NCBI RefSeq assembly: GCF_039545795.1
Contig: NZ_CP154260.1
Coordinates: 4,717,001 to 4,781,000, forward strand
DNA length: 64,000 bases
Direction of reading: 5' to 3'
From: Chitinophaga niabensis
GTDB lineage: Bacteria > Bacteroidota > Bacteroidia > Chitinophagales > Chitinophagaceae
Shown: positions 1-64,000 of the stretch, one piece after another
Numbering within the stretch: the stretch's first letter is position 1
How the letters are laid out: every line of letters starts with the position of its first letter
Translations under genes and position numbers: made by a program
Notes under the pieces: generated by a model
What the model saw: only the letters and a program-made list of their open reading frames with translations
What the model was told of the DNA's origin: nothing
The model's database searches: none

Positions 1-828
1 GTCTGGGGCCTGATGATCTTCAACCTGGACCGGTACATTGTTTCCAGCATGAAAAAGCGGGAACGCTTCCGGGATGAATTCCTCATGGCCCTGCCACGTA
101 TCGTCCTGGCATTGCTGATCGCTATTGTTATTTCCAAACCACTGGAACTGCAGATCTTTAATAAAGAGATCCAGGCAGAACTGGTGATCATGGAGCAACA
201 GAAATTCAAAGCCCAGGAAGATAAGGTGAAAGAACGTTTTCAGGCCCGCAGCGCTACCCTGAATGCACGTTTGCAAACATTACAGCAGCAAATGGCCACG
301 CAGGCGGCACGCAGGGATACCTTACAATTACTGGCACAGCAGGAAGCAGATGGCACCGGTGGCTCCAGGCTCAAAAACCTGGGCCCTATCTATAAAGCCA
401 AAAAAGCAGATGCGGATAGTGCGCAGGCTGCCTGGGAAGCTTTAAACGAACAGTATGCGGCAGGCCGGGCTGAACTGGCAACCGTGGATTCAGCGGTTAC
501 CAATACCATTGCACAGTTGAAAAGAGATCAGCTGAATGGCTTTGCTTCCCGGCTGGATGCACTGGGTACTATTACAAAAAACAGTACGCCTATCCGTTGG
601 GCCAACTGGTTCATTATCTTGTTATTCATTGCCATTGAAACAGCGCCTGTATTTGTAAAACTGATCTCGCCCCGGGGGCCTTATGACGATCTGCTGGAAC
701 AACATGAATACGGATTCACCATGCATAATAAGGAAAGAAAGGCCATGCTTACACTTGAAACGGATGAACGTATTGCAGTGCGGACGGGAGAAAGTGAACA
801 CAGGATAAAAAATGCCGCTTTTTCTTAA
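1..828 (+). CDS. DUF4407 membrane protein (5' end missing)
   Basis: The reading frame is open to the left edge (codons for V-W-G-L precede the first visible Met), so the true start lies outside the window. The visible part has a hydrophobic segment near residues 27-43, a long Ala/Gln/Glu-rich coiled-coil stretch (about 50-180), and a second hydrophobic segment (about 197-213) followed by the PRGPYDDLLE stretch and a soluble tail. This layout fits the DUF4407 family of bacterial membrane proteins, whose role is not known. No partner gene is visible upstream. The family call rests on recalled sequence features. Confidence 0.75.
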   Translation, partial: VWGLMIFNLDRYIVSSMKKRERFRDEFLMALPRIVLALLIAIVISKPLELQIFNKEIQAELVIMEQQKFKAQEDKVKERFQARSATLNARLQTLQQQMATQAARRDTLQLLAQQEADGTGGSRLKNLGPIYKAKKADADSAQAAWEALNEQYAAGRAELATVDSAVTNTIAQLKRDQLNGFASRLDALGTITKNSTPIRWANWFIILLFIAIETAPVFVKLISPRGPYDDLLEQHEYGFTMHNKERKAMLTLETDERIAVRTGESEHRIKNAAFS

Positions 829-983
829 AAATATTTTAACCGGGTTTATGGAATCAGGTGGATTATTTCATCCTTTGTAAAACTAACGGCTATGTGCAAA
901 CGAAAACGCAAAGAATTTATATATCGCCGGTCCATTTTCTAAAACCATTCAAGAAACGTTAACTAGTAGCAAATGTTACCCCT

Positions 984-1019
984 TGCCCTCCGTTTACGGG
1001 GGGCATTTGTTTTTGTTTA
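984..1019 (+). terminator. Intrinsic terminator after DUF4407 gene
   Basis: Arms 984-992 (TGCCCTCCG) and 997-1005 (CGGGGGGCA) pair over nine positions with one T-G wobble around a four-base loop and are followed by a T-rich run to 1019. It sits between the DUF4407 gene and the OsmC-like gene, so the latter needs its own promoter in the 40 bases that remain. Confidence 0.6.
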
Positions 1020-1046
1020 TCCCCTCAACTTTCCGTACATTAAATT

Positions 1047-1454
1047 ATGCAAGTACATATCAAAACAATTCATGAAAGCAGCGCTGCGGCTGGTTGGGCG
1101 GGGCCGCGCAGCCTGGTGATAGATCGTACGCCCAGGGCCGGAGGATTGGGGATCGGGTTCAGCGGAGAAGAGCTCTTTATGATGGCTATCGGTGCCAGTA
1201 TCTGTAATGATCTGTATCGGGAAGCTGCACTATGGCAGGTAGTTATCCGGCATGTGGAGATCATTGTGAATGGCGACTGGGGCGGAGAACCTGCAAAGGC
1301 CAGCAATATACGTTACGACATCAAAGTGGAGTCTGCTGCGCCCCGTGAAAAGATTGAAGAGCTGATCCGGCATACGGACCAGATTGCAGAGATCCCGCTT
1401 TCATTAAGATCGGGGGCAGCTGTGAAACTGAATCATGTGGAAGTGATACGATGA
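1047..1454 (+). CDS. OsmC-family protein
   Basis: 135 residues, the usual size of single-domain OsmC/Ohr-like proteins. The family core is visible as DRTPRAGGLGIGFSGEELFMMAIGASICNDLY (residues 26-57), where Cys53 matches the first, peroxidatic cysteine. The second cysteine of true peroxide reductases, normally in an H-C-P-V stretch, is absent: the matching stretch near residue 115 reads A-E-I-P-L-S. Peroxide reduction by a two-cysteine cycle is therefore doubtful, and a one-cysteine or binding role is possible. It stands alone between a terminator and the convergent SprT-like gene. Confidence 0.8.
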   Translation: MQVHIKTIHESSAAAGWAGPRSLVIDRTPRAGGLGIGFSGEELFMMAIGASICNDLYREAALWQVVIRHVEIIVNGDWGGEPAKASNIRYDIKVESAAPREKIEELIRHTDQIAEIPLSLRSGAAVKLNHVEVIR

Positions 1455-1510
1455 GTTAAACAGGGGGGCTTATTTTGAACACCGGCTAAGCAGTTCAATA
1501 TCTGCTTCAC

Positions 1511-2131
1511 TTACTCGCTCACCAGTTCCACTTCGTATACCGGGCTGAAGAGGTATACTTTTTTCGATGGTACTTCTTCGCAACGGTACCGTTTGCGGAT
1601 CCTTTCTCCTTTCCGGAATATCCTTCCGTCCTTCGTTTTAAATAACTGACCCGGCGGCAATTGCTCTACCAGGTAATGATTATCTTTTTTCCGGTCGTAC
1701 CGTTTTAATACTCTCATTAAACCTTCATCCGCACAGGAGCTGGCACCGGGATTATGCAGGCTTTCCCTTACAGCGGCTTCCACATCCGGCGGCATGTATT
1801 GTTTACCCACAAACTCCCGGAGGATCTTGCTGTATTCCTGTTTCCATTCCTTTCCATGGGCAGATACCCTGTTCCCATAGATCATGAAAGTGACCAGGTG
1901 AGCTATCTCGTGCAGTAAAGTAAGGAGGAAGGCATATTTATTCAGACCACCATTGATACTGATGCGGTGGCCTTTTTCCTGGTAAGGATGACGATAATCT
2001 CCCAATACGCTCTGCCTTTCCCTGGTAATGGTCAGATGCACTTTATAGTGGGTGATGTATTCAATCACCTGCTCAAAGGTCCCATCCGGCAGATAACCGG
2101 CCAATGCATGTAATGGAGCTTCCTGCTTCAA
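1511..2131 (-). CDS. SprT-like zinc metalloprotease
   Basis: 206 residues. The zinc site of the SprT/Spartan family is clear: HEIAH at residues 74-78 and a third His in S-A-H-G-K-E-W (His92). The start is a TTG: an in-frame TAG, which is also the stop of the upstream membrane-protein gene, ends just three bases before it (TAG-CGC-TTG), so the protein cannot begin earlier and translation is probably coupled. The C-terminal half (120-206) is basic and could bind nucleic acid or a second zinc, but no cysteine cluster is seen. SprT proteins are thought to cut DNA-bound proteins; the substrate here is unknown. Confidence 0.8.
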   Translation of the reverse strand: MKQEAPLHALAGYLPDGTFEQVIEYITHYKVHLTITRERQSVLGDYRHPYQEKGHRISINGGLNKYAFLLTLLHEIAHLVTFMIYGNRVSAHGKEWKQEYSKILREFVGKQYMPPDVEAAVRESLHNPGASSCADEGLMRVLKRYDRKKDNHYLVEQLPPGQLFKTKDGRIFRKGERIRKRYRCEEVPSKKVYLFSPVYEVELVSE

Positions 2132-2134
2132 GCG

Positions 2135-2524
2135 CTACGATTTCTTTTTGCTGGTTCGGATCAAATGACTGGTCTCGAATACGGTGTATACAAGATAGAA
2201 GAACATGAACAGAAAGATAGTGGCTTTGCTTACACGGGTACGGTTTACGATCACATAGACCGCAATCGCTACTACGCAAAGCATCAATTTAGCCAGGGTA
2301 GACGCATAAACAGAACGCACAATGACATTCGCGTTTTCGCTCGTCATGCCTTTGCGGTTCAGTGAATAACTGATGAGTGTGATCAGTGCCATGACAATGT
2401 TGCCTGCCACCAGCACTTCATAATGTACGCCCAGCGTTTGGAGCAGCCAGGTCTTTAAGAGAAATAAGGCGGCAGTGATCCCTATGAAAACAACTGCCAG
2501 CCAGAGAATAAATTTATCGGTCAT
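2135..2524 (-). CDS. AtpI-like four-helix membrane protein
   Basis: 129 residues from the ATG at 2524, which overlaps the end of atpZ by 11 bases; an in-frame ATG at 2545 would add seven residues. Four hydrophobic segments lie at about 4-23, 33-54, 81-100 and 103-124. Small membrane proteins of this shape sit between atpZ and atpB in many Bacteroidota and are thought to help assemble the ATP synthase rotor ring. Here the next gene is the SprT-like protease and no atpB follows. Function is inferred from position and topology only. Confidence 0.6.
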   Translation of the reverse strand: MTDKFILWLAVVFIGITAALFLLKTWLLQTLGVHYEVLVAGNIVMALITLISYSLNRKGMTSENANVIVRSVYASTLAKLMLCVVAIAVYVIVNRTRVSKATIFLFMFFYLVYTVFETSHLIRTSKKKS

Positions 2525-2738
2525 GCTTACTGGTATCTTTAACAATCTTCCACAAAAGTAGTGCTAAAGCCAGTAAAGAAAAAATGATCATGAACAGCGG
2601 GAACTTCATGCCCAGCCACTGATCCAACAGATACCCCAGCCATAAGGAAATACCAATGGCCGCCATCATTTGAAATGCAAGTCCGGCGTAACGCCAGAGC
2701 ATGTTATACGGTCTCTTCCTGGAGGACTGTTCTTCCAT
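2514..2738 (-). CDS. atpZ: AtpZ/AtpI family ATP synthase assembly protein
   Basis: 74 residues from the ATG at 2738 (MEEQSSRK), preferred over an upstream in-frame start at 2819 because the extra 27 residues would lie inside the bactofilin gene and do not resemble the family. Two transmembrane helices with the family spacing: residues 17-37 (YAGLAFQMMAAIGISLWLGY) and 45-67, joined by L-D-Q-W-L-G-M-K-F-P. AtpZ partners AtpI at the ATP synthase and may carry Mg or Ca ions. The start overlaps the end of the bactofilin gene by 35 bases, so the genes are probably co-translated. Confidence 0.8.
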   Translation of the reverse strand: MEEQSSRKRPYNMLWRYAGLAFQMMAAIGISLWLGYLLDQWLGMKFPLFMIIFSLLALALLLWKIVKDTSKHDR

Positions 2739-3156
2739 TTTTAGAATCCGAATGATTATAGGATGATGAAGCAGAAGCTGCTGCAGGCGCATCATTAGGA
2801 TCCATATAGCAACGGCCATTGAACTTTACCGTAGGCTCCATTTCAAAATGTGCTGTGTATATATCTCCTTTGATCAAAGCATTGCCTTTCAGGAAGAGTA
2901 ATTCCTCTACCTTAATAATACCCGTCACTTTCCCCAGGACGTCTGCACTCTGGCAGACCAGATCGCCATTGATCTCCCCTTCCGGTCCCACAACGATCTT
3001 TGCCTTTGTGGATACCAGTCCGTTCACCTGGCCATCTATACGAATATCACCCTCGCACGCAATATCGCCATTGATAGTGGTGCCGTTACCGATAAGGTTA
3101 ATGTTGGACGTAGGCATGAGCCCCTTGGCATCGCCTTTCTTTGTTTGGTTAAACAT
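2704..3156 (-). CDS. Bactofilin (polymer-forming cytoskeletal protein)
   Basis: 150 residues. The central region, about 20-115, carries the short-period Gly/Val/Ile pattern of the bactofilin beta-helix (NLIGNGTTINGDIACEGDIR, then DGQVNG, GPEGEINGD, G-K-V-T-G). The N-terminus begins MFNQTKKG and the C-terminal tail from about 120 is Ala/Ser-rich and probably disordered. Bactofilins form membrane-linked filaments that position cell-wall enzymes. It lies between a membrane protein related to M23 peptidases and atpZ; in many bacteria an M23 endopeptidase sits next to bactofilin, and here that neighbour has lost its catalytic part. Confidence 0.93.
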   Translation of the reverse strand: MFNQTKKGDAKGLMPTSNINLIGNGTTINGDIACEGDIRIDGQVNGLVSTKAKIVVGPEGEINGDLVCQSADVLGKVTGIIKVEELLFLKGNALIKGDIYTAHFEMEPTVKFNGRCYMDPNDAPAAASASSSYNHSDSKNGRTVLQEETV

Positions 3157-3276
3157 AGGTTCGAAGGTTTTCAGTTTTTAAGATAATATGGTCAAAATTA
3201 AAGACGTTGGTAAGATAGTTAAATATATTGATATGTGTATTATAATATTATTAAATCTCCCGGGAGCTGCATTGCG

Positions 3277-3666
3277 TTAATAGGTACTATTGTCCACTTT
3301 GGGCACTTTGAGCATATTTGTATCCAGTTGGATATTGCCGCCGATCACGTTTTTCAGGTTATCCAGGTATTGGTCGCGGGTAACGATGGACCTTTCCAGG
3401 GAATCGGCCCTCATCCGTAACTGCAGGAACTCCTTCCTTTGCTTCAGGTCCCCGTAACCGGGAATGTAGTAACGCAGGGGAGTGAACACAACAGTGGCCA
3501 CTGTAATGGCTACCAGTAAAACGAACAGGGTGCTCAATGCTATATATACACTCATACGGGAGAGGCGGAATGCCGTTACCTCTTCATAGGTATCGTCATT
3601 CATGATCACCAGCCTGTATTTGTGGTTTAACCTGTCGAGGCTCCTTTTGTTTTTGTCTTCTGCCAT
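3277..3666 (-). CDS. Membrane-anchored N-terminal part of an M23-type protein, peptidase domain absent
   Basis: 129 residues: a basic cytoplasmic head with H-K-Y-R-L-V-I-M-N-D-D-T (15-26), one membrane helix at about 38-61, the stretch F-T-P-L-R-Y-Y-I-P-G-Y (61-71), and a short coiled coil (73-108). These are the landmarks at the start of Bacteroidota M23 metallopeptidases of roughly 280-320 residues that neighbour bactofilin. The protein stops at TAG right after VPKVDNSTY, and the 120 bases before the bactofilin gene hold no remnant of the zinc-site motifs. It may act as a membrane partner for bactofilin without cutting peptidoglycan. Similarity is recalled, not searched. Confidence 0.7.
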   Translation of the reverse strand: MAEDKNKRSLDRLNHKYRLVIMNDDTYEEVTAFRLSRMSVYIALSTLFVLLVAITVATVVFTPLRYYIPGYGDLKQRKEFLQLRMRADSLERSIVTRDQYLDNLKNVIGGNIQLDTNMLKVPKVDNSTY

Positions 3667-3877
3667 TGCGTTCAGTTACGGAGATGTATTCTTTTTTGTT
3701 AATGTAAAGATTGTGGAATTTCCCGAAAAATCAATCAAAAATCGTAATTCTCATAAAGTTAGGCAATAATATGGGTACGCTCTTCCTCTCGGCAAAGAAA
3801 AAAATAATCATATCTTTAAAATATTTTTTCCAATTCCTTAGTTTATATAATAGTTCTTATTGACCCTGGTTAAATAC

Positions 3878-6847
3878 ATGAATTGTTCTAGATCCTTATA
3901 TGTACGCGCTTGTGTGGTAAGTCTGATAATGTGTTGCGGGGCACAGGCCGTATTTGGGCAAAGCCAGGTTAATAAACCTGTTAAAGTAGAAGATCGGCGC
4001 CCTCCTTCTGAAAAAATGGCCGAAAAACGCTGGACCATCAAGCGAAAGCTGGTGCAGAACACTGTGACCCGGTACAACTATTACTATCACGCCAAACTCA
4101 AGCTGGAGGGTGTGCTGAAAGGCATTAACACCCAACGGCAGGATAACTATAATGTATTCCTCCCCTTCTACCCTTTTTCTGTTGATAAACTGAACCTGAA
4201 TACCACAGACCTGGACTCCGTGATCCAGAAAGCCTCTGTAGCCGTACAGATCCACGATCCGCGCAGTAAATGGATAGACGACTGTTACCTGCTGGTAGGC
4301 AAGGCTTATTATTATAAAGGCGACTGGGAGAATGCGAACAATACTTTTAAGTATATCAATACCACTTTTGCCCCTAAAAAGAAATCTGAATACAGCACGG
4401 TGATCGGCAGAAGTGAAGATTCCCAGCTGTCCGTTTCCTCCCGCGAAAAGGAAAAGAACTGGTTTAGCCGCTTCCGGCATAAGTCTGCCAGGAATGATGC
4501 CTTCCTCTGGCAGGCACGCGTTTACCTGGAAGAAAAGAAACATGACGAAGCACAATCCCTTTTGAATATACTGGAAACAGACCCTTATTTCCCCCGCAGG
4601 CTGGAAGGCCAGCTGGCAGAATTACAGGCTTACCGTTTTTATAAACAGGGCCTGTACAGGGAAACCATAGAACCTTTAAAGGTGGCTATTCAAAAAGGTA
4701 AAGGCAGCCGGGACGAAAGAGCACGTATGAGCTATATCCTGGGCCAGATCTACTTTTCACAAAATGTACCGGATTCCGCTATGGATGCATTCCGGGATGT
4801 AATTGCCCGTAAGCCGGATGCGCTGATGGACTTCAATGCCCGGGTTCAGATAGCCCGTGCCAATGCAAAAGTGAGTGGTGCCAATATGGAGCAAAGCCTG
4901 GCTGCTTTGCAGCGCATGATGCGCAAAGAGCGTTTCCTGCCTTTCAAAGATGCGCTCTATTACAACATGGCCTCCATTGTTGCCAACGATGATCCCAACA
5001 GGGCATTGGATTACCTGCATAAAGCACTGAAGGTGGAAAACCCCAACATGCTGCAGAAAACACTGACTTTCAAAGCAATCGCGGATATACATTACTTCCA
5101 GAAGAACTATCTCATTGCCCAGCGTTATTACGACAGTACAGCCAGTATCATGGGGCCTGAGTTTACAGATGCAGAACTGGTGAACACCCGCAAGGAAGTG
5201 TTGACGGAAGTAGCCAAAAGGATAGACCTGATCCACCAGGAAGACAGTCTCCAGGCGATTGCTGCACTACCTGCAGATCAAAGGGAAGCCCTGCTGGCCA
5301 GGAAGGTAACGAGCATCCGTAATGAAAAAAATGCGCCCGCAAAGAAAGGGGAAGAACAACAGCAATACCAGGCTTACAACAATAACAGCCGTTACAATAA
5401 TTCCAATTCTCCCACTAATAACGGGGATGCTGCAGGTGATTGGTATTTTTATAATGCCGGCAGTAAATCCAGTGGTTATTCTGAATTTAAACGCAGATGG
5501 GGAAACCGCCAGTTAGGTGATAACTGGCGCAGGAGCCAGGGAGCTTCCATTGCCTCTTCCGCCAATAACCAACCGCTTACGGATGAGGTACCTGCTACAG
5601 ATAATGTAGCTGCCAATATTGACCGTTTACCTGCAGATAGCATCAACAGCAATGTGCTGGCTGCTAATCTTCCCGTAACACCGGAAAAACTGGCGGAATC
5701 CCGTACCAAACAAATGGATGCCTGGTACGAACTGGGTAAGTTATACCATGATAAACTGGAAAATCCCCGGGATGCGATCGCTTCTTACGATTCGCTGCTG
5801 GCGAAATTCCCGGATAATCCGCGTAAAGCAGAGATCATGTATTCCCTGTATGTATGGCATGAAAAAATGGGCCATACACAGGAAGCAGCCCGTTACAAAC
5901 AGATTGTGCTGAGCCAGTTCGGTGGTACCAGTTATGCTAATTATATCCAGTTCGGTTTACCGAAGGATGAAAATAAAGAGCGGACAAAAGCTGTAAGTGC
6001 TATTTATGAATCCGCTTACATGGCTTATCTCACGGGCAATTACGATACGGTGCTCACTTTGAAGAGACAGGCGGATTCTGCCTTCCAGTTCAGTTCTTTA
6101 CAATCCCGTTTTGACCTGCTGGAAGCCATGACCATCATTAAAACCGGTACAGAAGATGAAGGCAAAAATGCCATTGCAGCTGTGATCAAAAAGTATCCGG
6201 GAGATGATATCATCCTCCGCCAGGCTAATATGATCGCGGATGCACTGAATAAGAAAAAGGAAGTGGTGGACTACCTCTCCAACTTACAGGTTGCGCGCGA
6301 TAGTGCAGGGAATGCTATTGTGGACGAGAATATTTCCATCCGTTACCCATGGCAGTCGCCTAAACCTGATCTGAAAGATTCTGCTGCTGTAGTGCAAAAA
6401 CCAGCCACAGATTCTGCGGCAGTTGCTGTAGCCCCTCCTCCTCCACCTCCTGTTACGCCTTATAAACTGGGTGACGAAAAGGCGGCGAATCCGCATTTTG
6501 TGGTGATGTATTTCACCAGGGTGTCTAAAGTACTTGTAGATGAAGCACTTGCGCAGTTCTCCAAGTACAATGCGGAGAAACATGTGGCAGATAAAGTGGA
6601 AACGAGCAGTTTTGTGCTCACACCTACTGATATCATGGTGATCTTCCGGTTATTCCCGACTGAGGATAAAGCGCTGGATTACCTGGATGAGATCTCTAAA
6701 TCAGCCAGTTCCGTGATTATTCCAAGGATCAAACCTACTGAGTATAAATTCTTTATCATATCAAGAGAAAACTTCATTCTTCTCAACAATACAAAAGACA
6801 TAGAGGGCTACAAGAAATTCTTCAATACCAACTACATAACGGAATAG
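3878..6847 (+). CDS. porW: PorW/SprE, type IX secretion and gliding TPR protein
   Basis: 989 residues from the ATG at 3878 (MNCSRSLYVR); a TTG six codons upstream is less likely. A signal peptide ends in A-Q-A-V-F-G-Q. Many TPR-like helical repeats follow (about 85-450 and 630-770), with a Gln/Asn-rich low-complexity linker at about 480-560 and a Pro-rich spacer (A-P-P-P-P-P-P, around 865), then a C-terminal domain starting at H-F-V-V-M-Y-F. This arrangement matches PorW of Porphyromonas and SprE of Flavobacterium, which are needed for type IX secretion. Its gene often lies near bactofilin in Bacteroidota, as here (divergent). Confidence 0.88.
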   Translation: MNCSRSLYVRACVVSLIMCCGAQAVFGQSQVNKPVKVEDRRPPSEKMAEKRWTIKRKLVQNTVTRYNYYYHAKLKLEGVLKGINTQRQDNYNVFLPFYPFSVDKLNLNTTDLDSVIQKASVAVQIHDPRSKWIDDCYLLVGKAYYYKGDWENANNTFKYINTTFAPKKKSEYSTVIGRSEDSQLSVSSREKEKNWFSRFRHKSARNDAFLWQARVYLEEKKHDEAQSLLNILETDPYFPRRLEGQLAELQAYRFYKQGLYRETIEPLKVAIQKGKGSRDERARMSYILGQIYFSQNVPDSAMDAFRDVIARKPDALMDFNARVQIARANAKVSGANMEQSLAALQRMMRKERFLPFKDALYYNMASIVANDDPNRALDYLHKALKVENPNMLQKTLTFKAIADIHYFQKNYLIAQRYYDSTASIMGPEFTDAELVNTRKEVLTEVAKRIDLIHQEDSLQAIAALPADQREALLARKVTSIRNEKNAPAKKGEEQQQYQAYNNNSRYNNSNSPTNNGDAAGDWYFYNAGSKSSGYSEFKRRWGNRQLGDNWRRSQGASIASSANNQPLTDEVPATDNVAANIDRLPADSINSNVLAANLPVTPEKLAESRTKQMDAWYELGKLYHDKLENPRDAIASYDSLLAKFPDNPRKAEIMYSLYVWHEKMGHTQEAARYKQIVLSQFGGTSYANYIQFGLPKDENKERTKAVSAIYESAYMAYLTGNYDTVLTLKRQADSAFQFSSLQSRFDLLEAMTIIKTGTEDEGKNAIAAVIKKYPGDDIILRQANMIADALNKKKEVVDYLSNLQVARDSAGNAIVDENISIRYPWQSPKPDLKDSAAVVQKPATDSAAVAVAPPPPPPVTPYKLGDEKAANPHFVVMYFTRVSKVLVDEALAQFSKYNAEKHVADKVETSSFVLTPTDIMVIFRLFPTEDKALDYLDEISKSASSVIIPRIKPTEYKFFIISRENFILLNNTKDIEGYKKFFNTNYITE

Positions 6848-6915
6848 TTTTTGCGTTATCACTTAAAACTATTTGCACTACGTTTAATATTATTTGCGTT
6901 TTATCTAAATAATGG

Positions 6916-6945
6916 TGCCCAATGAAGAGAAATCCTCATTGGGCA
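6916..6945. other. Perfect 10-bp inverted repeat between porW and the penicillin-binding protein gene
   Basis: TGCCCAATGA at 6916-6925 and its exact complement at 6936-6945 flank a ten-base loop. No T-run follows on the plus strand, so it is a weak terminator at best. It lies just upstream of the -7 element of the next gene and could be an RNA stem or an operator. Confidence 0.4.
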
Positions 6946-6972
6946 AGGCCTATGAAAGCCGGGGAATTTAGA

Positions 6973-6980
6973 TATTTTTG
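6973..6980 (+). promoter_or_regulatory. Probable -7 promoter element of the penicillin-binding protein gene
   Basis: TATTTTTG matches the Bacteroidota -7 consensus TAnnTTTG and lies 32 bases before the ATG at 7013. No clear TTTG is found at the right distance upstream, so only half of the promoter is supported. Confidence 0.4.
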
Positions 6981-7012
6981 CACCATACAGACTGTTTCAC
7001 ACAATTTAACAT

Positions 7013-9424
7013 ATGAAGAAATCCGTAAAATTATTATGGTGGGTATTCGGGGGAGGGCTTGCCTTCCTGGTGATCCTTATTTTACTCATCAACCTCCGCC
7101 TCATTGGGCATATGCCCAGTATTGAGGAACTGGAGAACCCCAGAACGGCCCTTGCCTCGCAGGTACTTGCTGAGGATGGTACCGTTATGGGAAAATATCT
7201 TTCCGTAGACCGTTCCAATATCGACTATAAGGATATCTCCAAAAACGTTATCAATGCCCTCCTGGCTACGGAAGACCGTGGTTTCTATGAACACTCCGGT
7301 ATTTCTGCCAAAGGCACTCTTGCGATCCCTTTTTACCTGCTGATCGGTAAAAAAAGAGGGTCCAGTACCATTACACAGCAGCTGGCACTGAACCTGCAAG
7401 CGGATGCAGAAGGAAAACAAAGGGCCAGGAATTTCTTTGCACGTGCTTTTCAGAAATTACCGGAATGGGTGATCTCTATCAAACTGGAAAGGAATTTCAC
7501 CAAAGAAGAGATCATTACGCTCTATCTGAATACCGTTACTTTCGGAGATAACGTATATGGCATTGAAAACGGTGCACGTACTTTCTTCAGTAAAGATCCC
7601 AGCCGTTTGTCACTCGAAGAGGCAGCTATGCTGGTAGGTATGCTGAAAGGCCCTTCCCAGTTCAATCCCAGGAGGAATCCTCAAATGGCGCGGGACAGAA
7701 GGAACACGGTGATCGAGAACATGATGGATGAAGGCTACATCACTAAGGCGGAAGGTGAAGCTGCTAAAAACCGCCCCATCGTTTTACGCTATAATAAAAT
7801 AGATCATAATAAAGGACTGGCTCCTTACTTCCGTGAGGTACTGCGGGCTGAATTAAAAACCTGGTGTAAAGACCATAAAAAAGCAGACGGTACAGAATAC
7901 AATCTCTATCGTGATGGCCTGAAGATCTACACCACTATCAATCCCCGGATGCAATTGTATGCGGAGGAAGCAGTGGCCAAACATCTGAAAGACCTGCAAA
8001 AATCTTTCGCGCAGCAGTCTAATATCAAGTCCGGCAAAGTGTGGGACAAAAGGCAAAAAGACCTGGAGTCTTTCATGAAAGAATCCGACCGTTACAAACA
8101 AATGAAGGATGACGAAGCTACGGACGAAGAGATCAAAAAAGCTTTCAGTACGCCAACTAAAATGAAAGTATTCTCGTGGCGCAGTTTCACTGAACCAGAC
8201 CTGAATGATATTGATACCGTGATGACGCCGATGGATTCCATCAAATACATGCGTGCTGTACTGCAGGCAGGTTTCATGGCGATGGACCCTGAAAGCGGAG
8301 AAGTGAAAGCGTGGGTAGGTGGTCCTAACTTCCGTTATTTCAAAAATGATCACGTTTATAAAACCAAACGCCAGGTGGGTTCCACCTTCAAACCATTCCT
8401 TTACTGCTTTGCTTTGATGAATGGTTTCAGTCCGAATGCGATGCTGCCCAACGAACCTGTTACCATTGGTAACTGGACGGTGAGCCGTAATTCTGAAGGA
8501 AGTGTGGGTGGTTCTATTTCCATGGCAGGTGCATTGGCTAAATCGCTGAACCTGGTGAGTGTTTACCTCATCAAACAAATAGGCGCCAAAGCTTTTGCGG
8601 ATTTTGCGCAGAACAAGATCGGATTTGAAAGTAAGATCCCTGAGTATCCATCTATTGCATTGGGTACACCGGAGCTTTCTCTGTTTGAAATGCTGCGTGC
8701 GTATACCATGTTCCCTGCAAGAGGGGTGATCACCAAACCTATTTACATCACACGTATTGAAGACCGTAATGGTAATATCCTGGAAACTTCTGTTCCTGAA
8801 AAAAGAGAAGTGATCAGTGAAACAGATTCTTATACGATGGTGAAGATGATGGAAGGGGTAACTGCCCCAGGTGGTACCGGTGCGAGATTACGTTTCCGTT
8901 TTAATATTCCCGGAGAGATCGGTGGTAAGACAGGTACTACGAATGATAATACAGATGGATGGTTCCTGGGTTATACACCGCAATTGCTGGCTGGTGCATG
9001 GGTAGGCTGCGAAAACAACTACCTGCGTTTTGCGAGTACGGCATTGGGACAGGGTGCGAATACAGGTTTACCTATCTGGGCTTATTTCATGCAGAAGGTA
9101 TATGCAGATAAAACACTGGGGGTAGATCCTAATTCTACATTCCCTATTCCTGCTAACCTGCATAATGATCTGTACTTTAATTATGATTCCAATGTACAGC
9201 CCGGTGCAGAAGCTGAAGATGTGGGGAATGGTGCTGCTACGGATTATGAACCGGTAGTGGATGTAGGGCAGTATGGAGAACCGGTAGAGAATCAGAAAAA
9301 GGAAGAGCCGGCGAAAGAGAAAGAACCGGTGAAAGAGAAAGATAAACCGGCAAAAGATCCGGCTACGCAGCCAAAGGATCCGAAGGCTTTGATGCCGCCG
9401 AAGCCGGTGAAGAAGGATAATTAG
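7013..9424 (+). CDS. Class A penicillin-binding protein (PBP1A type)
   Basis: 803 residues. A single N-terminal membrane anchor (about 8-30) is followed by the GT51 glycosyltransferase domain with A-T-E-D-R-G-F-Y-E-H-S-G (catalytic Glu87) and G-S-S-T-I-T-Q-Q. The transpeptidase domain has all three signature motifs: S-T-F-K at 457-460, S-L-N at 511-513 and K-T-G-T at 639-642. The last 50 residues form a Lys/Glu/Pro-rich tail. It polymerises and cross-links peptidoglycan in the periplasm. The final codons and the following DNA are duplicated in tandem downstream. Confidence 0.96.
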   Translation: MKKSVKLLWWVFGGGLAFLVILILLINLRLIGHMPSIEELENPRTALASQVLAEDGTVMGKYLSVDRSNIDYKDISKNVINALLATEDRGFYEHSGISAKGTLAIPFYLLIGKKRGSSTITQQLALNLQADAEGKQRARNFFARAFQKLPEWVISIKLERNFTKEEIITLYLNTVTFGDNVYGIENGARTFFSKDPSRLSLEEAAMLVGMLKGPSQFNPRRNPQMARDRRNTVIENMMDEGYITKAEGEAAKNRPIVLRYNKIDHNKGLAPYFREVLRAELKTWCKDHKKADGTEYNLYRDGLKIYTTINPRMQLYAEEAVAKHLKDLQKSFAQQSNIKSGKVWDKRQKDLESFMKESDRYKQMKDDEATDEEIKKAFSTPTKMKVFSWRSFTEPDLNDIDTVMTPMDSIKYMRAVLQAGFMAMDPESGEVKAWVGGPNFRYFKNDHVYKTKRQVGSTFKPFLYCFALMNGFSPNAMLPNEPVTIGNWTVSRNSEGSVGGSISMAGALAKSLNLVSVYLIKQIGAKAFADFAQNKIGFESKIPEYPSIALGTPELSLFEMLRAYTMFPARGVITKPIYITRIEDRNGNILETSVPEKREVISETDSYTMVKMMEGVTAPGGTGARLRFRFNIPGEIGGKTGTTNDNTDGWFLGYTPQLLAGAWVGCENNYLRFASTALGQGANTGLPIWAYFMQKVYADKTLGVDPNSTFPIPANLHNDLYFNYDSNVQPGAEAEDVGNGAATDYEPVVDVGQYGEPVENQKKEEPAKEKEPVKEKDKPAKDPATQPKDPKALMPPKPVKKDN

Positions 9425-9760
9425 TTGATGTTTCGAAAATAACCAGTTGCAAAAAGGTTTGTGGGGGCTATTTTTTTAAGGAAGATAAAGACATTGAGCT
9501 GGTAAAGAAGGAAAACTAATTGCGAGGCTTTGTGTTCACAGAAAATAACCAGTTGCAAAAAGATTTGTGGGGGCTATTTTTTTTAAGGAAGATGAAATAC
9601 TGAGTGGGTGAAGAAGGAAAACTAATTGCGAGGCTTTGTGTTCACAGAAAATAACCAGTTGCAAAAAGGTTTGTGGGGGCTATTTTTTTAAGGAAGATGA
9701 AATACTGAGTGGGTGAAGAAGGATAACTAATGAGGGTTAATTCTTAAGGAAAAAAACACT
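9406..9760 (+). repeat. Tandem repeat (about 105 bp, 3.5 copies) copying the end of the penicillin-binding protein gene
   Basis: Copies begin with GGTGAAGAAGGA or a close variant at 9406 (inside the gene), 9501, 9607 and 9712, spaced 95, 106 and 105 bases. Each carries a TAA or TAG in the position of the gene's stop codon. The first three then hold a common block at 9435, 9541 and 9647 (GAAAATAACCAGTTGC), followed by GTGGGGGCTATTTTTTT and AAGGAAGAT. The fourth copy is degraded. The array looks like local duplication of the gene's last codons plus its downstream sequence. Confidence 0.85.
9435..9475 (+). terminator. Terminator-like hairpin, repeated three times
   Basis: AAAATA with nearby CC pairs with GG and TATTTT across an inner CAAA/TTTG stem, ending in a run of seven T. 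Identical or nearly identical copies start at 9541 and 9647, so transcription out of the penicillin-binding protein gene would meet three in a row. Stem quality is moderate because of internal mismatches. Confidence 0.4.
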
Positions 9761-9804
9761 GAGCCGGTACAAATAGAAGTCAATTCTAAAGAAATTTTAA
9801 AGAT

Positions 9805-9850
9805 ATCCAATAAAAAAAGCGTTCCGATCGGAACGCTTTTTTTATTGGAT
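9805..9850. terminator. Bidirectional terminator, perfect 46-bp palindrome
   Basis: The 46 bases are fully self-complementary: GCGTTCCGATCGGAACGC forms the core, flanked by seven A on one side and seven T on the other, then ATTGGAT. It gives a strong hairpin with a T-run on both strands. It separates the rightward repeat array from the leftward small-peptide gene, whose stop codon overlaps its last base. Confidence 0.9.
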
Positions 9851-10041
9851 CATTGATTAATGTATACCGGCGTAAATGTTGGTACCGGTGTTGGCTGGGA
9901 TGCTGGCAGGTTAGGCAGTTTGGGTAATTCAATTTCACCCTGAACTTCGTTAACATCAATAACATCTCCACCCGAAATCTCATTCATTTGTGTGGTGGTA
10001 AGCAGTTGCAGTTCGGGGTTGATGTGTAACCTCTTTTTCAT
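9850..10041 (-). CDS. Small double-glycine leader peptide, possible RiPP or secreted peptide precursor
   Basis: 63 residues. The first 25 look like a leader: MKKRLHINPELQLL, then T-T-Q-M-N-E-I-S-G-G with Gly24-Gly25, the form cut by peptidase-containing ABC exporters and seen in Bacteroidota natural-product precursors. The presumed core (26-63) is acidic at first and then rich in proline (seven Pro in 38 residues: L-P-K-L-P-N-L-P and P-T-P-V-P-T-F-T-P), with no cysteine, so lanthionine or sactionine bridges are not possible. No modifying enzyme or exporter lies nearby. The ATG is well placed and the gene is framed by its own terminator. Confidence 0.6.
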   Translation of the reverse strand: MKKRLHINPELQLLTTTQMNEISGGDVIDVNEVQGEIELPKLPNLPASQPTPVPTFTPVYINQ

Positions 10042-10118
10042 TGTACGTAAGATTTAATACTTAGGTACAACCCATCTGGAAATAAAATGGTTGTTATTCT
10101 CCTGTTAATTACCCACTA

Positions 10119-11048
10119 CTACTTTTCTTCCACTTCCTTATAAGTCAGCTTCTTTTCCTTCATGGCATTGTTGATCAGTTGTATGGCAACATCCAGGATA
10201 CCGGCTTCCTCTTTGGCTTTCAGCTTAGCAATATCATCTGTAGGTTTGTGGTAATCATCGTGCCCGCCGGTGTGAAAGAATAATACGGGTACTCCTGATA
10301 CATAAAAACTATGATGATCTGATCCACCCTTACCGGCTGCATCTGTAAAGAACTTCACCCCATTTCCTTTAACATCTTTAAAAATGGCCGGCCATTCTTC
10401 CGCACTGCCATATCCGCCAATGCCTACACCACGTTCAGCATTATACCGCCCTATCATATCCATGTTCAGCATGAAATGGATATTATCCAGCGAATCAACC
10501 GGGTTCTTCACATAATACTTTGAGCCTTGTAATCCCAGTTCTTCTCCGCCAAAAGCAATGAACATAAAATTGAAATCTTCTTTCGTTCCATTCTCTGTGT
10601 AATACCTTGCCAGTTCCAGTAAACCTGCCACACCGGAGGCATTATCATCAGCCCCGTTATGGATCTCACCGACGGGATATTTTCCATCGAACAGACCGGC
10701 ACGGCCCAGGTGATCATAATGTGCGCCAATGATGATCGTATAGGGTGCTCCGTTATCCAGGAAGCCGATCACATTCCTGCTGGGTACGTCAACATGTTTG
10801 CCACGGGTAAAGGTGAAGGGTTGATAATATTTGCCGTTAAAACCGGGCTCCAGGCCCATGGCAGCAAATTTCTTTGCTACATACTTACTTGCTTTCTCCC
10901 CTCCTTTTTCTGCTGTACCTCTTCCTTTCAATTTATCAGAAGCGAGATAACTCACTGTTTTGGTAATGCGCTCCGCAGAGGGCATATAAGTTTGTGCGTA
11001 ACTGGCAGCACCAGTTAATAATAAACCTGCTAATAGAATAACTCTCAT
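10119..11048 (-). CDS. Secreted M28-family zinc aminopeptidase
   Basis: 309 residues from the ATG at 11048 (MRVILLAG), chosen because it begins directly with a signal peptide (cut after A-S-Y-A-Q); an ATG seven codons earlier lies almost in the yidC terminator. The M28 metal ligands are all present: His110 in A-H-Y-D-H, the Asp pair at 134-135 in G-A-D-D-N, Glu169-Glu170 in G-G-E-E-L-G, Asp197 in N-M-D-M-I-G and His267 in D-Y-H-K-P-T-D-D. It should remove N-terminal residues from peptides outside the cytoplasm. It follows yidC but is separated by a terminator. Confidence 0.92.
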   Translation of the reverse strand: MRVILLAGLLLTGAASYAQTYMPSAERITKTVSYLASDKLKGRGTAEKGGEKASKYVAKKFAAMGLEPGFNGKYYQPFTFTRGKHVDVPSRNVIGFLDNGAPYTIIIGAHYDHLGRAGLFDGKYPVGEIHNGADDNASGVAGLLELARYYTENGTKEDFNFMFIAFGGEELGLQGSKYYVKNPVDSLDNIHFMLNMDMIGRYNAERGVGIGGYGSAEEWPAIFKDVKGNGVKFFTDAAGKGGSDHHSFYVSGVPVLFFHTGGHDDYHKPTDDIAKLKAKEEAGILDVAIQLINNAMKEKKLTYKEVEEK

Positions 11049-11060
11049 GTGTTCACTGTT

Positions 11061-11093
11061 AAAAAACAAAGGCCCCAGTTTCGTGGGGCCTTT
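11061..11093 (-). terminator. Terminator of yidC
   Basis: AAAGGCCCC at 11068-11076 and its exact complement at 11085-11093 form a nine-pair stem. On the minus strand it is followed by a T-rich run (11061-11067), 15 bases after the yidC stop. Confidence 0.85.
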
Positions 11094-11107
11094 GGGATAT
11101 TTTTATT

Positions 11108-12940
11108 TTATTTCTTCTTGGGTGTTTTCTGTATTTCCTGCTGGCGTTTCTGCATTTCTTCCAGTTTCGCCGCCCATTTGGATTGGGTTTTCGGCTTCGA
11201 TTTATTCGCCTGGATCTTTGCGTGGATCTTGTCGTGGTTGATCACAAAAGTCTGGATCACCCATTGCAACAGGATACTGATCACGTTACTCAGGAAGTAG
11301 TAATAAGTAAGCGCTGCTGCCAATTTATTGAAGATACCTAGCAACATTACGGGGAATACATATGGCATGTATTTCATCACAGGGTTGCTTTGGTCCGTCA
11401 TTCCACGGTTGTAGAAAGCGAGGATCAAACTGGTGATGGTCATCAGGATGGTGAACAAGCTGATGTGATCTCCGTAGAAAGGAATATTGAAACCGAAGGT
11501 ATAGATGGAATCGTAAGTGGAAAGGTCTTTTGCCCAGAGGAAACTTTCCTGTCTCAACTCAATGGAAGAGGGGAAGAAAGAGTACATCGCTACGAGGATG
11601 GGCAATTGCATCAGTGCAGGCAAACAACCTCCCAGCGGGTTCACACCGGCGCTGCGGAAGAGTTTCATTTGTTCCACACCAAAGGATTGCTGATCATCTT
11701 TGTATTTGGCACGCAGTTCATCCAGTTCAGGTTTCAGCACTTTCATCTTTGCAGCGGATACATAACTCTGATAAGTGAACGGAGCAATGATCAGGCGGAT
11801 GAAGATGGTGAGCAACAGGATGATGAGACCATAGTTGGAAGTAAGACTACCCAGGAAGTTGAACACAGGGATGATGATCCATTTGTTCACGTACTTCACA
11901 AAGGCAAAGATACCGGAGCCCAGGGGGATGATCTTTTCCAGGTCCACATCCATTCTTTTCAAAGTCTGGTAGTGGTTAGGACCGTAAAACACTTCCATTG
12001 GGAAGCTGTAAGCGGCAGCACCATTATAAGGGATCGCCAGGGTGGTCATGTTCTGACCAACGATGTTGCCACTTTCAGGTACTTTGGTATTGATCTCTGC
12101 GGATGCAAAGTTTTCTTTGCGGGCCAGCAGGGTGATGTTGAAGAATTGCTGCTTGAAGCTGATCCACTGAATAGGTTTATCCAGTTTTTCCTGGCTGCGG
12201 TTAGTGAGGGTGAAATAATCATGGTCCTTATTCGCAAAGCGGTAATGGATCTGGTTATTTAAACGCTCCTGTTCCATGTTATGCTCCTGGCGGTCTGCCT
12301 GGCTGTTCCACTGGAAGTTGATATTACCTTTCGGCAATACGTTCTGCATACCAATGAGGTTGATGGTATAATCCACGAGGTAGCTGTCTGCTTTCAGGGT
12401 GTATACATATTCCAGGTATTGGTTAGCGCTGGTACCGAGGCGGTAGCTGATGGTCTGACTGCCATCTGCGTTCTTTTGTACCGGCTGTGGTGCAAAGTAG
12501 GCATCTGAAGTATTGAGCGACTGGTTATTCGCTAAAGGTATTTTAAGGCCTGTTCTGTTAAAGGAACCTTGTTGCAGGAACAGGGGCTTGCCATCAGAGG
12601 TTTTAAAATCAAGCAGTTGAATAGTACGTGGTTCACCACCTTTATTGCTAAAAGTGATCTTTACCAGTTTGTTCTCCAGTACCTGTTGTTGTTCCGTTCC
12701 GCTGGCGGCTGCGGCAAAAGGACCGTATTCGCTTTGCAGACGGGCTGAGTCCAGTACAGTATTGCTGCCTGTAGAATCAATTACTTTGGCCTGTTCTTCC
12801 TTAGGCTTATTCAGGTTGGCGATGGAATCCTGGCGGGCCTTCTCCAGCTTTGCAGTATTAGTGCTTTGTTGATTCCAGAAAATATATCCAATCAGCAAAG
12901 CGCCAAGCAACACAAAACCAATGACCGAATTTCTGTCCAT
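11108..12940 (-). CDS. yidC: Membrane protein insertase YidC
   Basis: 610 residues, typical for Gram-negative YidC. An N-terminal membrane helix (about 5-22) is followed by a large periplasmic beta domain (about 60-340), then the conserved helical core: S-N-Y-G-L-I-I-L-L-L-T-I-F-I-R-L-I-I-A-P, with the Arg that lies in the hydrophilic groove, P-L-G-G-C-L-P-A-L-M-Q-L-P-I, and three further helices. The C-terminal 60 residues are basic, as is usual for ribosome contact. It inserts inner-membrane proteins with or without SecYEG. The gene is upstream of the M28 peptidase and downstream of pyrG. Confidence 0.97.
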   Translation of the reverse strand: MDRNSVIGFVLLGALLIGYIFWNQQSTNTAKLEKARQDSIANLNKPKEEQAKVIDSTGSNTVLDSARLQSEYGPFAAAASGTEQQQVLENKLVKITFSNKGGEPRTIQLLDFKTSDGKPLFLQQGSFNRTGLKIPLANNQSLNTSDAYFAPQPVQKNADGSQTISYRLGTSANQYLEYVYTLKADSYLVDYTINLIGMQNVLPKGNINFQWNSQADRQEHNMEQERLNNQIHYRFANKDHDYFTLTNRSQEKLDKPIQWISFKQQFFNITLLARKENFASAEINTKVPESGNIVGQNMTTLAIPYNGAAAYSFPMEVFYGPNHYQTLKRMDVDLEKIIPLGSGIFAFVKYVNKWIIIPVFNFLGSLTSNYGLIILLLTIFIRLIIAPFTYQSYVSAAKMKVLKPELDELRAKYKDDQQSFGVEQMKLFRSAGVNPLGGCLPALMQLPILVAMYSFFPSSIELRQESFLWAKDLSTYDSIYTFGFNIPFYGDHISLFTILMTITSLILAFYNRGMTDQSNPVMKYMPYVFPVMLLGIFNKLAAALTYYYFLSNVISILLQWVIQTFVINHDKIHAKIQANKSKPKTQSKWAAKLEEMQKRQQEIQKTPKKK

Positions 12941-12962
12941 GTCGATTTTAAAATTTAAGGAG

Positions 12963-12970
12963 CAAAGGTA
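12963..12970 (-). promoter_or_regulatory. Probable -7 element of the yidC promoter
   Basis: TACCTTTG on the minus strand matches TAnnTTTG exactly, 23 bases before the yidC ATG. The upstream element is not convincing. Confidence 0.4.
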
Positions 12971-12995
12971 ATATATAAGGTAGCAATATGTACGA

Positions 12996-13036
12996 ATTCC
13001 GGCAGATGAATTGTTAAAGTATTCATCTGCCGGAAT
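12996..13036 (-). terminator. Strong 16-bp stem-loop after pyrG
   Basis: ATTCCGGCAGATGAAT at 12996-13011 has an exact complement at 13021-13036 with a nine-base loop. It follows the pyrG stop by 22 bases. The T-run expected of an intrinsic terminator is missing, so it may instead protect the 3' end of the pyrG RNA. Confidence 0.6.
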
Positions 13037-13058
13037 CCGCTATCACTTATAAAAAATA

Positions 13059-14720
<1,662 letters not shown>

Positions 14721-14928
14721 CTAAGTTCCCGAAATTTTTACTTGACCAAAGAGGAAGTGATGCCGGACTGTTTGGTGTATCCTGTCAAGTAATTTACTTC
14801 CGTAAGGTCATGCAAAGTTACACAAATTTGCCTCGCACCCAAGCCAATTTTTCGCGGAGCCCCTTCAATATCAATTCAAATCCTTTACTGGCAAGCGTTT
14901 CAAAAAACTTCACCGAAGTGTAACTTTA

Positions 14929-14966
14929 TTTGTTCACGGGAATTATCGCAGCATTCCCGTAATTTG
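14929..14966 (+). promoter_or_regulatory. Thioesterase promoter region with an 8-bp inverted repeat
   Basis: TTTG at 14929-14932 and a near -7 element TAATTTG at 14960-14966 (one base short of consensus) frame an inverted repeat: ACGGGAAT at 14936-14943 and its exact complement at 14953-14960. The position between promoter elements suggests a repressor site. No DNA-binding protein gene is adjacent. Confidence 0.35.
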
Positions 14967-14986
14967 CGACCTGAAATACATTCGAT

Positions 14987-15508
14987 ATGACCTTGACGCC
15001 CAAGAAGGCACATGACTCCCTGATCAATATGACTGAGCTGGTGCTTCCGAACGACACCAATACTTTTGCCAACCTGATGGGGGGCCGTTTAATGTACTGG
15101 ATGGACATTGCTGCCGCCCTTGCCTGCATGAAACATTGTGCTGCCCCTGTTGTTACTGCTTCTGTAGATAATATCTCCTTTGAAAATCCCATTAAACTGG
15201 GGAACGTGGTACATATTGAAGCCCAGGTTACCCGTGCTTTCACTACTTCCATGGAAGTACATATGAAAGTATGGGGGGAAGATCCTGTGCAGCAGTACCG
15301 GTATAAATCCAACGAAGCCTTTATGACCTTTGTGGCCCTGGACCCTAATGGCAAGGCCCGTCACGTACCGGCTATCATCCCGGAATCTGAGGATGAGGTG
15401 AAACTGTATGAAGGGGCGCTCCGCCGCAGACAGTTAAGGCTGATCCTGGGCGGGAAGATGAAACCTGCAGATGCGGGAGAACTGAAGGCCTTGTTTTACG
15501 AGCAATAA
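14987..15508 (+). CDS. Acyl-CoA thioesterase, hotdog fold
   Basis: 173 residues. The single hotdog domain covers about 8-130, with N-D-T-N-T-F-A-N-L-M-G-G-R-L-M-Y-W-M-D (22-40), the conserved active-site region of the YciA/BACH type, and V-D-N-I-S-F-E-N-P-I-K-L-G-N-V-V. It hydrolyses acyl-CoA to free acid and CoA; chain preference cannot be read. The last 40 residues form a basic helical tail. It stands alone and ends at a terminator. Confidence 0.9.
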   Translation: MTLTPKKAHDSLINMTELVLPNDTNTFANLMGGRLMYWMDIAAALACMKHCAAPVVTASVDNISFENPIKLGNVVHIEAQVTRAFTTSMEVHMKVWGEDPVQQYRYKSNEAFMTFVALDPNGKARHVPAIIPESEDEVKLYEGALRRRQLRLILGGKMKPADAGELKALFYEQ

Positions 15509-15534
15509 GTTTACTTTCATGTAATTAATACGCA

Positions 15535-15567
15535 AAGGGCTGTTCTTTTATGGAACAGCCCTTCTTT
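15535..15567 (+). terminator. Terminator of the thioesterase gene
   Basis: AAGGGCTGTTC at 15535-15545 and the exact complement at 15553-15563 form an 11-pair stem, followed by CTTTGTGT on the plus strand. Confidence 0.75.
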
Positions 15568-15581
15568 GTGTATAGGATGCT

Positions 15582-15613
15582 TATAGGGATACCCTATATG
15601 GAGCCTATGTCAG
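15582..15613. repeat. Short intergenic motif: TATAGGG-ATA-CCCTATA followed by CCTATGTCA
   Basis: A seven-base inverted repeat (15582-15588 and 15592-15598) runs into CCCTATATGGAG-CCTATGTCAGG. Similar pieces occur at 39018-39032 and 50066-50098, so this may be a dispersed non-coding repeat family of the genome. Confidence 0.4.
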
Positions 15614-15619
15614 GAAATG

Positions 15620-15657
15620 AAAAGACCGCCTCAGTTATACCCGAGACGGTCTTTTTT
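15620..15657. terminator. Bidirectional terminator between convergent genes
   Basis: AAAAGACCG at 15620-15628 pairs with CGGTCTTTT at 15647-15655, with an inner CTC/GAG, and a T-run ends at 15657. It serves the leftward siroheme operon and backs up the thioesterase terminator. Confidence 0.75.
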
Positions 15658-15675
15658 TATGATTTAAGCCCGGTA

Positions 15676-16260
15676 TCAATGATCCCTGCTCACCAGTACG
15701 CTGGTCAATTCATTCAATTTCTTCACTTTATCATTGAAATCACCTTTCAGCCTGTCCCTCAGGATCTGCAAATGCTGTAAAACAGATTCCAGGGTATCGG
15801 GGATGGCATCGTTCAGTACCTCTTTTAATCTTTTTGCGATGGTGGGGGATTTGCCGTTTGTGGAAATGGCGATCTTCAGGTTTCCTTTCTGTACAATGGA
15901 ACCCAGGTAGAAATCGCATAAGCCGGGGGTATCTGCTACATTGATCAGCACCTTGCTGGCTTTTGCTTTTTCCCAGATGCATGCATTTAATTCCCTGTCT
16001 GCCGTGGCGGCAATCACCAGGTCTTTTCCGAACAGGTCTCCACAGGAGAACGCTTTTTGGATGAGCGTTACATTAGGGAACCCGGCCGTGAGGCTTTCCA
16101 GTTCAGGTGCAAACCAGGTAGCCACAACGGTTACCCTTGCTGCGGGGCAATTCTGTAAGATGGCGTTCACTTTTTCCGTACCCACATTTCCACCTCCTAC
16201 TACCAGTACCTGTAACTGATCCAGCTTAAAGAAAACAGGAAATAAATGATTCTCTTCCAT
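15676..16260 (-). CDS. Precorrin-2 dehydrogenase (siroheme synthase N-terminal type)
   Basis: 194 residues, the size of stand-alone SirC/Met8-type proteins. A Rossmann motif L-V-V-G-G-G-N-V-G-T-E-K-V lies at about 19-31, and N-V-A-D-T-P-G-L-C-D-F-Y-L-G-S-I-V (about 101-117) with A-I-S-T-N-G-K-S-P carries the conserved Asp of precorrin-2 dehydrogenase/ferrochelatase. It oxidises precorrin-2 to sirohydrochlorin with NAD and may also insert iron to give siroheme. The gene starts 11 bases after cobA ends, the third gene of the sulfite-reduction operon, and supplies the reductase cofactor. Confidence 0.93.
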   Translation of the reverse strand: MEENHLFPVFFKLDQLQVLVVGGGNVGTEKVNAILQNCPAARVTVVATWFAPELESLTAGFPNVTLIQKAFSCGDLFGKDLVIAATADRELNACIWEKAKASKVLINVADTPGLCDFYLGSIVQKGNLKIAISTNGKSPTIAKRLKEVLNDAIPDTLESVLQHLQILRDRLKGDFNDKVKKLNELTSVLVSRDH

Positions 16261-16271
16261 AAGATCACATT

Positions 16272-17048
16272 TTATGCTATTTGCTTGTAATTCTCCGCGA
16301 GCTTTGCCTGCAGGTCCTGAAACGCTTCATGGAACCTTACCACTTCCCCTATCACAATGATTGCGGGATTCTTCAGCCCCTGCTCTCTTGCAAATGTACC
16401 CAGATCAGACACATTTCCCACACCCATTTTCTGGGTAGGGAGTGTTCCGTTCTGAATAATCGCGGCAGGCGTCTGGCCTTTACCCTGTTGGGTGTAAATA
16501 GCAGCAATTTCATCCAGTTTACTCATGCCCATGAGGATCACTACCGTAGTATTTGCCTGGATAGCAAATTCCAGGTCACGGGAAAGTTTTCCATCCTGGG
16601 TGGTACCCGTGATCACCCAAAACCCTTCACTCACGTTACGTGCGGTTACAGGAATTTTATTCACACCCGGTACGGAAATAGCACTGCTGATGCCGGGGAT
16701 CACTTCTGTTTCTATACCATACTGCTGTGCAGAAGCCAGTTCTTCCTGACCACGGCCAAATACAAAGGAATCGCCGCCTTTCAGCCGGACTACACTCCCA
16801 TAGGTTAATGCATATTTAACGATCATGCGGTTAATCTCAGCCTGTGTGTACACATGCATACCTGCGCGTTTGCCTACAAAACGTTTCAGACAGTTCTGTG
16901 GTGCATTGTCCAGCAGTTCATTGTTGGATAAAGCATCATAGAGGATCACCCGGGCATTTTGAATGGCCTTCAGTCCTTTTACAGTGATCAGTTCCGGGTC
17001 TCCGGGTCCCGCGCCTACCAGTGTCACTTTCGGTTGTATTGTTTGCAT
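16272..17048 (-). CDS. cobA: Uroporphyrinogen-III C-methyltransferase
   Basis: 258 residues. The SUMT signatures are clear: V-G-A-G-P-G-D-P-E-L-I-T-V-K-G (11-25) and V-V-R-L-K-G-G-D-S-F-V-F-G-R-G-Q-E-E (about 85-102). It methylates uroporphyrinogen III twice with S-adenosylmethionine to give precorrin-2, the substrate of the next gene product. It lies 14 bases after the sulfite reductase gene and 11 before the dehydrogenase, so all three are read as one operon. No cobalamin genes are nearby, so siroheme is the likely end product. Confidence 0.96.
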   Translation of the reverse strand: MQTIQPKVTLVGAGPGDPELITVKGLKAIQNARVILYDALSNNELLDNAPQNCLKRFVGKRAGMHVYTQAEINRMIVKYALTYGSVVRLKGGDSFVFGRGQEELASAQQYGIETEVIPGISSAISVPGVNKIPVTARNVSEGFWVITGTTQDGKLSRDLEFAIQANTTVVILMGMSKLDEIAAIYTQQGKGQTPAAIIQNGTLPTQKMGVGNVSDLGTFAREQGLKNPAIIVIGEVVRFHEAFQDLQAKLAENYKQIA

Positions 17049-17062
17049 GATCGGTTAGTTTA

Positions 17063-19177
17063 TTAAGCGTTTGCACTCGCCGCCTGTTTTTCAAGACGGT
17101 ATTCCTGCGCTCTGTCATAAAATGCCTTTGCCTGTTGATAGTATTGTTTGGCAAAGCTTTCAGTTGGTTCGTGCTGGTTGATCTGCAGCACCAGTGTTTT
17201 GAAACTGTCTATTTTAAAGCGGCCTGTTTCTACAAAGTGTTTGTCAAAATCAGCGATGATACCGTGTTGTGTATTACAGTTCACGTTTTCATCCAGCAAC
17301 ATGGTTTTAGCGGTTTGGATCATACATGCATATGAATGATAGATACCGTCTGCCCATGAATTGTTGGCAAAAGATTGTGCTGCCCATTCCAGTTTTTCTT
17401 CCGCTTCAAATAATAAAGTAGCAATGAGATCGATCATTACACCGGCACATTCTCCCACACCGATAGCAGTGCTGAAAGTTTCTGCCTGGCCCCAGTCGAT
17501 GAAATCACTGTCTCCCAAAACACTCAGGTCTGCCAGTGGTTTCAGCAGTTCATAGAAGTATTTCTCTCCTTTACGATCGTAGTAATCATTGAACAGTTCT
17601 TTCTTCTCGCTGTTGGATTCATAATCATGCAGCAGGGTGCGCAGTACATCAGGACCTTTACGGCTGGGCACTTTCAGTACTTTATCAGAAACACGGCCTA
17701 CACCATCGCCAACAAGACCACCACCCAGCAATACCTGCAGGGCTGGCAATACTTTACCACCGCTCTTCATGGAAGAACCATGGAAACCAATATGTGCCAT
17801 ACCATGCTGACCGCAGGAGTTCATACAGCCGCTGATCTTTATTTTGATATCATTATTATAAATGAGATCGGGGAATTCGTTGTGGATCACTTCTTCCAGT
17901 GCAGCGGCGATACCGGTGCTGCTGGAAATACCCAGGTTACAGGTATCTGTACCAGGGCAGGCAGTGATGTCTGCAATACTATCGAAACCTGCGGCCTGGA
18001 AACCTACTTCTTCCAGTAAACTGAAAACGTAAGGCAGGTGTTCAGGAAGGATATATTTCAGCAATAAGCCCTGGTTAACGGTTACGCGTACATCATCAGC
18101 AACAACAGGCGCCAGTTTTTCCAGCAGGGTGCGGGAATCTACGGAACTGATATTACCTAACGGTACCCGTACATAAGCACCATAATAACCTTTTTGCTTT
18201 TGCTCGAAGGTGTTGGTTTTCTTCCAGGCTTCGTATTGCTTAGGATCTTTAATTGTATAAGAAGGCAATGCAGGGTTGGCTGCAGGCAGCGCTGGCTCTT
18301 TCCATGCAGCGTGATCTACCGGCACTGATTTCAGTTTAACCGCTTTATATTCTTCTTTCACCAGGCGCTCGAATTCTTCCATACCGATCTTGGCGATGAG
18401 GAATTTCATACGGGCTTTATGCCTGCTGGTCCTTTCACCATGACGGTCGAATACACGCAGGATACTTTCTGTGTAAGGGATCAGCTGATCTGCTTCCAGG
18501 AATTCAAAAGCTACTTTCGCGAGATAAGGTTGTGCACCTAATCCGCCACCTACCAATACTTTGAAGCCACGAACTTCTTTACCATCTATGATGCGGATCT
18601 TAGGGATCACACCGAGGTCGTGCATGAAAGAGAAGGCAGTATCCCTGTCGCTGGAAGAGTAAGAGATCTTGAACTTACGGCCCATATCCTGGCAAACGGG
18701 GTTGCGGAGGAAATAACGGAAGGCGGCATCCGCATATGGCGTGATGTCAAATGGTTCTTCCGGATCTATTCCTGCTTTATCAGAAGCGGTGATATTCCTC
18801 ACGGTGTTACCGCAGGCTTCGCGTAAAGTGATATCGTCTATTTCGAGTTTCGCCCAGAGTTCAGGAGTTTTGTCCAGGGAAACAAAGTGGATCTGTATAT
18901 CCTGACGGGTGGTCAGGTGGAGGTTCCCGGTGGAGTATTCATCCGAGATGTCAGCAATACGTTTCCATTGCTGTAAAGTCATTTTACCATAAGGAAGTTT
19001 GATGCGCACCATTTGCACACCTTGCTGGCGTTGTCCGTAAACGCCACGGGCTAAACGCAGGCTGCGAAATTTCTCGTCAGACATCTTTCCTTCTCTAAAC
19101 AGCCTGATCTTTTGCTCCAGTTCGATGATGTCCTTTTCTACAATCGGATTTTCCAGTTCAGTTCTGAAACTTTGCAT
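17063..19177 (-). CDS. Siroheme nitrite/sulfite reductase with C-terminal HEPN-like region
   Basis: 704 residues. It has two half-domains of the sulfite/nitrite reductase fold, with T-G-N-L-H-L-T-T-R-Q-D-I-Q (83-95) for siroheme binding and the four cluster cysteines Cys407 and Cys413 (C-P-G-T-D-T-C) and Cys451 and Cys455 (C-M-N-S-C), which hold a 4Fe-4S cluster bridged to siroheme. The family usually ends near residue 540; here about 150 further residues form a helical region resembling HEPN domains, a layout I recall from Bacteroidota. Sulfite rather than nitrite is the likely substrate because the leader upstream appears to sense cysteine. It is first in the operon with cobA and precorrin-2 dehydrogenase. 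Confidence 0.93.
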   Translation of the reverse strand: MQSFRTELENPIVEKDIIELEQKIRLFREGKMSDEKFRSLRLARGVYGQRQQGVQMVRIKLPYGKMTLQQWKRIADISDEYSTGNLHLTTRQDIQIHFVSLDKTPELWAKLEIDDITLREACGNTVRNITASDKAGIDPEEPFDITPYADAAFRYFLRNPVCQDMGRKFKISYSSSDRDTAFSFMHDLGVIPKIRIIDGKEVRGFKVLVGGGLGAQPYLAKVAFEFLEADQLIPYTESILRVFDRHGERTSRHKARMKFLIAKIGMEEFERLVKEEYKAVKLKSVPVDHAAWKEPALPAANPALPSYTIKDPKQYEAWKKTNTFEQKQKGYYGAYVRVPLGNISSVDSRTLLEKLAPVVADDVRVTVNQGLLLKYILPEHLPYVFSLLEEVGFQAAGFDSIADITACPGTDTCNLGISSSTGIAAALEEVIHNEFPDLIYNNDIKIKISGCMNSCGQHGMAHIGFHGSSMKSGGKVLPALQVLLGGGLVGDGVGRVSDKVLKVPSRKGPDVLRTLLHDYESNSEKKELFNDYYDRKGEKYFYELLKPLADLSVLGDSDFIDWGQAETFSTAIGVGECAGVMIDLIATLLFEAEEKLEWAAQSFANNSWADGIYHSYACMIQTAKTMLLDENVNCNTQHGIIADFDKHFVETGRFKIDSFKTLVLQINQHEPTESFAKQYYQQAKAFYDRAQEYRLEKQAASANA

Positions 19178-19230
19178 GATAATTGAATTGCTCGTGATAA
19201 AATGTATTCATATAACGTGCGGCAAATGCC

Positions 19231-19315
19231 TAAAAAAACAAAACCTCCGTTGGCATATCGGAGGCTTAAACTTGTATGATTCTGAAAACAGATACTTCAT
19301 ATGTATAAACCTCCT
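19231..19315 (-). promoter_or_regulatory. Transcription attenuator with mutually exclusive stems
   Basis: Three segments on the minus strand can pair in two ways. Segment 1 (19315-19306, AGGAGGTTTA) overlaps the leader-peptide stop codon. Segment 2 (19268-19259, TAAGCCTCCG region) can pair with segment 1 over nine positions (one G-T) as an antiterminator. Alternatively segment 2 pairs with segment 3 (19249-19241, CGGAGGTTT), a nine-pair terminator stem with a nine-base loop followed by a T-rich tract to 19232. The sulfite reductase gene starts 54 bases further on. Confidence 0.8.
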
Positions 19316-19379
19316 AGTCCGTTGAGTGAGCCCAACAGCACATGCACATATTCAAACCCATTGATACTTGATTACCCAT
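19314..19379 (-). CDS. Cys/Met-rich leader peptide (21 residues) of the sulfite-reduction operon
   Basis: ATG at 19379, TAG at 19314-19316. Residues 11-16 read Met-Cys-Met-Cys-Cys-Trp, giving three cysteines and four methionines in 21 residues, far above chance. The stop codon overlaps the first arm of the antiterminator. If ribosomes stall on the cysteine codons (19335-19346), that arm stays free and blocks the terminator; if they reach the stop, they cover the arm and the terminator forms. This is the classical leader-peptide attenuation design, with cysteine as the signal. The peptide is too short to be found by normal gene callers. Confidence 0.8.
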   Translation of the reverse strand: MGNQVSMGLNMCMCCWAHSTD

Positions 19380-19405
19380 ATTCCTATAGATTTTGTAGAG
19401 TAATA

Positions 19406-19436
19406 CAAAGATATAGGTCCCGTGACGAATGGCAAA
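19406..19436 (-). promoter_or_regulatory. Promoter of the sulfite-reduction operon
   Basis: On the minus strand TTTG (19436-19433), a spacer of exactly 19 bases, and TATCTTTG (19413-19406) match the Bacteroidota promoter consensus. Transcription should start near 19400, about 20 bases before the leader peptide, giving a leader RNA of about 220 bases. Confidence 0.75.
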
Positions 19437-19552
19437 ACTTTTTTTAATAAAAAAGGGGGGTATAAATTAGAAATTTTCGAAAGGTGGGTTGCGGCGGGGT
19501 GTTTTTGGAGGGTGGAGGTTTCGCGTGGCTGCTGAAAAGGCGGCTGGCTGGG

Positions 19553-19680
19553 GCAGGAAGTTCTGCTGAGGGGGCTTCTGAATGCGGCAGGAACTTCTGC
19601 AGAGGAGGCTTTTGCAGGAGATCAACGGCTTCTGTATGCAGCAGGAAGTTCTGTGGAGGAGACTTTTGCATGCGGTAGTT
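19553..19680 (+). repeat. Degenerate direct repeats upstream of the HAD phosphatase promoter
   Basis: GCAGGAAGTTCTG or a one-base variant begins at 19553, 19587 and 19641, each followed by a G-rich stretch and CTTCTG or CTTTTGCA. The block GGCTTCTG-ATGC-GCAGGAA is also repeated before the second and third copies. The third copy supplies the TTTG of the promoter at 19665. Open frames across it on both strands are low-complexity and look non-coding. Confidence 0.6.
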
Positions 19681-19694
19681 TCGCGTTACCTTTG
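19665..19694 (+). promoter_or_regulatory. Promoter of the HAD phosphatase gene
   Basis: TTTG at 19665-19668, an 18-base spacer and TACCTTTG at 19687-19694 match the Bacteroidota consensus. The ATG follows 20 bases later. Confidence 0.7.
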
Positions 19695-19714
19695 CGGCGG
19701 CGAAAAACGACTAT

Positions 19715-20368
19715 ATGATCAATACCGTGATTTTTGATATGGATGGCCTGCTGATTGACTCGGAACCTCTTTGGGGCCTGGCCATGCGGGAGGTGTTTTC
19801 AACAGTAGGGGTAGAGCTTTCGGCTGAACTGGCCAGCCATACTACCGGCCTGAGAACCAAGGAAGTAGTAAGCTACTGGCACAATTATTTCAAGTGGGAT
19901 GCCAAAAGTGCTGAGCAGGTGACGGATGAGATCATCGAAGGTGTGACGGCCAAAATCCTCCGGGAGGGCCGGGCCATGGAAGGACTTCATTATATACTGG
20001 ACTTCTTTGCACAACGGAATTTCAAAATGGGGTTGGCCTCCTCCTCTCCTATGCGGCTGATCCAGTCGGTTTTAGACCATTTGCAGATCGGGTCTTCCCT
20101 GCATGCGGTGGTTTCTGCAGAATTTGAGCCTTACGGCAAACCCCATCCGGCAGTTTACCTTTCCTGCGCGGAGAAATTGAACAGTTCCCCGCTGGAATGC
20201 GTGGCTTTTGAGGATTCCGTAACTGGTATGATAGCCGCCAAGGCTGCCAGGATGAAAGTGGTGGTGGTGCCGGAGGTACACAGGCGGGAGGAAAAGAAGT
20301 TTGTACTGGCGGATCTGAAACTGGATTCTTTACTGGAGTTTGATCAGGGAAAGCTGGAACTGCTGTAA
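19715..20368 (+). CDS. hxpB: HAD-family sugar-phosphate phosphatase (HxpB/YniC-like)
   Basis: 217 residues; E. coli HxpB has about 220. HAD motif I is D-M-D-G-L-L-I-D-S-E-P (8-18, nucleophile Asp8, acid/base Asp10), motif II is S-S-S-P (about 108), and motifs III/IV are K-P-H-P-A-V-Y and F-E-D-S-V-T-G. The helical cap between motifs I and II is of the beta-phosphoglucomutase type. The E-P-L-W stretch after motif I is typical of hexitol- or 2-deoxyglucose-6-phosphatases. It stands alone behind its own promoter and ends at a shared terminator. Confidence 0.85.
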   Translation: MINTVIFDMDGLLIDSEPLWGLAMREVFSTVGVELSAELASHTTGLRTKEVVSYWHNYFKWDAKSAEQVTDEIIEGVTAKILREGRAMEGLHYILDFFAQRNFKMGLASSSPMRLIQSVLDHLQIGSSLHAVVSAEFEPYGKPHPAVYLSCAEKLNSSPLECVAFEDSVTGMIAAKAARMKVVVVPEVHRREEKKFVLADLKLDSLLEFDQGKLELL

Positions 20369-20381
20369 CATGAAATAGAAA

Positions 20382-20408
20382 GCGGCATGAGATCTTTTCC
20401 CATGCCGC
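20382..20408. terminator. Terminator between hxpB and the convergent susD-like gene
   Basis: GCGGCATG at 20382-20389 and the exact complement at 20401-20408 enclose an 11-base loop. T-runs are short on both sides. Confidence 0.55.
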
Positions 20409-20427
20409 CCTTATATATGGAGGATGA

Positions 20428-21963
20428 TTAGTTATTCCACCAAACTTTCGCATCAATGTTATCCCCTGTCAGTTGCCCCACTGCTTCTCTGTAATTTTCC
20501 AGGTTCACGGCCTGCTCCTTCTGCGGATAATAGATCCGTTGGGGAATACCGGTTCCCGCCAGCGGGATGAATTTCTTTTCTTCTTCAGGTGCCGGTGCGG
20601 TTGGCCAAACAACATCTCCCTTCTTTATAAGGAATGTCGGGAAACCAGTGCGGCGGATCTCTGCCCAGGCTTCATTTCCCTGCATGTATAATGCCAGATA
20701 CTTCTGAGACAGTACCGTTTCCTGGGTAGCGGCAGGTAATAATGCTATATAGGCATCTGCCGAAGGTTTATCCACGCCCCATTTTTCCAGGGAGGCCCTT
20801 ACACCGTTTAAATAATCTGCCTGGCTCCAACTGTTGTATTCTGCCAACAGGAAGTTTACTTCGGCATACTCCATTAATACTTCACTATAATCAGCTGCAT
20901 TCACTACGGTGCCGGGTAAACTGATATCCTCTGCTTTCAGGATGGAAGCCAGGCTTGGCAACAAACCATAAGGCTGCCCGATATACAATCCATCTTTATT
21001 GGGCCGGGCATATATTTTCAACCTGGGATCAGCAGCTGTAAATGGACCTACCTGGCCTTTCAGCACATTGATCAGGATATGTGATACAGAAAAGTCCCGG
21101 CGGTTCTCTGTTACAGTTGCCCTGTAAAGTGGTGCTTCGTTGGGCGCTTTGGCTTCATATTTCAATGCCGCATTCTCTGTGTTGTTGCGGATCAGTCCAT
21201 CTGCAATGGCTTCCTGGATATGCGTGGCTGCCAGTTGCGGCAGTTTTGCACGAACCCGGATGGCTACACGTAAACGCAGGGAGTTCGCAAAACGTTTCCA
21301 GAGATCAGCTTTGCCTTTATAGATCCCATCAAAATTCCCGAAGGTGTTTTCCGTTACGATCAGCTGTGCAGCTGCTTCCTTCAGTTCTTTCAGGATATCT
21401 GTATAGATCTTTTCCTGGGAAGCATACTTTGGTTTGGAGATATCCGGGTTGAGTTTCAATGCCTGGAAATCAGGATCGTTGCTGCCGAAAGAGCTGTAGG
21501 GTACATTGCCGAATGCATCCGTTAAAGTGAGGAAGGTGTATGATTTCAGGATGCGCGCAATGGCGATCTGGTTTTCATTAGGCCCTACTCCTGCTGTTAC
21601 TTTTGCTTTCGTCAACGGGTCTGTGTTCAGGCGGATGACCTGCTCCAGGTTGTTCAATGCTTTGTAGGCATTGTCCCAATAAGTATCAGAGTTTGTTCTC
21701 GGCAGATCGTACCTGCTCTCATTGGTGTATTGATTTTGAGAGAAGTACTGTGCAAACAGCATGGCACTTCTGATATTGCCTGCGGAACCGCGTGCATTAT
21801 CCATCAATTGCTTTTGTGCAGAAGAAATAATAGTGGTAGTGGGTACATCAACAGGCCTGTTAGGATCTGTGTTGATCTCCTCCAACTTCTTATCACTGCA
21901 GGAGATCAGGGATACTGCTGCTAACAGTGTGAAGCTATATATTAAGATATGTTTCTTTCTCAT
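20428..21963 (-). CDS. SusD/RagB-family outer-membrane lipoprotein
   Basis: 511 residues. A lipoprotein signal ends in L-I-S-C-S-D-K-K (Cys22), followed by E-I-N-T-D-P-N-R-P, the usual start of SusD-like_2 proteins. The body has TPR-like helices (D-T-Y-W-D-N-A-Y-K-A-L-N-N-L-E-Q) and a C-terminal Y-P-Q-K-E motif before a conserved W. It binds glycans or peptides at the cell surface and caps the SusC channel. It starts 15 bases after the susC-like gene, so the two are co-transcribed. Confidence 0.95.
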   Translation of the reverse strand: MRKKHILIYSFTLLAAVSLISCSDKKLEEINTDPNRPVDVPTTTIISSAQKQLMDNARGSAGNIRSAMLFAQYFSQNQYTNESRYDLPRTNSDTYWDNAYKALNNLEQVIRLNTDPLTKAKVTAGVGPNENQIAIARILKSYTFLTLTDAFGNVPYSSFGSNDPDFQALKLNPDISKPKYASQEKIYTDILKELKEAAAQLIVTENTFGNFDGIYKGKADLWKRFANSLRLRVAIRVRAKLPQLAATHIQEAIADGLIRNNTENAALKYEAKAPNEAPLYRATVTENRRDFSVSHILINVLKGQVGPFTAADPRLKIYARPNKDGLYIGQPYGLLPSLASILKAEDISLPGTVVNAADYSEVLMEYAEVNFLLAEYNSWSQADYLNGVRASLEKWGVDKPSADAYIALLPAATQETVLSQKYLALYMQGNEAWAEIRRTGFPTFLIKKGDVVWPTAPAPEEEKKFIPLAGTGIPQRIYYPQKEQAVNLENYREAVGQLTGDNIDAKVWWNN

Positions 21964-21977
21964 GACGATTACTTTTA

Positions 21978-24900
21978 TCAGAATTTCACCTGTACGTTTA
22001 CACCAAATGTAATGGGCAAAGGCAGGTTACCACCTTCCACACCCTGGATATTTCCGCCGCTGTTAGTGAGTTCCGGATCAATGAATTTGTTTGCCTGGTA
22101 AATGTTCCAGAGGTTACGGCCGTAACCGGCTACGCGTATCTGGCGAACTACGGATGTTTTCGCAAAGGGGATTGTATATCCTGCTGTTACTTCGCGCAGT
22201 TTTACATAAGTACCATCAAACACACTTTGTGTGGTAGGACCATTGGAGAATCCATATGCCCAATCGTATGCGGAGATCTTTGTTGTATTTGTTTTGGTGT
22301 TGCCTACGGTATAAGAACCATCTGGTTTAAATACCACATCGCCATTTACACCTTCCAGTACCAGGCCATTCTCACGGATACCATTGGCTGCAGTAGGTTC
22401 CAGCACGCCTGTTTGCATACCTACTTTATAGGTCTGGGAAAATACCTTTCCTCCTACACGCCCGTCTACCAGGAAGCTGGCATCAAAACGTTTATAAGAG
22501 AATTGCTGTTGTACACCGAACTGCCATTTGGGCAACACACTTCCGATAGAGCGTAATTGTTCTGTTCTGGCGTAAGCACCATTAGCGGTGATCACTTTGT
22601 TGCCGGCATTATCATACACAAAATCATATCCCAGCAACTGACCGTAGGCCTCTCCTTCTCTTGCTACTAATGTAATGAGTGAACCGGTTGGATCGGTAAG
22701 CGGGAAGCTGGTTACACCTTCAGAAAGTTTTACTACTTTATTGGTGTTCTTAGACCAGTTAAAGCTAACATCCCAATTGAAATCTGTTGTTCTTATTGGT
22801 GCAACGTTCAGCGTTACTTCCACACCCTGGTTATTGATCTTTCCTGCGTTGATGAATTTTGATTCATAACCCAATGCAGTGGATACGGGTATATTGATGA
22901 TCTGGTTTTTACTATCGTTATTATAGAAAGTAACGTCCAGCCCTACACGGTTGTTGAAAGCTCTTACGTTCAGGCCTGTTTCCCATGAGCTGGTGATCTC
23001 TGGTTTCAGGTCTTTATTCGCCAGCACGGCCGGTAATTTATAACCGGGGTTGCCATTGAAAGGTTGCTGGGCTTCGTAAGCCTGCTGTAACTGGTAAGGG
23101 TCTGTATCGTTACCCACCTGTGCCCAGCCCAGGCGAACTTTCAGGAAGTTCAGCCAGGATATGTCTTTCAGACCTTCCAGTTCGCTGACGATGAAACTGG
23201 AGGATACAGACGGATAAGCAAAGGAGTTCTTATCACGTGGCAGCGTACTGCTCCAGTCGTTGCGGATGGTCCCATCCAGGAAGAGTAAGTTCTTATAGCC
23301 TAAGGATACACTTCCAAATAAAGAGTAGATGCTTTTATGATAGAAGTTGGATTCATTCAATACACTGGTGGCGTTCTTCAGATTGTAGTACAAGGGAATG
23401 ATCAAACCGCCCTGTGTAGCTGCATTGGAAATACGGCGTTTCTGGTCCATGATATTACCACCGGCATAAGCTGTGAGTGATAAAGTGCTCCAGCGTTTGT
23501 TGGCAGTGGCCAGGAATTCATAGTTGAACTCATTGAATGAATTTGCATACTCGGTGTAGTTACTCTGGCTACGGGAGAATACAGCGATCCTGTCCTGGTA
23601 CTGATAATTATAAATATCTGCATTCACTTTGGAACTCAGCTGCAGCCAGTTGTTCACATCGTAAGCAAGACCGATATTTCCGTAGAAGCGATCGCGGTTT
23701 TCCTCGAGGTAACTTTCGTGGGCAGACCAATAAGGGTTATCTATGTATTTAGTAGCCCTGCCTGCTGTGGTATTTTCCCAGCTGTTGCGGTTCCAGGAAC
23801 GGGGTGTACCATCGGGACGTTTGTAATCACTGAGCTTATCATAATCCACCTGCACCTGGCCCCATTGAAATGCTTCCAGCATGATGTTACGGTTGGAAGC
23901 ACCTGTCCATGGGCGGCCGGTGCTGCTGTTCTTCACATAATTGAAGTTGGCAGTAGCCAGTAAACGGGAGAAACGGGTGGAGCCGGAGAAGTTGATGGTA
24001 TTCCTTTGCAGGCTGGAATTAGGTACAGTACCTCTTACAGACTTGTTCGTATAAGAAAGACGGAAAGTTTGATTTTCTCCGCCGCCGCTAACAGAAATGT
24101 TGTTGGTAGAAGAAATACCCGTACGGAAGAAATCAGTAACATCCTTTTTAGGATATATCCATGGTGTTGCTTTCAGGTAATCCGCGGTGTATTCAGGGTC
24201 CAGGTTATACCAGTTTAATACAGGCGTACCATCCAGTTTAGGGCCCCAACTTTCATCCATACCGTAATCAACGATCTTGTATGTTTGCCCGTTGATCACT
24301 GCTTCCTGGAAGGTATTGCTTTTACCACCGCCATATAGTTTCTGGCGTTCAGGTAAGCGGTTGATCCTTTCGAGTTCAATACCTGAATTGATGGTGACAT
24401 CGTATCCTCTGCCGGTACGGCCTTTTTTAGTAGTGATGAGGATAACGCCATTCGCTGCGCGCGATCCATACAAAGCTGCGGCAGATGGGCCTTTCAGCAC
24501 ACTTACGTTTTCAATGTCATCCGGGTTGAGGTCTTGTACCATGTTCCCAACATCTTTACCGGCAGAACCATTAGTGGTGCTTTTGGTATTGAGGTCGGCA
24601 TTGTCAATCGTAACACCGTCAATCACAAAGAGTGGCTGGTTATTACCGGAAATAGAATTAATACCTCTTAATAATACTCTGCTGGATCCGCCCATATTGC
24701 CACCAGAGGTGATCACCTGCAAACCGGCAACTTTGCCGGAGAGTGCACTCAATGCATTGGTGGGGCGGGTTTGCAGTTCTGCGCTTTTCACTTCCTGTAC
24801 AGCATAACCCAGTGCTTTTTTGCTGCGGGAGATACCTAAGGCTGTAACCACTACTTCCTGCAATTGTTTATCAGCGGCATGCAGTGTGATGTTGATCGTT

Positions 24901-25166
24901 GACTGGCCGTTGATGAGTATGGATTGTGTTTCCATACCGATCAGGGAGAAGGTGAGCAGTGTTGCGGTATCCGGAGGCTGGAGGGCATATGTGCCGTCTG
25001 CGGCAGTTGCGGTTCCTGTTCCGGTACCTTTAATAAATACGGAAACGCCGGGTAGTGGCTGTCCGCCTTCGGTAATTACTTTACCGGTGATTTTCCTGCT
25101 TTGCGCATGAAGGGTAATGGTTGTTAGGAGCAAAAGCAGGGTTGTTAGTATATAGTTCTGTCGCAT
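21978..25166 (-). CDS. SusC/RagA-family TonB-dependent receptor
   Basis: 1062 residues. After a signal peptide (cut near H-A-Q-S) comes a carboxypeptidase-regulatory-like domain (about 24-105, I-T-G-K-V-I-T-E-G-G-Q-P-L-P-G-V-S-V), then the plug with G-L-Q-V-I-T-S-G-G-N-M-G-G-S-S-R-V-L-L-R-G and L-F-V-I-D-G-V (about 150-180), and a 22-strand barrel ending V-N-V-Q-V-K-F. It imports oligosaccharides or peptides captured by the partner SusD, using TonB energy. A GH39-like enzyme lies just upstream on the same strand, which suggests a xylose-containing or related substrate. Confidence 0.97.
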   Translation of the reverse strand: MRQNYILTTLLLLLTTITLHAQSRKITGKVITEGGQPLPGVSVFIKGTGTGTATAADGTYALQPPDTATLLTFSLIGMETQSILINGQSTINITLHAADKQLQEVVVTALGISRSKKALGYAVQEVKSAELQTRPTNALSALSGKVAGLQVITSGGNMGGSSRVLLRGINSISGNNQPLFVIDGVTIDNADLNTKSTTNGSAGKDVGNMVQDLNPDDIENVSVLKGPSAAALYGSRAANGVILITTKKGRTGRGYDVTINSGIELERINRLPERQKLYGGGKSNTFQEAVINGQTYKIVDYGMDESWGPKLDGTPVLNWYNLDPEYTADYLKATPWIYPKKDVTDFFRTGISSTNNISVSGGGENQTFRLSYTNKSVRGTVPNSSLQRNTINFSGSTRFSRLLATANFNYVKNSSTGRPWTGASNRNIMLEAFQWGQVQVDYDKLSDYKRPDGTPRSWNRNSWENTTAGRATKYIDNPYWSAHESYLEENRDRFYGNIGLAYDVNNWLQLSSKVNADIYNYQYQDRIAVFSRSQSNYTEYANSFNEFNYEFLATANKRWSTLSLTAYAGGNIMDQKRRISNAATQGGLIIPLYYNLKNATSVLNESNFYHKSIYSLFGSVSLGYKNLLFLDGTIRNDWSSTLPRDKNSFAYPSVSSSFIVSELEGLKDISWLNFLKVRLGWAQVGNDTDPYQLQQAYEAQQPFNGNPGYKLPAVLANKDLKPEITSSWETGLNVRAFNNRVGLDVTFYNNDSKNQIINIPVSTALGYESKFINAGKINNQGVEVTLNVAPIRTTDFNWDVSFNWSKNTNKVVKLSEGVTSFPLTDPTGSLITLVAREGEAYGQLLGYDFVYDNAGNKVITANGAYARTEQLRSIGSVLPKWQFGVQQQFSYKRFDASFLVDGRVGGKVFSQTYKVGMQTGVLEPTAANGIRENGLVLEGVNGDVVFKPDGSYTVGNTKTNTTKISAYDWAYGFSNGPTTQSVFDGTYVKLREVTAGYTIPFAKTSVVRQIRVAGYGRNLWNIYQANKFIDPELTNSGGNIQGVEGGNLPLPITFGVNVQVKF

Positions 25167-25268
25167 AGCTTAAACCCTATTAATTATATAGACTAAATAG
25201 GCTGCGAAGGTAGGCCATGTGTTAAAACTATCCTAATAAAAAAAATCTATGAGGGGATGGAGGGGCTG

Positions 25269-26936
25269 TTACCAGGTGAACTTCAATAATGAAACGCCTT
25301 GCCGTGGTAATAAGATCCTGACCACTGCTTCCCCATTCTTCGTTTTAATCCACTCCGGTGCATGCAGCAGTTGCAGCTGGCCGGCTTTCTCTAGAGCCGT
25401 TATCTGCGCTGCATCCGGTTGTTTTGGAGAACCCATTTTCTTCCAGGCTTCATAGGCATTACTGTATTCCTGGTCCACCCGGTAGTGCTGCAATAATGCA
25501 GCAGTGGGTAATCCGCTGATCTTTACCACAACTATTGCAGCTGGTGCGGGGCTGTTGTTATCGTGATAATTCCAGACCATCACCGTTGCGCTGTTTTTAT
25601 CTTTAGCTGCGAGTGCGTTAATATCAGCAGAATCTCCGCGCACACTGGCTGTTTTTATCCGTTGATGATCATAACTGAGTTTTCCGCTTACGGCTACCCT
25701 GTTTCCCTGCATCATGCCAAACATCCTGAAGATGTTCAACACCGGTTTGTCCACGCCATTTGTGGCCAGGTCCCTGAATCCTGCAAACCATGGCTGGTCT
25801 TCAAATTCAAAAGCCCAGGTGACGGCACCGGCCAGGTTGACTTTTCGTTCATCGGCGAGATCATATTTACGTGCAAAAGAAGAAGCGGTATAACTGGAAT
25901 ACATGGTCCCGTTCCGGTAGGCATTCTGCGGACTGAACTCTTCAGAGCAGGCGGCACAGCCTTCGGGGTCTGATTCCCCTATAATAATGGGCAGATGTTT
26001 GAGAGAAGGATAAGAAGCTATTATTTCAAATCCTTTATCTATATCCCTTAACTGCGTACCCATATTCATCTGCACTATGCCATTCACCAATTTCGGCGAT
26101 CCCTTTGCGTGAAATGTGATCACATCCAGCGGGGCTCCTTTTTTACCTGTTACATGGTTTTTGCCGTTCACAATATGGTCCAGGAATGTTTTAAAGAATT
26201 TGGTGGAATTGCGGCCCTGTGGGCCGGTTACTTCAGGCCCGCCGATCTTTGCTGTCGGCAGGGCACGTTTTACGGCATCTGCTACGTAATCGTATAGTTT
26301 GATGTATTCTTCCGGTGTGCCTTTCCAGTAACTGATGTCCGGCTCGTTCCATAACTCCCAGTACCAGCTTTCCACTTCTGCTTTGCCATAACGTGCTACA
26401 GAATGTTTTACCCATTCATACACGAGGGTAGCAAACTTTTTATAATCGGTGGGCGGATAGGCCCAGCCTGTGTAGATATCATTATAGTTATCACCTGGTT
26501 TCCAGTGATGCCGGTATGGTTCCGGTTTTGAGGAAAGGGCCTGCGGCATAAAACCGATCTGTGCGATGGGCTTCATACCTCTTTCTATATAGGTATCGAA
26601 GATCCGGTCTATGATGGTCCAATTGTAAACGGGGTTTCCGTTAGCATCTTCTGTGTAGGCATTGGTGGAACCCCATTTCAGGGCAGCTGTTCCATCCCCT
26701 GTTACCAGCAGGCTGTGCACTCTGACGTATACGGGTACTTTGCTGAGTTTTGCTATTTCTGTGAGGAGTTTCTTACCATCTTTCATGTAAGTATAGTTCG
26801 GTTCATCATAACCAAACCATGCCCAGATGGGTTTCATGGGCCCTTTTGAATTGTTTGTATTAACGTGGATGTATACGGAATCCTGTTGTGCAAATACTGA
26901 TTGCGTGATAAGCAGTAAAAGGGCAAGGGTCCTCAT
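25269..26936 (-). CDS. GH39-like glycoside hydrolase (candidate beta-xylosidase), secreted
   Basis: 555 residues. A signal peptide ends at S-V-F-A-Q. A TIM-barrel clan A glycosidase follows, with the general acid in W-E-L-W-N-E-P-D (Glu198) and the candidate nucleophile Glu321 in P-I-I-I-G-E-S-D, spaced as in GH39. From about 430 on is a beta-sandwich region. GH39 members cleave beta-xylosides or alpha-iduronides; the exact substrate cannot be read. It precedes susC by 100 bases on the same strand and probably belongs to the same polysaccharide-utilisation locus. No sigma/anti-sigma or hybrid sensor gene accompanies the locus. Confidence 0.8.
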   Translation of the reverse strand: MRTLALLLLITQSVFAQQDSVYIHVNTNNSKGPMKPIWAWFGYDEPNYTYMKDGKKLLTEIAKLSKVPVYVRVHSLLVTGDGTAALKWGSTNAYTEDANGNPVYNWTIIDRIFDTYIERGMKPIAQIGFMPQALSSKPEPYRHHWKPGDNYNDIYTGWAYPPTDYKKFATLVYEWVKHSVARYGKAEVESWYWELWNEPDISYWKGTPEEYIKLYDYVADAVKRALPTAKIGGPEVTGPQGRNSTKFFKTFLDHIVNGKNHVTGKKGAPLDVITFHAKGSPKLVNGIVQMNMGTQLRDIDKGFEIIASYPSLKHLPIIIGESDPEGCAACSEEFSPQNAYRNGTMYSSYTASSFARKYDLADERKVNLAGAVTWAFEFEDQPWFAGFRDLATNGVDKPVLNIFRMFGMMQGNRVAVSGKLSYDHQRIKTASVRGDSADINALAAKDKNSATVMVWNYHDNNSPAPAAIVVVKISGLPTAALLQHYRVDQEYSNAYEAWKKMGSPKQPDAAQITALEKAGQLQLLHAPEWIKTKNGEAVVRILLPRQGVSLLKFTW

Positions 26937-26994
26937 GTTTGTATTATTTAAGTGTCAATAATACAATATACTAATTCCGGGAATAGGGAGGGGC

Positions 26995-27027
26995 AAAAAA
27001 AATCCTCCCGATATACATCGGGAGGAT
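26995..27027 (-). terminator. Terminator of rpsA
   Basis: ATCCTCCCGAT at 27002-27012 and the exact complement at 27017-27027 form an 11-pair stem with a four-base loop; on the minus strand a T-run (26995-27001) follows. Confidence 0.9.
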
Positions 27028-27052
27028 CTTTCTATCTTTTTAAAACAATCAA

Positions 27053-28951
27053 TTATTCACCTTTCTTTTCTTCACCACCTTCTGATTGTTTCAATTTTTC
27101 TCTCAGTTCAGCGAGTGCGCCGAGGTCACCCAGGGTAGCTTTTTCCACTTTAGCCTGGAGGTTCTTAACAGACTTGCGGGTTTTTTCCGCTTCAGCACGT
27201 TTTTCTTTGTTCACGGCTTCTTTCTCGTCTGATTTAATTTGTTCCCAAACTTTAGTGTGAGAAACCAGGATGCGTTTTTCGTTGCGGTCGAATTCAATGA
27301 TCATGAATTCTTTCACATCTTCAACAGCAATTGGTTTATCATCTTCCGTACGCAGGTGACGTGCAGGAGCGTAAGCTTCCAGTCCGTATTGCAGTTGTAC
27401 GGTAGCGCCTTTATCATCTTTCTTCACTACGGTACCTTCATGGATAGAACCAATCGGGAAGATAGTTTCGAAAGTGTTCCATGGATCTTCTTCGATCTGT
27501 TTGTGACCGAGGCTCAGTTTGCGGTTGTCCTTGTCTATGCCGAGGATAACAACTTCGATCTCGCTACCCACTTTCGTGTACTCGCTTGGGTGATTGAAGC
27601 GTTTGATCCAGCTCAGGTCAGAGATGTGGATCATACCACCGATACCGGTTTCCAGCTCAACGAATACGCCATAAGGAGTGATGTTCTTCACGATACCTTT
27701 GTGACGGCTTTCGAGAGGGAATTTAGTTTCTATAGTAGACCATGGATCTTCTGTGAGTTGTTTGATAGACAGGCTCATTTTACGCTCGTCTTTGCTCAGG
27801 GTAACTACCACTGCTTCGTACTCTTCGCCCAGTTTGAAGAACTCTTTGGCGTTGATTGGTGTGGAAGCCCAGGAGATTTCGGATACGTGAACCAGACCTT
27901 CTACACCAGGCAGAATTTCAAGGAATGCACCGTAATCTTCGATATTTACCACTTTGCCTTTCACTTTTGCACCTTCGGTGATAGTTGCAGGCAATGTATC
28001 CCAAGGATGCGGGGTCAGTTGTTTGTAGCCTAAGCTGATACGTTTCTTCTCGTCGTCGAAGTCCAGTACCACCACATTGATCTTCTGATCCATCTGGAGT
28101 ACTTCGCTTGGGTGAGAGATACGTCCCCAGCTGATGTCTGTGATGTACAGTAAACCATCGAGACCACCCAGATCGATGAAAGCACCGAAGTCTGTGATAT
28201 TCTTGATAGTACCTTCCAACACCTGGCCTTTTTCCAGTTTGGAGATGATATCCACGCGTTGTTGCTCGATATCGCTTTCGATCAGGGCTTTGTGAGATAC
28301 CACGGCGTTGCGGATGGCTTCGTTTACTTTCACCACCTTGAATTCCATGGTTTTGCCTACAAACTGATCGTAGTCGGTAACCGGTTTAACATCGATCTGA
28401 GAACCTGGCAGGAATGTTTCCATACCGTGAACATCTACGATCAAGCCACCTTTGGTTTTGCTGGTAACGGTACCAGTAACAACTTCGCCTGTTTTGTAAA
28501 CCTCAACGATACGTTCCCATGCACGTTGTGCGCGCGCTTGTTTGCGGCTCAGGTGCAGGTTACCGTCCCGGTCTTCTTTTTCTACTACCAATACTTCTAC
28601 ATCGTCTCCGATCTTCAGGTTCGGCATGTCGCGGAACTCGTTCAGGGAGATCAGACCATCGGATTTGAAGCCGATGTTCAGCACTACGTCAGTTTTGGTT
28701 AAACCAACCACAAGACCAGTTAACAAACCATTCTCTTCGATCACTTTGAAAGTGCTCTCGTAAGTTTGGTCGTACTTAGCCTTTTCTTCTTTGCTGTAAG
28801 AAGATACGTTACGTTTGTCCACGCTCCAGTCGAAATCATCGTGAGCGGTGGCAACAGGTACATTTTGTGTCGCTGTTCCTGCCGTAGCTTCCTGAGCTGC
28901 GGGGGCCTGTTGTTCAGCGTTTTGTTCGTTAGTAATGTTGTTTTCTGTCAA
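27053..28951 (-). CDS. rpsA: 30S ribosomal protein S1
   Basis: 632 residues with six S1 RNA-binding repeats from about 80 to 585 (for example G-L-V-V-G-L-T-K-T-D-V-V-L-N-I-G, D-F-G-A-F-I-D-L-G-G-L-D-G-L-L-Y-I-T-D-I-S-W, Y-G-V-F-V-E-L-E-T-G-I-G-G-M-I-H-I-S-D), a Gln/Glu/Ala-rich N-terminal extension and a charged C-terminal tail. The start is TTG at 28951: no ATG exists upstream in frame, and a strong GGAGG lies nine bases before it (28961-28965), rare in this phylum. S1 helps mRNA bind the 30S subunit. Confidence 0.96.
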   Translation of the reverse strand: MTENNITNEQNAEQQAPAAQEATAGTATQNVPVATAHDDFDWSVDKRNVSSYSKEEKAKYDQTYESTFKVIEENGLLTGLVVGLTKTDVVLNIGFKSDGLISLNEFRDMPNLKIGDDVEVLVVEKEDRDGNLHLSRKQARAQRAWERIVEVYKTGEVVTGTVTSKTKGGLIVDVHGMETFLPGSQIDVKPVTDYDQFVGKTMEFKVVKVNEAIRNAVVSHKALIESDIEQQRVDIISKLEKGQVLEGTIKNITDFGAFIDLGGLDGLLYITDISWGRISHPSEVLQMDQKINVVVLDFDDEKKRISLGYKQLTPHPWDTLPATITEGAKVKGKVVNIEDYGAFLEILPGVEGLVHVSEISWASTPINAKEFFKLGEEYEAVVVTLSKDERKMSLSIKQLTEDPWSTIETKFPLESRHKGIVKNITPYGVFVELETGIGGMIHISDLSWIKRFNHPSEYTKVGSEIEVVILGIDKDNRKLSLGHKQIEEDPWNTFETIFPIGSIHEGTVVKKDDKGATVQLQYGLEAYAPARHLRTEDDKPIAVEDVKEFMIIEFDRNEKRILVSHTKVWEQIKSDEKEAVNKEKRAEAEKTRKSVKNLQAKVEKATLGDLGALAELREKLKQSEGGEEKKGE

Positions 28952-28991
28952 TTTTTGTTTCCTCCTTTTAAGTAAAGAATTTTAAGGACGG

Positions 28992-29022
28992 CAAAGATAC
29001 GCAGATAATCCCTTTCGGACAA
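28992..29022 (-). promoter_or_regulatory. Promoter of rpsA
   Basis: On the minus strand TTG (29022-29020), a 20-base spacer and TATCTTTG (28999-28992), a full match to the Bacteroidota -7 element. The start site should be near 28986, leaving a leader of about 35 bases that carries the GGAGG. Confidence 0.7.
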
Positions 29023-29132
29023 TTTTTTTTGGGCTAAATAGCCTATGTGTATAAACAGGTTACATATTAAATTTAACGTTATTAATGAGAGCTCTTTCCG
29101 CCGGGATCAACAATTTTCTTTAATTTTCCATT

Positions 29133-30029
29133 ATGAACGGAACTTCTATCAAAACGGAATTGCGGAACTGGATCAGGCAGGAAAATATGGTTACGTACCT
29201 GATCGTAACAAATATTGCTATTTTCTTTCTACTGGGTATTATCAGGCTGGTTGCCCTTGCATCGGACAGTGCCAACCCGGTTTTCGTTTTCCTATATGAC
29301 AACCTGGCCCTGCATTCCAGCCCGGACCAGCTGCTAATGAAGCCCTGGGGCTTCATTTCCTATATGTTCACACATTACATGGTGCTGCATGTATTGTTCA
29401 ACCTGATGGTATTCTTCTTTTTCGGCAATCTTTTCCGTTCTGATCTGGGCAACCGGCGTGTGCTGCCTTTATACCTGCTGGGAGGGCTTGTTGGCGGTAT
29501 ACTTTATGTGGCGGTTTATAATCTCCTTCCCAGTTACAGGGGCATAGACGGAACCATGGTAGGGGCTTCTGCTGCTGTTATGACTTTTCTTGTAGCCAGC
29601 AGCACACTGATGCCTAACCTTGAAATAGCGCTTTTCGGGATCTTCAATATCCGCTTAAAATGGCTGGCCATAGCGCTGGTGCTGATTGATGTATTTTCTA
29701 TGGCAGATGGTAACCTCGGCGGGCTTATTTCTCACCTGGGGGGTGCTGCTTTTGGTTATGGTTATATCCGGATCCTGCAGCAGGGAACTGATCTTTGCGG
29801 GCCATTGATCGCGCTTTTTGATAAAGTTAAAGGGATATTTACTCGCCGTGAGGCCAGGGCGCCCAAGAAGTTCAAACCCAAAAAATCTCCGCTCCGCGTG
29901 GTGAGGAATAACGAAGTGGCTATTGGTACGCGGCTGGATGAGCTGCTGGATAAGATCAATGAAAAAGGCTATGAGAGCCTCACTTCAGAAGAGAAGAACT
30001 GGTTAAAGAAGTATAGTGATGAGAAGTAA
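29133..30029 (+). CDS. Rhomboid-family intramembrane serine protease
   Basis: 298 residues with six or seven membrane helices. The catalytic pair is visible: Ser146 in G-A-S-A-A-V and His201 in I-S-H-L-G-G-A-A-F-G. H-Y-M-V-L-H-V-L-F-N (81-90) is the conserved helix-2 region. A basic soluble tail (about 225-298) ends in the short helical motif L-T-S-E-E-K-N-W-L-K-K common in Bacteroidota rhomboids. It cleaves membrane proteins within the bilayer. The stop lies three bases from the end of the convergent histidine kinase gene, without a visible terminator. Confidence 0.93.
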   Translation: MNGTSIKTELRNWIRQENMVTYLIVTNIAIFFLLGIIRLVALASDSANPVFVFLYDNLALHSSPDQLLMKPWGFISYMFTHYMVLHVLFNLMVFFFFGNLFRSDLGNRRVLPLYLLGGLVGGILYVAVYNLLPSYRGIDGTMVGASAAVMTFLVASSTLMPNLEIALFGIFNIRLKWLAIALVLIDVFSMADGNLGGLISHLGGAAFGYGYIRILQQGTDLCGPLIALFDKVKGIFTRREARAPKKFKPKKSPLRVVRNNEVAIGTRLDELLDKINEKGYESLTSEEKNWLKKYSDEK

Positions 30030-30032
30030 GGT

Positions 30033-31394
30033 TTAAGCAGAAGGCAATTCCACCCTGATCTCTGTTCCCTCCCCCATACGGCTGTTTACAATGATCTCTC
30101 CCTTATGCATGCGGATAATGTTCTTTGTGAGCGGCAGCCCTATCCCATAACCTTTAAATGGCTGTGTATTGGATGCACGGAAAAAGGGGGAAAAGATATA
30201 AGGCATGTCCGGTACCGGTATCCCGATCCCCAGGTCCCTTACAATAATGATGTTCTTGGAATTGGTAGCCGCTAATGCCAATGATACCGGCCGGTTGCTG
30301 GAATACTTCACGGCATTGCTCACAATATTGCTCAGCGCCAGTTCCAGTAACTGAAAACTACCCAGCACATTCATTTTCTCTTCTTCTTCGGGGAAAAGGC
30401 TGTAATCAATCTCTACTTTATTATCCGGTGTGATGCGGTCTATCACATGTTTTACGGCAAACAGCAATTCGTCTGTACGCACAATGTCCCAGCTTTCTTT
30501 TTTACCATCAAACCCCGTTTGCGCCAGGTGTAACAGGCTGCGTGTAATATGTTCCAGGCGTTCTGCTTCCCGCAGCATATTACTCACAGCGGTACGGTAA
30601 CTCATGCAATCCCTTTCTTTACTCAATGCCAGTTCCGCTTCTCCGATAATAGCCGTGAGCGGTGTACTCAGCTCATGAGAGGCATTGCTTACAAAGTTAT
30701 TCTGTGTTTCAAATGCCATCTCCAAACGGTCCAGCATATTGTTAAAAGTATCTGCCAGCTCACGGATCTCATCATTGCCGCCATGTGCTTCCACACGCAA
30801 ATGCAGGTTACTGGAACTGATATCCTTTACCCGGTCTATAATACGATGTACGGGCAGTAAAATATAACGTGAAAAGAACAGCCCTGTTCCTATGATCAGT
30901 GCCAGCGCTACTGTAAGACAGGTAAGCAGGATCCGCCGCAGGTCTGTCATGTATTGCGACATATACTCATTCACTGCAGACACGATCACGATGTAACTAT
31001 TATCTCCGTTCGTGTAGAGAATGCCTTCATAGAACCGGTCTCCATTCCGGAATGTTTCCCTTCCTTCCCTGATCACGGCCTCATAGAATTCCGGTTGAAG
31101 GCCAATATAATGATGCGCTTCTATTTTGTTGCCCGGCAGGATGCGCAGGATGTATTCATTTTCTGAGGGCAGTTTTTCCAGGTGTTTATCCCGTATGTAA
31201 TTATATGCCAGTGTATCTGTTCCAACAGGCGGGAAAGCAGCTGTTGCAGTGAGGTATGCCCGTATTTCAAGCCGTTTATAGAAATCTTCAAAAGAATACT
31301 GCGTAGCCAGGTAGTACACGAAAAAGCTCATCACTGAAATGATGGATACGGTGAGTATCGCAAACAGCAGCATGATCTTAGTACGAATTTTCAT
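30033..31394 (-). CDS. Two-component sensor histidine kinase (HAMP type)
   Basis: 453 residues: two membrane helices (about 7-30 and 156-178) flank a periplasmic sensor region, then a HAMP domain (about 178-230), the HisKA dimerisation domain with N-A-S-H-E-L-S-T-P-L (His240), and the ATPase domain with L-S-N-I-V-S-N-A-V-K-Y (N box), D-L-G-I-G-I-P and G-Y-G-I-G-L. The start overlaps the response regulator's end by 17 bases. The signal is unknown. Confidence 0.95.
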   Translation of the reverse strand: MKIRTKIMLLFAILTVSIISVMSFFVYYLATQYSFEDFYKRLEIRAYLTATAAFPPVGTDTLAYNYIRDKHLEKLPSENEYILRILPGNKIEAHHYIGLQPEFYEAVIREGRETFRNGDRFYEGILYTNGDNSYIVIVSAVNEYMSQYMTDLRRILLTCLTVALALIIGTGLFFSRYILLPVHRIIDRVKDISSSNLHLRVEAHGGNDEIRELADTFNNMLDRLEMAFETQNNFVSNASHELSTPLTAIIGEAELALSKERDCMSYRTAVSNMLREAERLEHITRSLLHLAQTGFDGKKESWDIVRTDELLFAVKHVIDRITPDNKVEIDYSLFPEEEEKMNVLGSFQLLELALSNIVSNAVKYSSNRPVSLALAATNSKNIIIVRDLGIGIPVPDMPYIFSPFFRASNTQPFKGYGIGLPLTKNIIRMHKGEIIVNSRMGEGTEIRVELPSA

Positions 31395-32085
31395 CGGTAA
31401 GGGTTTCTTTTAGCATGTAACCATGGCCCACAACGGTTTGTATAAGTTCCGGCCCACTGTCTTTGTTTATTTTTTTGCGGAGGTAGTTCACATATACATC
31501 CACCACTTTGGTGCTCATGTTAAAATCAATGCCCCATACATGTTCCAGGATCTCTACCCTGGACAATACTTTCCGGGGATTGCGCAACAGGTATTCCAGC
31601 AGGCGGTATTCTGTAGCAGTTAAGGTCATGACCCGTCCCTTGCGGGAAGCCTGTTTGGTATCGGTATCCAATTCCAGGTCGGCCATTCGCAGCACATTGC
31701 TATCCTTGCCATTCAGGGGTATTGTATTCCTTCTTCTGAGCAGGGAACGGATACGGGCTTCCAGTTCCTGGAATTTAAAAGGTTTGGTGAGGTAATCATC
31801 TGCCCCACTGTCCAACCCGATCACTACATTTTCTGTGGTGCCTAATGCTGTTAACATCAGGATAGGCGTTTGTACCTGATCAGCCCTTAACTGCCGGCAT
31901 ACTTCTATCCCGTTCTTTCCGGGCAGCATTACATCCATGATGATCAGGCCAAAATTGTTATTTCGCGCCATATCCAGCCCCAGCAAACCATCCGGCGCCA
32001 CACTTACCTCATATCCTGATTCCGTTAATCCACGGGAGATCACAGATACCACAGCAGGCTCATCTTCTACTAATAAAATCCTCAT
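31378..32085 (-). CDS. OmpR-family response regulator
   Basis: 235 residues from the ATG at 32085 (MRILLVEDE); the longer frame adds 33 residues that do not fit the fold. The receiver domain has acidic residues near 8-9, phosphoacceptor Asp51 in I-I-M-D-V-M-L-P and the conserved Lys in Y-L-T-K-P-F. The C-terminal winged helix has L-T-A-T-E-Y-R-L-L-E-Y-L and V-V-D-V-Y-V-N-Y-L-R-K-K-I. A TAAATTTG -7 element lies six bases before the ATG, so the transcript may be leaderless. It pairs with the kinase downstream. Confidence 0.95.
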   Translation of the reverse strand: MRILLVEDEPAVVSVISRGLTESGYEVSVAPDGLLGLDMARNNNFGLIIMDVMLPGKNGIEVCRQLRADQVQTPILMLTALGTTENVVIGLDSGADDYLTKPFKFQELEARIRSLLRRRNTIPLNGKDSNVLRMADLELDTDTKQASRKGRVMTLTATEYRLLEYLLRNPRKVLSRVEILEHVWGIDFNMSTKVVDVYVNYLRKKINKDSGPELIQTVVGHGYMLKETLTDENSY

Positions 32086-32247
32086 CTTTCCAAATTTAAA
32101 CACTGAAGCGCAGAAAATAGCGGGTTTACACATTCTCTTACCAGATTCTAACCTCTTTGCCATGATATTTTTATCGTTTCGCAACTATCTTCTAATCGTG
32201 CATTTACTTCCTTCTAACACCCCCATTCTAGTTTTGTTTTAAAATAA

Positions 32248-32739
32248 ATGCTCATGAAAAACATACTCGTACCCACTGATCTGTCCATTCGTTCATTAAA
32301 CTATCTGCACAACCTGGCAGAGCGGAATGATGAAGTGGTGAGCATCACGCTGATGCATGCATTAAAAATGCCGGATTCCATACTGGACCTCTGGATGTTC
32401 ACCAAATCAGGAAGACATCATACGCTTGTTACCGGCGATTTCAGGGAAGCCTGTGAAGTGATGAAGAATAAATACGCCAAAACAATCCACGAAATAAAAG
32501 TTGAATTCTTTTATGGCAGTACTACTCCGGCATTGCGGAACTTCCTGAAAGCACATGAGATCCATGAAGTAGCTATGCCGCAGTCAATGGGTTATCAGTG
32601 CCCGGGAAGAGAAAGTTATAATCCTGAAAAGCTGTTAAAGAAATGCCGGTTGCCGATCAAGGAACTGATCATACATACACCTAAACAAACAGCTCCTTCC
32701 GCCACTTCGATTGCTGAGCTGCTAGTACTGCAAAATTAA
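32248..32739 (+). CDS. UspA-like universal stress domain protein
   Basis: 163 residues. K-N-I-L-V-P-T-D-L-S (4-13) is the first strand and nucleotide-binding Asp of the UspA fold, and the alternating strand/helix pattern continues to about 140. The G-x2-G-x9-G(S/T) ATP motif near the end is not clear, so nucleotide binding is uncertain. TAGTTTTG (consensus -7) lies about 15 bases before the ATG at 32248; an in-frame ATG at 32254 is also possible. It is divergent from the response regulator and 37 bases upstream of the bestrophin gene, so they may be co-transcribed. Confidence 0.65.
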   Translation: MLMKNILVPTDLSIRSLNYLHNLAERNDEVVSITLMHALKMPDSILDLWMFTKSGRHHTLVTGDFREACEVMKNKYAKTIHEIKVEFFYGSTTPALRNFLKAHEIHEVAMPQSMGYQCPGRESYNPEKLLKKCRLPIKELIIHTPKQTAPSATSIAELLVLQN

Positions 32740-32776
32740 GATGATGCCTGACGAGTGAAAATAAAAATGATGAATT

Positions 32777-33694
32777 ATGCTGCTAAAGAAAGGTATTCCG
32801 CTAAGATATATTTTTGGTACAATCCGGTATGAGATACTGGCAGTAACGGTTTACACGCTGCTGATCAATATCCTTTATTATCAATACGGATTACGTGAGA
32901 TTGCTATTCCACTGGCCATACCCATGGTACTGGGCACGGTGTTATCCCTGCTCCTGGCCTTCAGGTCCAACCAGGCATATGACCGTTGGTGGGAAGCACG
33001 TACGATCTGGGGAGCTATCGTAAATGATTCCCGTTCACTGGTGAGGCAGTTAACATCCATGATCAATAACACAAATGAATCGGAGGAGATCAGGCATTTC
33101 CGGGACCAGTTCGTAAGGAGACAGATAGCATGGAATTATGCCCTCGGGCAAGCGCTCAGAAAAAAAGATCCACTTAAAGGATTGGACCGGCTGCTCTCCC
33201 GGCGGGAACTGAATTTTGTTTCGAAATTCGATAACGTTCCTGCCGGTCTTCTCCAGATGCATAGCCGTGATCTGCGTTATGCACTGCAGCATGAATGGAT
33301 CAATAATTATCAGCAGGTGGAGATGGACAGAACACTTACCAGGCTTTGTGATGCAATGGGTAAATGTGAGCGGATCAAGAATACGATCTTTCCGGCCACT
33401 TACAGTCTGTACACCCATTTTGCGGTCATCTTCTTCATCCTGTTACTTCCGTTTGCACTTATAGATTCCCTTGGTATTGTGGAAGTGCCGTTGGTGGCAG
33501 CAATTTCAGCTTCATTTCTGCTGATTGAGAAAATGGCCATCAACCTGCAGGATCCGTTTGAAAATAAACCAACTGATACTCCTATGACAAGCATTGCCCG
33601 TAAGGTTGAGCGGGACCTTTTGCAGATGCTGGAAGAAACGCAGATGCCGGAGGTGGAACTTGAACAGCAGCAACCCGCTTACTATGTTTTATAA
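32777..33694 (+). CDS. Bestrophin-family anion channel
   Basis: 305 residues. The bacterial bestrophin landmarks are present: an N-terminal R-Y-I-F-G-T-I-R-Y-E and membrane helix, L-L-A-F-R-S-N-Q-A-Y-D-R-W-W-E-A-R-T-I-W-G (about 54-74), and late helices at about 213-250 with P-F-A-L-I-D-S-L-G and the D-P-F-E-N-K-P-T-D-T-P-M end motif. It forms a pentameric channel, probably for chloride. A terminator follows. Confidence 0.93.
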   Translation: MLLKKGIPLRYIFGTIRYEILAVTVYTLLINILYYQYGLREIAIPLAIPMVLGTVLSLLLAFRSNQAYDRWWEARTIWGAIVNDSRSLVRQLTSMINNTNESEEIRHFRDQFVRRQIAWNYALGQALRKKDPLKGLDRLLSRRELNFVSKFDNVPAGLLQMHSRDLRYALQHEWINNYQQVEMDRTLTRLCDAMGKCERIKNTIFPATYSLYTHFAVIFFILLLPFALIDSLGIVEVPLVAAISASFLLIEKMAINLQDPFENKPTDTPMTSIARKVERDLLQMLEETQMPEVELEQQQPAYYVL

Positions 33695-33713
33695 GGTAAG
33701 GTTAAGGATTGAA

Positions 33714-33746
33714 CAGGCCCTCAGGATCTTCCCGGGGGCTTTTTTT
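33714..33746 (+). terminator. Terminator of the bestrophin gene
   Basis: GGCCCTCAGG pairs with CCCGGGGGCT with one mismatch and one wobble, followed by seven T (33740-33746). The T-run contains the stop codon of the convergent DUF4251 gene. Confidence 0.7.
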
Positions 33747-34218
33747 ACTCTATAATGTTCCCCAGGTAGGAAATGGGCTGTTTATTGCGGGGTTCCACAT
33801 ACAGGGTAGCCTCTCCGGTTTTTAATACATTCAGTACCATATAACTTACATCCGGCGAATTGCGTTGCCGGAAGGTGATATTCCAACTCTTTTTGCGTTC
33901 CTGCAGTTTGTAATCGAATTTCCCCCATTTAAAAGTGAACCCGATCTGGGAATTATCAGCATATACATGGGTAGACCGGCCATAATAAGGGAGGTTCACC
34001 AACAGGCTGTCTCCCTGCACCCGGAAAGTATAATTTTCTCCCGGCACACTGGTGGTTTGGCCTCCGGGCGGCATAACAGCCTGTACAAAAAAGCGGAAAT
34101 TCTGCTTATCCAGCCTTTGTTTAATGGCGGAGGCGAGGAGGGAATCCTGGGCATTTGAAGAGGTGACCATAAAAAACAAGGCAGCGCTTAAGCATAATAT
34201 GGATCTAAAGATGTTCAC
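33745..34218 (-). CDS. DUF4251 secreted protein
   Basis: 157 residues. A signal peptide ends at S-S-N-A-Q (about residue 24). The rest is beta-rich with F-F-V-Q-A-V-M-P-P-G-G, then L-P-Y-Y-G-R-S-T, and F-R-Q-R-N-S-P-D-V-S-Y-M-V-L-N-V, the pattern I recall for the DUF4251 family of Bacteroidota periplasmic proteins of unknown role. It is divergent from ispH and stands alone. Confidence 0.8.
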   Translation of the reverse strand: MNIFRSILCLSAALFFMVTSSNAQDSLLASAIKQRLDKQNFRFFVQAVMPPGGQTTSVPGENYTFRVQGDSLLVNLPYYGRSTHVYADNSQIGFTFKWGKFDYKLQERKKSWNITFRQRNSPDVSYMVLNVLKTGEATLYVEPRNKQPISYLGNIIE

Positions 34219-34311
34219 GGAAGGGGATTTAGGCTATATGAATTTACCGAATTATGGGCAATCAGATTCTTGTTATCTTTGTACGGCACAAGACAACGTA
34301 CAGACGACCAC

Positions 34312-35541
34312 ATGAAGACATTTAACGTTCCTATTATATACCGCAGCCCGCTGATCTCTGCTATTAAACAGCAGCGGAAACAGCAGGACCGCATGAAAAA
34401 AGACTTTACCCCTACCCTGCTGGATTTTGGTCCTGTGCGGATACAACTGGCCCGGCATTTCGGGTTTTGTTATGGGGTAGAAAATGCTATTGAGATCGCT
34501 TTTAAGACGGTGGATGAAAACGAGGGGAAAAGGATCTTCCTGCTGAGCGAAATGATCCATAACCCCCAGGTGAACAACGATCTGCTTTCCCGTGGTGTGA
34601 AGTTCCTGATGGATACTTCCGGCCGGCAGCTGATCCCCTGGGATGAATTGAATGCAGACGATATTGTGATCATTCCTGCTTTTGGCACCACCCTGGAAAT
34701 TGAGGGCAGGCTGCAGGACATGGGCATTACCCCGCTTCAATATAATACCACCTGTCCTTTTGTTGAACGTGTATGGAATAAAGCTGAACAAATTGCGGCC
34801 AAGGAATATACCGTGATCGTACATGGTAAACCCAAACATGAGGAAACCCGGGCTACCTTTTCCCATAGCAGGCACCATACCCCTACGGTTGTTGTAAAGG
34901 ATATGGAAGAAACCCACAGGCTGGCAGCCTACATCTTAGGCACACAGCCGGCGGAACAGTTCTACGAGGAATTCAAAGGACAGTATTCAGAAGGCTTTGA
35001 TGTTACCAAACACCTCCAACGTGTTGGTGTAGTGAACCAAACCACCATGCTGGCATCTGAAACACAGGCAATTGCAGACTATATCAAACAGACCATCCAG
35101 GAGAAATACCAGCTGGCGGATAACCAGGTGGGGGAAAGGTTTGCGGATACAAGGGATACTTTATGTTATGCCACAAACGACAACCAGACTGCCGTTACCG
35201 GGATGCTGGAGGTGGAAGCGGACCTGGCTATTGTGGTGGGCGGGTACAACAGTTCCAACACCTCTCATCTGGTAGAACTCTGTGAGGAAAAACTGCCTAC
35301 CTATTTTATTTCCTCAGAAGAAAAACTCCTCTCCCGCGAGGAGGTATTACACTGGGATTTTCATCATCACCAGGAACTCCACAGCACCCACTTCCTTCCG
35401 GAAAAGGAAACGCCGGCCACCATTCTCCTTACCAGTGGCGCATCCTGCCCGGATGCCATTGTAGAGGGCGTGATCCGGAAACTACTTTCTTTTTACGGCC
35501 TGGAACATAAAGTGAATGAAGCGATAGAAACTTTCGGATAA
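34312..35541 (+). CDS. ispH: 4-hydroxy-3-methylbut-2-enyl diphosphate reductase, long form
   Basis: 409 residues from the ATG at 34312; an upstream TTG at 34270 overlaps the promoter and is rejected. The three iron-sulfur cysteines are in G-F-C-Y-G-V, N-T-T-C-P-F-V and S-G-A-S-C-P-D. The T-H residues of the active site are in N-Q-T-T-M-L. At about 410 residues with V-V-G-G-Y-N-S-S-N-T-S-H-L it belongs to the plant/cyanobacterial long form, not the 310-residue E. coli form. It makes IPP and DMAPP in the last step of the MEP pathway. A TATCTTTG -7 element lies at 34273-34280. Confidence 0.96.
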   Translation: MKTFNVPIIYRSPLISAIKQQRKQQDRMKKDFTPTLLDFGPVRIQLARHFGFCYGVENAIEIAFKTVDENEGKRIFLLSEMIHNPQVNNDLLSRGVKFLMDTSGRQLIPWDELNADDIVIIPAFGTTLEIEGRLQDMGITPLQYNTTCPFVERVWNKAEQIAAKEYTVIVHGKPKHEETRATFSHSRHHTPTVVVKDMEETHRLAAYILGTQPAEQFYEEFKGQYSEGFDVTKHLQRVGVVNQTTMLASETQAIADYIKQTIQEKYQLADNQVGERFADTRDTLCYATNDNQTAVTGMLEVEADLAIVVGGYNSSNTSHLVELCEEKLPTYFISSEEKLLSREEVLHWDFHHHQELHSTHFLPEKETPATILLTSGASCPDAIVEGVIRKLLSFYGLEHKVNEAIETFG

Positions 35542-35544
35542 CAA

Positions 35545-35573
35545 AAAAGACACCAGATGGGTGTCTTTTTCCT
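35545..35573 (+). terminator. Terminator of ispH
   Basis: AAAAAGACAC(C) at 35545-35555 pairs with (G)GTGTCTTTTT at 35560-35570, ending in a T-run, right after the ispH stop. Confidence 0.85.
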
Positions 35574-35752
35574 TTGGGGCTAATCAAACGCTAGTAATGC
35601 AGAGAAAATTCTTATAACAAACAATTGATGACCTTGAACGTGCAACAAAAGTACATTCCAATACAGCAGTCCGCAACCTCGATTTAATATCCGGTATTGT
35701 ATTGCCGATAAGTGGTAAGATTGGAACTAAATTTGGTGCGGCGGGATCGCAA

Positions 35753-36514
35753 TTAAAACTGCATCGCTTTTTTCAGGAAGTCTGCTTTACGTCTGCGTGA
35801 CACTTCTACCTGTGTGCCATCACTCATCAATGCAAACCCTCCTTCTCCCTGGATATAGGATTCCATCTGTTGTAAATTTATCAGGTGGGAATTGTGTACG
35901 CGGAAGAAATCCACGTCCGTTAGCAGTTCCTCAAACTCTTTGAGTGGTTTGGATACCAGCAGCTGCTTTTTATCTGTGAAGAAGATCTTGGTATAGTTAC
36001 CGGTGGATTCACATCTTACAATATTCTGTACAGGCATGAACACCAATCCGTTAATTGTTGGGAGTGCTATCTTTTTATTGGTCTGCTGTAAAGTTTTCAT
36101 GTTCTGCAGGAACACTTCCAGCGGGGCAGTGCTGTTATCCTGTTTATTCAGGCGTCTTTCGTGGAATTTGCGGAGAGCTTCCTGTAATTCCTGTACGCTG
36201 AATGGTTTCAGCAGGTAATCGAGGGCATTAAATTTAATAGCTTTCAGGGCGTATTGTTCGTAAGCGGTGGTAAAGATCACATCAAAATGCACTTTATCGT
36301 ACAGCTTCAATAATTCAAAACCATTTTGGTGAGGCATTTCCACATCCAGGAAAACCAGGTCCGGCCGCAGGTCATCGATGATCTGCTTAGCGTCCTGAAC
36401 ACTATTTACGCCGGCCAGTACCGTCACTTCCGGACATTTTTTCTGCAGCATAGTCTGCAAAGCATCAATACAATGCTGTTCATCGTCAACGATAATTGCT
36501 TTAATCTCGCTCAT
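35753..36514 (-). CDS. LytTR-family response regulator
   Basis: 253 residues: a receiver domain (1-120) with Asp10-Asp11, phosphoacceptor Asp57 in V-F-L-D-V-E-M-P and Lys in L-L-K-P-F, then a LytTR DNA-binding domain (about 150-250) with I-V-R-C-E-S-T-G-N-Y-T-K-I-F, F-R-V-H-N-S-H-L-I-N and the final V-E-V-S-R-R-R-K. It sits 35 bases after the TPR histidine kinase and is its likely partner. The 170 bases between it and ispH hold nothing recognisable besides the ispH terminator. Confidence 0.95.
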   Translation of the reverse strand: MSEIKAIIVDDEQHCIDALQTMLQKKCPEVTVLAGVNSVQDAKQIIDDLRPDLVFLDVEMPHQNGFELLKLYDKVHFDVIFTTAYEQYALKAIKFNALDYLLKPFSVQELQEALRKFHERRLNKQDNSTAPLEVFLQNMKTLQQTNKKIALPTINGLVFMPVQNIVRCESTGNYTKIFFTDKKQLLVSKPLKEFEELLTDVDFFRVHNSHLINLQQMESYIQGEGGFALMSDGTQVEVSRRRKADFLKKAMQF

Positions 36515-36549
36515 GTGGTGATATTTTGCTATTTCTCTGCCCTCTCTGT

Positions 36550-38499
36550 CTAAAATAAAAACTCTGCGGGCAATACGATTTTTACCTGCGTTCCGGTAGC
36601 CAGGCCTACATGGTCCTGCAGATCGTTCACTACCACGTTTGCATCTTTGGTATTATTGATCTTGCGGATCAGGGCTATACGGCCCTCAGTCACTTTCATA
36701 CCCATGGAATTGTGCAGATGGTCTTTTTTGGCTTTGATCTCCATCGCCAGTTTGCGGCCGATGCCGTTATCTGTTACCAGTATTTCGAGTACCCTGCCAT
36801 TGAGGCTCACATTGATATCCAAACGGCCTTTATCCTTACGGTGCACTAAACCATGCCAAATGGAATTCTCTACATATGGTTGAATGATCATGGGCGGGAT
36901 CAGCACTTCTTCTTCATTGATATTCTCTGCCACATGAATGTGGTAATCAAACATATTATTACAGCGCAAAGCTTCGAGGTCAAGATACAAACGCAGGGAT
37001 TCCAACTCCTTATTCAAAGGAATGAAAGTATGCTGGCTGTTATCCAGGATCATGCGCATCAGTTTGGAAAACTTGGTAAGGTAATCCGATGCTTCTTCCT
37101 GGTTATTGCTCCAGATATAACGGTGGATGGAACTAAGCGAGTTGAAAATGAAATGCGGGTTCATTTGAGAACGAAGGGAACGTAATTCCAGCTGAAGCGT
37201 CTGGCGGTTCGCCTGGAGGTTACGGTGCCTGATGTAAAAGAAACCGCCAACGATCAGCATAAAAAGAAAACCTGCCAGGGCAATAGCCAGGGCCAGGTTA
37301 CGGCGGATCCTCAGCTGGCTGATATCCTGTTCCTGCTGCAATTGTTTGATCTGGTTATCTTTCTGGTGTACCACATACATCGCCTGCATCTGCGCAAACT
37401 CTGTGGTAGACCTTTCGTTCAGGATACTATCCTTGTACAGGAGGGAGAGATTGGAATTATCAATGGAACGATCGTAATCACCAGCCCGTTTGTAGTTATC
37501 CGCCATGGCTTTGTAAGCCTCCATCAGGGTAGATTTGAAGCTCCATTTCAAACCCAGGTCTATCGATTCCTGGATGTATTTGCGAGCTTCTTCATGTTTA
37601 CCCTGTTCATTCAATAAACGCCCGATGCTGAGATAACTTTCTGCCACATGTACTTTATCATCTACTTTATCATTTGCCTGTAATGCCTTTTGGAGGTATT
37701 CCATGGCAAGGGGATAATTCTTCTTTTTCTGATAGGCTGTGCCCAGGCAGGTATAACAGATAGACATCCCTGTTTTATTATCCATTGCCTGGTTAACGGC
37801 CAGGGAGCTCTTATAGTATTCAATGGCTTTATCCAGCTGCCCCAGGCCCTCATAGGCATATCCCAGGTTACCCAGGTTAATGGCTACCCCCAGGTCGTTT
37901 TTGCCTTCCCGTTCCAGCCTGAGGCTGCGGGAAAATTCCTGGATGGCATCGTTGTACTTACCATCAGAGAGTTTGATATTGCCGATGGAGTTAGTGGCGA
38001 TACAGATATTGCGGACATCGTTGGCTTTTTCAGCCAGTTTGAGTGCACGGAAGTGGAAGTCGAATGCTTTGGGAAGCATATCCCTTCTGCGGTAATCCAC
38101 CCCGATATTATTGAGTGAAATAGTGATGAGGCGAACGTCTTTTGCGTCTTCCGCATACTTGAGGGCCCTTTCATGAAAATCGGCTGCGAGGATGTATTGG
38201 GATTTATTTCGTTTAGCCGTGCCCAGTTCATTATATCCTTCTGCTAATCCTTTGTTATAGCGGATCTTATGGGAAACGTTGATGGCTTCCTGGAGGAAGG
38301 CGTTATCTTCCTTACGTTTATCAAAGTAGCGGTAAAGACTTTTAGATCTGGCCATGAGCCGGTTCACTTTAACCGTATCGTCCGCCATTCCTTTGATGGA
38401 ATCCAGGCTCGCCTGAACCTGCAGAGAATCCTGTGCAGATGCGTGCATCCACAATGCAAGGTGCAGGAACACTATAAGAATAAGGCCTTTTTTAGACAT
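36550..38499 (-). CDS. TPR sensor histidine kinase (LytS/His_kinase type)
   Basis: 649 residues. A signal peptide (about 1-22) is followed by about eight TPR repeats (75-375), one membrane helix (about 400-422), a coiled coil and the His_kinase domain with M-N-P-H-F-I-F-N-S-L (His449) and P-P-M-I-I-Q-P-Y-V-E-N-S-I-W-H-G, and finally the ATPase part with V-T-D-N-G-I-G-R. The TPRs face the periplasm and may sense a protein or peptide. It precedes the LytTR regulator and forms a pair with it. Confidence 0.95.
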   Translation of the reverse strand: MSKKGLILIVFLHLALWMHASAQDSLQVQASLDSIKGMADDTVKVNRLMARSKSLYRYFDKRKEDNAFLQEAINVSHKIRYNKGLAEGYNELGTAKRNKSQYILAADFHERALKYAEDAKDVRLITISLNNIGVDYRRRDMLPKAFDFHFRALKLAEKANDVRNICIATNSIGNIKLSDGKYNDAIQEFSRSLRLEREGKNDLGVAINLGNLGYAYEGLGQLDKAIEYYKSSLAVNQAMDNKTGMSICYTCLGTAYQKKKNYPLAMEYLQKALQANDKVDDKVHVAESYLSIGRLLNEQGKHEEARKYIQESIDLGLKWSFKSTLMEAYKAMADNYKRAGDYDRSIDNSNLSLLYKDSILNERSTTEFAQMQAMYVVHQKDNQIKQLQQEQDISQLRIRRNLALAIALAGFLFMLIVGGFFYIRHRNLQANRQTLQLELRSLRSQMNPHFIFNSLSSIHRYIWSNNQEEASDYLTKFSKLMRMILDNSQHTFIPLNKELESLRLYLDLEALRCNNMFDYHIHVAENINEEEVLIPPMIIQPYVENSIWHGLVHRKDKGRLDINVSLNGRVLEILVTDNGIGRKLAMEIKAKKDHLHNSMGMKVTEGRIALIRKINNTKDANVVVNDLQDHVGLATGTQVKIVLPAEFLF

Positions 38500-38570
38500 G
38501 GTGAGGTGAACAGTATATACACAAGTTATTAAAAATAAACGATTGTATTTCAGGTAGTACGAAAAAGTGA

Positions 38571-38592
38571 AGGGGCGAAAGAATTCGCCCCT
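38571..38592. terminator. Stem-loop upstream of the TPR kinase gene
   Basis: AGGGGCGAA at 38571-38579 and its exact complement at 38584-38592 enclose a four-base loop. T-runs are weak, so terminator function is uncertain. Confidence 0.4.
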
Positions 38593-39062
38593 TTCCTATT
38601 AACCGAATACACCTACTGAAAATATGAAATAGGGCCGTCTAGCGACCGCATTCCACATTGCGTTTTAAGACACGCTTCGCCATAAGCCCGGCGTGTTTGA
38701 TTTATTTTTACAGTTCTTTTTATAATCGGTTAATAGCATGGTCTTTTGTCTGGATATAGCCGTTTAAAAGCCTTTGGACAATCACTTAGAACCACTTTGC
38801 AGCGATACAAAAGCTACTGGATCCGCCAAGCGCTATCCGGTAGCCTTTATCATTCAATGATTTGCAACAAAGTTCAGGTTCTTTTCAAGGTATGTTGTCT
38901 ATCCGATCCAAAGTATCATGGCATAATATCAATCACGTCCGTAAGTTTACGGAATCAGGGCCAAGACCATTAAAAATGCAGGAATTTCGAGAGGATGAGG
39001 TATATAAAATTATATACAGGGATAGTATCCCTATAGAACCAAAGGTAATAACGTTTTTTTGA
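38593..39062. other. Gene-free stretch with several inverted repeats, no recognised content
   Basis: About 470 bases without a credible gene. Stems are seen at 38670-38696 (ACACGC/GCGTGT, then a T-rich run), 38813-38844 (ten pairs with one wobble around a 12-base loop), 38938-38953 (TCCGTAA/TTACGGA) and 39018-39032 (AGGGATA/TATCCCT). No match to tmRNA, RNase P RNA, SRP RNA or a tRNA was recognised by eye. It may hold an unrecognised small RNA or debris of a lost element. Confidence 0.35.
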
Positions 39063-39076
39063 TATACAAAAAAATT

Positions 39077-39766
39077 TCAAGAAGAATGTGCCATGATAGC
39101 GTCTTCTACCCATTGCATGACCAGATCGAGCTGTTCCTGCATGTTTAATTGACTGTTATCCAGGATGATAGCATCATCTGCCCTGCGGAGGGGACTTACT
39201 TCCCGGTTAGCATCTATATAATCGCGGAGTTCCAGGTTTTCTTTTACTTCGTGGAGGGTGATATTCGGGTTTTTGGCGTATAATTCTTTGAACCTGCGTT
39301 CCACCCTGATAGCGGGGTCTGCGGTCATAAAGATCTTCAGTTCTGCATGCGGAAAAACTACGGTACCGATATCCCGGCCATCCATCACAATACCTTTCTG
39401 TGCACCCATCTTTTGCTGTTGTGCCACTGCAAACTCCCGAACGGCGCGGATGGCAGCTACCTCACTTACTTTTTCCGCCACCAGCATTTCACGGATCAAT
39501 TGCTCTACGTTTTCATCATTGAGGAACATATCGCTGTAACCGGAGATCTGGTTGTGCACAAATTCCAGGTGAATGCTATCGAGTGCGTTCTTCACTTGCA
39601 CATGATCATTCCATTCAACCCTGTGCTGAATGAAGTAAAGCGTGATAGCGCGGTACATGGCACCACTGTCTATGTACAGGTAGTTCAGCTGAGCAGCCAA
39701 TTGCCTGGCCAGTGTGCTCTTCCCACAGGAAGAATAACCGTCTATTGTAATGATAATCTTTTTCAC
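39077..39766 (-). CDS. cmk: Cytidylate kinase
   Basis: 229 residues from a GTG at 39766 (V/M-K-K-I-I-I-T-I-D-G-Y), which gives the normal family length; an ATG at 39814 would add 16 residues not seen in the family. The P-loop is G-Y-S-S-C-G-K-S-T, with the NMP-binding region D-S-G-A-M-Y-R-A-I-T and G-R-D-I-G-T-V-V-F-P. The lid has R-V-E-R-R-F-K-E-L. It phosphorylates CMP and dCMP. It follows the three surface-protein genes on the same strand. Confidence 0.95.
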   Translation of the reverse strand: MKKIIITIDGYSSCGKSTLARQLAAQLNYLYIDSGAMYRAITLYFIQHRVEWNDHVQVKNALDSIHLEFVHNQISGYSDMFLNDENVEQLIREMLVAEKVSEVAAIRAVREFAVAQQQKMGAQKGIVMDGRDIGTVVFPHAELKIFMTADPAIRVERRFKELYAKNPNITLHEVKENLELRDYIDANREVSPLRRADDAIILDNSQLNMQEQLDLVMQWVEDAIMAHSS

Positions 39767-39855
39767 GCCCGGATTTTTGATGTGCAGGTAGGTGCCTGAT
39801 GCAACAATTGCCACTGCAAAAATGCCGTAATTCCGCGAAAAATCAAAGAGTTTTT

Positions 39856-41460
39856 CTATCTGCGATCGATCACAATCACTTTATGCGTACGCATTAGGCG
39901 GTTTGATTTCTGATCGTAGAATGCCAATATATAAGTGCCTTTGGAGAGATTGTTCACGCGAATGGTAGCTTCTCCTTTTACGGAGTACTGGTTCACAACC
40001 TGCCCCAGGCTGTTCACTACCTGCATGATCATATCTGTATGTTCACCGCGGACCTGTACCTGGAACTGGCCCAGGTTGGGATTCGGCCATACATCGATGT
40101 GCAGGAAGGGTGGTACGGCTTTGATCTGGGAATAACTTACCCGTTCATTTTTAGAGACTGCTTTGATACGGTAATAAGTCCATCCATCGTAGTTATTAGG
40201 ATCGGCGTGTACATAATCGAGGCGGGAAGTGGTATTTCCGTTGGGTGCTTTGGAGCGTACCTCTCCTGCTTTTGTGAAACCGGTATCTTTATCAAAACGT
40301 CTTTCAATTTCGTAGCGGTCGTTGTTCAGCTCACGTATCACAGACCACTCCAGTTGTGCGAAGTTTTCTGAGAGACGGTAAGCGTTGAAATAAATAAAAG
40401 CAGCAGGTGCATACGGTCCATAGATCATGGACGCCTTCGTAAAGTACTCATTATTGTTCAGGCCATCTTTAAATACACGAACGTGCATAGTGGCATTCCT
40501 CAATGTATTGGTAGTAGTGATATTACCGGCAACAGGGAAAGTTTCCAGCTGCTCCAAGTAATCCCAGGCATTGTTCACGTAACGGGATACATAACTGGCA
40601 GAACGGAAGGTCATATAGTCCTTTCCTTCTTCCGCATCCATGTGTTGTAAAGTAACTTTTGCTTCTGCATGATCACTTCTTACACGTGCTACGTTCCATG
40701 TTTTATTAGTAAAATCCAGTTTATTCACATTCCCTGATATTGCATGCTGGTATACGCTGTCAAACACCCTTGCCCTGAAATCATCCGGTACACCGGTGTA
40801 TTCAATTTCTGCAGGGGCATAAGTATCTATAGAGGTGCCGATAGGGAATACTACTTTACCGGAGGAGCCATCCACACTTTCGCGGTAGAGGAAACCACCG
40901 GCTACGGTAGAGCCTGTTACGATAAAGGAGTTTTCGTTATAACCTGTGATGGTTCCGGGTTTGGCATCGCCTACCACCAGGTTCCATCCATTCAGGAAAA
41001 GATGGCCGCTGGCAAAATTGAGATTGTTACGAACTTTCACATCACTTAGGTCTGAGAGTAAAATTCCCAGGCGGTTGTTCACTTCAAAGTTAGGAAAGGT
41101 GGCGCCGGTACGGCCAACCACACTGTATCCTCCGAGTAACTGTTGTGCTCCCAGGTTACCATACATGGGGTTATTTCCGGAAAAGCGGAAGAGGCCGCCT
41201 TTTCCATCAACACCACTGGCGGATTCATCAGGAAGCGTGGCACCGTTACCGTTATTCCAGGTTTTACCGAAGAAATTAATGATTGAATTGAGGTTGGTAC
41301 CAAAAGCGCCTTCGTTAGTAACATTTCCATATATATTGAATACCTCTCCCGTTGCAACCTGGATCCTGGCATCGGGGGCAATGTACACGCCTTGCTGTTG
41401 TGCTTCGAGTGGCAGTACAAGGCTGAGAAGTGCTAATATGGTAAGTGAAATGTAACGCAT
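39856..41460 (-). CDS. Secreted protein with type IX C-terminal sorting domain
   Basis: 534 residues. A signal peptide ends at L-E-A-Q (about residue 20). The N-terminal half contains beta-rich repeats with many Gly/Asn; residues about 350-440 resemble a fibronectin-type fold (L-E-W-S-V-I-R-E-L-N-N-D-R-Y-E-I-E-R). The C-terminus carries the sorting domain: V-W-P-N-P-N-L-G-Q-F-Q-V, G-Q-V-V-N-Q and L-S-K-G-T-Y-I-L ending in H-K-V-I-V-I-D-R-R. It should be exported by the type IX system and attached to or released from the surface. It is the last of three tightly packed secreted-protein genes. Confidence 0.88.
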   Translation of the reverse strand: MRYISLTILALLSLVLPLEAQQQGVYIAPDARIQVATGEVFNIYGNVTNEGAFGTNLNSIINFFGKTWNNGNGATLPDESASGVDGKGGLFRFSGNNPMYGNLGAQQLLGGYSVVGRTGATFPNFEVNNRLGILLSDLSDVKVRNNLNFASGHLFLNGWNLVVGDAKPGTITGYNENSFIVTGSTVAGGFLYRESVDGSSGKVVFPIGTSIDTYAPAEIEYTGVPDDFRARVFDSVYQHAISGNVNKLDFTNKTWNVARVRSDHAEAKVTLQHMDAEEGKDYMTFRSASYVSRYVNNAWDYLEQLETFPVAGNITTTNTLRNATMHVRVFKDGLNNNEYFTKASMIYGPYAPAAFIYFNAYRLSENFAQLEWSVIRELNNDRYEIERRFDKDTGFTKAGEVRSKAPNGNTTSRLDYVHADPNNYDGWTYYRIKAVSKNERVSYSQIKAVPPFLHIDVWPNPNLGQFQVQVRGEHTDMIMQVVNSLGQVVNQYSVKGEATIRVNNLSKGTYILAFYDQKSNRLMRTHKVIVIDRR

Positions 41461-41473
41461 TTGTTTTTGGTTA

Positions 41474-42778
41474 TCACAATGAGATGATAGCGATATTTAA
41501 TCTCGTATTACCAGGAACAGCCCTGGTGGCGGTGCTGCTATTCACATAACCGACCATTATCTGCGGGGTGGTAGCACTGGTATTACTCACCCTGGCCCAT
41601 CCTATTGCAAGCCCCGAAGCTAAAGCTGCACCAGGACTTATCATCACATTATCGTCTGCTTTCAAAACAACTCCTGCAGGTAATGTATAAGTAACATTTG
41701 TTGTTGCCAGTGCGCCACAGTTTTGATTCGCAGGTGTATTAAAAATTAATTTAGTAATACCTGTCAACACAGTACCGTCAGCACCAAGTTTAAAAGTCCC
41801 TTCCACATCCAGTTTAGCAGCAGGTGCTGCAAGTCCGATCCCCAACCTGTCATTTGTATTATCCCATATCAGTTGCGCGGCTTTTTGTGCCACATCACCT
41901 GTTGTACCATTGGCGAACAATACACCTCCGGCTGTATTTAAACCAGTTACCCTTATTCCGCCAGTAACGTGTAAGGCTGTGCTGGGAGCAGCATTACCTA
42001 TTCCCAACCTGTTATTGGTATTATCCCAGATCAGCTGACCTGCTTTCTGTGTTACAGCACCCGTGTTTGTGAACAATAATCCACCCTGTGCAGTTAAACC
42101 TGTTACAGAGAGGCTTGCCATGTTGCCGTTACCGCTAATACGGAAATCACCGGTTTGTAAGGCTGCATTCTGATTCTGAATATAAGCAGTAGCCAAGTTT
42201 GGAATATCTGCGGCTACGAGTGCTGTTGCGCCGGATTGTACACGGCCTTTGGCATCTGTTGTTACTTTGAAATAGGTATTGGCAATGCCGAAGTTTGATA
42301 AAGTTGTTACAACATTTCCGGCGGCGTCTACTGCGCTGGCAGTTACATCTCCGGAGATTGTTTTAATATAGTCAGGGGTCCAGTTACTCCATTTTGTACC
42401 ATTGTACTGAAGCAATTGATTAGTGGATGGTGCTATAGGGAAATTAATGTCAGACAAACCGCCTAATGCGTATGTGGTCAGGTCCGGAACTTTATACCAT
42501 GGCGTGTAACCATTTGTTTTTTTAACGTACAGCGTTTGATCTGTGATGTTAAAAACCATCATGCCTGCAGCGGCACTATCAAGTGGATTGGAGGTTAATG
42601 CAGTACTTGTAACACGTGGTAACAGCAAACCTTTTTTGTGTGAGCTTATTTCAAGGGCGGCATCCAGCCTGGTAGATTCTGCCTGGCCGCCTATTTTCAT
42701 TTGTGCCCGGGAAGGAATGGCTGCGAATCCGGAGAGCAGCAGTATTAACAGGGATGTATATCCTCTCGGCCAATTCAT
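41474..42778 (-). CDS. Secreted tail-fibre-like repeat protein
   Basis: 434 residues from the ATG at 42778, which begins the signal peptide directly (cut near P-S-R-A-Q); an ATG ten codons upstream is also possible. After it comes M-K-I-G-G-Q and K-K-G-L-L-L-P-R-V-T, a module found at the start of many Bacteroidota surface proteins. A module with Q-L-I-W-D-N-T-N-(N/D)-R-L-G-I-G occurs twice (about 255-275 and 305-325), as in phage tail fibres and adhesins. No sorting domain is seen at the C-terminus. The role is unknown; surface display or adhesion is a guess. Confidence 0.75.
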   Translation of the reverse strand: MNWPRGYTSLLILLLSGFAAIPSRAQMKIGGQAESTRLDAALEISSHKKGLLLPRVTSTALTSNPLDSAAAGMMVFNITDQTLYVKKTNGYTPWYKVPDLTTYALGGLSDINFPIAPSTNQLLQYNGTKWSNWTPDYIKTISGDVTASAVDAAGNVVTTLSNFGIANTYFKVTTDAKGRVQSGATALVAADIPNLATAYIQNQNAALQTGDFRISGNGNMASLSVTGLTAQGGLLFTNTGAVTQKAGQLIWDNTNNRLGIGNAAPSTALHVTGGIRVTGLNTAGGVLFANGTTGDVAQKAAQLIWDNTNDRLGIGLAAPAAKLDVEGTFKLGADGTVLTGITKLIFNTPANQNCGALATTNVTYTLPAGVVLKADDNVMISPGAALASGLAIGWARVSNTSATTPQIMVGYVNSSTATRAVPGNTRLNIAIISL

Positions 42779-42824
42779 GTCAACTTTTTTGGTGTACAGA
42801 AACATCATATGCTTGTATTAAGAT

Positions 42825-42865
42825 TTTACCGGAACGGTTATACGAATAATAACCGTTCCGGTAAA
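42825..42865. terminator. Perfect 17-bp stem-loop between two surface-protein genes
   Basis: TTTACCGGAACGGTTAT at 42825-42841 has its exact complement at 42849-42865 with a seven-base loop, seven bases after the upstream gene's stop. No strong T-run follows on the minus strand, so it may reduce, not stop, transcription into the next gene. Confidence 0.55.
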
Positions 42866-42871
42866 TCAGGT

Positions 42872-44656
42872 TTAGAAGCCAGTTCCTCTGCTGAGCATCT
42901 GCCAGTTTGTACCGTCAGACATCACAGTGATGGAAGTATGTACAACGGAGATAGTAGTACTTGCTATACCATTAATGGTTTGGCCACCAGTTGTATTCAC
43001 AACAACATTGTTATCTTCTTCTGTAGCGGGGTTGGTACCAGGGATCCTTTTGATCACATAGATCCTTCCTGAACATTCTGTTGCATTGGGGAGCGAAATA
43101 GTAGTTGCTGCTCCTGCTGCTGCAATGAGAACGATATAGTCATCAGGTCCGATTGTGCTACCTGCGGGAGCAGTACGGAATTTAACACCAACGGAACCGT
43201 TCACGATCAGGTTAGAGGGAGATACTTGCGGAGTACCAAAAGCAGCACCCACGTGTACTTTACCAGCGAATGATTTATCACCGCCAAATTCCTGTGCACC
43301 TGTGGAAACCACACCACGATCGGCAGTACTTGCGTTAGGTAAAGCAAAAGTAACTGTACTACCGGTAGATGTAACAGCAAAGTCTGTTCCGGTTGTAGCT
43401 GTTGCAAAAGCGAGGTTACCAGTAGCGTCACCTACAGCAGGAGTAGGAGATGTTGTAGAGATCTGTCCGATACCTGTGGAAGTTAATTTCCAACCTGGAA
43501 CAGTTACTTTCTTCAGTTCGTATTGTGCATCACCTGTAGCAGATGGATCCTGCAATAACAGGTTGTAGTTGTCAGTGTTCACCAGTGTTTGTGCAGCAAC
43601 GCTTTTTAAGGTTGTAGCACCTTCTACTAACAAAGTTGGAGCACCGGATGCCGGATTAACCCTTTTAATCTCCACACTTCCATCAAATATGGTCTTCTGA
43701 TTAGAAAACGTCTTGTCTCCTACGAATGTTTGCGCACCAAGGGTAACAATACCCGCAGTTGTTTCAGTAGCGGGAGATAAAGCCAGTTCCCATTTGTTTC
43801 CGTTCTTTGTAAATACAGCACCTTCTGCTACTGCATTAGCAACTGTCAAAGGAGGAAGTACTTTAATACCATCAGCAGCCATCAGGTCCTGCAGTTTGGT
43901 ATAATCATCAATGTGCATGAAACCATAAGTTGGCGTGTTACCAGCTATAACCTGACCAGTTAAAGTAGGAAAGCTTAGTTCAATACGGCCAGGGGTAGCA
44001 CCAACTGGCGGCGCAGTGACAATTTCAGGTGCTATACCAGCATTATCCATCAACGAGATCTCCAAGTCACCTTTCAAGGCGTTCAAGCTCGTAACAGAAC
44101 TTTGTGCCAGATCTCTCTTTTTAACAGTACCGTCAGTTGCGAGCACCAATACATTATTACCATCGGTAGCAGGCACTGCATCATCAACAACTCCAGCTGC
44201 AAAGACCAACTTTCCATCTGCACCAATGGTGAGCCTGGTGGCGCCATTTGTTTTAAAATCTAAAGGGAAGTTGTTGGTAGTACCCAGGAAACTTCCAGCT
44301 GTACCAAGGTTACCATCCTGTTTCCAGGGACCTCCAAGGCCACCCTCTGTAGTAACTCTCACCATCGCGCCACCAACGCCTCCGGTTTTCACAAAGAGAC
44401 CTGCAACACCTGCGGGGCCACCACCTATGTAGTAAACCAGGAAACCAGCATTTGCTGAATTCGAAATTGCAGCCATGCCGGCATCATCTACTCTGGGTAA
44501 CAGTAATCCTTTTCTGGTGCTTTCCAGTTCGAGGATAGCAGCAGGATCAATGGAGGCGGGATTTCCCCCGATCTTGACCTGAGCTTTTAGGCTGTCGTAG
44601 CTAAAGAACAACAGCGCAGCCAGTACCATACTGGCAATACGTAACGACTTTCTCAT
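42872..44656 (-). CDS. Secreted Gly/Thr/Val-rich surface protein
   Basis: 594 residues. A signal peptide ends at S-L-K-A-Q (about 26), followed by V-K-I-G-G-N-P and R-K-G-L-L-L-P-R-V-D, the same opening module as the next gene. The body is low in charge and rich in Gly, Ala, Thr and Val, with T-T-A-G-I-V-T-L-G-A-Q-T-F-V-G-D-K-T-F-S (about 300-320) and a second G-V-V-S-T-G-A-Q-E-F-G-G-D-K-S-F copy (about 440-460), typical of fibre-like beta-helical proteins. No sorting domain. First gene of the three-gene surface cluster. Confidence 0.75.
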   Translation of the reverse strand: MRKSLRIASMVLAALLFFSYDSLKAQVKIGGNPASIDPAAILELESTRKGLLLPRVDDAGMAAISNSANAGFLVYYIGGGPAGVAGLFVKTGGVGGAMVRVTTEGGLGGPWKQDGNLGTAGSFLGTTNNFPLDFKTNGATRLTIGADGKLVFAAGVVDDAVPATDGNNVLVLATDGTVKKRDLAQSSVTSLNALKGDLEISLMDNAGIAPEIVTAPPVGATPGRIELSFPTLTGQVIAGNTPTYGFMHIDDYTKLQDLMAADGIKVLPPLTVANAVAEGAVFTKNGNKWELALSPATETTAGIVTLGAQTFVGDKTFSNQKTIFDGSVEIKRVNPASGAPTLLVEGATTLKSVAAQTLVNTDNYNLLLQDPSATGDAQYELKKVTVPGWKLTSTGIGQISTTSPTPAVGDATGNLAFATATTGTDFAVTSTGSTVTFALPNASTADRGVVSTGAQEFGGDKSFAGKVHVGAAFGTPQVSPSNLIVNGSVGVKFRTAPAGSTIGPDDYIVLIAAAGAATTISLPNATECSGRIYVIKRIPGTNPATEEDNNVVVNTTGGQTINGIASTTISVVHTSITVMSDGTNWQMLSRGTGF

Positions 44657-44960
44657 AGGATAATAGGTTGAAAAATATGAGTTGTTAAAATAAAAGGTTT
44701 ATGTGTTTAATTGATTTTATTGACGAATACTGGTTTTTGTTTTTCCCCTCTCTCGTATCAGGGCTACAACGCTCTCACAATATTACATATATATTTTGAT
44801 TAATACGTATTATTTATAATGTTTTTTATTTATTTAATACAATAATGAGCTTTATGGAGGTTTACAAGCTACTATTTTATTGAGGATCAGTGAGGTAAAA
44901 AGAGAAAGGAAAACATTAGGAAAAAATAAAAAGTGTTAGTTACGTGGGATTGGGGTCCAT
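44657..44960. other. AT-rich upstream region of the surface-protein cluster
   Basis: About 300 bases, strongly AT-rich and without genes, between the surface cluster and the clpC terminator. It contains a 12-base palindrome TAATACGTATTA at 44801-44812. It probably holds the promoter of the leftward surface-protein genes, but no clear TTTG/TAnnTTTG pair was found. Confidence 0.4.
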
Positions 44961-44993
44961 AAAAAAAGGTTGCCGGAGGGTATCCGGCAACCT
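44961..44993 (-). terminator. Terminator of clpC
   Basis: AGGTTGCCGGA at 44967-44977 and its exact complement at 44983-44993 form an 11-pair stem with a five-base loop; a run of seven T follows on the minus strand. Confidence 0.92.
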
Positions 44994-45019
44994 ATATTAT
45001 ATATAATGTCCTTTATAAA

Positions 45020-47551
45020 TTATGCTTCTGATTTCTCAGATTTACTCTTGGAAGGATTCTTTAAAGAAAAGACCAGTTTCTGGTTTTCTTTATCGAGGTC
45101 CGCGATGAGAATATCCCCGTTATGAATGTTCATATTCAGGATCTCTTCTGCTAACGGATCTTCCAGGTATTTCTGGATAGCGCGGTGGAGTGGACGTGCT
45201 CCAAACTGCTGATCGTACCCTTTCTCTGCGAGGAAACCTTTGGCCTCGTCTGTGAGTTCCAGGCTGAAGCCCAGGTTCTGCAAACGTACCAGTACACCTT
45301 TCATAGTGATATCTATAATGGTGTAGATATGCTCTTTGGAGAGAGAGTTAAAGATGATCACATCATCAATACGGTTCAGGAACTCAGGAGAGAAGGTACG
45401 TTTCAAAGCCTTTTCTATTACGGCTTTGGTGTTATCTTCTTCACTTACTGTTCTTGCACTGGTGGTAAAACCAACACCTGCACCGAAATCTTTCAACTGG
45501 CGTACACCAATGTTAGAGGTCATGATGATGAGGGTGTTCTTGAAGTCAACCTTACGGCCGAGACCATCTGTGAGGATACCATCGTCCAGCACTTGCAGCA
45601 GGATGTTGTAGATATCCGGATGGGCTTTCTCGATCTCATCCAGGAGGATCACAGAGTAAGGTTTACGGCGAACTTTTTCAGTCAGCTGACCACCTTCTTC
45701 ATAACCCACATAACCCGGAGGCGCTCCAATCAGCCTGCTTACAGAGAATTTCTCCATGTATTCACTCATATCTATGCGGATAAGTGCATCATCTGAGTCG
45801 AACATATAGCGGGCGAGTGATTTTGCCAGCTCCGTTTTACCTACCCCGGTTGGCCCGAGGAAGATGAAGGTACCGATTGGTTTCTTAGGATCTTTCAGAC
45901 CTACCCTGTTACGCTGGATGGCTTTGGTCACTTTGCTGATGGCCTCTTCCTGTCCAACTACAGCGCTCTTCAGATCTTCACCCATGCGGCGAAGTTTATC
46001 ATTTTCAGCCTGCACCATCCGTTTAACGGGGATGCCGGTCATCATACTCACTACTTCTGCGATGGCTTCTTCATCAATGGGGTAGCGTTTATGCTTTACT
46101 TCTTCTTCCCACACGGCTTTGGCCTTTTCCAGGTCTTCGCCGAGTTTCTTTTCCGTATCGCGCAGGGCTGCGGCTTCTTCGAAGCGCTGGCTCTTCACTA
46201 CTTTATTTTTTTCCTGCTTGATGTCTTCGATCTGTTTTTCCAGGTCGAGGATATTTTGCGGAACATTGATGTTCTTTAAGTGTACCCTTGCTCCTACTTC
46301 ATCCAATACATCAATCGCTTTGTCTGGTAACAGGCGGTCCGTCATGTAACGGTCGCTCAGTTTTACGCAGGCATCGATAGCATCATCCGTGTAGCTCACA
46401 TTGTGATACTCTTCGTAGCGTTGTTTGATGTTATTGAGGATCAGTACAGTTTCTTCCACGGATGGAGGATCTACCATTACTTTCTGGAAACGGCGGTCTA
46501 AAGCGCCATCTTTCTCAATGTACATACGGTATTCATCCAGTGTGGATGCTCCGATGCATTGGAGTTCGCCACGTGCGAGGGCTGGTTTGAAGATGTTGGA
46601 AGCATCCAGGGAACCGGAAGCGCCACCTGCACCAACAATGGTGTGGATCTCGTCAATGAACAGGATCACATCCCGGTTCTTTTCGAGTTCGTTCATGATG
46701 GCTTTCATCCTTTCTTCAAACTGGCCGCGGTATTTTGTACCGGCCACCAGGGCAGCGAGGTCGAGGCTTACTACTCTTTTATCAAACAACACGCGGGAAA
46801 CCTTGCGTTGAACGATGCGGAGGGCCAGGCCTTCCACGATAGCTGTTTTACCTACACCAGGCTCACCAATGAGGATGGGATTGTTCTTTTTACGGCGGGA
46901 AAGGATCTGCGAAACGCGTTCAATTTCCTGCTCACGGCCAACGATAGGATCCAGGCTGCCACTTTCGGCGAGTTTGGTGATATCACGGCCAAAATTGTCG
47001 AGTACAGGAGTTTTAGACTTGGTATTGGTTTGCTTCGCTTTAGAGGCATAACTTTTACGTTCGTCTTCAAATTCCTCTTCTCCGGGGTCATCGAACTCTG
47101 CTTTAGGATCTGCAGATTTTACGAAGCCCAATTCGTTTTTAAATGTATCGTAGTCCACGTCAAACTGTTGAAGGATTTGAGTACATACGTTTTCTTTATT
47201 CTTGAGGATGGAAAGCATGAGATGTTCTGTCTCAACTGTAGGGCTTTTAAGGGCCTTAGCTTCCAGCACGGTCACACGGATCACTTTCTCTGCTTGTCTG
47301 GTTAAAGGGAGGCTATTGATATTGGCAATGTTCTTACCGGTCTTATCTTTAATAGCCAGTTCCACTTCTTTGCGCAGTTCGTAAAGATCTACGTTCAAAG
47401 CTTGTAGAATTTTAACAGCCGTCCCCTCACCTTCACGAATGATGCCCAATAGCAGGTGTTCCGTACCGATGAAATCATTTCCCAGACGTAAAGCTTCCTC
47501 CCTGCTAAACGAAATGATCTCCTTTACTTGCGGTGAAAAATTCTGATCCAT
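45020..47551 (-). CDS. clpC: ATP-dependent Clp protease ATP-binding subunit ClpC
   Basis: 843 residues. Two Clp N repeats (about 1-150), AAA module 1 with G-E-P-G-V-G-K-T, a UVR-type middle domain ([12 protein letters not shown], near 445), AAA module 2 with G-P-T-G-V-G-K-T and the sensor region [10 protein letters not shown]. The UVR motif marks ClpC instead of ClpB. It unfolds proteins for ClpP. A monocistronic unit with its own terminator. Confidence 0.96.
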
Positions 47552-47746
47552 TGTAGATGATTTTTGATTAAACCCTTACGGGGGCTTGCTTATACAATAT
47601 TACCAAATAAATTTGGATTTAGTTTTTATCCTTGCACATTTATACTTAAGATTTACTTTTGCTTCTGAAGGCCGTATAGATGTAAATATACTTACGAGAA
47701 GGGGGATGTTTTTGTTTGTGTGAGATTACTTCCGGCAAGGTTTTAC

Positions 47747-47776
47747 GGACGGGTTCGTTCGGCTGTCCTTTTTTTT
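47747..47776 (+). terminator. Weak stem with eight T just upstream of the STAS gene
   Basis: GGACGG pairs with CTGTCC (one wobble) around a ten-base loop, followed by TTTTTTTT at 47769-47776, only 28 bases before the STAS start. There is no rightward gene upstream, so it could be an attenuator or chance. Confidence 0.25.
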
Positions 47777-47803
47777 AATGATTAAAATATAACATCCTGG
47801 CTT

Positions 47804-48175
47804 ATGCAATTCAAAATTGATACCAAAGAAAAAATAGTGCTTTTCCGGCTGGAAGAACCCGAACTGAATGCTAATTTGGCAGCCGAGCTGGAAAAAGCGG
47901 TTTTTGAAATACCTGATCTGGAGGATAAGAATCTGGTGCTGGACCTGCATTCCGTTCAATCTGCTGATGAAAAGGGCCTTAAAGCCATTTTTGCAGTATA
48001 CAACCGCCAGTACGAGCGTGGGCTTTCAGCTGCCGTTGCTCAGCTTCGCGCTCCCTTATCCGCTGTATTAAGTGAAAAATACCCCGAAATGCTGAATATA
48101 GTGCCTACAGAATCTGAAGCCATTGATATGGTGATGATGGAAGACCTGGAGCGGGAACTGGACCTGGGAGAATAG
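47804..48175 (+). CDS. STAS-domain protein (anti-sigma antagonist-like)
   Basis: 123 residues forming one STAS domain: F-K-I-D-T-K-E-K-I-V-L-F-R-L strands, L-V-L-D-L-H-S-V-Q-S-A-D-E-K-G-L-K-A-I-F (about 45-65), and a C-terminal helix. In SpoIIAA the phosphorylated Ser lies in D-S-S-G-L; the matching place here reads D-E-K-G-L, so Ser phosphorylation is not expected. The gene is 33 bases upstream of rnz, a pairing I recall from other Bacteroidota. No switch kinase is nearby. Confidence 0.8.
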   Translation: MQFKIDTKEKIVLFRLEEPELNANLAAELEKAVFEIPDLEDKNLVLDLHSVQSADEKGLKAIFAVYNRQYERGLSAAVAQLRAPLSAVLSEKYPEMLNIVPTESEAIDMVMMEDLERELDLGE

Positions 48176-48208
48176 CATCATTACCAATTACTTGTTTATT
48201 TTAGAGAT

Positions 48209-49117
48209 ATGTTCGCGGTAACAATTTTAGGCAATAATTCGGCAATACCTACACCAGACCGGCATCCTACATCGCAGGTGATCACTTATAACGACCAGTT
48301 GATCCTTGTGGATTGCGGAGAAGGCACGCAGATGCAGCTTCAGCGTTACAAGATAAAAAGGGGGCGTATCCGGCATATCTTTATCAGTCATCTCCATGGA
48401 GATCACTATTTTGGGCTGATAGGCCTGATCAACAGTATGAGCCTGCTGGGGCGGATAGAGCCTTTATCAGTTTACGGTCCGCCGGAGCTGGAGGAGATAT
48501 TGCAGATCCAGTTACATGTTGCCGCCACTACCCTCAACTTCGAGCTAAACTTCCATCCCCTGCTGCCTGGCCAGACGGGCATTGTATTGAAGGAAAAGGA
48601 AATGGAGGTCAGCTTCTTCCCTACCCGGCACCGCATTCCCTGTTATGGTTTTTCCTTTAGCCTTCAGCGCAGGAAACGCAGGATCATACCAGAACAGGCA
48701 CGCATATATGAAATACCTGCCTCTTTTTATTCCAAACTACAGGAAGGCGCTGATTATGAACGGAAAGATGGAAAGCTGGTCAAAAATGATTGGGTAACCC
48801 TTCCTCCTCCCAGGGCCAAACGTTATGTATATTGTGCGGACTCCATATATGATGAGGACCTGGTGCCTCATATGCGGGAGGCCGATATCGTATATCATGA
48901 AACCACTTATCTTCATGATCTTTCACAACGGGCGGCAGACAGGTTCCACAGTACTACTGTTCAGGCAGCTACACTGGCTAAGATGGCAGGTGCACACCGT
49001 TTGCTGATCGGGCATTTCTCTTCCAAATACACTGAATTACAGCCTTTCCTGGATGAAACCATCCCTGTTTTCCCTAAAACAGAACTGGCCATAGAAGGCG
49101 TCACCTATCTTATCTAG
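48209..49117 (+). CDS. rnz: Ribonuclease Z
   Basis: 302 residues. The metallo-beta-lactamase zinc motif is I-S-H-L-H-G-D-H (His61, His63, Asp65, His66), and the ribonuclease Z features G-N-N-S-A-I-P-T near the start and C-G-E-G-T-Q are present; the flexible arm follows at about 155-185. Later ligands are in Y-C-A-D-S, H-E-T-T-Y and L-I-G-H-F-S-S-K-Y. It cuts the 3' trailer of tRNA precursors. Second gene after the STAS protein. Confidence 0.95.
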   Translation: MFAVTILGNNSAIPTPDRHPTSQVITYNDQLILVDCGEGTQMQLQRYKIKRGRIRHIFISHLHGDHYFGLIGLINSMSLLGRIEPLSVYGPPELEEILQIQLHVAATTLNFELNFHPLLPGQTGIVLKEKEMEVSFFPTRHRIPCYGFSFSLQRRKRRIIPEQARIYEIPASFYSKLQEGADYERKDGKLVKNDWVTLPPPRAKRYVYCADSIYDEDLVPHMREADIVYHETTYLHDLSQRAADRFHSTTVQAATLAKMAGAHRLLIGHFSSKYTELQPFLDETIPVFPKTELAIEGVTYLI

Positions 49118-49186
49118 TGATTCCATTGTTGCGTAAGTAGTTTTGTTACATTATATTTACGCATTAAATTTAAAATCACTATTCCT

Positions 49187-50023
49187 ATGAAAAGAGCAGC
49201 ACTGCTTCTTATGCTCCCCTTATGCCTTGGCCTGAATGTAATGGCTCAAACAGACAGTACAGCCAACAGCACCGCCGGCACAGATTCAACCGAAGCCCCT
49301 TCCCGCAAACACCGGCTCCGTAATCTGCCCTACAACAAGAACATTATTAAAACGAACCTCTCTTCCATTGCATTGAACAACTACGGGCTTACCTATGAAA
49401 GGATGATTGCCCGGAAGATCTCTGCTTCCCTGGGTTACCGTTTCATGCCTAAAACCTACCTGGCAAAAACGGCACTAACTGAGAAAGTGATGGATTACTT
49501 TGAGGAGGGTGACGGAGAGATCACCCAGCAGCTGGACAAACTGCAAATGAGCGGAAATGCCATTACTGCGGAGATCCGCTTCTATACTGGCCGCAGGTCT
49601 GGCGCTAAAGGTTTTTATGGCGGGGTGTATGGCAGGTATGCTTCCTTTAAATATGATTACCCCTATGACTTTGAGCTGCCTACAGAAAAAAGGTTAGTAC
49701 CCCTAACTGGCAAAAGCAGTGGTATTGGCGGAGGAATTATCCTTGGCGGCCAGTTCAACCTCCACAAAAATGTGATTGTTGACCTGTTCGTCATCGGCGG
49801 CCATTATGGTAATCTTAGTGGGAAAGTGGAAGGACTTACGGACCTGAGTGATCTTGATGAGCAGCAAAGAGCTGATCTGAAAGATGATGTGGAATCACTG
49901 ATAGAGATCGGTGGTAAGAAAAATATTACGGCAGAGGTGAGAGATGACGGATTGCGGGCAGATGTTAAGATGCCTTTTGTGGGTGTGAGGGGACTTGGGT
50001 TAACGATCGGGGTATCCTTTTAG
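49187..50023 (+). CDS. DUF3575-like outer-membrane beta protein
   Basis: 278 residues. A signal peptide ends at N-V-M-A-Q, followed by a Ser/Thr-rich linker and K-T-N-L-S-S-I-A-L-N-N-Y-G-L-T-Y-E-R-M-I (about 54-73), the opening strands of DUF3575-type proteins. Alternating strands continue to the final L-G-L-T-I-G-V-S-F, ending in Phe as outer-membrane barrels do. A helical insert lies at about 220-245. Role unknown. It stands alone; the stop is followed by short repeats and a terminator. Confidence 0.7.
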   Translation: MKRAALLLMLPLCLGLNVMAQTDSTANSTAGTDSTEAPSRKHRLRNLPYNKNIIKTNLSSIALNNYGLTYERMIARKISASLGYRFMPKTYLAKTALTEKVMDYFEEGDGEITQQLDKLQMSGNAITAEIRFYTGRRSGAKGFYGGVYGRYASFKYDYPYDFELPTEKRLVPLTGKSSGIGGGIILGGQFNLHKNVIVDLFVIGGHYGNLSGKVEGLTDLSDLDEQQRADLKDDVESLIEIGGKKNITAEVRDDGLRADVKMPFVGVRGLGLTIGVSF

Positions 50024-50065
50024 GAGGATCGAGCAAGGATAAAGCAATGAGAGAACTTTGCATCC

Positions 50066-50098
50066 CCTATGTCAAGCCTATGTGAAGCCTATGTCAAC
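50066..50098. repeat. Three tandem 11-bp repeats CCTATGTSAAS
   Basis: CCTATGTCAAG, CCTATGTGAAG and CCTATGTCAAC lie head to tail, followed by CTATAGGAATGG. Pieces of the same words occur at 15582-15613. Non-coding. Confidence 0.6.
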
Positions 50099-50117
50099 TA
50101 TAGGAATGGTATATACA

Positions 50118-50152
50118 TAAAGGCCCGTTCTTCAGCAGAACGGGCCTTTATT
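50118..50152. terminator. Bidirectional terminator between DUF3575 gene and dapA
   Basis: TAAAGGCCCGTTCT at 50118-50131 and its exact complement at 50137-50150 form a 14-pair stem with a five-base loop. It lies between convergent genes. Confidence 0.85.
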
Positions 50153-50170
50153 AATACGATAACTTACTTA

Positions 50171-51052
50171 TTAGTAACCTTTTAGGAAGGTATTTATTTT
50201 AGTTTGCAGGTCGTTGCTCACGGGAATGATGGGCAGGCGGAAAGTATTCTCTATTATCTTATCGAAAGACAGGAATGCTTTGATACCGGCCGGGTTATTT
50301 TCCATGAACATCAGGTCAAAGCCTTCCAGCATTTTGTAGTGGAGGCGGCGGCCTTCTGCTATGTTACCATCCAGGGTAGCTTTTACCATGGCGGAGAAAT
50401 CTTTGGCGAAGTAGTTGGCAGCTACGGAAATAACGCCGTCCATTCCGCAGGCAAGCTGTGGAAATGCTACGCCATCGTCTCCGCTGATCACCAGGAAGTC
50501 TTTGGGTTTATCGCGGATGATCTGCATGCACTGGAGCATATCGCCGGAAGCTTCTTTCATGGCTACGATGTTTTCTACCTCATGGGCCAGGCGCAGGGTT
50601 GTTTCTGCGGTCATATTACGGCCGGTGCGGGCAGGAACATTGTACAATATGATGGGTTTGGGAGAAGCAGCCGCGATGGCTTTATAGTGCTGGAAGATCC
50701 CTTCCTGTGTTGGTTTACTGTAAAAAGGAGATACGCTCAGAATAGCCGCAGCATCGTCCAGCGGGCATTTTTCCAGCCGGCTTACAACATCCGCGGTGCT
50801 ATAATCACCAATTCCTACTACAACAGGCACCCGTTTACTTACCTTCTCGAACGTAAATTTTATCAGGTCCAGTTTTTCATCTGAAGACAGGGTGGGTGTT
50901 TCTCCGGTGGTACCTAATGTAACCACATAATCCACTCCTCCTCCGATCACATGATTGATCAGCCTCTCCAGGCCTGTCCAATCAATCGCTCCGTTTGTAG
51001 TAAAGGGTGTAACCAGTGCAACACCAGTCCCCCTTAATTGTTGCTGTAACAT
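50171..51052 (-). CDS. dapA: 4-hydroxy-tetrahydrodipicolinate synthase
   Basis: 293 residues, the normal length. G-T-T-G-E-T-P-T-L (about 47-55) holds the substrate Thr pair, I-I-L-Y-N-V-P-A-R-T-G the catalytic Tyr and the binding Arg, and I-V-A-M-K-E-A-S-G-D the Schiff-base Lys. It condenses pyruvate with aspartate semialdehyde in lysine and peptidoglycan precursor synthesis. It lies downstream of accA on the same strand with 91 bases between them. Confidence 0.97.
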   Translation of the reverse strand: MLQQQLRGTGVALVTPFTTNGAIDWTGLERLINHVIGGGVDYVVTLGTTGETPTLSSDEKLDLIKFTFEKVSKRVPVVVGIGDYSTADVVSRLEKCPLDDAAAILSVSPFYSKPTQEGIFQHYKAIAAASPKPIILYNVPARTGRNMTAETTLRLAHEVENIVAMKEASGDMLQCMQIIRDKPKDFLVISGDDGVAFPQLACGMDGVISVAANYFAKDFSAMVKATLDGNIAEGRRLHYKMLEGFDLMFMENNPAGIKAFLSFDKIIENTFRLPIIPVSNDLQTKINTFLKGY

Positions 51053-51143
51053 ATCTAGTGTATCAAATAGCGCTTAGCTGCCCTGAAAAAATGCAAATAT
51101 GAAAATTTGGATCGGTTCCCGCAATAAAAGCGCATTATTTTAT

Positions 51144-52097
51144 TTAGCGTTCTTCGTAAAAGCCCATATTCGAGAATTTGTCTATCCGTTGTTCGATGCG
51201 GGTATCCGGATCGATCTTTCTTACTTCTGCGAGGGTAGACTTTAACTTTGCTTTAAGGATGGCTGCCATTTCTTCATGATTGGAATGTGCGCCGCCAATT
51301 GGTTCCGGGATCACACCATCCACGAGACCGAACTGGCTCATATAGGTGGAAGTGAGTTTCAGTTCTTCCGCTGCTTTTTCTTTAAAGTTCCAGCTGCGCC
51401 AGAGGATAGTGGAGCAGTTTTCCGGGGAGATCACGGTATACCAGCTGTTTTCCAGCATGAAAATACGGTCGCCGATACCAATTCCCAATGCGCCACCGGA
51501 AGCACCTTCCCCAATGATCACGCAGATAACGGGCACTCTCAGTTTCACCATTTCAAACAGGTTACGGGCAATGGCTTCGCCCTGGCCTCTTTCCTCTGCT
51601 TCCAGACCGGGATAAGCTCCCGGAGTGTCTATGAGGGTAACGATGGGTTTGTTGAACCTTTCCGCCAGTTTCATGAGGCGGAGGGCTTTGCGGTAACCTT
51701 CCGGATTGGCCATCCCGAAATTACGGATCTGGCGCATTTTGGTATTGATACCTTTCTGCTGCCCGATGAACATCACGGTTTCACCATCCAGATCAGCAAA
51801 ACCACCTACCATCGCTTTATCATCTTTCACGTTCCTGTCACCGTGCATTTCCACGAAGTTGGTGGTCATGCGTTCGATGTACTCAAGGGTATATGGCCTG
51901 TCCGGATGGCGGCTCAGTTGTACCTTTTGCCAGCTGGTCAGATTATTATAGATATTCTGCTTAGTGTCGTTGATTTTTTGTTCGTACTCGCTTACGGTTG
52001 CAGAAACATCCACGCCCGACTTAACGCCGTTCTCCTTCAGTTTTTCCAGTTGTTCGTACAGATCCGCAATCGGTTTTTCAAAATCCAGAAATTGCAT
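51144..52097 (-). CDS. accA: Acetyl-CoA carboxylase carboxyltransferase, alpha subunit
   Basis: 317 residues. The crotonase-like core shows [46 protein letters not shown] and [11 protein letters not shown]. With the beta subunit it transfers carbon dioxide from biotin to acetyl-CoA for fatty-acid synthesis. A TATCTTTA element about 35 bases upstream is a likely -7 site. Confidence 0.97.
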
Positions 52098-52187
52098 TAT
52101 ACAGATTTAAAAAGGTTAAAGTACGTCATAAAGATAGTAAACCCTGAACAAGTGCCCCAAAGAGCATTCAGATACAGGGAGTTGCTT

Positions 52188-52216
52188 AAAAAAAGATAAA
52201 CCCGGCAAACCCGGGT
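52188..52216 (-). terminator. Terminator-like hairpin upstream of accA
   Basis: ACCCGG at 52200-52205 pairs with CCGGGT at 52211-52216; on the minus strand TTATC and seven T (52188-52194) follow. It lies upstream of the probable accA promoter, so it would end leftward transcription coming from outside. Confidence 0.5.
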
Positions 52217-52288
52217 CAGAAAATGCCCGAACCTTTTTAGAAACTCAGGGCGGCAAAAGTAGTACAATTAAGGTTATATAACAATATT

Positions 52289-52534
52289 TTGGTTTTTAAG
52301 GCCCGTTTTCTACCTGAAAAGAAGCGGGAAGAAACAGTGGATCCTCCGGAAGATTGTTTTAAGAACAGGGAGTTGAATATGGCTATCCGGTTCCGTTTAC
52401 ATACGGAACATGCAATGAGTTACAAACAGACCACAGCGCGGATGAATACAAGTATGGGAACAATTGGGGTACATATGAACCGCGCGTTGAAAACATTAAA
52501 ACAACATCTCTCCCATTTACAGGGAATAGCATAA
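52289..52534 (+). pseudogene. Remnant of an extracytoplasmic sigma factor (region 4 only)
   Basis: An open frame of 81 codons beginning with TTG. Its second half, M-S-Y-K-Q-T-T-A-R-M-N-T-S-M-G-T-I-G-V-H-M-N-R-A-L, resembles the helix-turn-helix of sigma region 4 in FecI-like factors, ending L-K-T-L-K-Q-H-L. Region 2 is absent, and the usual L-P-(E/D)-K-x-R stretch before region 4 is missing too, so the gene seems eroded. A terminator follows it. It could also be chance similarity. Confidence 0.45.
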
Positions 52535-52538
52535 AAAG

Positions 52539-52567
52539 AAAAGAGGCTTTTGAGGGCCTCTTTTTTT
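52539..52567. terminator. Terminator between the sigma remnant and the collagen-like gene
   Basis: AAAAGAGGC at 52539-52547 and its exact complement at 52556-52564, followed by T on the plus strand and preceded by A on the other side, so it can work in both directions. Confidence 0.75.
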
Positions 52568-52571
52568 ATAG

Positions 52572-53150
52572 TTAGTCTTTTATGCCATAGTATGCCTGCA
52601 CAGCTTTGTAATTATTCAGGTCCACAGGCGCTTTCCTGGCAGTTTGCCCACCCGGTATGAGTATGTAGCGGTATTGACGGACCTTCACACTCTGGGCATT
52701 CACACCAGTGCTTGCGTTAGCATTGGAATACAGCTCTATCAGTGCAGGTGAGTAAGTAGCTGTAATATAAAGCCCCAGGAAAGGATCAGCTATAGGCAAA
52801 GCCTCTACTACGGGTGCTGCTGCAGTACCATAGTTGAAATACACTCTCATTTCTCCGGATGTTAACATGGCGGCGTTCAGCTTCGGCGCAGGAATTGAAG
52901 CAAAATATCCATAGATAGTATCTCCCGCTGCGTTATCATCCACTTCGTATGTTACATCCAGCCATGCGGAATAGATCACATTGGCAGTTCCGGCAGGACC
53001 AGCGGGGCCGGCGGGACCAGCAGGGCCAGCAGGACCGGCAGGACCAGCGGGGCCGGCAGGACCGGCAGATCCATCTTTGGAACAGGAAACAAAAAATACT
53101 GCTACGGCCATTAGTGAAACGTATAAGATTCTGGTCATCATGCTCTTCAT
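52572..53150 (-). CDS. Collagen-like lipoprotein
   Basis: 192 residues. A lipoprotein signal ends F-F-V-S-C-S-K-D-G (Cys23). Directly after it come eight Gly-Pro-Ala triplets (about 30-53), enough for a short collagen-type triple helix, and then a beta-rich C-terminal domain (about 57-192) with A-W-L-D-V-T-Y and V-R-Q-Y-R-Y-I-L-I-P-G-G. Proteins of this form are common in Bacteroidota; the C-terminal domain probably trimerises and displays itself away from the membrane. The repeat DNA is built of 9-bp units, so triplet number may vary between strains. Confidence 0.8.
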   Translation of the reverse strand: MKSMMTRILYVSLMAVAVFFVSCSKDGSAGPAGPAGPAGPAGPAGPAGPAGPAGTANVIYSAWLDVTYEVDDNAAGDTIYGYFASIPAPKLNAAMLTSGEMRVYFNYGTAAAPVVEALPIADPFLGLYITATYSPALIELYSNANASTGVNAQSVKVRQYRYILIPGGQTARKAPVDLNNYKAVQAYYGIKD

Positions 53151-53580
53151 AAAAAAAAGTTGATTTGGTTATTAAAATAGGTAGAGTTGTTATTTCTGTT
53201 TATCGGCCCAGGGGATCAAACACTTCCGGGAACGTAGCGTTAAAAAGCATGGGCGGTAAATTATTATATGTGTTACAATTTGGTTGATATATTATTGTGG
53301 TTTCAAACAATCTCTTTCACGGTACTCTCTAACAATGGAGGATTTGGGCATGCGACAGTTGCATCTTCACTGTATTTAAGTTACAATTAAAATCGATGCT
53401 TTTTTCAATTTTTACATGGCTTTTTTACGGGCTGATTTTTTACCGATATATCAATAATCCCGTTAAAATTATTGATATATCGCTAATCTTTTCCCCGGAT
53501 TTTCATTTAAAATACTGTATTTCAACGGATTGCAATCAGGGCACAGAGATTGAATAATGTACTGCCTAATTACATGAGCC
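53151..53580. other. Intergenic region before the AraC-type gene, with inverted repeat
   Basis: 430 bases without genes between divergent transcription units. Apart from the 15-bp inverted repeat at 53444-53482, listed separately, nothing recognisable was seen. It should hold promoters for the collagen-like gene and the AraC-type regulator. Confidence 0.4.
53444..53482. promoter_or_regulatory. Perfect 15-bp inverted repeat upstream of the AraC-type gene
   Basis: CGATATATCAATAAT at 53444-53458 and its exact complement at 53468-53482, nine-base spacer, 98 bases before the AraC-type start. It has no T-run and is AT-rich, so a protein-binding site is more likely than a terminator. Confidence 0.5.
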
Positions 53581-54396
53581 ATGAACATATCCACTATCAG
53601 CGAATTTGAAATACATACCCTGGAATGGTTCGCAAAAAACCAGGTTAACGCCAAGCACCATACATATGAGATCCTGTGGGTGAAACGGGGAGAAGGTTTC
53701 CTGAAAATGGGATCTGAGGAGTCTGAGATCACCCGGCAAACTGTTTACTGTTTACAGCCTGGTCAGTTAAAACAACTGGTCCCGGCCGAAAAACTGGAGG
53801 GGTATTACATTTCCATGTCGGCAGATTTCCTGCAGCTGGCGGAAACCACCCTGAGCTTTTCTCTTTTGTCCGCACAAAACGATCTTTTACAAATACCGAT
53901 AGATGAAGAAACAGAAACTGAGGTGGAAGAGATCCTTAGCAAAATGCGGAAAGAATTCGTCAATTATTTTTCGTTCCGCTTAGAGATCCTGAAGGGTTTG
54001 TTCAAGATCTTCCTGCTATATACTTCCCGGAAATATTCCTATACGGTGATCTTTACAAAAGATGCCGAGTTGCTTCGCCGGTTTATGCAGTTACTGAAGG
54101 AACATTTCATCACCAAGAAAATGGTTACAGATTATGCTTATGAATTAAACATTACTCCCAGCTATCTCAACCAGGTAGTAAAAAAAATCTCCGGTTATAC
54201 GGCCAGTTACCATATCCAGCAATACCTGGTAAAGGAAGCAAAAAGACTGGCCATCCATTCCAACCGCAGTATGAAGGAAATTGCCTATGCACTTGGGTTT
54301 AATGATATGGCACATTTCAGCAAGTTCTTTAAAAATAATTCCGGTGTTAACTTCACTAATTTCAAGAAAGGCATTTCCGTTATGATCCAGCATTAA
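53581..54396 (+). CDS. AraC-family transcriptional regulator
   Basis: 271 residues. The N-terminal cupin-like sensor (about 10-100) has the Bacteroidota pattern H-T-Y-E-I-L-W-V-K-R-G-E-G. The C-terminal double helix-turn-helix (about 165-265) shows I-T-P-S-Y-L-N-Q-V-V-K-K-I-S-G, I-Q-Q-Y-L-V-K-E-A-K-R-L and A-Y-A-L-G-F-N-D-M-A-H-F-S-K-F-F-K. The target is unknown; the inverted repeat upstream could be its own site. It is followed 61 bases later by the TPR kinase gene. Confidence 0.93.
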   Translation: MNISTISEFEIHTLEWFAKNQVNAKHHTYEILWVKRGEGFLKMGSEESEITRQTVYCLQPGQLKQLVPAEKLEGYYISMSADFLQLAETTLSFSLLSAQNDLLQIPIDEETETEVEEILSKMRKEFVNYFSFRLEILKGLFKIFLLYTSRKYSYTVIFTKDAELLRRFMQLLKEHFITKKMVTDYAYELNITPSYLNQVVKKISGYTASYHIQQYLVKEAKRLAIHSNRSMKEIAYALGFNDMAHFSKFFKNNSGVNFTNFKKGISVMIQH

Positions 54397-54457
54397 CAAT
54401 ACTTTGCGGGAATAATTTAAGAAATAAAAAAATCCGAAAAACGTATCTTAGCAGCAC

Positions 54458-56770
54458 ATGTCCCTACTTATGATACGATATTTGATAAGATGTTTTTTTC
54501 TCCTATGCGTATGTGTGTTCTTACAGAATGTGGTTAACGGGCAATCTCCCCAGAGCAGTTATGACATGCTTAAACAACGGTTATTAGTGGCCGGTACAGG
54601 TAATTTTATCTTTAACGAAAGCCGTGGCCTGATAGACCGGGACAGTGCCAACCTGTTTGCATGCCGGATGTATGGATACAACCGTTTATTACCTTACAAT
54701 GAAGGATTCAGCGATGGTGTTATTTCTCCCACCAGCAAACTGATCGATGCGGGAAAGATAGGGGTGATCACCAATCTCCTGAATTATACGGAAGGGGTGA
54801 ACAAGATGAGGATATTGCTGGAGCTGGGTACTTATTATCTTTTTAAACCCGGCAGTGAAAAAACGGATATGGACAGTGCGTGGTTTTTCCTTCAACAGGC
54901 AAATACCAATGGGGAACCTGAATGTCTTAGCCTGCTGGGGAAATATTACTACCAGGCCGGTAACATAGCAGAAAGTCAAAAGTGTTTTTCAAAGGTGGTG
55001 GATGCTGCAGGAGCTGACCCTGCAAACCTTGCGCCGGCTTATGAAAACCAGGGGAAATATCTGCCGGACCAGGACCCTAAAAAAATAAGTTACCTGGAAA
55101 GAGCGCTGGCGCTTTATCGCAAACTGCGGATGAAGGAAAAGGAAATTGAAGTAAGGATGTATATCGCGGATGCTGACCGCTCACTTGCGGAAAAACAATG
55201 GCAGCAAATATTGCAACTTCAGCAAAACATTGGTTTCCGTCATACTTTATATACAGCTTACGCCCTTTCCTGTTTAGCTGATCAGAAATCTGCGCTTTCT
55301 TATGCCCGCCAAGCCTTAGACAATATGCAGGAAACGGGAGATTCTGCGCTCGCTTGTCTTTTTTACACCAGGATGGGAACCGTGTACAGTCATTTAAACA
55401 AACCGGAGGAAGCATTGGCCTGGTATCAGAAGTCCTATGCGGGGAAGAAGAGTGCAGCCACACAGGACTTCTGGTATAAAGGTTTTATCAGTGCGGCTAA
55501 CCTGCTGGCATTTTTGGGACAGGCTGAAGAAGCATTATCCCTCATGCAGGAAATAACAGCCAGCTTCCCTCCTACCAATACTTCCGATAAAATGCGCCTG
55601 GCTTTCATTAAAGGGCATAGCTACGAACTTCTGAAAGATAATACACTGGCGGCGGTGAACTATGATGCTTTCACTTCCATGGCAGAGCAGTTTCCATTGC
55701 CAACCAATTATACAGAAACACCGGAAGCGTTTTACCAGGTATCCCTTTTTTATTTCAACCAGGGACAAATGGCGAAAGCAAGGACCTATCTCCAGAAAGC
55801 CCTTGATTTTACTTCCGGCAGCATGGGCCTTCAAAACCTGGCCGGCGTTCATCTCCTGTTTTCCAAACTGGATTCGGCCGCGGGGAGATATGCCTCCGCT
55901 TTACAGTATCGTATCAAATATACTTTTTACCGGGATTCCCTTCTCGGTAATCAAATGCAGGAGTTAATGGCGAAGTATGAAACAGACAAGAAAGATCAGA
56001 ACATCCAGCTACTCACACAATCCGGCAAACTGCAAGAGGCCGCCTTACAACAATCCGGTTTCCTGCGTAATATTATACTTGGCAGCCTTGCGGCCTTACT
56101 GATCATTGCAGGATTACTCTTCAACCAGTACAGGCTGAAGCAGGTGGCAAATGCGAAACACACTGATCTGCAGCACCTGGTAAATGAGAAGGAATGGCTG
56201 CTGAAAGAAGCGAATTACCGGGTGAAAAATAATCTTCAGACCATTGTAAGCCTGCTGGGCTCTCAATCTTCCGTGCAGGACAGCCAGAACAGGATATACG
56301 CGATGTCTCTCATCAACCGGAGATCAGAAAACGCAGCGGCTGTAGACATCCGTTCCTATTTACCCGAACTGGTGAACCACCTGCGCGAAAGCTTTGATGT
56401 AAGCCGGCAGATCCATATTCATCTGAACCTCCCTCCTCTTGAACTGGATGTATCACAAGCGGTGCCTGTTACCCTGATCATCAATGAAGCCATCACCAAT
56501 TCCATCAGGTATGCTTTTCCCCGGAAAGAGATCGGCCAGGAGATCAGTGTTTGCATGGAACAGGAAGCTGATAATGAAATAACCCTTACCATTGCAGACA
56601 ATGGTATTGGCATGTTACCGGACCTGGACAGTCACTTGGGATTAAAACTCATGGATGGACTGGTAGACGATATAAATGGTACCTTTGCCATCAGATCCGC
56701 AGAAGGTACTACCATTTCCATTCATTTTATGGCTAACACACCTCTGCATAAAGCCCGTCATGCCGTATGA
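54458..56770 (+). CDS. TPR sensor kinase of the HisKA_2 type with Tyr in place of the phosphoacceptor His
   Basis: 770 residues: signal peptide (cut near V-N-G-Q), TPR repeats (about 100-490), one membrane helix (about 532-550) and a HisKA_2-type domain reading K-E-A-N-Y-R-V-K-N-N-L-Q. In the family this is normally (H)-H-R-V-K-N-N-L; the residue before Arg, here Tyr587 (codon TAC at 56216-56218), is the phosphoacceptor His. The ATPase domain looks intact: N-E-A-I-T-N-S-I-R-Y-A-F, A-D-N-G-I-G-M and G-L-K-L-M-D-G-L. It overlaps the next gene by four bases (ATGA), so the two are coupled. Confidence 0.88.
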   Translation: MSLLMIRYLIRCFFLLCVCVFLQNVVNGQSPQSSYDMLKQRLLVAGTGNFIFNESRGLIDRDSANLFACRMYGYNRLLPYNEGFSDGVISPTSKLIDAGKIGVITNLLNYTEGVNKMRILLELGTYYLFKPGSEKTDMDSAWFFLQQANTNGEPECLSLLGKYYYQAGNIAESQKCFSKVVDAAGADPANLAPAYENQGKYLPDQDPKKISYLERALALYRKLRMKEKEIEVRMYIADADRSLAEKQWQQILQLQQNIGFRHTLYTAYALSCLADQKSALSYARQALDNMQETGDSALACLFYTRMGTVYSHLNKPEEALAWYQKSYAGKKSAATQDFWYKGFISAANLLAFLGQAEEALSLMQEITASFPPTNTSDKMRLAFIKGHSYELLKDNTLAAVNYDAFTSMAEQFPLPTNYTETPEAFYQVSLFYFNQGQMAKARTYLQKALDFTSGSMGLQNLAGVHLLFSKLDSAAGRYASALQYRIKYTFYRDSLLGNQMQELMAKYETDKKDQNIQLLTQSGKLQEAALQQSGFLRNIILGSLAALLIIAGLLFNQYRLKQVANAKHTDLQHLVNEKEWLLKEANYRVKNNLQTIVSLLGSQSSVQDSQNRIYAMSLINRRSENAAAVDIRSYLPELVNHLRESFDVSRQIHIHLNLPPLELDVSQAVPVTLIINEAITNSIRYAFPRKEIGQEISVCMEQEADNEITLTIADNGIGMLPDLDSHLGLKLMDGLVDDINGTFAIRSAEGTTISIHFMANTPLHKARHAV

Positions 56771-58122
56771 GAGAAAAGATCCTGATCGTAGAAGATCAGT
56801 TCATAGAGGCAAATAACTTACAGCGCATGCTTAAAGCAGCAGACTATGAGGTCTGTGGTATTGCGCGTTCCGTTGAAATTGCATTGAATTTAATTGAGAA
56901 AGAAGTACCAGACCTGGTACTACTGGATATTTATTTAAAAGGCCCTCAGACGGGTATTGATCTTGCCCATATCTTAAGAGAAAAAAAAATCGCCTTCATC
57001 TATCTTTCCGCCAATTCCAACAAAGCTACACTTGATGCAGCAAAAGCCACCCGGCCTTATGGCTTCCTGGTAAAACCATTCCGGGAGAAGGATGTACTGA
57101 TCATGCTGGAAGTAGCCCATTACCTGCATGCGAACAGCCTGGATGCGATCATGCAGCAAAAGCCCCCGATAGTAGCGGCGGATAGTTTTTCCGGTATTAT
57201 CGGGAAAAGCCCTAAGCTCCAGACAGTACTGGAACATCTCCGGATTGTTGCACCTGTGGACACATCTGTATTGATCCTTGGGGAAAGCGGCACGGGTAAA
57301 GAGCGGATTGCGGAATGCATTCACGCATTATCTCCCAGGAAGTCACATCCACTGGTTAAAGTGAATTGCGGTGCACTGCCCTCTACTTTAATAGAATCGA
57401 TCCTGTTCGGTCATGAGAAAGGTGCCTTCACCGGGGCCACCGAAAGGAAGATCGGAAAGTTTGAACAGGCTGGTAAAGGCACTATTTTCTTAGATGAGAT
57501 CGGGGAACTTCCGCCGGATGTGCAGGTAAAACTGCTGCGGACTTTACAGGAAAAAGAAATAGAACGGCTGGGCGGGCATGAAGTGATCAAAGCAGATGTG
57601 CGCATCATTGCTGCCACTAATCGTGACCTTGAAAAAGAAATGGCGGAAGGCCGCTTCCGGATGGACCTCTATTACCGGCTGAATGTATTTCCACTGTACC
57701 TTCCTGCACTGAGGGACCGTAAGGAAGATATCCCCTTACTTGTTGAGCACTTCGTTCAGCATTTCTCCCAAAAGATCGGGAAGGCACCTATGCGGGTATC
57801 CGATGGTTTTATGCATGAGTTGATGCATCACAACTGGCCGGGGAATATCCGGGAACTGGAGAACACCATTGAAAGAGCAGTGCTGCTTGCACAGGAAGGT
57901 TTGATCAAAAAAACCAGCGCCCTTCCTGCACAAAGCAAAACGATTGCTTCCATGGAAGAACATGAAAGGAATCATATCATTGATGCACTGCGGAAATGTA
58001 ATGGTAAGATCTTCGGAAAAAATGGCGCAGCGGAATTGCTGGGGCTGAAGGTTTCCACGCTTAACTCCCGGATCAAAAAACTGGGGATTGAAAAGAGCCA
58101 TGTTAATCCGGGAGGTTATTAG
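56767..58122 (+). CDS. Sigma-54-dependent response regulator (NtrC type)
   Basis: 451 residues. Receiver domain (1-120) with Asp54 in L-L-D-I-Y-L and Lys in L-V-K-P-F; AAA domain with G-E-S-G-T-G-K-E (172-179), the sigma-54 contact loop G-A-F-T-G-A (219-224) and D-E-I-G-E-L-P-P; and a C-terminal Fis-like helix-turn-helix (G-A-A-E-L-L-G-L-K-V-S-T-L-N-S-R-I). It activates sigma-54 promoters when phosphorylated. Translation is coupled to the kinase upstream, which lacks the usual His, so the source of its phosphate is unclear. Confidence 0.95.
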   Translation: MREKILIVEDQFIEANNLQRMLKAADYEVCGIARSVEIALNLIEKEVPDLVLLDIYLKGPQTGIDLAHILREKKIAFIYLSANSNKATLDAAKATRPYGFLVKPFREKDVLIMLEVAHYLHANSLDAIMQQKPPIVAADSFSGIIGKSPKLQTVLEHLRIVAPVDTSVLILGESGTGKERIAECIHALSPRKSHPLVKVNCGALPSTLIESILFGHEKGAFTGATERKIGKFEQAGKGTIFLDEIGELPPDVQVKLLRTLQEKEIERLGGHEVIKADVRIIAATNRDLEKEMAEGRFRMDLYYRLNVFPLYLPALRDRKEDIPLLVEHFVQHFSQKIGKAPMRVSDGFMHELMHHNWPGNIRELENTIERAVLLAQEGLIKKTSALPAQSKTIASMEEHERNHIIDALRKCNGKIFGKNGAAELLGLKVSTLNSRIKKLGIEKSHVNPGGY

Positions 58123-58157
58123 TTCCTGCGTTACGTGAAGCCTGTCATGCGCTCCCT

Positions 58158-59006
58158 TTACTCCGCGTAATTATTAACGAAGTTGATGATGTGCCCCGCA
58201 GACAATACCGGATACTGATGTTGCGGGCCATGGCCTGCCTGCGGAAAAACCATGATGTACAGGTTCTGCCAATCCCTTGTTAACACATACCAGTTCTCTA
58301 CAGGGAATACCACATCATGATCTCCTGATATGACCAGCACAGGTGTTTTCAAACGGCCCATTTTTTCTCGTGAATTAAATGCATCTTCAATATAATCCGC
58401 GCCTCCCTGAAAATAGCGTATCCATTTTTCTTCTTCCACCGGTATATCCAGATCCGTTACGCGCTGCGCCAGTCTTGCGTGGCTAAAGGCTCCTGCTCTT
58501 CTGCTCAATGCAGATGCAGGTTCAAAGAACAGGATCATTTCATCTTCCAGGTCGTTCACCGGATGAGCAGAAGTTTCCAGGAAGATCTGTTCCATTGGAT
58601 GCGCATTCTGTCCGGGAGGCTTTGTACCGATCAGGATGGTGTGGGAGATCATTTCAGGATAATGCGTGGAGAAGATTTGTGCTACCATGCCCCCGTAAGA
58701 CCATCCGCCGATAATGAATTTCTTCAGAGAGAGCGCTGCCGCCAGGTGTTTCACATCTTCTGCCACTTCTGCCATCACTATGGGTAATTCTCCTGCAGAT
58801 AACCCGATGCCTGAGTAATCAAAAATGATCACCTGGAATTTTTGGGCCAGGGCATCAATAAACGCAGGGTCCCATGTATCCAGGATACCTCTGAAGCGGT
58901 TGCACAAAATGAAAGGTGTGCCGCTGCCTATTGATCTGTAGGCCAGTTTTCTTCCACCGGCTTCTACGTAGGCTGTCTGAACGTTTGATGTAGTAGTTGT
59001 TGTCAT
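58158..59006 (-). CDS. Alpha/beta-fold hydrolase
   Basis: 282 residues. Nucleophile Ser103 in G-G-W-S-Y-G-G, the acid in V-I-S-G-D-H-D-V-V-F-P, and the His in A-G-H-G-P. The oxyanion stretch is C-N-R-F-R-G near residue 37 in place of the usual H-G, which is unusual but seen in some members. The substrate cannot be read. It is divergent from a three-gene hydrolase operon, across a region with two palindromes. Confidence 0.88.
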   Translation of the reverse strand: MTTTTTSNVQTAYVEAGGRKLAYRSIGSGTPFILCNRFRGILDTWDPAFIDALAQKFQVIIFDYSGIGLSAGELPIVMAEVAEDVKHLAAALSLKKFIIGGWSYGGMVAQIFSTHYPEMISHTILIGTKPPGQNAHPMEQIFLETSAHPVNDLEDEMILFFEPASALSRRAGAFSHARLAQRVTDLDIPVEEEKWIRYFQGGADYIEDAFNSREKMGRLKTPVLVISGDHDVVFPVENWYVLTRDWQNLYIMVFPQAGHGPQHQYPVLSAGHIINFVNNYAE

Positions 59007-59061
59007 ACTTCAAAACTAATTCAGCCTGTAAAGGGCATCAATAGCTATGTGCCGTTATCTG

Positions 59062-59126
59062 TTGTATATATACAATAGTTCCTTCTGTTTGTCAATTGAC
59101 TGACGCTACTATTAGGAATAGTTTTG
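59062..59126 (+). promoter_or_regulatory. Promoter and palindromic operators of the hydrolase operon
   Basis: TTG at 59096-59098, a 20-base spacer and TAGTTTTG at 59119-59126 fit the Bacteroidota consensus; the ATG is 24 bases further. Two perfect palindromes lie in the same region: TTGTATATATACAA (59062-59075) and GTCAATTGAC (59091-59100), the latter overlapping the upstream promoter element. They probably bind a dimeric repressor that also controls the divergent hydrolase. No regulator gene of the TetR or MarR type is adjacent. Confidence 0.55.
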
Positions 59127-59149
59127 TGACATAACAAACATAAACCTGC

Positions 59150-59929
59150 ATGAAAAAAATTCAATCAAAAACCATTGTATTCATAACAGGGGCTTATGTG
59201 AGTCATGCCTGTTGGGATCACTGGAGAAGTTATTTTGAGGAACTGGGCTATACTACCATTGCTCCCCCATGGCTGCATAAAAATGCAGATGCGGCCACAC
59301 TCCGCAACCGTCATCCGGATGCTGCATTAGCCGGGGTTTCGTTGCCTGACCTGTTGCAGTATCATATCGACATTATTAAAAAGCTGCCGGAAAAGCCCAT
59401 CCTGATCGGTCATTCATTTGGCGGACTGATGAGCCAGGTAATACTGAACAAAGGGTATGCAGCAGCATGCATTGCAATCCATGCTGTTCCTCCCCAGGGT
59501 GTAATTCCTTATGAATTTGCTTTCTTAAAATCAAATACGGCCACACTGGGATACTTTACTTCCCTTAAGAAAACTTTTCTGATGTCGTTTCAAAAATGGC
59601 AGTATGCCTTTACCAATGGTTTGCCTTTTGATCTGCAAAAAAGCAGTTACTATGAATTAGTAACACCGGAATCAAAAAGAGTAGCCAGAGGCGGGCTTGG
59701 CGGGGCGGCGCATGTGGATTTCAGCAAAGAACATGAGCCATTGTTACTACTGGCCGGCACAGAGGATCAATGTATACCGGCACACTTGTGTAAAAGGGTA
59801 TTTAAACATTACCAAAGCAAAAGTTCCGTAACAGATTATGTGGAGAAAGACAGGAATCATTTTGTACTCGGGTTGCCCACCTGGAAAGAAGATGCTGCAT
59901 TTATTTATAACTGGATAAAACAAAACTAA
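59150..59929 (+). CDS. Alpha/beta hydrolase
   Basis: 259 residues. F-I-T-G-A-Y-V-S-H (11-19) takes the oxyanion position, Ser89 in G-H-S-F-G-G is the nucleophile, the acid is in A-G-T-E-D-Q-C-I-P, and the His in D-R-N-H-F-V-L-G. The sequence resembles bacterial lysophospholipase- or esterase-like proteins without a lid. First gene of an operon with the next hydrolase (2-base gap) and a metallo-hydrolase. Confidence 0.9.
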   Translation: MKKIQSKTIVFITGAYVSHACWDHWRSYFEELGYTTIAPPWLHKNADAATLRNRHPDAALAGVSLPDLLQYHIDIIKKLPEKPILIGHSFGGLMSQVILNKGYAAACIAIHAVPPQGVIPYEFAFLKSNTATLGYFTSLKKTFLMSFQKWQYAFTNGLPFDLQKSSYYELVTPESKRVARGGLGGAAHVDFSKEHEPLLLLAGTEDQCIPAHLCKRVFKHYQSKSSVTDYVEKDRNHFVLGLPTWKEDAAFIYNWIKQN

Positions 59930-59931
59930 AT

Positions 59932-60894
59932 ATGGATAAAATAATCGACCCTTTGAACGATCCTGCCATTGAAAGTCATACCAAAGCATTCCTGAAAATC
60001 CTGAACAGCGGCGATGGTAAACCAATGGAACAATTAGCGCCTGCCGATGCGCGAAAAGTACTCGAAGATGCACAACGTTCTGTAACCGTAGATGTATCCG
60101 GCATTGTGATAACGCCCCGGATGGTGAATGGTGTTCAGATCTATATCGTTCGCCCGGAAGGTCAGACCGGTGTATTGCCAGCCTTTATGTTCTTTCATGG
60201 TGGCGGTTGGATGCTGGGAGATTTTGCCACACACAAACGTTTTGTGCGGGACCTGGTTGTTTACTCCGGTGCTGCAGCTGTGTTTGTTGAGTACAGCCGT
60301 TCTCCGGAAGCAAAATATCCCACCGCATTGAATGAATGTTATGCCGTTACCCAATGGATAGCGGAGCATGGAGCAGAGGTTGATATCGATGGTAAACGTA
60401 TAGCAGTGGTGGGCAACAGTGCAGGAGGCAACTTGGCTGCGGCAACAGCACTGATGGCAAAAGACAAAAAAGGCCCGGAGATAAAATTCCAGTTGTTATT
60501 CTGGCCCGTTACCTATCCAAACTTTGAAACGGAATCCTATCATCAATATGCCAGCTCCCGCTTCCTTACCAGGAATATGATGACCTGGTTCTGGGATAGT
60601 TATGTGGAACAGGGAGCCCGGCGGAACGAGGTCTATGCTGCTCCCCTGACTGCTTCCCCGGATCAGTTAAAAGGGTTACCTTCCACCCTGGTACAAACAG
60701 CGGAGAATGATGTTTTGAGAGATGAAGGAGAGGCTTATGCCAGGAAAATGGACAGTGCAGGTGTGCCTGTTACTTTAATGCGGGTACAGGGTATGATCCA
60801 TGATTACGGGTTATTAAATCCGCTGGCAGAGGTCCCGGCTGTACAGTCTGCTTTGAGAGCAGCAGCCACCGAGTTGAAAAAAGCACTTGCATGA
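59932..60894 (+). CDS. Alpha/beta hydrolase of the hormone-sensitive lipase family
   Basis: 320 residues. The family signature H-G-G-G-W (89-93) forms the oxyanion hole, and Ser163 in G-N-S-A-G-G-N is the nucleophile; acid and base are in T-A-E-N-D-V-L-R-D-E-G and G-M-I-H-D-Y-G. It should hydrolyse short or medium acyl esters. It overlaps the metallo-hydrolase gene by four bases (ATGA), so the products are probably needed together. Confidence 0.95.
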   Translation: MDKIIDPLNDPAIESHTKAFLKILNSGDGKPMEQLAPADARKVLEDAQRSVTVDVSGIVITPRMVNGVQIYIVRPEGQTGVLPAFMFFHGGGWMLGDFATHKRFVRDLVVYSGAAAVFVEYSRSPEAKYPTALNECYAVTQWIAEHGAEVDIDGKRIAVVGNSAGGNLAAATALMAKDKKGPEIKFQLLFWPVTYPNFETESYHQYASSRFLTRNMMTWFWDSYVEQGARRNEVYAAPLTASPDQLKGLPSTLVQTAENDVLRDEGEAYARKMDSAGVPVTLMRVQGMIHDYGLLNPLAEVPAVQSALRAAATELKKALA

Positions 60895-61673
60895 ACATAA
60901 GTGTTACACATATCGACACGGCCTGTATACTCCTGGAGATCGGAGGTTACAGGATAGTAACAGACCCTACCCTGGATAATGCAGGGCATCTTTACCATCA
61001 TGGATTTGGCGCGGTATCCCGCAAACTGGATAACCCGGCCATTCCATTAAAAGATCTTACCAACATTGATCTGATCCTGCTGAGCCATCATCAGCACAAA
61101 GATAATTTTGACACGAACGGAAAGGTATTTACTTCAAAGGTGACCCATGTGCTCTCTACTAAAAGTGCCAGTAAGGCATTACCGGGGATCACAGGACTGG
61201 ATGTGTGGCAAACACATTTCATTCCCACACCTAAGCTTAAGAATTTAAGGATCACGGCCACTCCGGCACAACATCATCCTTCCTGGATACCGGAATTTAT
61301 TGCCGGTAAAGTGATCGGTTTTATTATAGAATTTGATGGTCAGGAAAATGGCGTTATTTATATTTCAGGTGATACGGTTTATTTTTCAGGCATTGATGAA
61401 GTAGGCAGGAGATATAAGATCGATGTTGGTATTTTTCATGTAGGGGCTGTGCAGTTCCGCTACCTCTCAGGGTTTGGTGAATACACAATGGATAGCGCGG
61501 GATTAATAAAAGCAGTGAATGTGTTGCAGCCGAAAACAGTGATCCCGATACATTCGAGGGGATGGTCTCATTTTAAAGAAAAGGAATCTGTGCTGAGGGG
61601 CGTGTTGATGGGAAGTGCGGTAACGAGGGACAGAACAGTGTTCCTGAGATCCGGGGAACGGACGGAGATATGA
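60891..61673 (+). CDS. Metallo-beta-lactamase-fold hydrolase
   Basis: 260 residues. The zinc motif is S-H-H-Q-H-K-D-N-F-D: two His and one Asp of the HxHxDH site are kept, and the last His is Asn, as in a sub-group of UlaG-like proteins. Further ligands are in A-Q-H-H-P-S, S-G-D-T-V-Y and P-I-H-S-R-G-W-S-H. The substrate is unknown. Third gene of the operon with two alpha/beta hydrolases; a terminator follows. Confidence 0.9.
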   Translation: MNISVTHIDTACILLEIGGYRIVTDPTLDNAGHLYHHGFGAVSRKLDNPAIPLKDLTNIDLILLSHHQHKDNFDTNGKVFTSKVTHVLSTKSASKALPGITGLDVWQTHFIPTPKLKNLRITATPAQHHPSWIPEFIAGKVIGFIIEFDGQENGVIYISGDTVYFSGIDEVGRRYKIDVGIFHVGAVQFRYLSGFGEYTMDSAGLIKAVNVLQPKTVIPIHSRGWSHFKEKESVLRGVLMGSAVTRDRTVFLRSGERTEI

Positions 61674-61683
61674 TATTACAAAG

Positions 61684-61716
61684 AAAGCCTGTAGTACTGC
61701 TACGGGCTTTTTTTTA
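61684..61716. terminator. Terminator of the hydrolase operon
   Basis: AAAGCCTGTAG at 61684-61694 pairs with CTACGGGCTTT at 61700-61710 (one wobble), followed by further T. The stop codon of the convergent DUF763 gene lies at the end of the T-run. Confidence 0.85.
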
Positions 61717-62925
61717 GAACAATCTTAGCTGATAACCTTTTGCCTTTTCAGGTGGCTTTGCTTTTCCAAACACAGTACGCCCGCCATATTTCCAGGAATC
61801 ATTTTGCTCCTTTTCTATCAACGCTTCGAAACGATCGTTAGGCACAAAATCTTTTTCTGCTATTGCAGCGAGTTTGTGCAATGATTTAATCGCATCCTGT
61901 TTGTCCTGGTTGCCCAGCTTTGCTTTGTGTATGGCTGTTTGAAGAGTAGCAATTGTTTCGTCATATACCTTAATGGGAACGGGAAAAGGATGACCGTCTT
62001 TTCCACCATGTGCAAAAGCAAAACGGGCGGGGTCTTTGAACCGGGATGGTGTTCCATGGATCACTTCACTCACCAGGGTTAAGGACTGGATTGTACGGGG
62101 GCCCACTCCTTTCAATAGCAACAGCTCTTCAAAATCATGCAAAGGATGTTCGTTTGCCAGCCACAATACAGCACCTAATCTTTTAAGGTCTACGTCTTTC
62201 GCTTCTAATGCATGGTTATCCGGCATAATGAGGTGTTGGATCTCCCGTATCATCTGTTCCGGTTTTTCCTTCATCAGCTGTAACATTCCATGGCGTGTGT
62301 CTCCGGCTTCCTTTGCAGTGAGGTTTAAGATCAGGCCCTGGTTGTGGCCGCAGACGGCGGCATGCGGTTCTTCAATAAAAGAACTGATCTGCCCGGAATG
62401 CCAGTGATAACGCCGTGCTTTTTTATTTCCGGCATTCATGCCCTGCTGGATCACCGTCCAGTCACCTTTACTACTTACAATAAAATTATGGGTGTATAAC
62501 TGGAAGCCATCCTGCAGGGCAGTATTATCTACTTTTGCACTCAGCTTACTGCATCTGACGAGATGTTCTCCATCCAGGCCTGTCTGGTCTGCGATCTTCA
62601 ACAATTCATCCGGTGTTTCCAGGGAAAATTTCCCCTTTCCGCCACAAATAAAGATCCCAAGTTCTTTAGCATTTGGGTTAACTGCTCTTTTTAATGCACC
62701 CATCACAGAAGTGGTGATACCGGAAGAATGCCAGTCCATTCCCATCACCGCCCCCAGGCTCTGGAACCAGAACGGGCTGCTCATACGGCTCAAAAAGGCC
62801 ACCTGCCCATATTCTGCGAGGATAGACTCCGTGATAGCTAATCCCAGCTTCGCCATTCTTTCTGCCAGCCATTTGGGAACGTAACCATAATGCAAGGGCA
62901 GATCTGCTGATCCAGCATGTTTCAT
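61714..62925 (-). CDS. DUF763 protein
   Basis: 403 residues. The N-terminus M-K-H-A-G-S-A-D-L-P-L-H-Y-G-Y-V-P-K-W-L matches the family, which is found in archaea and scattered bacteria and has no known function. A helix-hairpin-helix-like stretch L-L-L-L-K-G-V-G-P-R-T-I-Q-S-L lies at about 268-282, hinting at DNA or RNA contact. A conserved G-M-D-W-H-S-S-G-I-T-T-S-V is present at about 63-75. It lies between two convergent/divergent genes, with TAAATTTG (-7 type) six bases before the ATG. Confidence 0.85.
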   Translation of the reverse strand: MKHAGSADLPLHYGYVPKWLAERMAKLGLAITESILAEYGQVAFLSRMSSPFWFQSLGAVMGMDWHSSGITTSVMGALKRAVNPNAKELGIFICGGKGKFSLETPDELLKIADQTGLDGEHLVRCSKLSAKVDNTALQDGFQLYTHNFIVSSKGDWTVIQQGMNAGNKKARRYHWHSGQISSFIEEPHAAVCGHNQGLILNLTAKEAGDTRHGMLQLMKEKPEQMIREIQHLIMPDNHALEAKDVDLKRLGAVLWLANEHPLHDFEELLLLKGVGPRTIQSLTLVSEVIHGTPSRFKDPARFAFAHGGKDGHPFPVPIKVYDETIATLQTAIHKAKLGNQDKQDAIKSLHKLAAIAEKDFVPNDRFEALIEKEQNDSWKYGGRTVFGKAKPPEKAKGYQLRLF

Positions 62926-62982
62926 ACTAACAAATTTAGCATTTTTTTGGCATGACTAGTGCGTTATGAGCTTAAAGATCTT

Positions 62983-63492
62983 ATGAAAACATTCTTTTCT
63001 ATCTGCTGCCTGTTCTTTGCCGGCCAGGTTACTGCGCAGGATACTACTAAACGTTACACCAAAGTGCCGGTTGGTTTCTTAATGGTGCTCCGCCAGGGTG
63101 ATGATGTATTAGCGCATATTGAGGCATTGGCCCTGAAAGAAAAGATCCCCTCCGCCAATTTCAGCGGGATGGGTTTTGTAAATGCCAAATTCGGCTTCTT
63201 CAATTTTGACACCAAGGAATACGAACCCAGGGAATTCAACAATGTAGAACTAGCCAGCATGCAAGGTTCAATTGCCTGGCAAAAAGGAAAAGTTTCCCTG
63301 CATACACATGGCGTGGTTACCGACAGGGATTTTAAAGCTTATGGGGGACATCTGCTGAGTGCAGTGGTAGGAACGGGTTCTGTGGAAATACTTGTTACAG
63401 TGCATGATAAACAGCTGGAACGGGTTATGGAACAACCGTTAGGTGCTAATGTGCTGCAGATTGATGCCAGCTACCGCCCGAGCAGGAAATAA
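62983..63492 (+). CDS. Secreted PPC/DUF296-domain protein
   Basis: 169 residues from the ATG at 62983 (MKTFFSICC); a GTG eight codons earlier is in frame but weakens the signal peptide. The signal ends V-T-A-Q. A PPC domain follows (about 30-160): Y-T-K-V-P-V-G-F-L-M-V-L-R-Q-G-D-D-V, S-A-N-F-S-G-M-G-F-V-N, and V-S-L-H-T-H-G-V-V-T-D-R-D-F-K-A-Y-G-G-H-L. PPC proteins are usually cytoplasmic and linked to AT-hook DNA-binding domains in plants; a secreted form without an AT-hook suggests another role. The end overlaps the convergent HAD gene by 47 bases. Confidence 0.85.
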   Translation: MKTFFSICCLFFAGQVTAQDTTKRYTKVPVGFLMVLRQGDDVLAHIEALALKEKIPSANFSGMGFVNAKFGFFNFDTKEYEPREFNNVELASMQGSIAWQKGKVSLHTHGVVTDRDFKAYGGHLLSAVVGTGSVEILVTVHDKQLERVMEQPLGANVLQIDASYRPSRK

Positions 63493-64000
63493 TGGTTTCC
63501 ACCACTCTTTTAGTTTCATGCGGGTCTCTTACCTGTATACAGTCCACTCCTGTTTGCCTGGCAGGATAGTCATTACCTCCTTCAAATAATGCATCGCCGA
63601 TGAATAACATGTCTTTTATTGCGATGTTCAGGGTCTGACGTAATTTCTGAATACCGTAAGCTTTATCGATGCCGGGTTTGGTGATATCGATGGATGTTTC
63701 TCCACCCATCCGCACAGAGAATCCAGGGATGACTTTATCCAGCGCTTCCTTTATCACTTTACGTTTGGCAAAATCAGGGTCCCAGTCTTTCTTTACTTCA
63801 TGCGGCGCATCCTGGCCTAAACCGGAAAAGGTGATCTGGCTGCCCCGGTCTTCGATCTGCTCACCCCATGTTCTCACAGGTGGCAGGTCTTTTACAATCC
63901 TGTTCAGCTGAGTGAGGATCTTTGTTTTTTCTTCAACGGAGAAGTTCTCTGCATATAGTTGTTTCCATTCTCCTTTATACTGGTAATATTTAGTACCGCA
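63446..64000 (-). CDS. HAD-IIB phosphatase, phosphomannomutase-like (5' end missing)
   Basis: The frame is open to the right edge; 184 residues are visible. The order of the HAD-IIB fold can be read: F-S-G-L-G-Q (about 65), S-I-D-I-T-K-P-G-I-D-K (Lys of motif III), L-F-I-G-D-A-L-F-E-G-G-N-D-Y (motif IV) and V-R-D-P-H-E-T. The pattern resembles eukaryotic-type phosphomannomutase and sucrose-phosphatase-like proteins. The nucleophile motif would lie outside the window. Its last 15 codons overlap the convergent PPC gene. Confidence 0.8.
   Translation of the reverse strand, partial: CGTKYYQYKGEWKQLYAENFSVEEKTKILTQLNRIVKDLPPVRTWGEQIEDRGSQITFSGLGQDAPHEVKKDWDPDFAKRKVIKEALDKVIPGFSVRMGGETSIDITKPGIDKAYGIQKLRQTLNIAIKDMLFIGDALFEGGNDYPARQTGVDCIQVRDPHETKRVVETIISCSGGSWHQSAAH

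What the first reader, a model, noticed from the sequence alone, without database searches (positions are those of the whole stretch)
19231..19436. Cysteine-sensing leader-peptide attenuator ahead of the siroheme sulfite reductase operon
Seen: a consensus promoter, a 21-codon leader gene with Met-Cys-Met-Cys-Cys-Trp, a stop codon that overlaps the first arm of an antiterminator, and a terminator with a T-rich tract, all within 206 bases. The antiterminator and terminator share CCTCC and cannot coexist. Inference: lack of charged Cys-tRNA stalls ribosomes on the Cys codons (19335-19346), leaving arm 1 free to block the terminator; plentiful cysteine lets ribosomes reach the stop and cover arm 1. 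Known: Cys-rich upstream frames regulate sulfur genes in mycobacteria; I do not know of a described case in Bacteroidota.
Basis: partly seen in the sequence, partly recalled or inferred. Interest (0 to 1): 0.85.

Follow-up and report, generated by a model that had tools for sequence, protein, structure and literature searches.

The report
Cysteine-sensing switch for sulfite reductase
A tiny cysteine-rich gene in front of a bacterium's sulfite reductase genes looks like a switch that stops their transcription when cysteine is plentiful, and similar switches, sometimes two in a row, sit in front of the same gene in many related bacteria.

Summary
On the minus strand, ahead of a NIR_SIR-family sulfite/nitrite reductase and siroheme genes, lie a Bacteroidota-type promoter, a 21-codon leader (MGNQVSMGLNMCMCCWAHSTD), an antiterminator whose first arm shares a base with the stop codon, and an intrinsic terminator using the same CCTCC. 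Alone it is only suggestive; comparison carries it. In Chitinophaga, 30 of 35 loci keep at least 2 Cys codons in frame with a conserved ATG, while the stop-to-terminator spacer shows no frame. In an even class-wide draw, 47 of 91 reductase loci have a Cys-Cys leader plus terminator, against 1 of 91 on the opposite strand. Antiterminator arms pair better than shuffled or swapped ones, starting a median 15 nt after the last Cys-Cys. Best reading: ribosome-mediated transcription attenuation by Cys-tRNA supply. Against: 5 of 35 Chitinophaga loci lack the Cys cluster, 44 of 91 class loci had none detected, and there are no RNA data. The kind is known (cysS leaders in Rhodobacterales): a new, widespread variant.

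The parts
19433..19436 (-). -33 promoter element TTTG
   Evidence: Sequence; Bacteroidota consensus recalled, no call.
19406..19413 (-). -7 promoter element TATCTTTG (TAnnTTTG)
   Evidence: Sequence; its TTTG was found at this place in all 35 Chitinophaga loci examined.
19383..19402 (-). Operator-like motif TACTCTACAAAATCTATAGG between promoter and leader
   Evidence: One of only two exact matches of TASTCTAYN5YTATAGG in the genome; the other lies before cysH-cysD-cysN. 13 of its 20 positions are invariant in 35 aligned leaders. Role inferred.
19314..19379 (-). Leader ORF, 21 codons, MGNQVSMGLNMCMCCWAHSTD, stop included
   Evidence: Sequence; at least 2 Cys in frame with the conserved ATG in 30 of 35 Chitinophaga loci.
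19335..19346 (-). Sensing codons Cys-Met-Cys-Cys (TGC ATG TGC TGT)
   Evidence: Sequence; Cys and Met enrichment in leaders of the class sample.
19319..19338 (-). Hairpin P1 CUGUUGGG-CUCA-CUCAACGG, overlapping the last Cys codons; probable pause/protector hairpin
   Evidence: in 12 sequences (window and 11 relatives) 95.8% of cells pair against 33-49% when slid, but no two-sided change, and the letter shuffles do not separate it from chance.
19306..19314 (-). Antiterminator arm 1 GGAGGTTTA
   Evidence: native pairing -18.6 kcal/mol against -8.4 shuffled.
19260..19268 (-). Antiterminator arm 2 TAAGCCTCC (overlaps terminator 5' arm)
19241..19267 (-). Intrinsic terminator hairpin AAGCCTCCG / CGGAGGTTT
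   Evidence: -11.7 kcal/mol; equivalents at the same place in the Chitinophaga relatives.
19232..19240 (-). U-tract TGTTTTTTT of the terminator
   Evidence: Sequence.
17063..19177 (-). Regulated gene 1: siroheme sulfite/nitrite reductase, 704 aa, weak HEPN-like C-terminus
   Evidence: PF01077, PF03460, PF05168; no NCBIfam equivalog cut-off reached.
16272..17048 (-). Regulated gene 2: uroporphyrinogen-III C-methyltransferase
   Evidence: TIGR01469 over cut-off. Co-transcription inferred from spacing.
15676..16260 (-). Regulated gene 3: siroheme synthase N-terminal-type dehydrogenase
   Evidence: TIGR01470 over cut-off. Co-transcription inferred from spacing.

Best explanation
It is a ribosome-mediated transcription attenuator. 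RNA polymerase transcribes the leader ORF while a ribosome translates it. If charged Cys-tRNA is short, the ribosome stalls on Cys-Met-Cys-Cys; its footprint ends just before GGAGGTTTA, which pairs with UAAGCCUCC, so the terminator cannot form and the reductase-siroheme operon is transcribed. If Cys-tRNA is plentiful, the ribosome reaches the UAG, covers GGAGGTTTA, the terminator folds and transcription stops near 19232. Shown: the elements, their conservation, pairing beyond chance, the geometry, and the dependence of the terminator's 5' arm on ribosome position in folding models. Inferred: translation, stalling, termination, and that cysteine supply is the signal. Probable addition: Met codons beside the Cys codons let the leader also feel Met-tRNA supply. 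Probable second layer: control of initiation by a Rrf2-type regulator at the motif shared with cysH-cysD-cysN.
For: Elements. At least 2 Cys in frame in 30 of 35 Chitinophaga loci, ORFs of 18-26 codons, stop-to-terminator distance mod 3 = 11/10/9. Leader with CC or at least 2 Cys plus terminator in 50 of 81 loci (window and 80 relatives). Class sample: CC leader in 47 of 91 loci, opposite strand 1 of 91 at hairpin energy -10 or lower (4 of 91 at -8); CCC in 25 of 91 against 0, next residue 3. Antiterminator, 60 units in 47 loci: native -13.0, shuffled -7.7 (p 4e-11), swapped between families -9.5 (p 4e-8), median gap Cys-Cys to arm 15 nt, range 2-28. Truncated-transcript folding: 5' arm held 0.73 with ribosome at last Cys, 0.15 at stop (50 loci); 0.67 and 0.22 (60 units); shuffled spacers 0.43/0.37 and 0.37/0.28. 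Window full length: P(terminator) 0.004 and 0.946. Met near Cys 133 of 351 against 66 of 1078 elsewhere; ATG near Cys 133 in frame against 6 out of frame.
Against: No RNA or reporter data. Five of 35 Chitinophaga loci (L018, L019, L020, L032, L052; 0 or 1 Cys in the leader) lack the Cys cluster yet keep terminator and antiterminator. 44 of 91 class loci had no leader by the counted criteria. In full-length equilibrium folding only 11 of 50 loci and 6 of 60 units change P(terminator) by more than 0.2 between the two ribosome positions, so most need a kinetic argument. 24 of 60 units do not reach the 5% shuffle level for the antiterminator. In the 13 Mucilaginibacter-type loci native arms paired no better than swapped ones (-9.1 and -9.3). 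P1 shows no two-sided compensation in 12 sequences. Asn and Thr are also about twice as frequent in leaders as in control ORFs, so not all composition bias is about sulfur. The reductase could act on nitrite; no NCBIfam equivalog cut-off is reached.
Confidence: 0.86

Rival explanations
1. The Cys-rich nascent peptide, not Cys-tRNA supply, is the sensor: it binds a metal, persulfide or other thiol-reactive signal inside the ribosome and arrests translation, and the arrest drives the same RNA switch.
For: Runs such as MMCCCCCMM and a seven-Cys end could bind soft metals, and Met next to Cys also fits a metal-binding peptide.
Against: By eye, apart from the Cys and Met clusters no sequence motif recurs across families, and number and spacing of Cys vary from 2 to 7; this was not tested formally. 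The genes served that were checked are a siroheme reductase, siroheme synthesis, cysH, an aldo/keto reductase and a peroxiredoxin, not metal export.
Confidence: 0.06
2. The operon is controlled only by a regulator at the TCTAC...TATAGG motif; the hairpin is an ordinary terminator and the Cys ORF is incidental.
For: The motif is shared with cysH-cysD-cysN and lies just 5' of the leader; five Chitinophaga loci keep the motif, terminator and antiterminator without a Cys cluster.
Against: Does not explain in-frame Cys and Met enrichment, the antiterminator pairing or the usual gap, nor the tandem copies.
Confidence: 0.04
3. Translational or Rho-dependent attenuation, as considered for mycobacterial Cys leaders, with the hairpin acting otherwise than as a terminator.
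For: Cys leaders without terminators exist in Actinobacteria (PMC1262725, passages).
Against: A hairpin with a T-rich tract follows the Cys-Cys leader in 47 of 91 class loci; in the window it ends 63 nt before the start codon, away from the ribosome-binding region.
Confidence: 0.04

Closest known systems
uORFC-8-2 motif upstream of cysS, Rhodobacterales (PMC8632094; passages read)
   Same: Short uORF with tandem Cys codons usually at positions 14 and 15, two stems with the Cys codons in the first, intrinsic terminator, proposed Cys-tRNA attenuation.
   Different: Alphaproteobacteria only, serves cysteinyl-tRNA synthetase; no tandem arrays or Met codons mentioned in the passages read. No sequence comparison was made here.
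Mycobacterial polycysteine sORFs (PMC1262725 passages; PMC9094748 passages; Canestrari 2020 seen only as a citation, not held)
   Same: Cys-run upstream ORF ahead of sulfur/cysteine operons.
   Different: Leaderless ORFs by the cited title; PMC1262725 found no conserved hairpin that could be a terminator; here there is an intrinsic terminator and an antiterminator.
Classical trp/his-type leader-peptide attenuators (recalled; no call)
   Same: Leader ORF rich in the regulated residue, protector hairpin, antiterminator and terminator in that order.
   Different: Residue is Cys (with Met), target is sulfur reduction, host is Bacteroidota, two units in series in some relatives.
Leader-peptide candidates in Bacteroides thetaiotaomicron and Flavobacterium psychrophilum transcriptome maps (PMC7366714; PMC9723704; passages)
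   Same: Same phylum; 5' regions with short ORFs suspected of attenuation.
   Different: The passages read name no cysteine leader and no sulfite reductase; the supplements were not read, so such a leader could be listed there.

Membership tests
Ribosome-mediated leader-peptide transcription attenuator | Short translated ORF rich in codons for the regulated product | tested here: met
   At least 2 in-frame Cys in 30 of 35 Chitinophaga loci; CC is the commonest residue pair in the class sample, 47 of 91 loci. Translation itself not tested.
Ribosome-mediated leader-peptide transcription attenuator | Intrinsic terminator between leader and first gene | tested here: met
   (window -11.7 kcal/mol, T-rich tail, 63 nt before the gene). 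Predicted, not measured.
Ribosome-mediated leader-peptide transcription attenuator | Antiterminator mutually exclusive with the terminator and under ribosome control | tested here: met
   Shared CCTCC; pairing beyond shuffles and swaps; model switch (for the window). Modelled, not measured; at equilibrium most relatives do not switch.
Ribosome-mediated leader-peptide transcription attenuator | Read-through rises when the cognate aminoacyl-tRNA is short | not testable with these tools
   Needs RNA or reporter data.
uORFC-8-2 motif | Tandem Cys codons plus intrinsic terminator | tested here: met
   Cys at codons 12, 14, 15 and terminator.
uORFC-8-2 motif | Lies upstream of cysS in Rhodobacterales | tested here: not met
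   Lies upstream of a NIR_SIR gene in Chitinophaga. Not filed as a member.
Mycobacterial polycysteine sORF | No conserved terminator hairpin | tested here: not met
   Terminator and antiterminator present.
SAM riboswitch, T-box or any other Rfam family | Match to an Rfam covariance model | tested here: not met
   0 gathering matches in 64 kb; the two matches up to E 5 are unrelated leaders at 18.9 and 16.2 bits against cut-offs of 55 and 47.

The most novel reading that the evidence does not exclude
A large part of the class to which the window belongs uses an undescribed family of sulfur-amino-acid attenuators: leaders that count both Cys-tRNA and Met-tRNA, placed singly or as two complete Cys attenuators in series ahead of the sulfite reductase operon, so that two terminators must both be passed and the response to sulfur starvation becomes steeper or graded.
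Probability: 0.5. Interest if true: 0.75.

Novelty: new variant of a known kind. Interest (0 to 1): 0.63.

Why it matters
If the reading is right, many members of this class use charged tRNA as the readout of sulfur supply. Tandem attenuators for the same signal and a Cys+Met leader would be unusual natural designs (as far as I recall). Each prediction can be tested with a reporter construct or a term-seq experiment, and the Cys leader becomes a way to find sulfur operons in unannotated genomes.

Tried and rejected
A second ORF starting at 19300 after AGGAGG, a good Shine-Dalgarno look-alike, was considered as a coding alternative. Its start is lost in 5 of 12 aligned sequences (L005, L006, L007, L009, L010 have ATAGG), while GGAGG is explained as the antiterminator arm; rejected.

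Trp as the sensed residue (Cys-Cys-Trp): Trp follows the Cys cluster in the nearest relatives but not in others such as Mucilaginibacter, and W is 0.011 of leader residues against 0.013 in opposite-strand controls; rejected.

Known riboswitches or Rfam leaders: none. Other copies in the own genome: a sequence-only model from 35 leaders gave one strong match, the window itself (E 3e-25); the next of the 28 matches listed has E 0.003 and covers model positions 98-180 of 183; only 150 of 1674 first-look candidates were scored, so a diverged copy could be missed. No Cys leader was found in the gap before cysH-cysD-cysN; six loose hits (CC or 2 Cys) elsewhere in that 14-kb stretch lie in or between other genes.

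A crude scan of the whole 80 loci, both strands and coding regions included, had CC in 87 of 979 ORF-terminator pairs, only sixth after L, S, R, A and I. The Cys enrichment is therefore specific to the region upstream of the reductase, and that scan by itself would not have shown it.

First terminator search was too strict and was replaced. The first class-wide scan had some minus-strand loci unturned and was redone; only the redone counts are used. The first swap test cut the antiterminator arm off in loci whose stop lies beyond it and was redone with the last Cys codon as anchor; both are reported. Base-pair counting of the antiterminator on the MAFFT alignments was not attempted because one subclade is shifted there; energy swaps were used instead.

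Operons with the reductase behind other genes: 20 regions of 7.6-7.7 kb further upstream were scanned; one clear Cys leader (L241) and three TTG-start hits (L223, L235, L238) taken as chance. Of the nine genomes of family f70 among them, only L223 had a hit, one of those three.

Full report
What is there. The first gene starts at 19177, 63 nt after the hairpin. It is a 704-aa NIR_SIR protein with a weak HEPN-like C-terminus, followed by uroporphyrinogen-III methyltransferase and a siroheme-synthase N-terminal-type protein. NCBIfam cut-offs for sulfite or nitrite reductase equivalogs are not reached (best NirA family 221.8 bits against 523), so sulfite is inferred from the operon, from there being one full-length gene of this kind in the genome and a separate cysH-cysD-cysN operon (gene names from the Pfam domains and order), and from the Cys leader itself. 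The genome is a Chitinophaga by inference: the same-genus genome with the most similar leader holds a contig of the same length, with the leader at the same place, as a named Chitinophaga contig.

Chance on the window alone. The 170-nt leader folds at z -1.90, 4 of 200 shuffles as good, which would not decide the matter.

Chitinophaga. One search gave 80 relatives of the reductase with upstream DNA. Of 35 leaders compared (window, L001-L033, L052), 30 have at least 2 Cys in frame with the ATG at the conserved start, with ORF lengths of 18 to 26 codons; the distance from stop to terminator has remainders 11, 10 and 9 modulo 3, so the ORF but not the spacer keeps its frame. Much of the rest of the peptide drifts. 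Five loci (L018, L019, L020, L032, L052) lack the Cys cluster (0 or 1 Cys) but keep the operator-like motif, the antiterminator and the terminator. These are unexplained and count against universality; L018, L019 and L052 look like deletions of the Cys and P1 segment in the alignment. Over all 81 loci (window and 80) a leader with CC or at least 2 Cys plus a terminator was found in 50. Two more had Cys-rich frames from GTG starts (L058, L072) and some others only from weaker starts; none of these is counted.

An unselected class sample. Searches covered the same 395 genomes, drawn evenly from the class. 106 had a match; I used 91 loci (one is the window's own) and dropped 15: ten with only weak matches, five partial, weak, or without upstream DNA. 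Upstream 1.5 kb, or what the contig held, was scanned for ATG ORFs followed by a hairpin and T-tract, ORFs inside long genes left out. A Cys-Cys leader was found in 47 of 91 loci, on the opposite strand in 1 of 91 (hairpin at -10 kcal/mol or lower) or 4 of 91 (at -8). Three Cys in a row: 25 of 91 against 0 of 91; the next residue reaches 3. The 44 without include loci whose Cys-rich leader has no adjacent Cys pair (L167), was flagged as inside an ORF (L184), or lies further upstream (L176, found as L241). By family, 19 of 27 have at least one; the eight without are f70 (0 of 9), f28 (0 of 8), f22, f31 and f83 (0 of 4 each), f20 (0 of 2), f50 and f79 (0 of 1 each). In some of these the reductase lies behind other genes; 20 regions of 7.6-7.7 kb further upstream, nine of them from f70, added one clear Cys leader (L241, family f57) and three TTG-start hits taken as chance. 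In several positive loci the leader precedes another gene in front of the reductase; the three that were checked by Pfam are an aldo/keto reductase (L131), a 1-Cys-type peroxiredoxin (L127) and a PAPS-reductase-domain protein like CysH (L216).

Pairing and geometry. In 60 leader-terminator units of 47 loci, the stretch after the last usable Cys-Cys pairs with the terminator's 5' arm at -13.0 kcal/mol on average, against -7.7 for shuffles (p 4e-11) and -9.5 when arms are swapped between families (p 4e-8); 36 of 60 are at or below the 5% shuffle level; the gap from Cys-Cys to the arm has median 15 nt, quartiles 12.5 and 18.25, range 2-28. The same test on the 50 loci of the first set, which shares the window with the second, gave -14.39 native, -11.95 swapped (p 1.3e-6) and -8.91 shuffled (p 5.3e-15), 27 of 50 at or below 5%. 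Loci are related, so p values overstate the independent evidence. Against: in the earlier version native was -11.68 and swapped -9.93 over all (p 0.0012), and in the 13 Mucilaginibacter-type loci native did not beat swapped.

Switch model. When positions up to 12 nt past the last Cys codon are masked, as by a stalled ribosome, and the transcript ends at the terminator's 5' arm, that arm is held by upstream sequence at 0.73 (50 loci) and 0.67 (60 units); with the ribosome at the stop, 0.15 and 0.22; shuffled spacers give 0.43/0.37 and 0.37/0.28. The difference exceeds 0.5 in 34 of 50 and 25 of 60, and in none for the shuffled means. The window gives 0.89 and 0.01. With the whole transcript at equilibrium the window switches cleanly, P(terminator) 0.004 and 0.946, but only 11 of 50 loci and 6 of 60 units change by more than 0.2, because the complete terminator usually wins at equilibrium. 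The mechanism therefore has to be kinetic in most relatives, as is usual for attenuation (recalled).

Hairpin P1 (19338-19319) overlaps the last Cys codons. In 12 sequences (window and 11 relatives) 95.8% of cells pair, against 33-49% with the partner slid, but no pair changes on both sides, as expected if the 5' side is coding, and the letter shuffles reach the observed values 500 of 500 times and so say nothing. Hairpins of different sequence stand at about the same place in several other Chitinophaga.

First, methionine: among non-Cys, non-initiator residues of the 60 leaders Met is 199 of 1429, against 55 of 1989 in opposite-strand control ORFs and 26 of 828 in same-strand ORFs without CC; within two residues of a Cys it is 133 of 351, elsewhere 66 of 1078; 19 of 19 families show it. 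Asn and Thr are also raised about twofold (0.094 against 0.045, 0.086 against 0.045), Cys 3.5-fold and Met 4.4-fold. ATG within two codons of a Cys occurs 133 times in frame and 6 times out of frame. The leader seems tuned to both sulfur amino acids, though selection for unstructured mRNA or for internal starts is not excluded. Second, tandem units: 14 of 91 loci, in 8 families, carry two Cys-Cys leaders each with its own terminator, hairpin starts 131-279 nt apart. The window has one unit.

A second layer. Between promoter and leader lies TACTCTACAAAATCTATAGG. TASTCTAYN5YTATAGG, a pattern written after seeing both sites, has two exact matches in the genome, here and just 5' of cysH-cysD-cysN; a Rrf2-family gene lies about 2.7 kb upstream of the latter. 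With two mismatches the pattern was not enriched, 50 matches against 137 for its control. A relaxed palindromic form, chosen from those hits and not matching the reductase site itself, has 11 matches (10 sites) against 5 for the reversed pattern; by eye they stand before cysH, an O-acetylhomoserine-sulfhydrylase-like gene and a 1-Cys-type peroxiredoxin, but also before genes with no evident link to sulfur (gene names recalled except cysH). Control of initiation plus attenuation is likely but inferred.

Known and new. The kind, leader-peptide transcription attenuation, is classical (recalled). A Cys version with terminator is described for cysS in Rhodobacterales (PMC8632094, passages), and Cys leaders without terminators in Actinobacteria (PMC1262725, passages). 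Ten literature searches listed no paper that, by title, abstract start or the passages I read, reports a Cys leader in Bacteroidota; three lists were cut (20 of 43, 20 of 380 and 15 of 150), the library lacks most subscription papers, and supplements were not read. I therefore call it a new variant of a known kind.

Noticed in passing
window 25195-25176 (-), before the gene 21978-25166: TAGTCTATATAATTAATAGG, one mismatch from the motif shared by the reductase and cysH-cysD-cysN operons, just 5' of a gene pair that looks SusC/SusD-like by eye and lies next to the reductase operon; the pair might import a sulfur source.
   Followed up: partly
G000:C1:4387431-4387450 (L106); Rrf2 gene L106:858-1274: Exact second copy of the operator-like motif before cysH-cysD-cysN, with a Rrf2-family regulator gene about 2.7 kb upstream: a candidate sulfur regulon.
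   Followed up: partly
L127, L131, L138, L139, L141, L158, L171, L172, L174, L175, L202, L208, L212, L221: Two complete Cys-leader attenuators in series upstream of the reductase.
   Followed up: partly
L018, L019, L020, L032, L052 upstream regions: Chitinophaga loci with terminator and antiterminator kept but the Cys cluster absent, apparently by short deletions in L018, L019 and L052: natural mutants worth measuring.
   Followed up: no
L216: A leader ending in seven Cys codons stands upstream of a cysH-like gene followed by the reductase.
   Followed up: no
window 17063-19177: The reductase carries a C-terminal stretch that just passes the Pfam HEPN cut-off (22.6 bits against 22); unusual for this enzyme family as far as I recall.
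   Followed up: no
window 19700-19500: Imperfect repeats of about 60 bases (CAGAAG...CTTCCTGC) between the gene at 19715 and the promoter, seen by eye; Tandem Repeats Finder, run on 19400-19800, reported none.
   Followed up: partly
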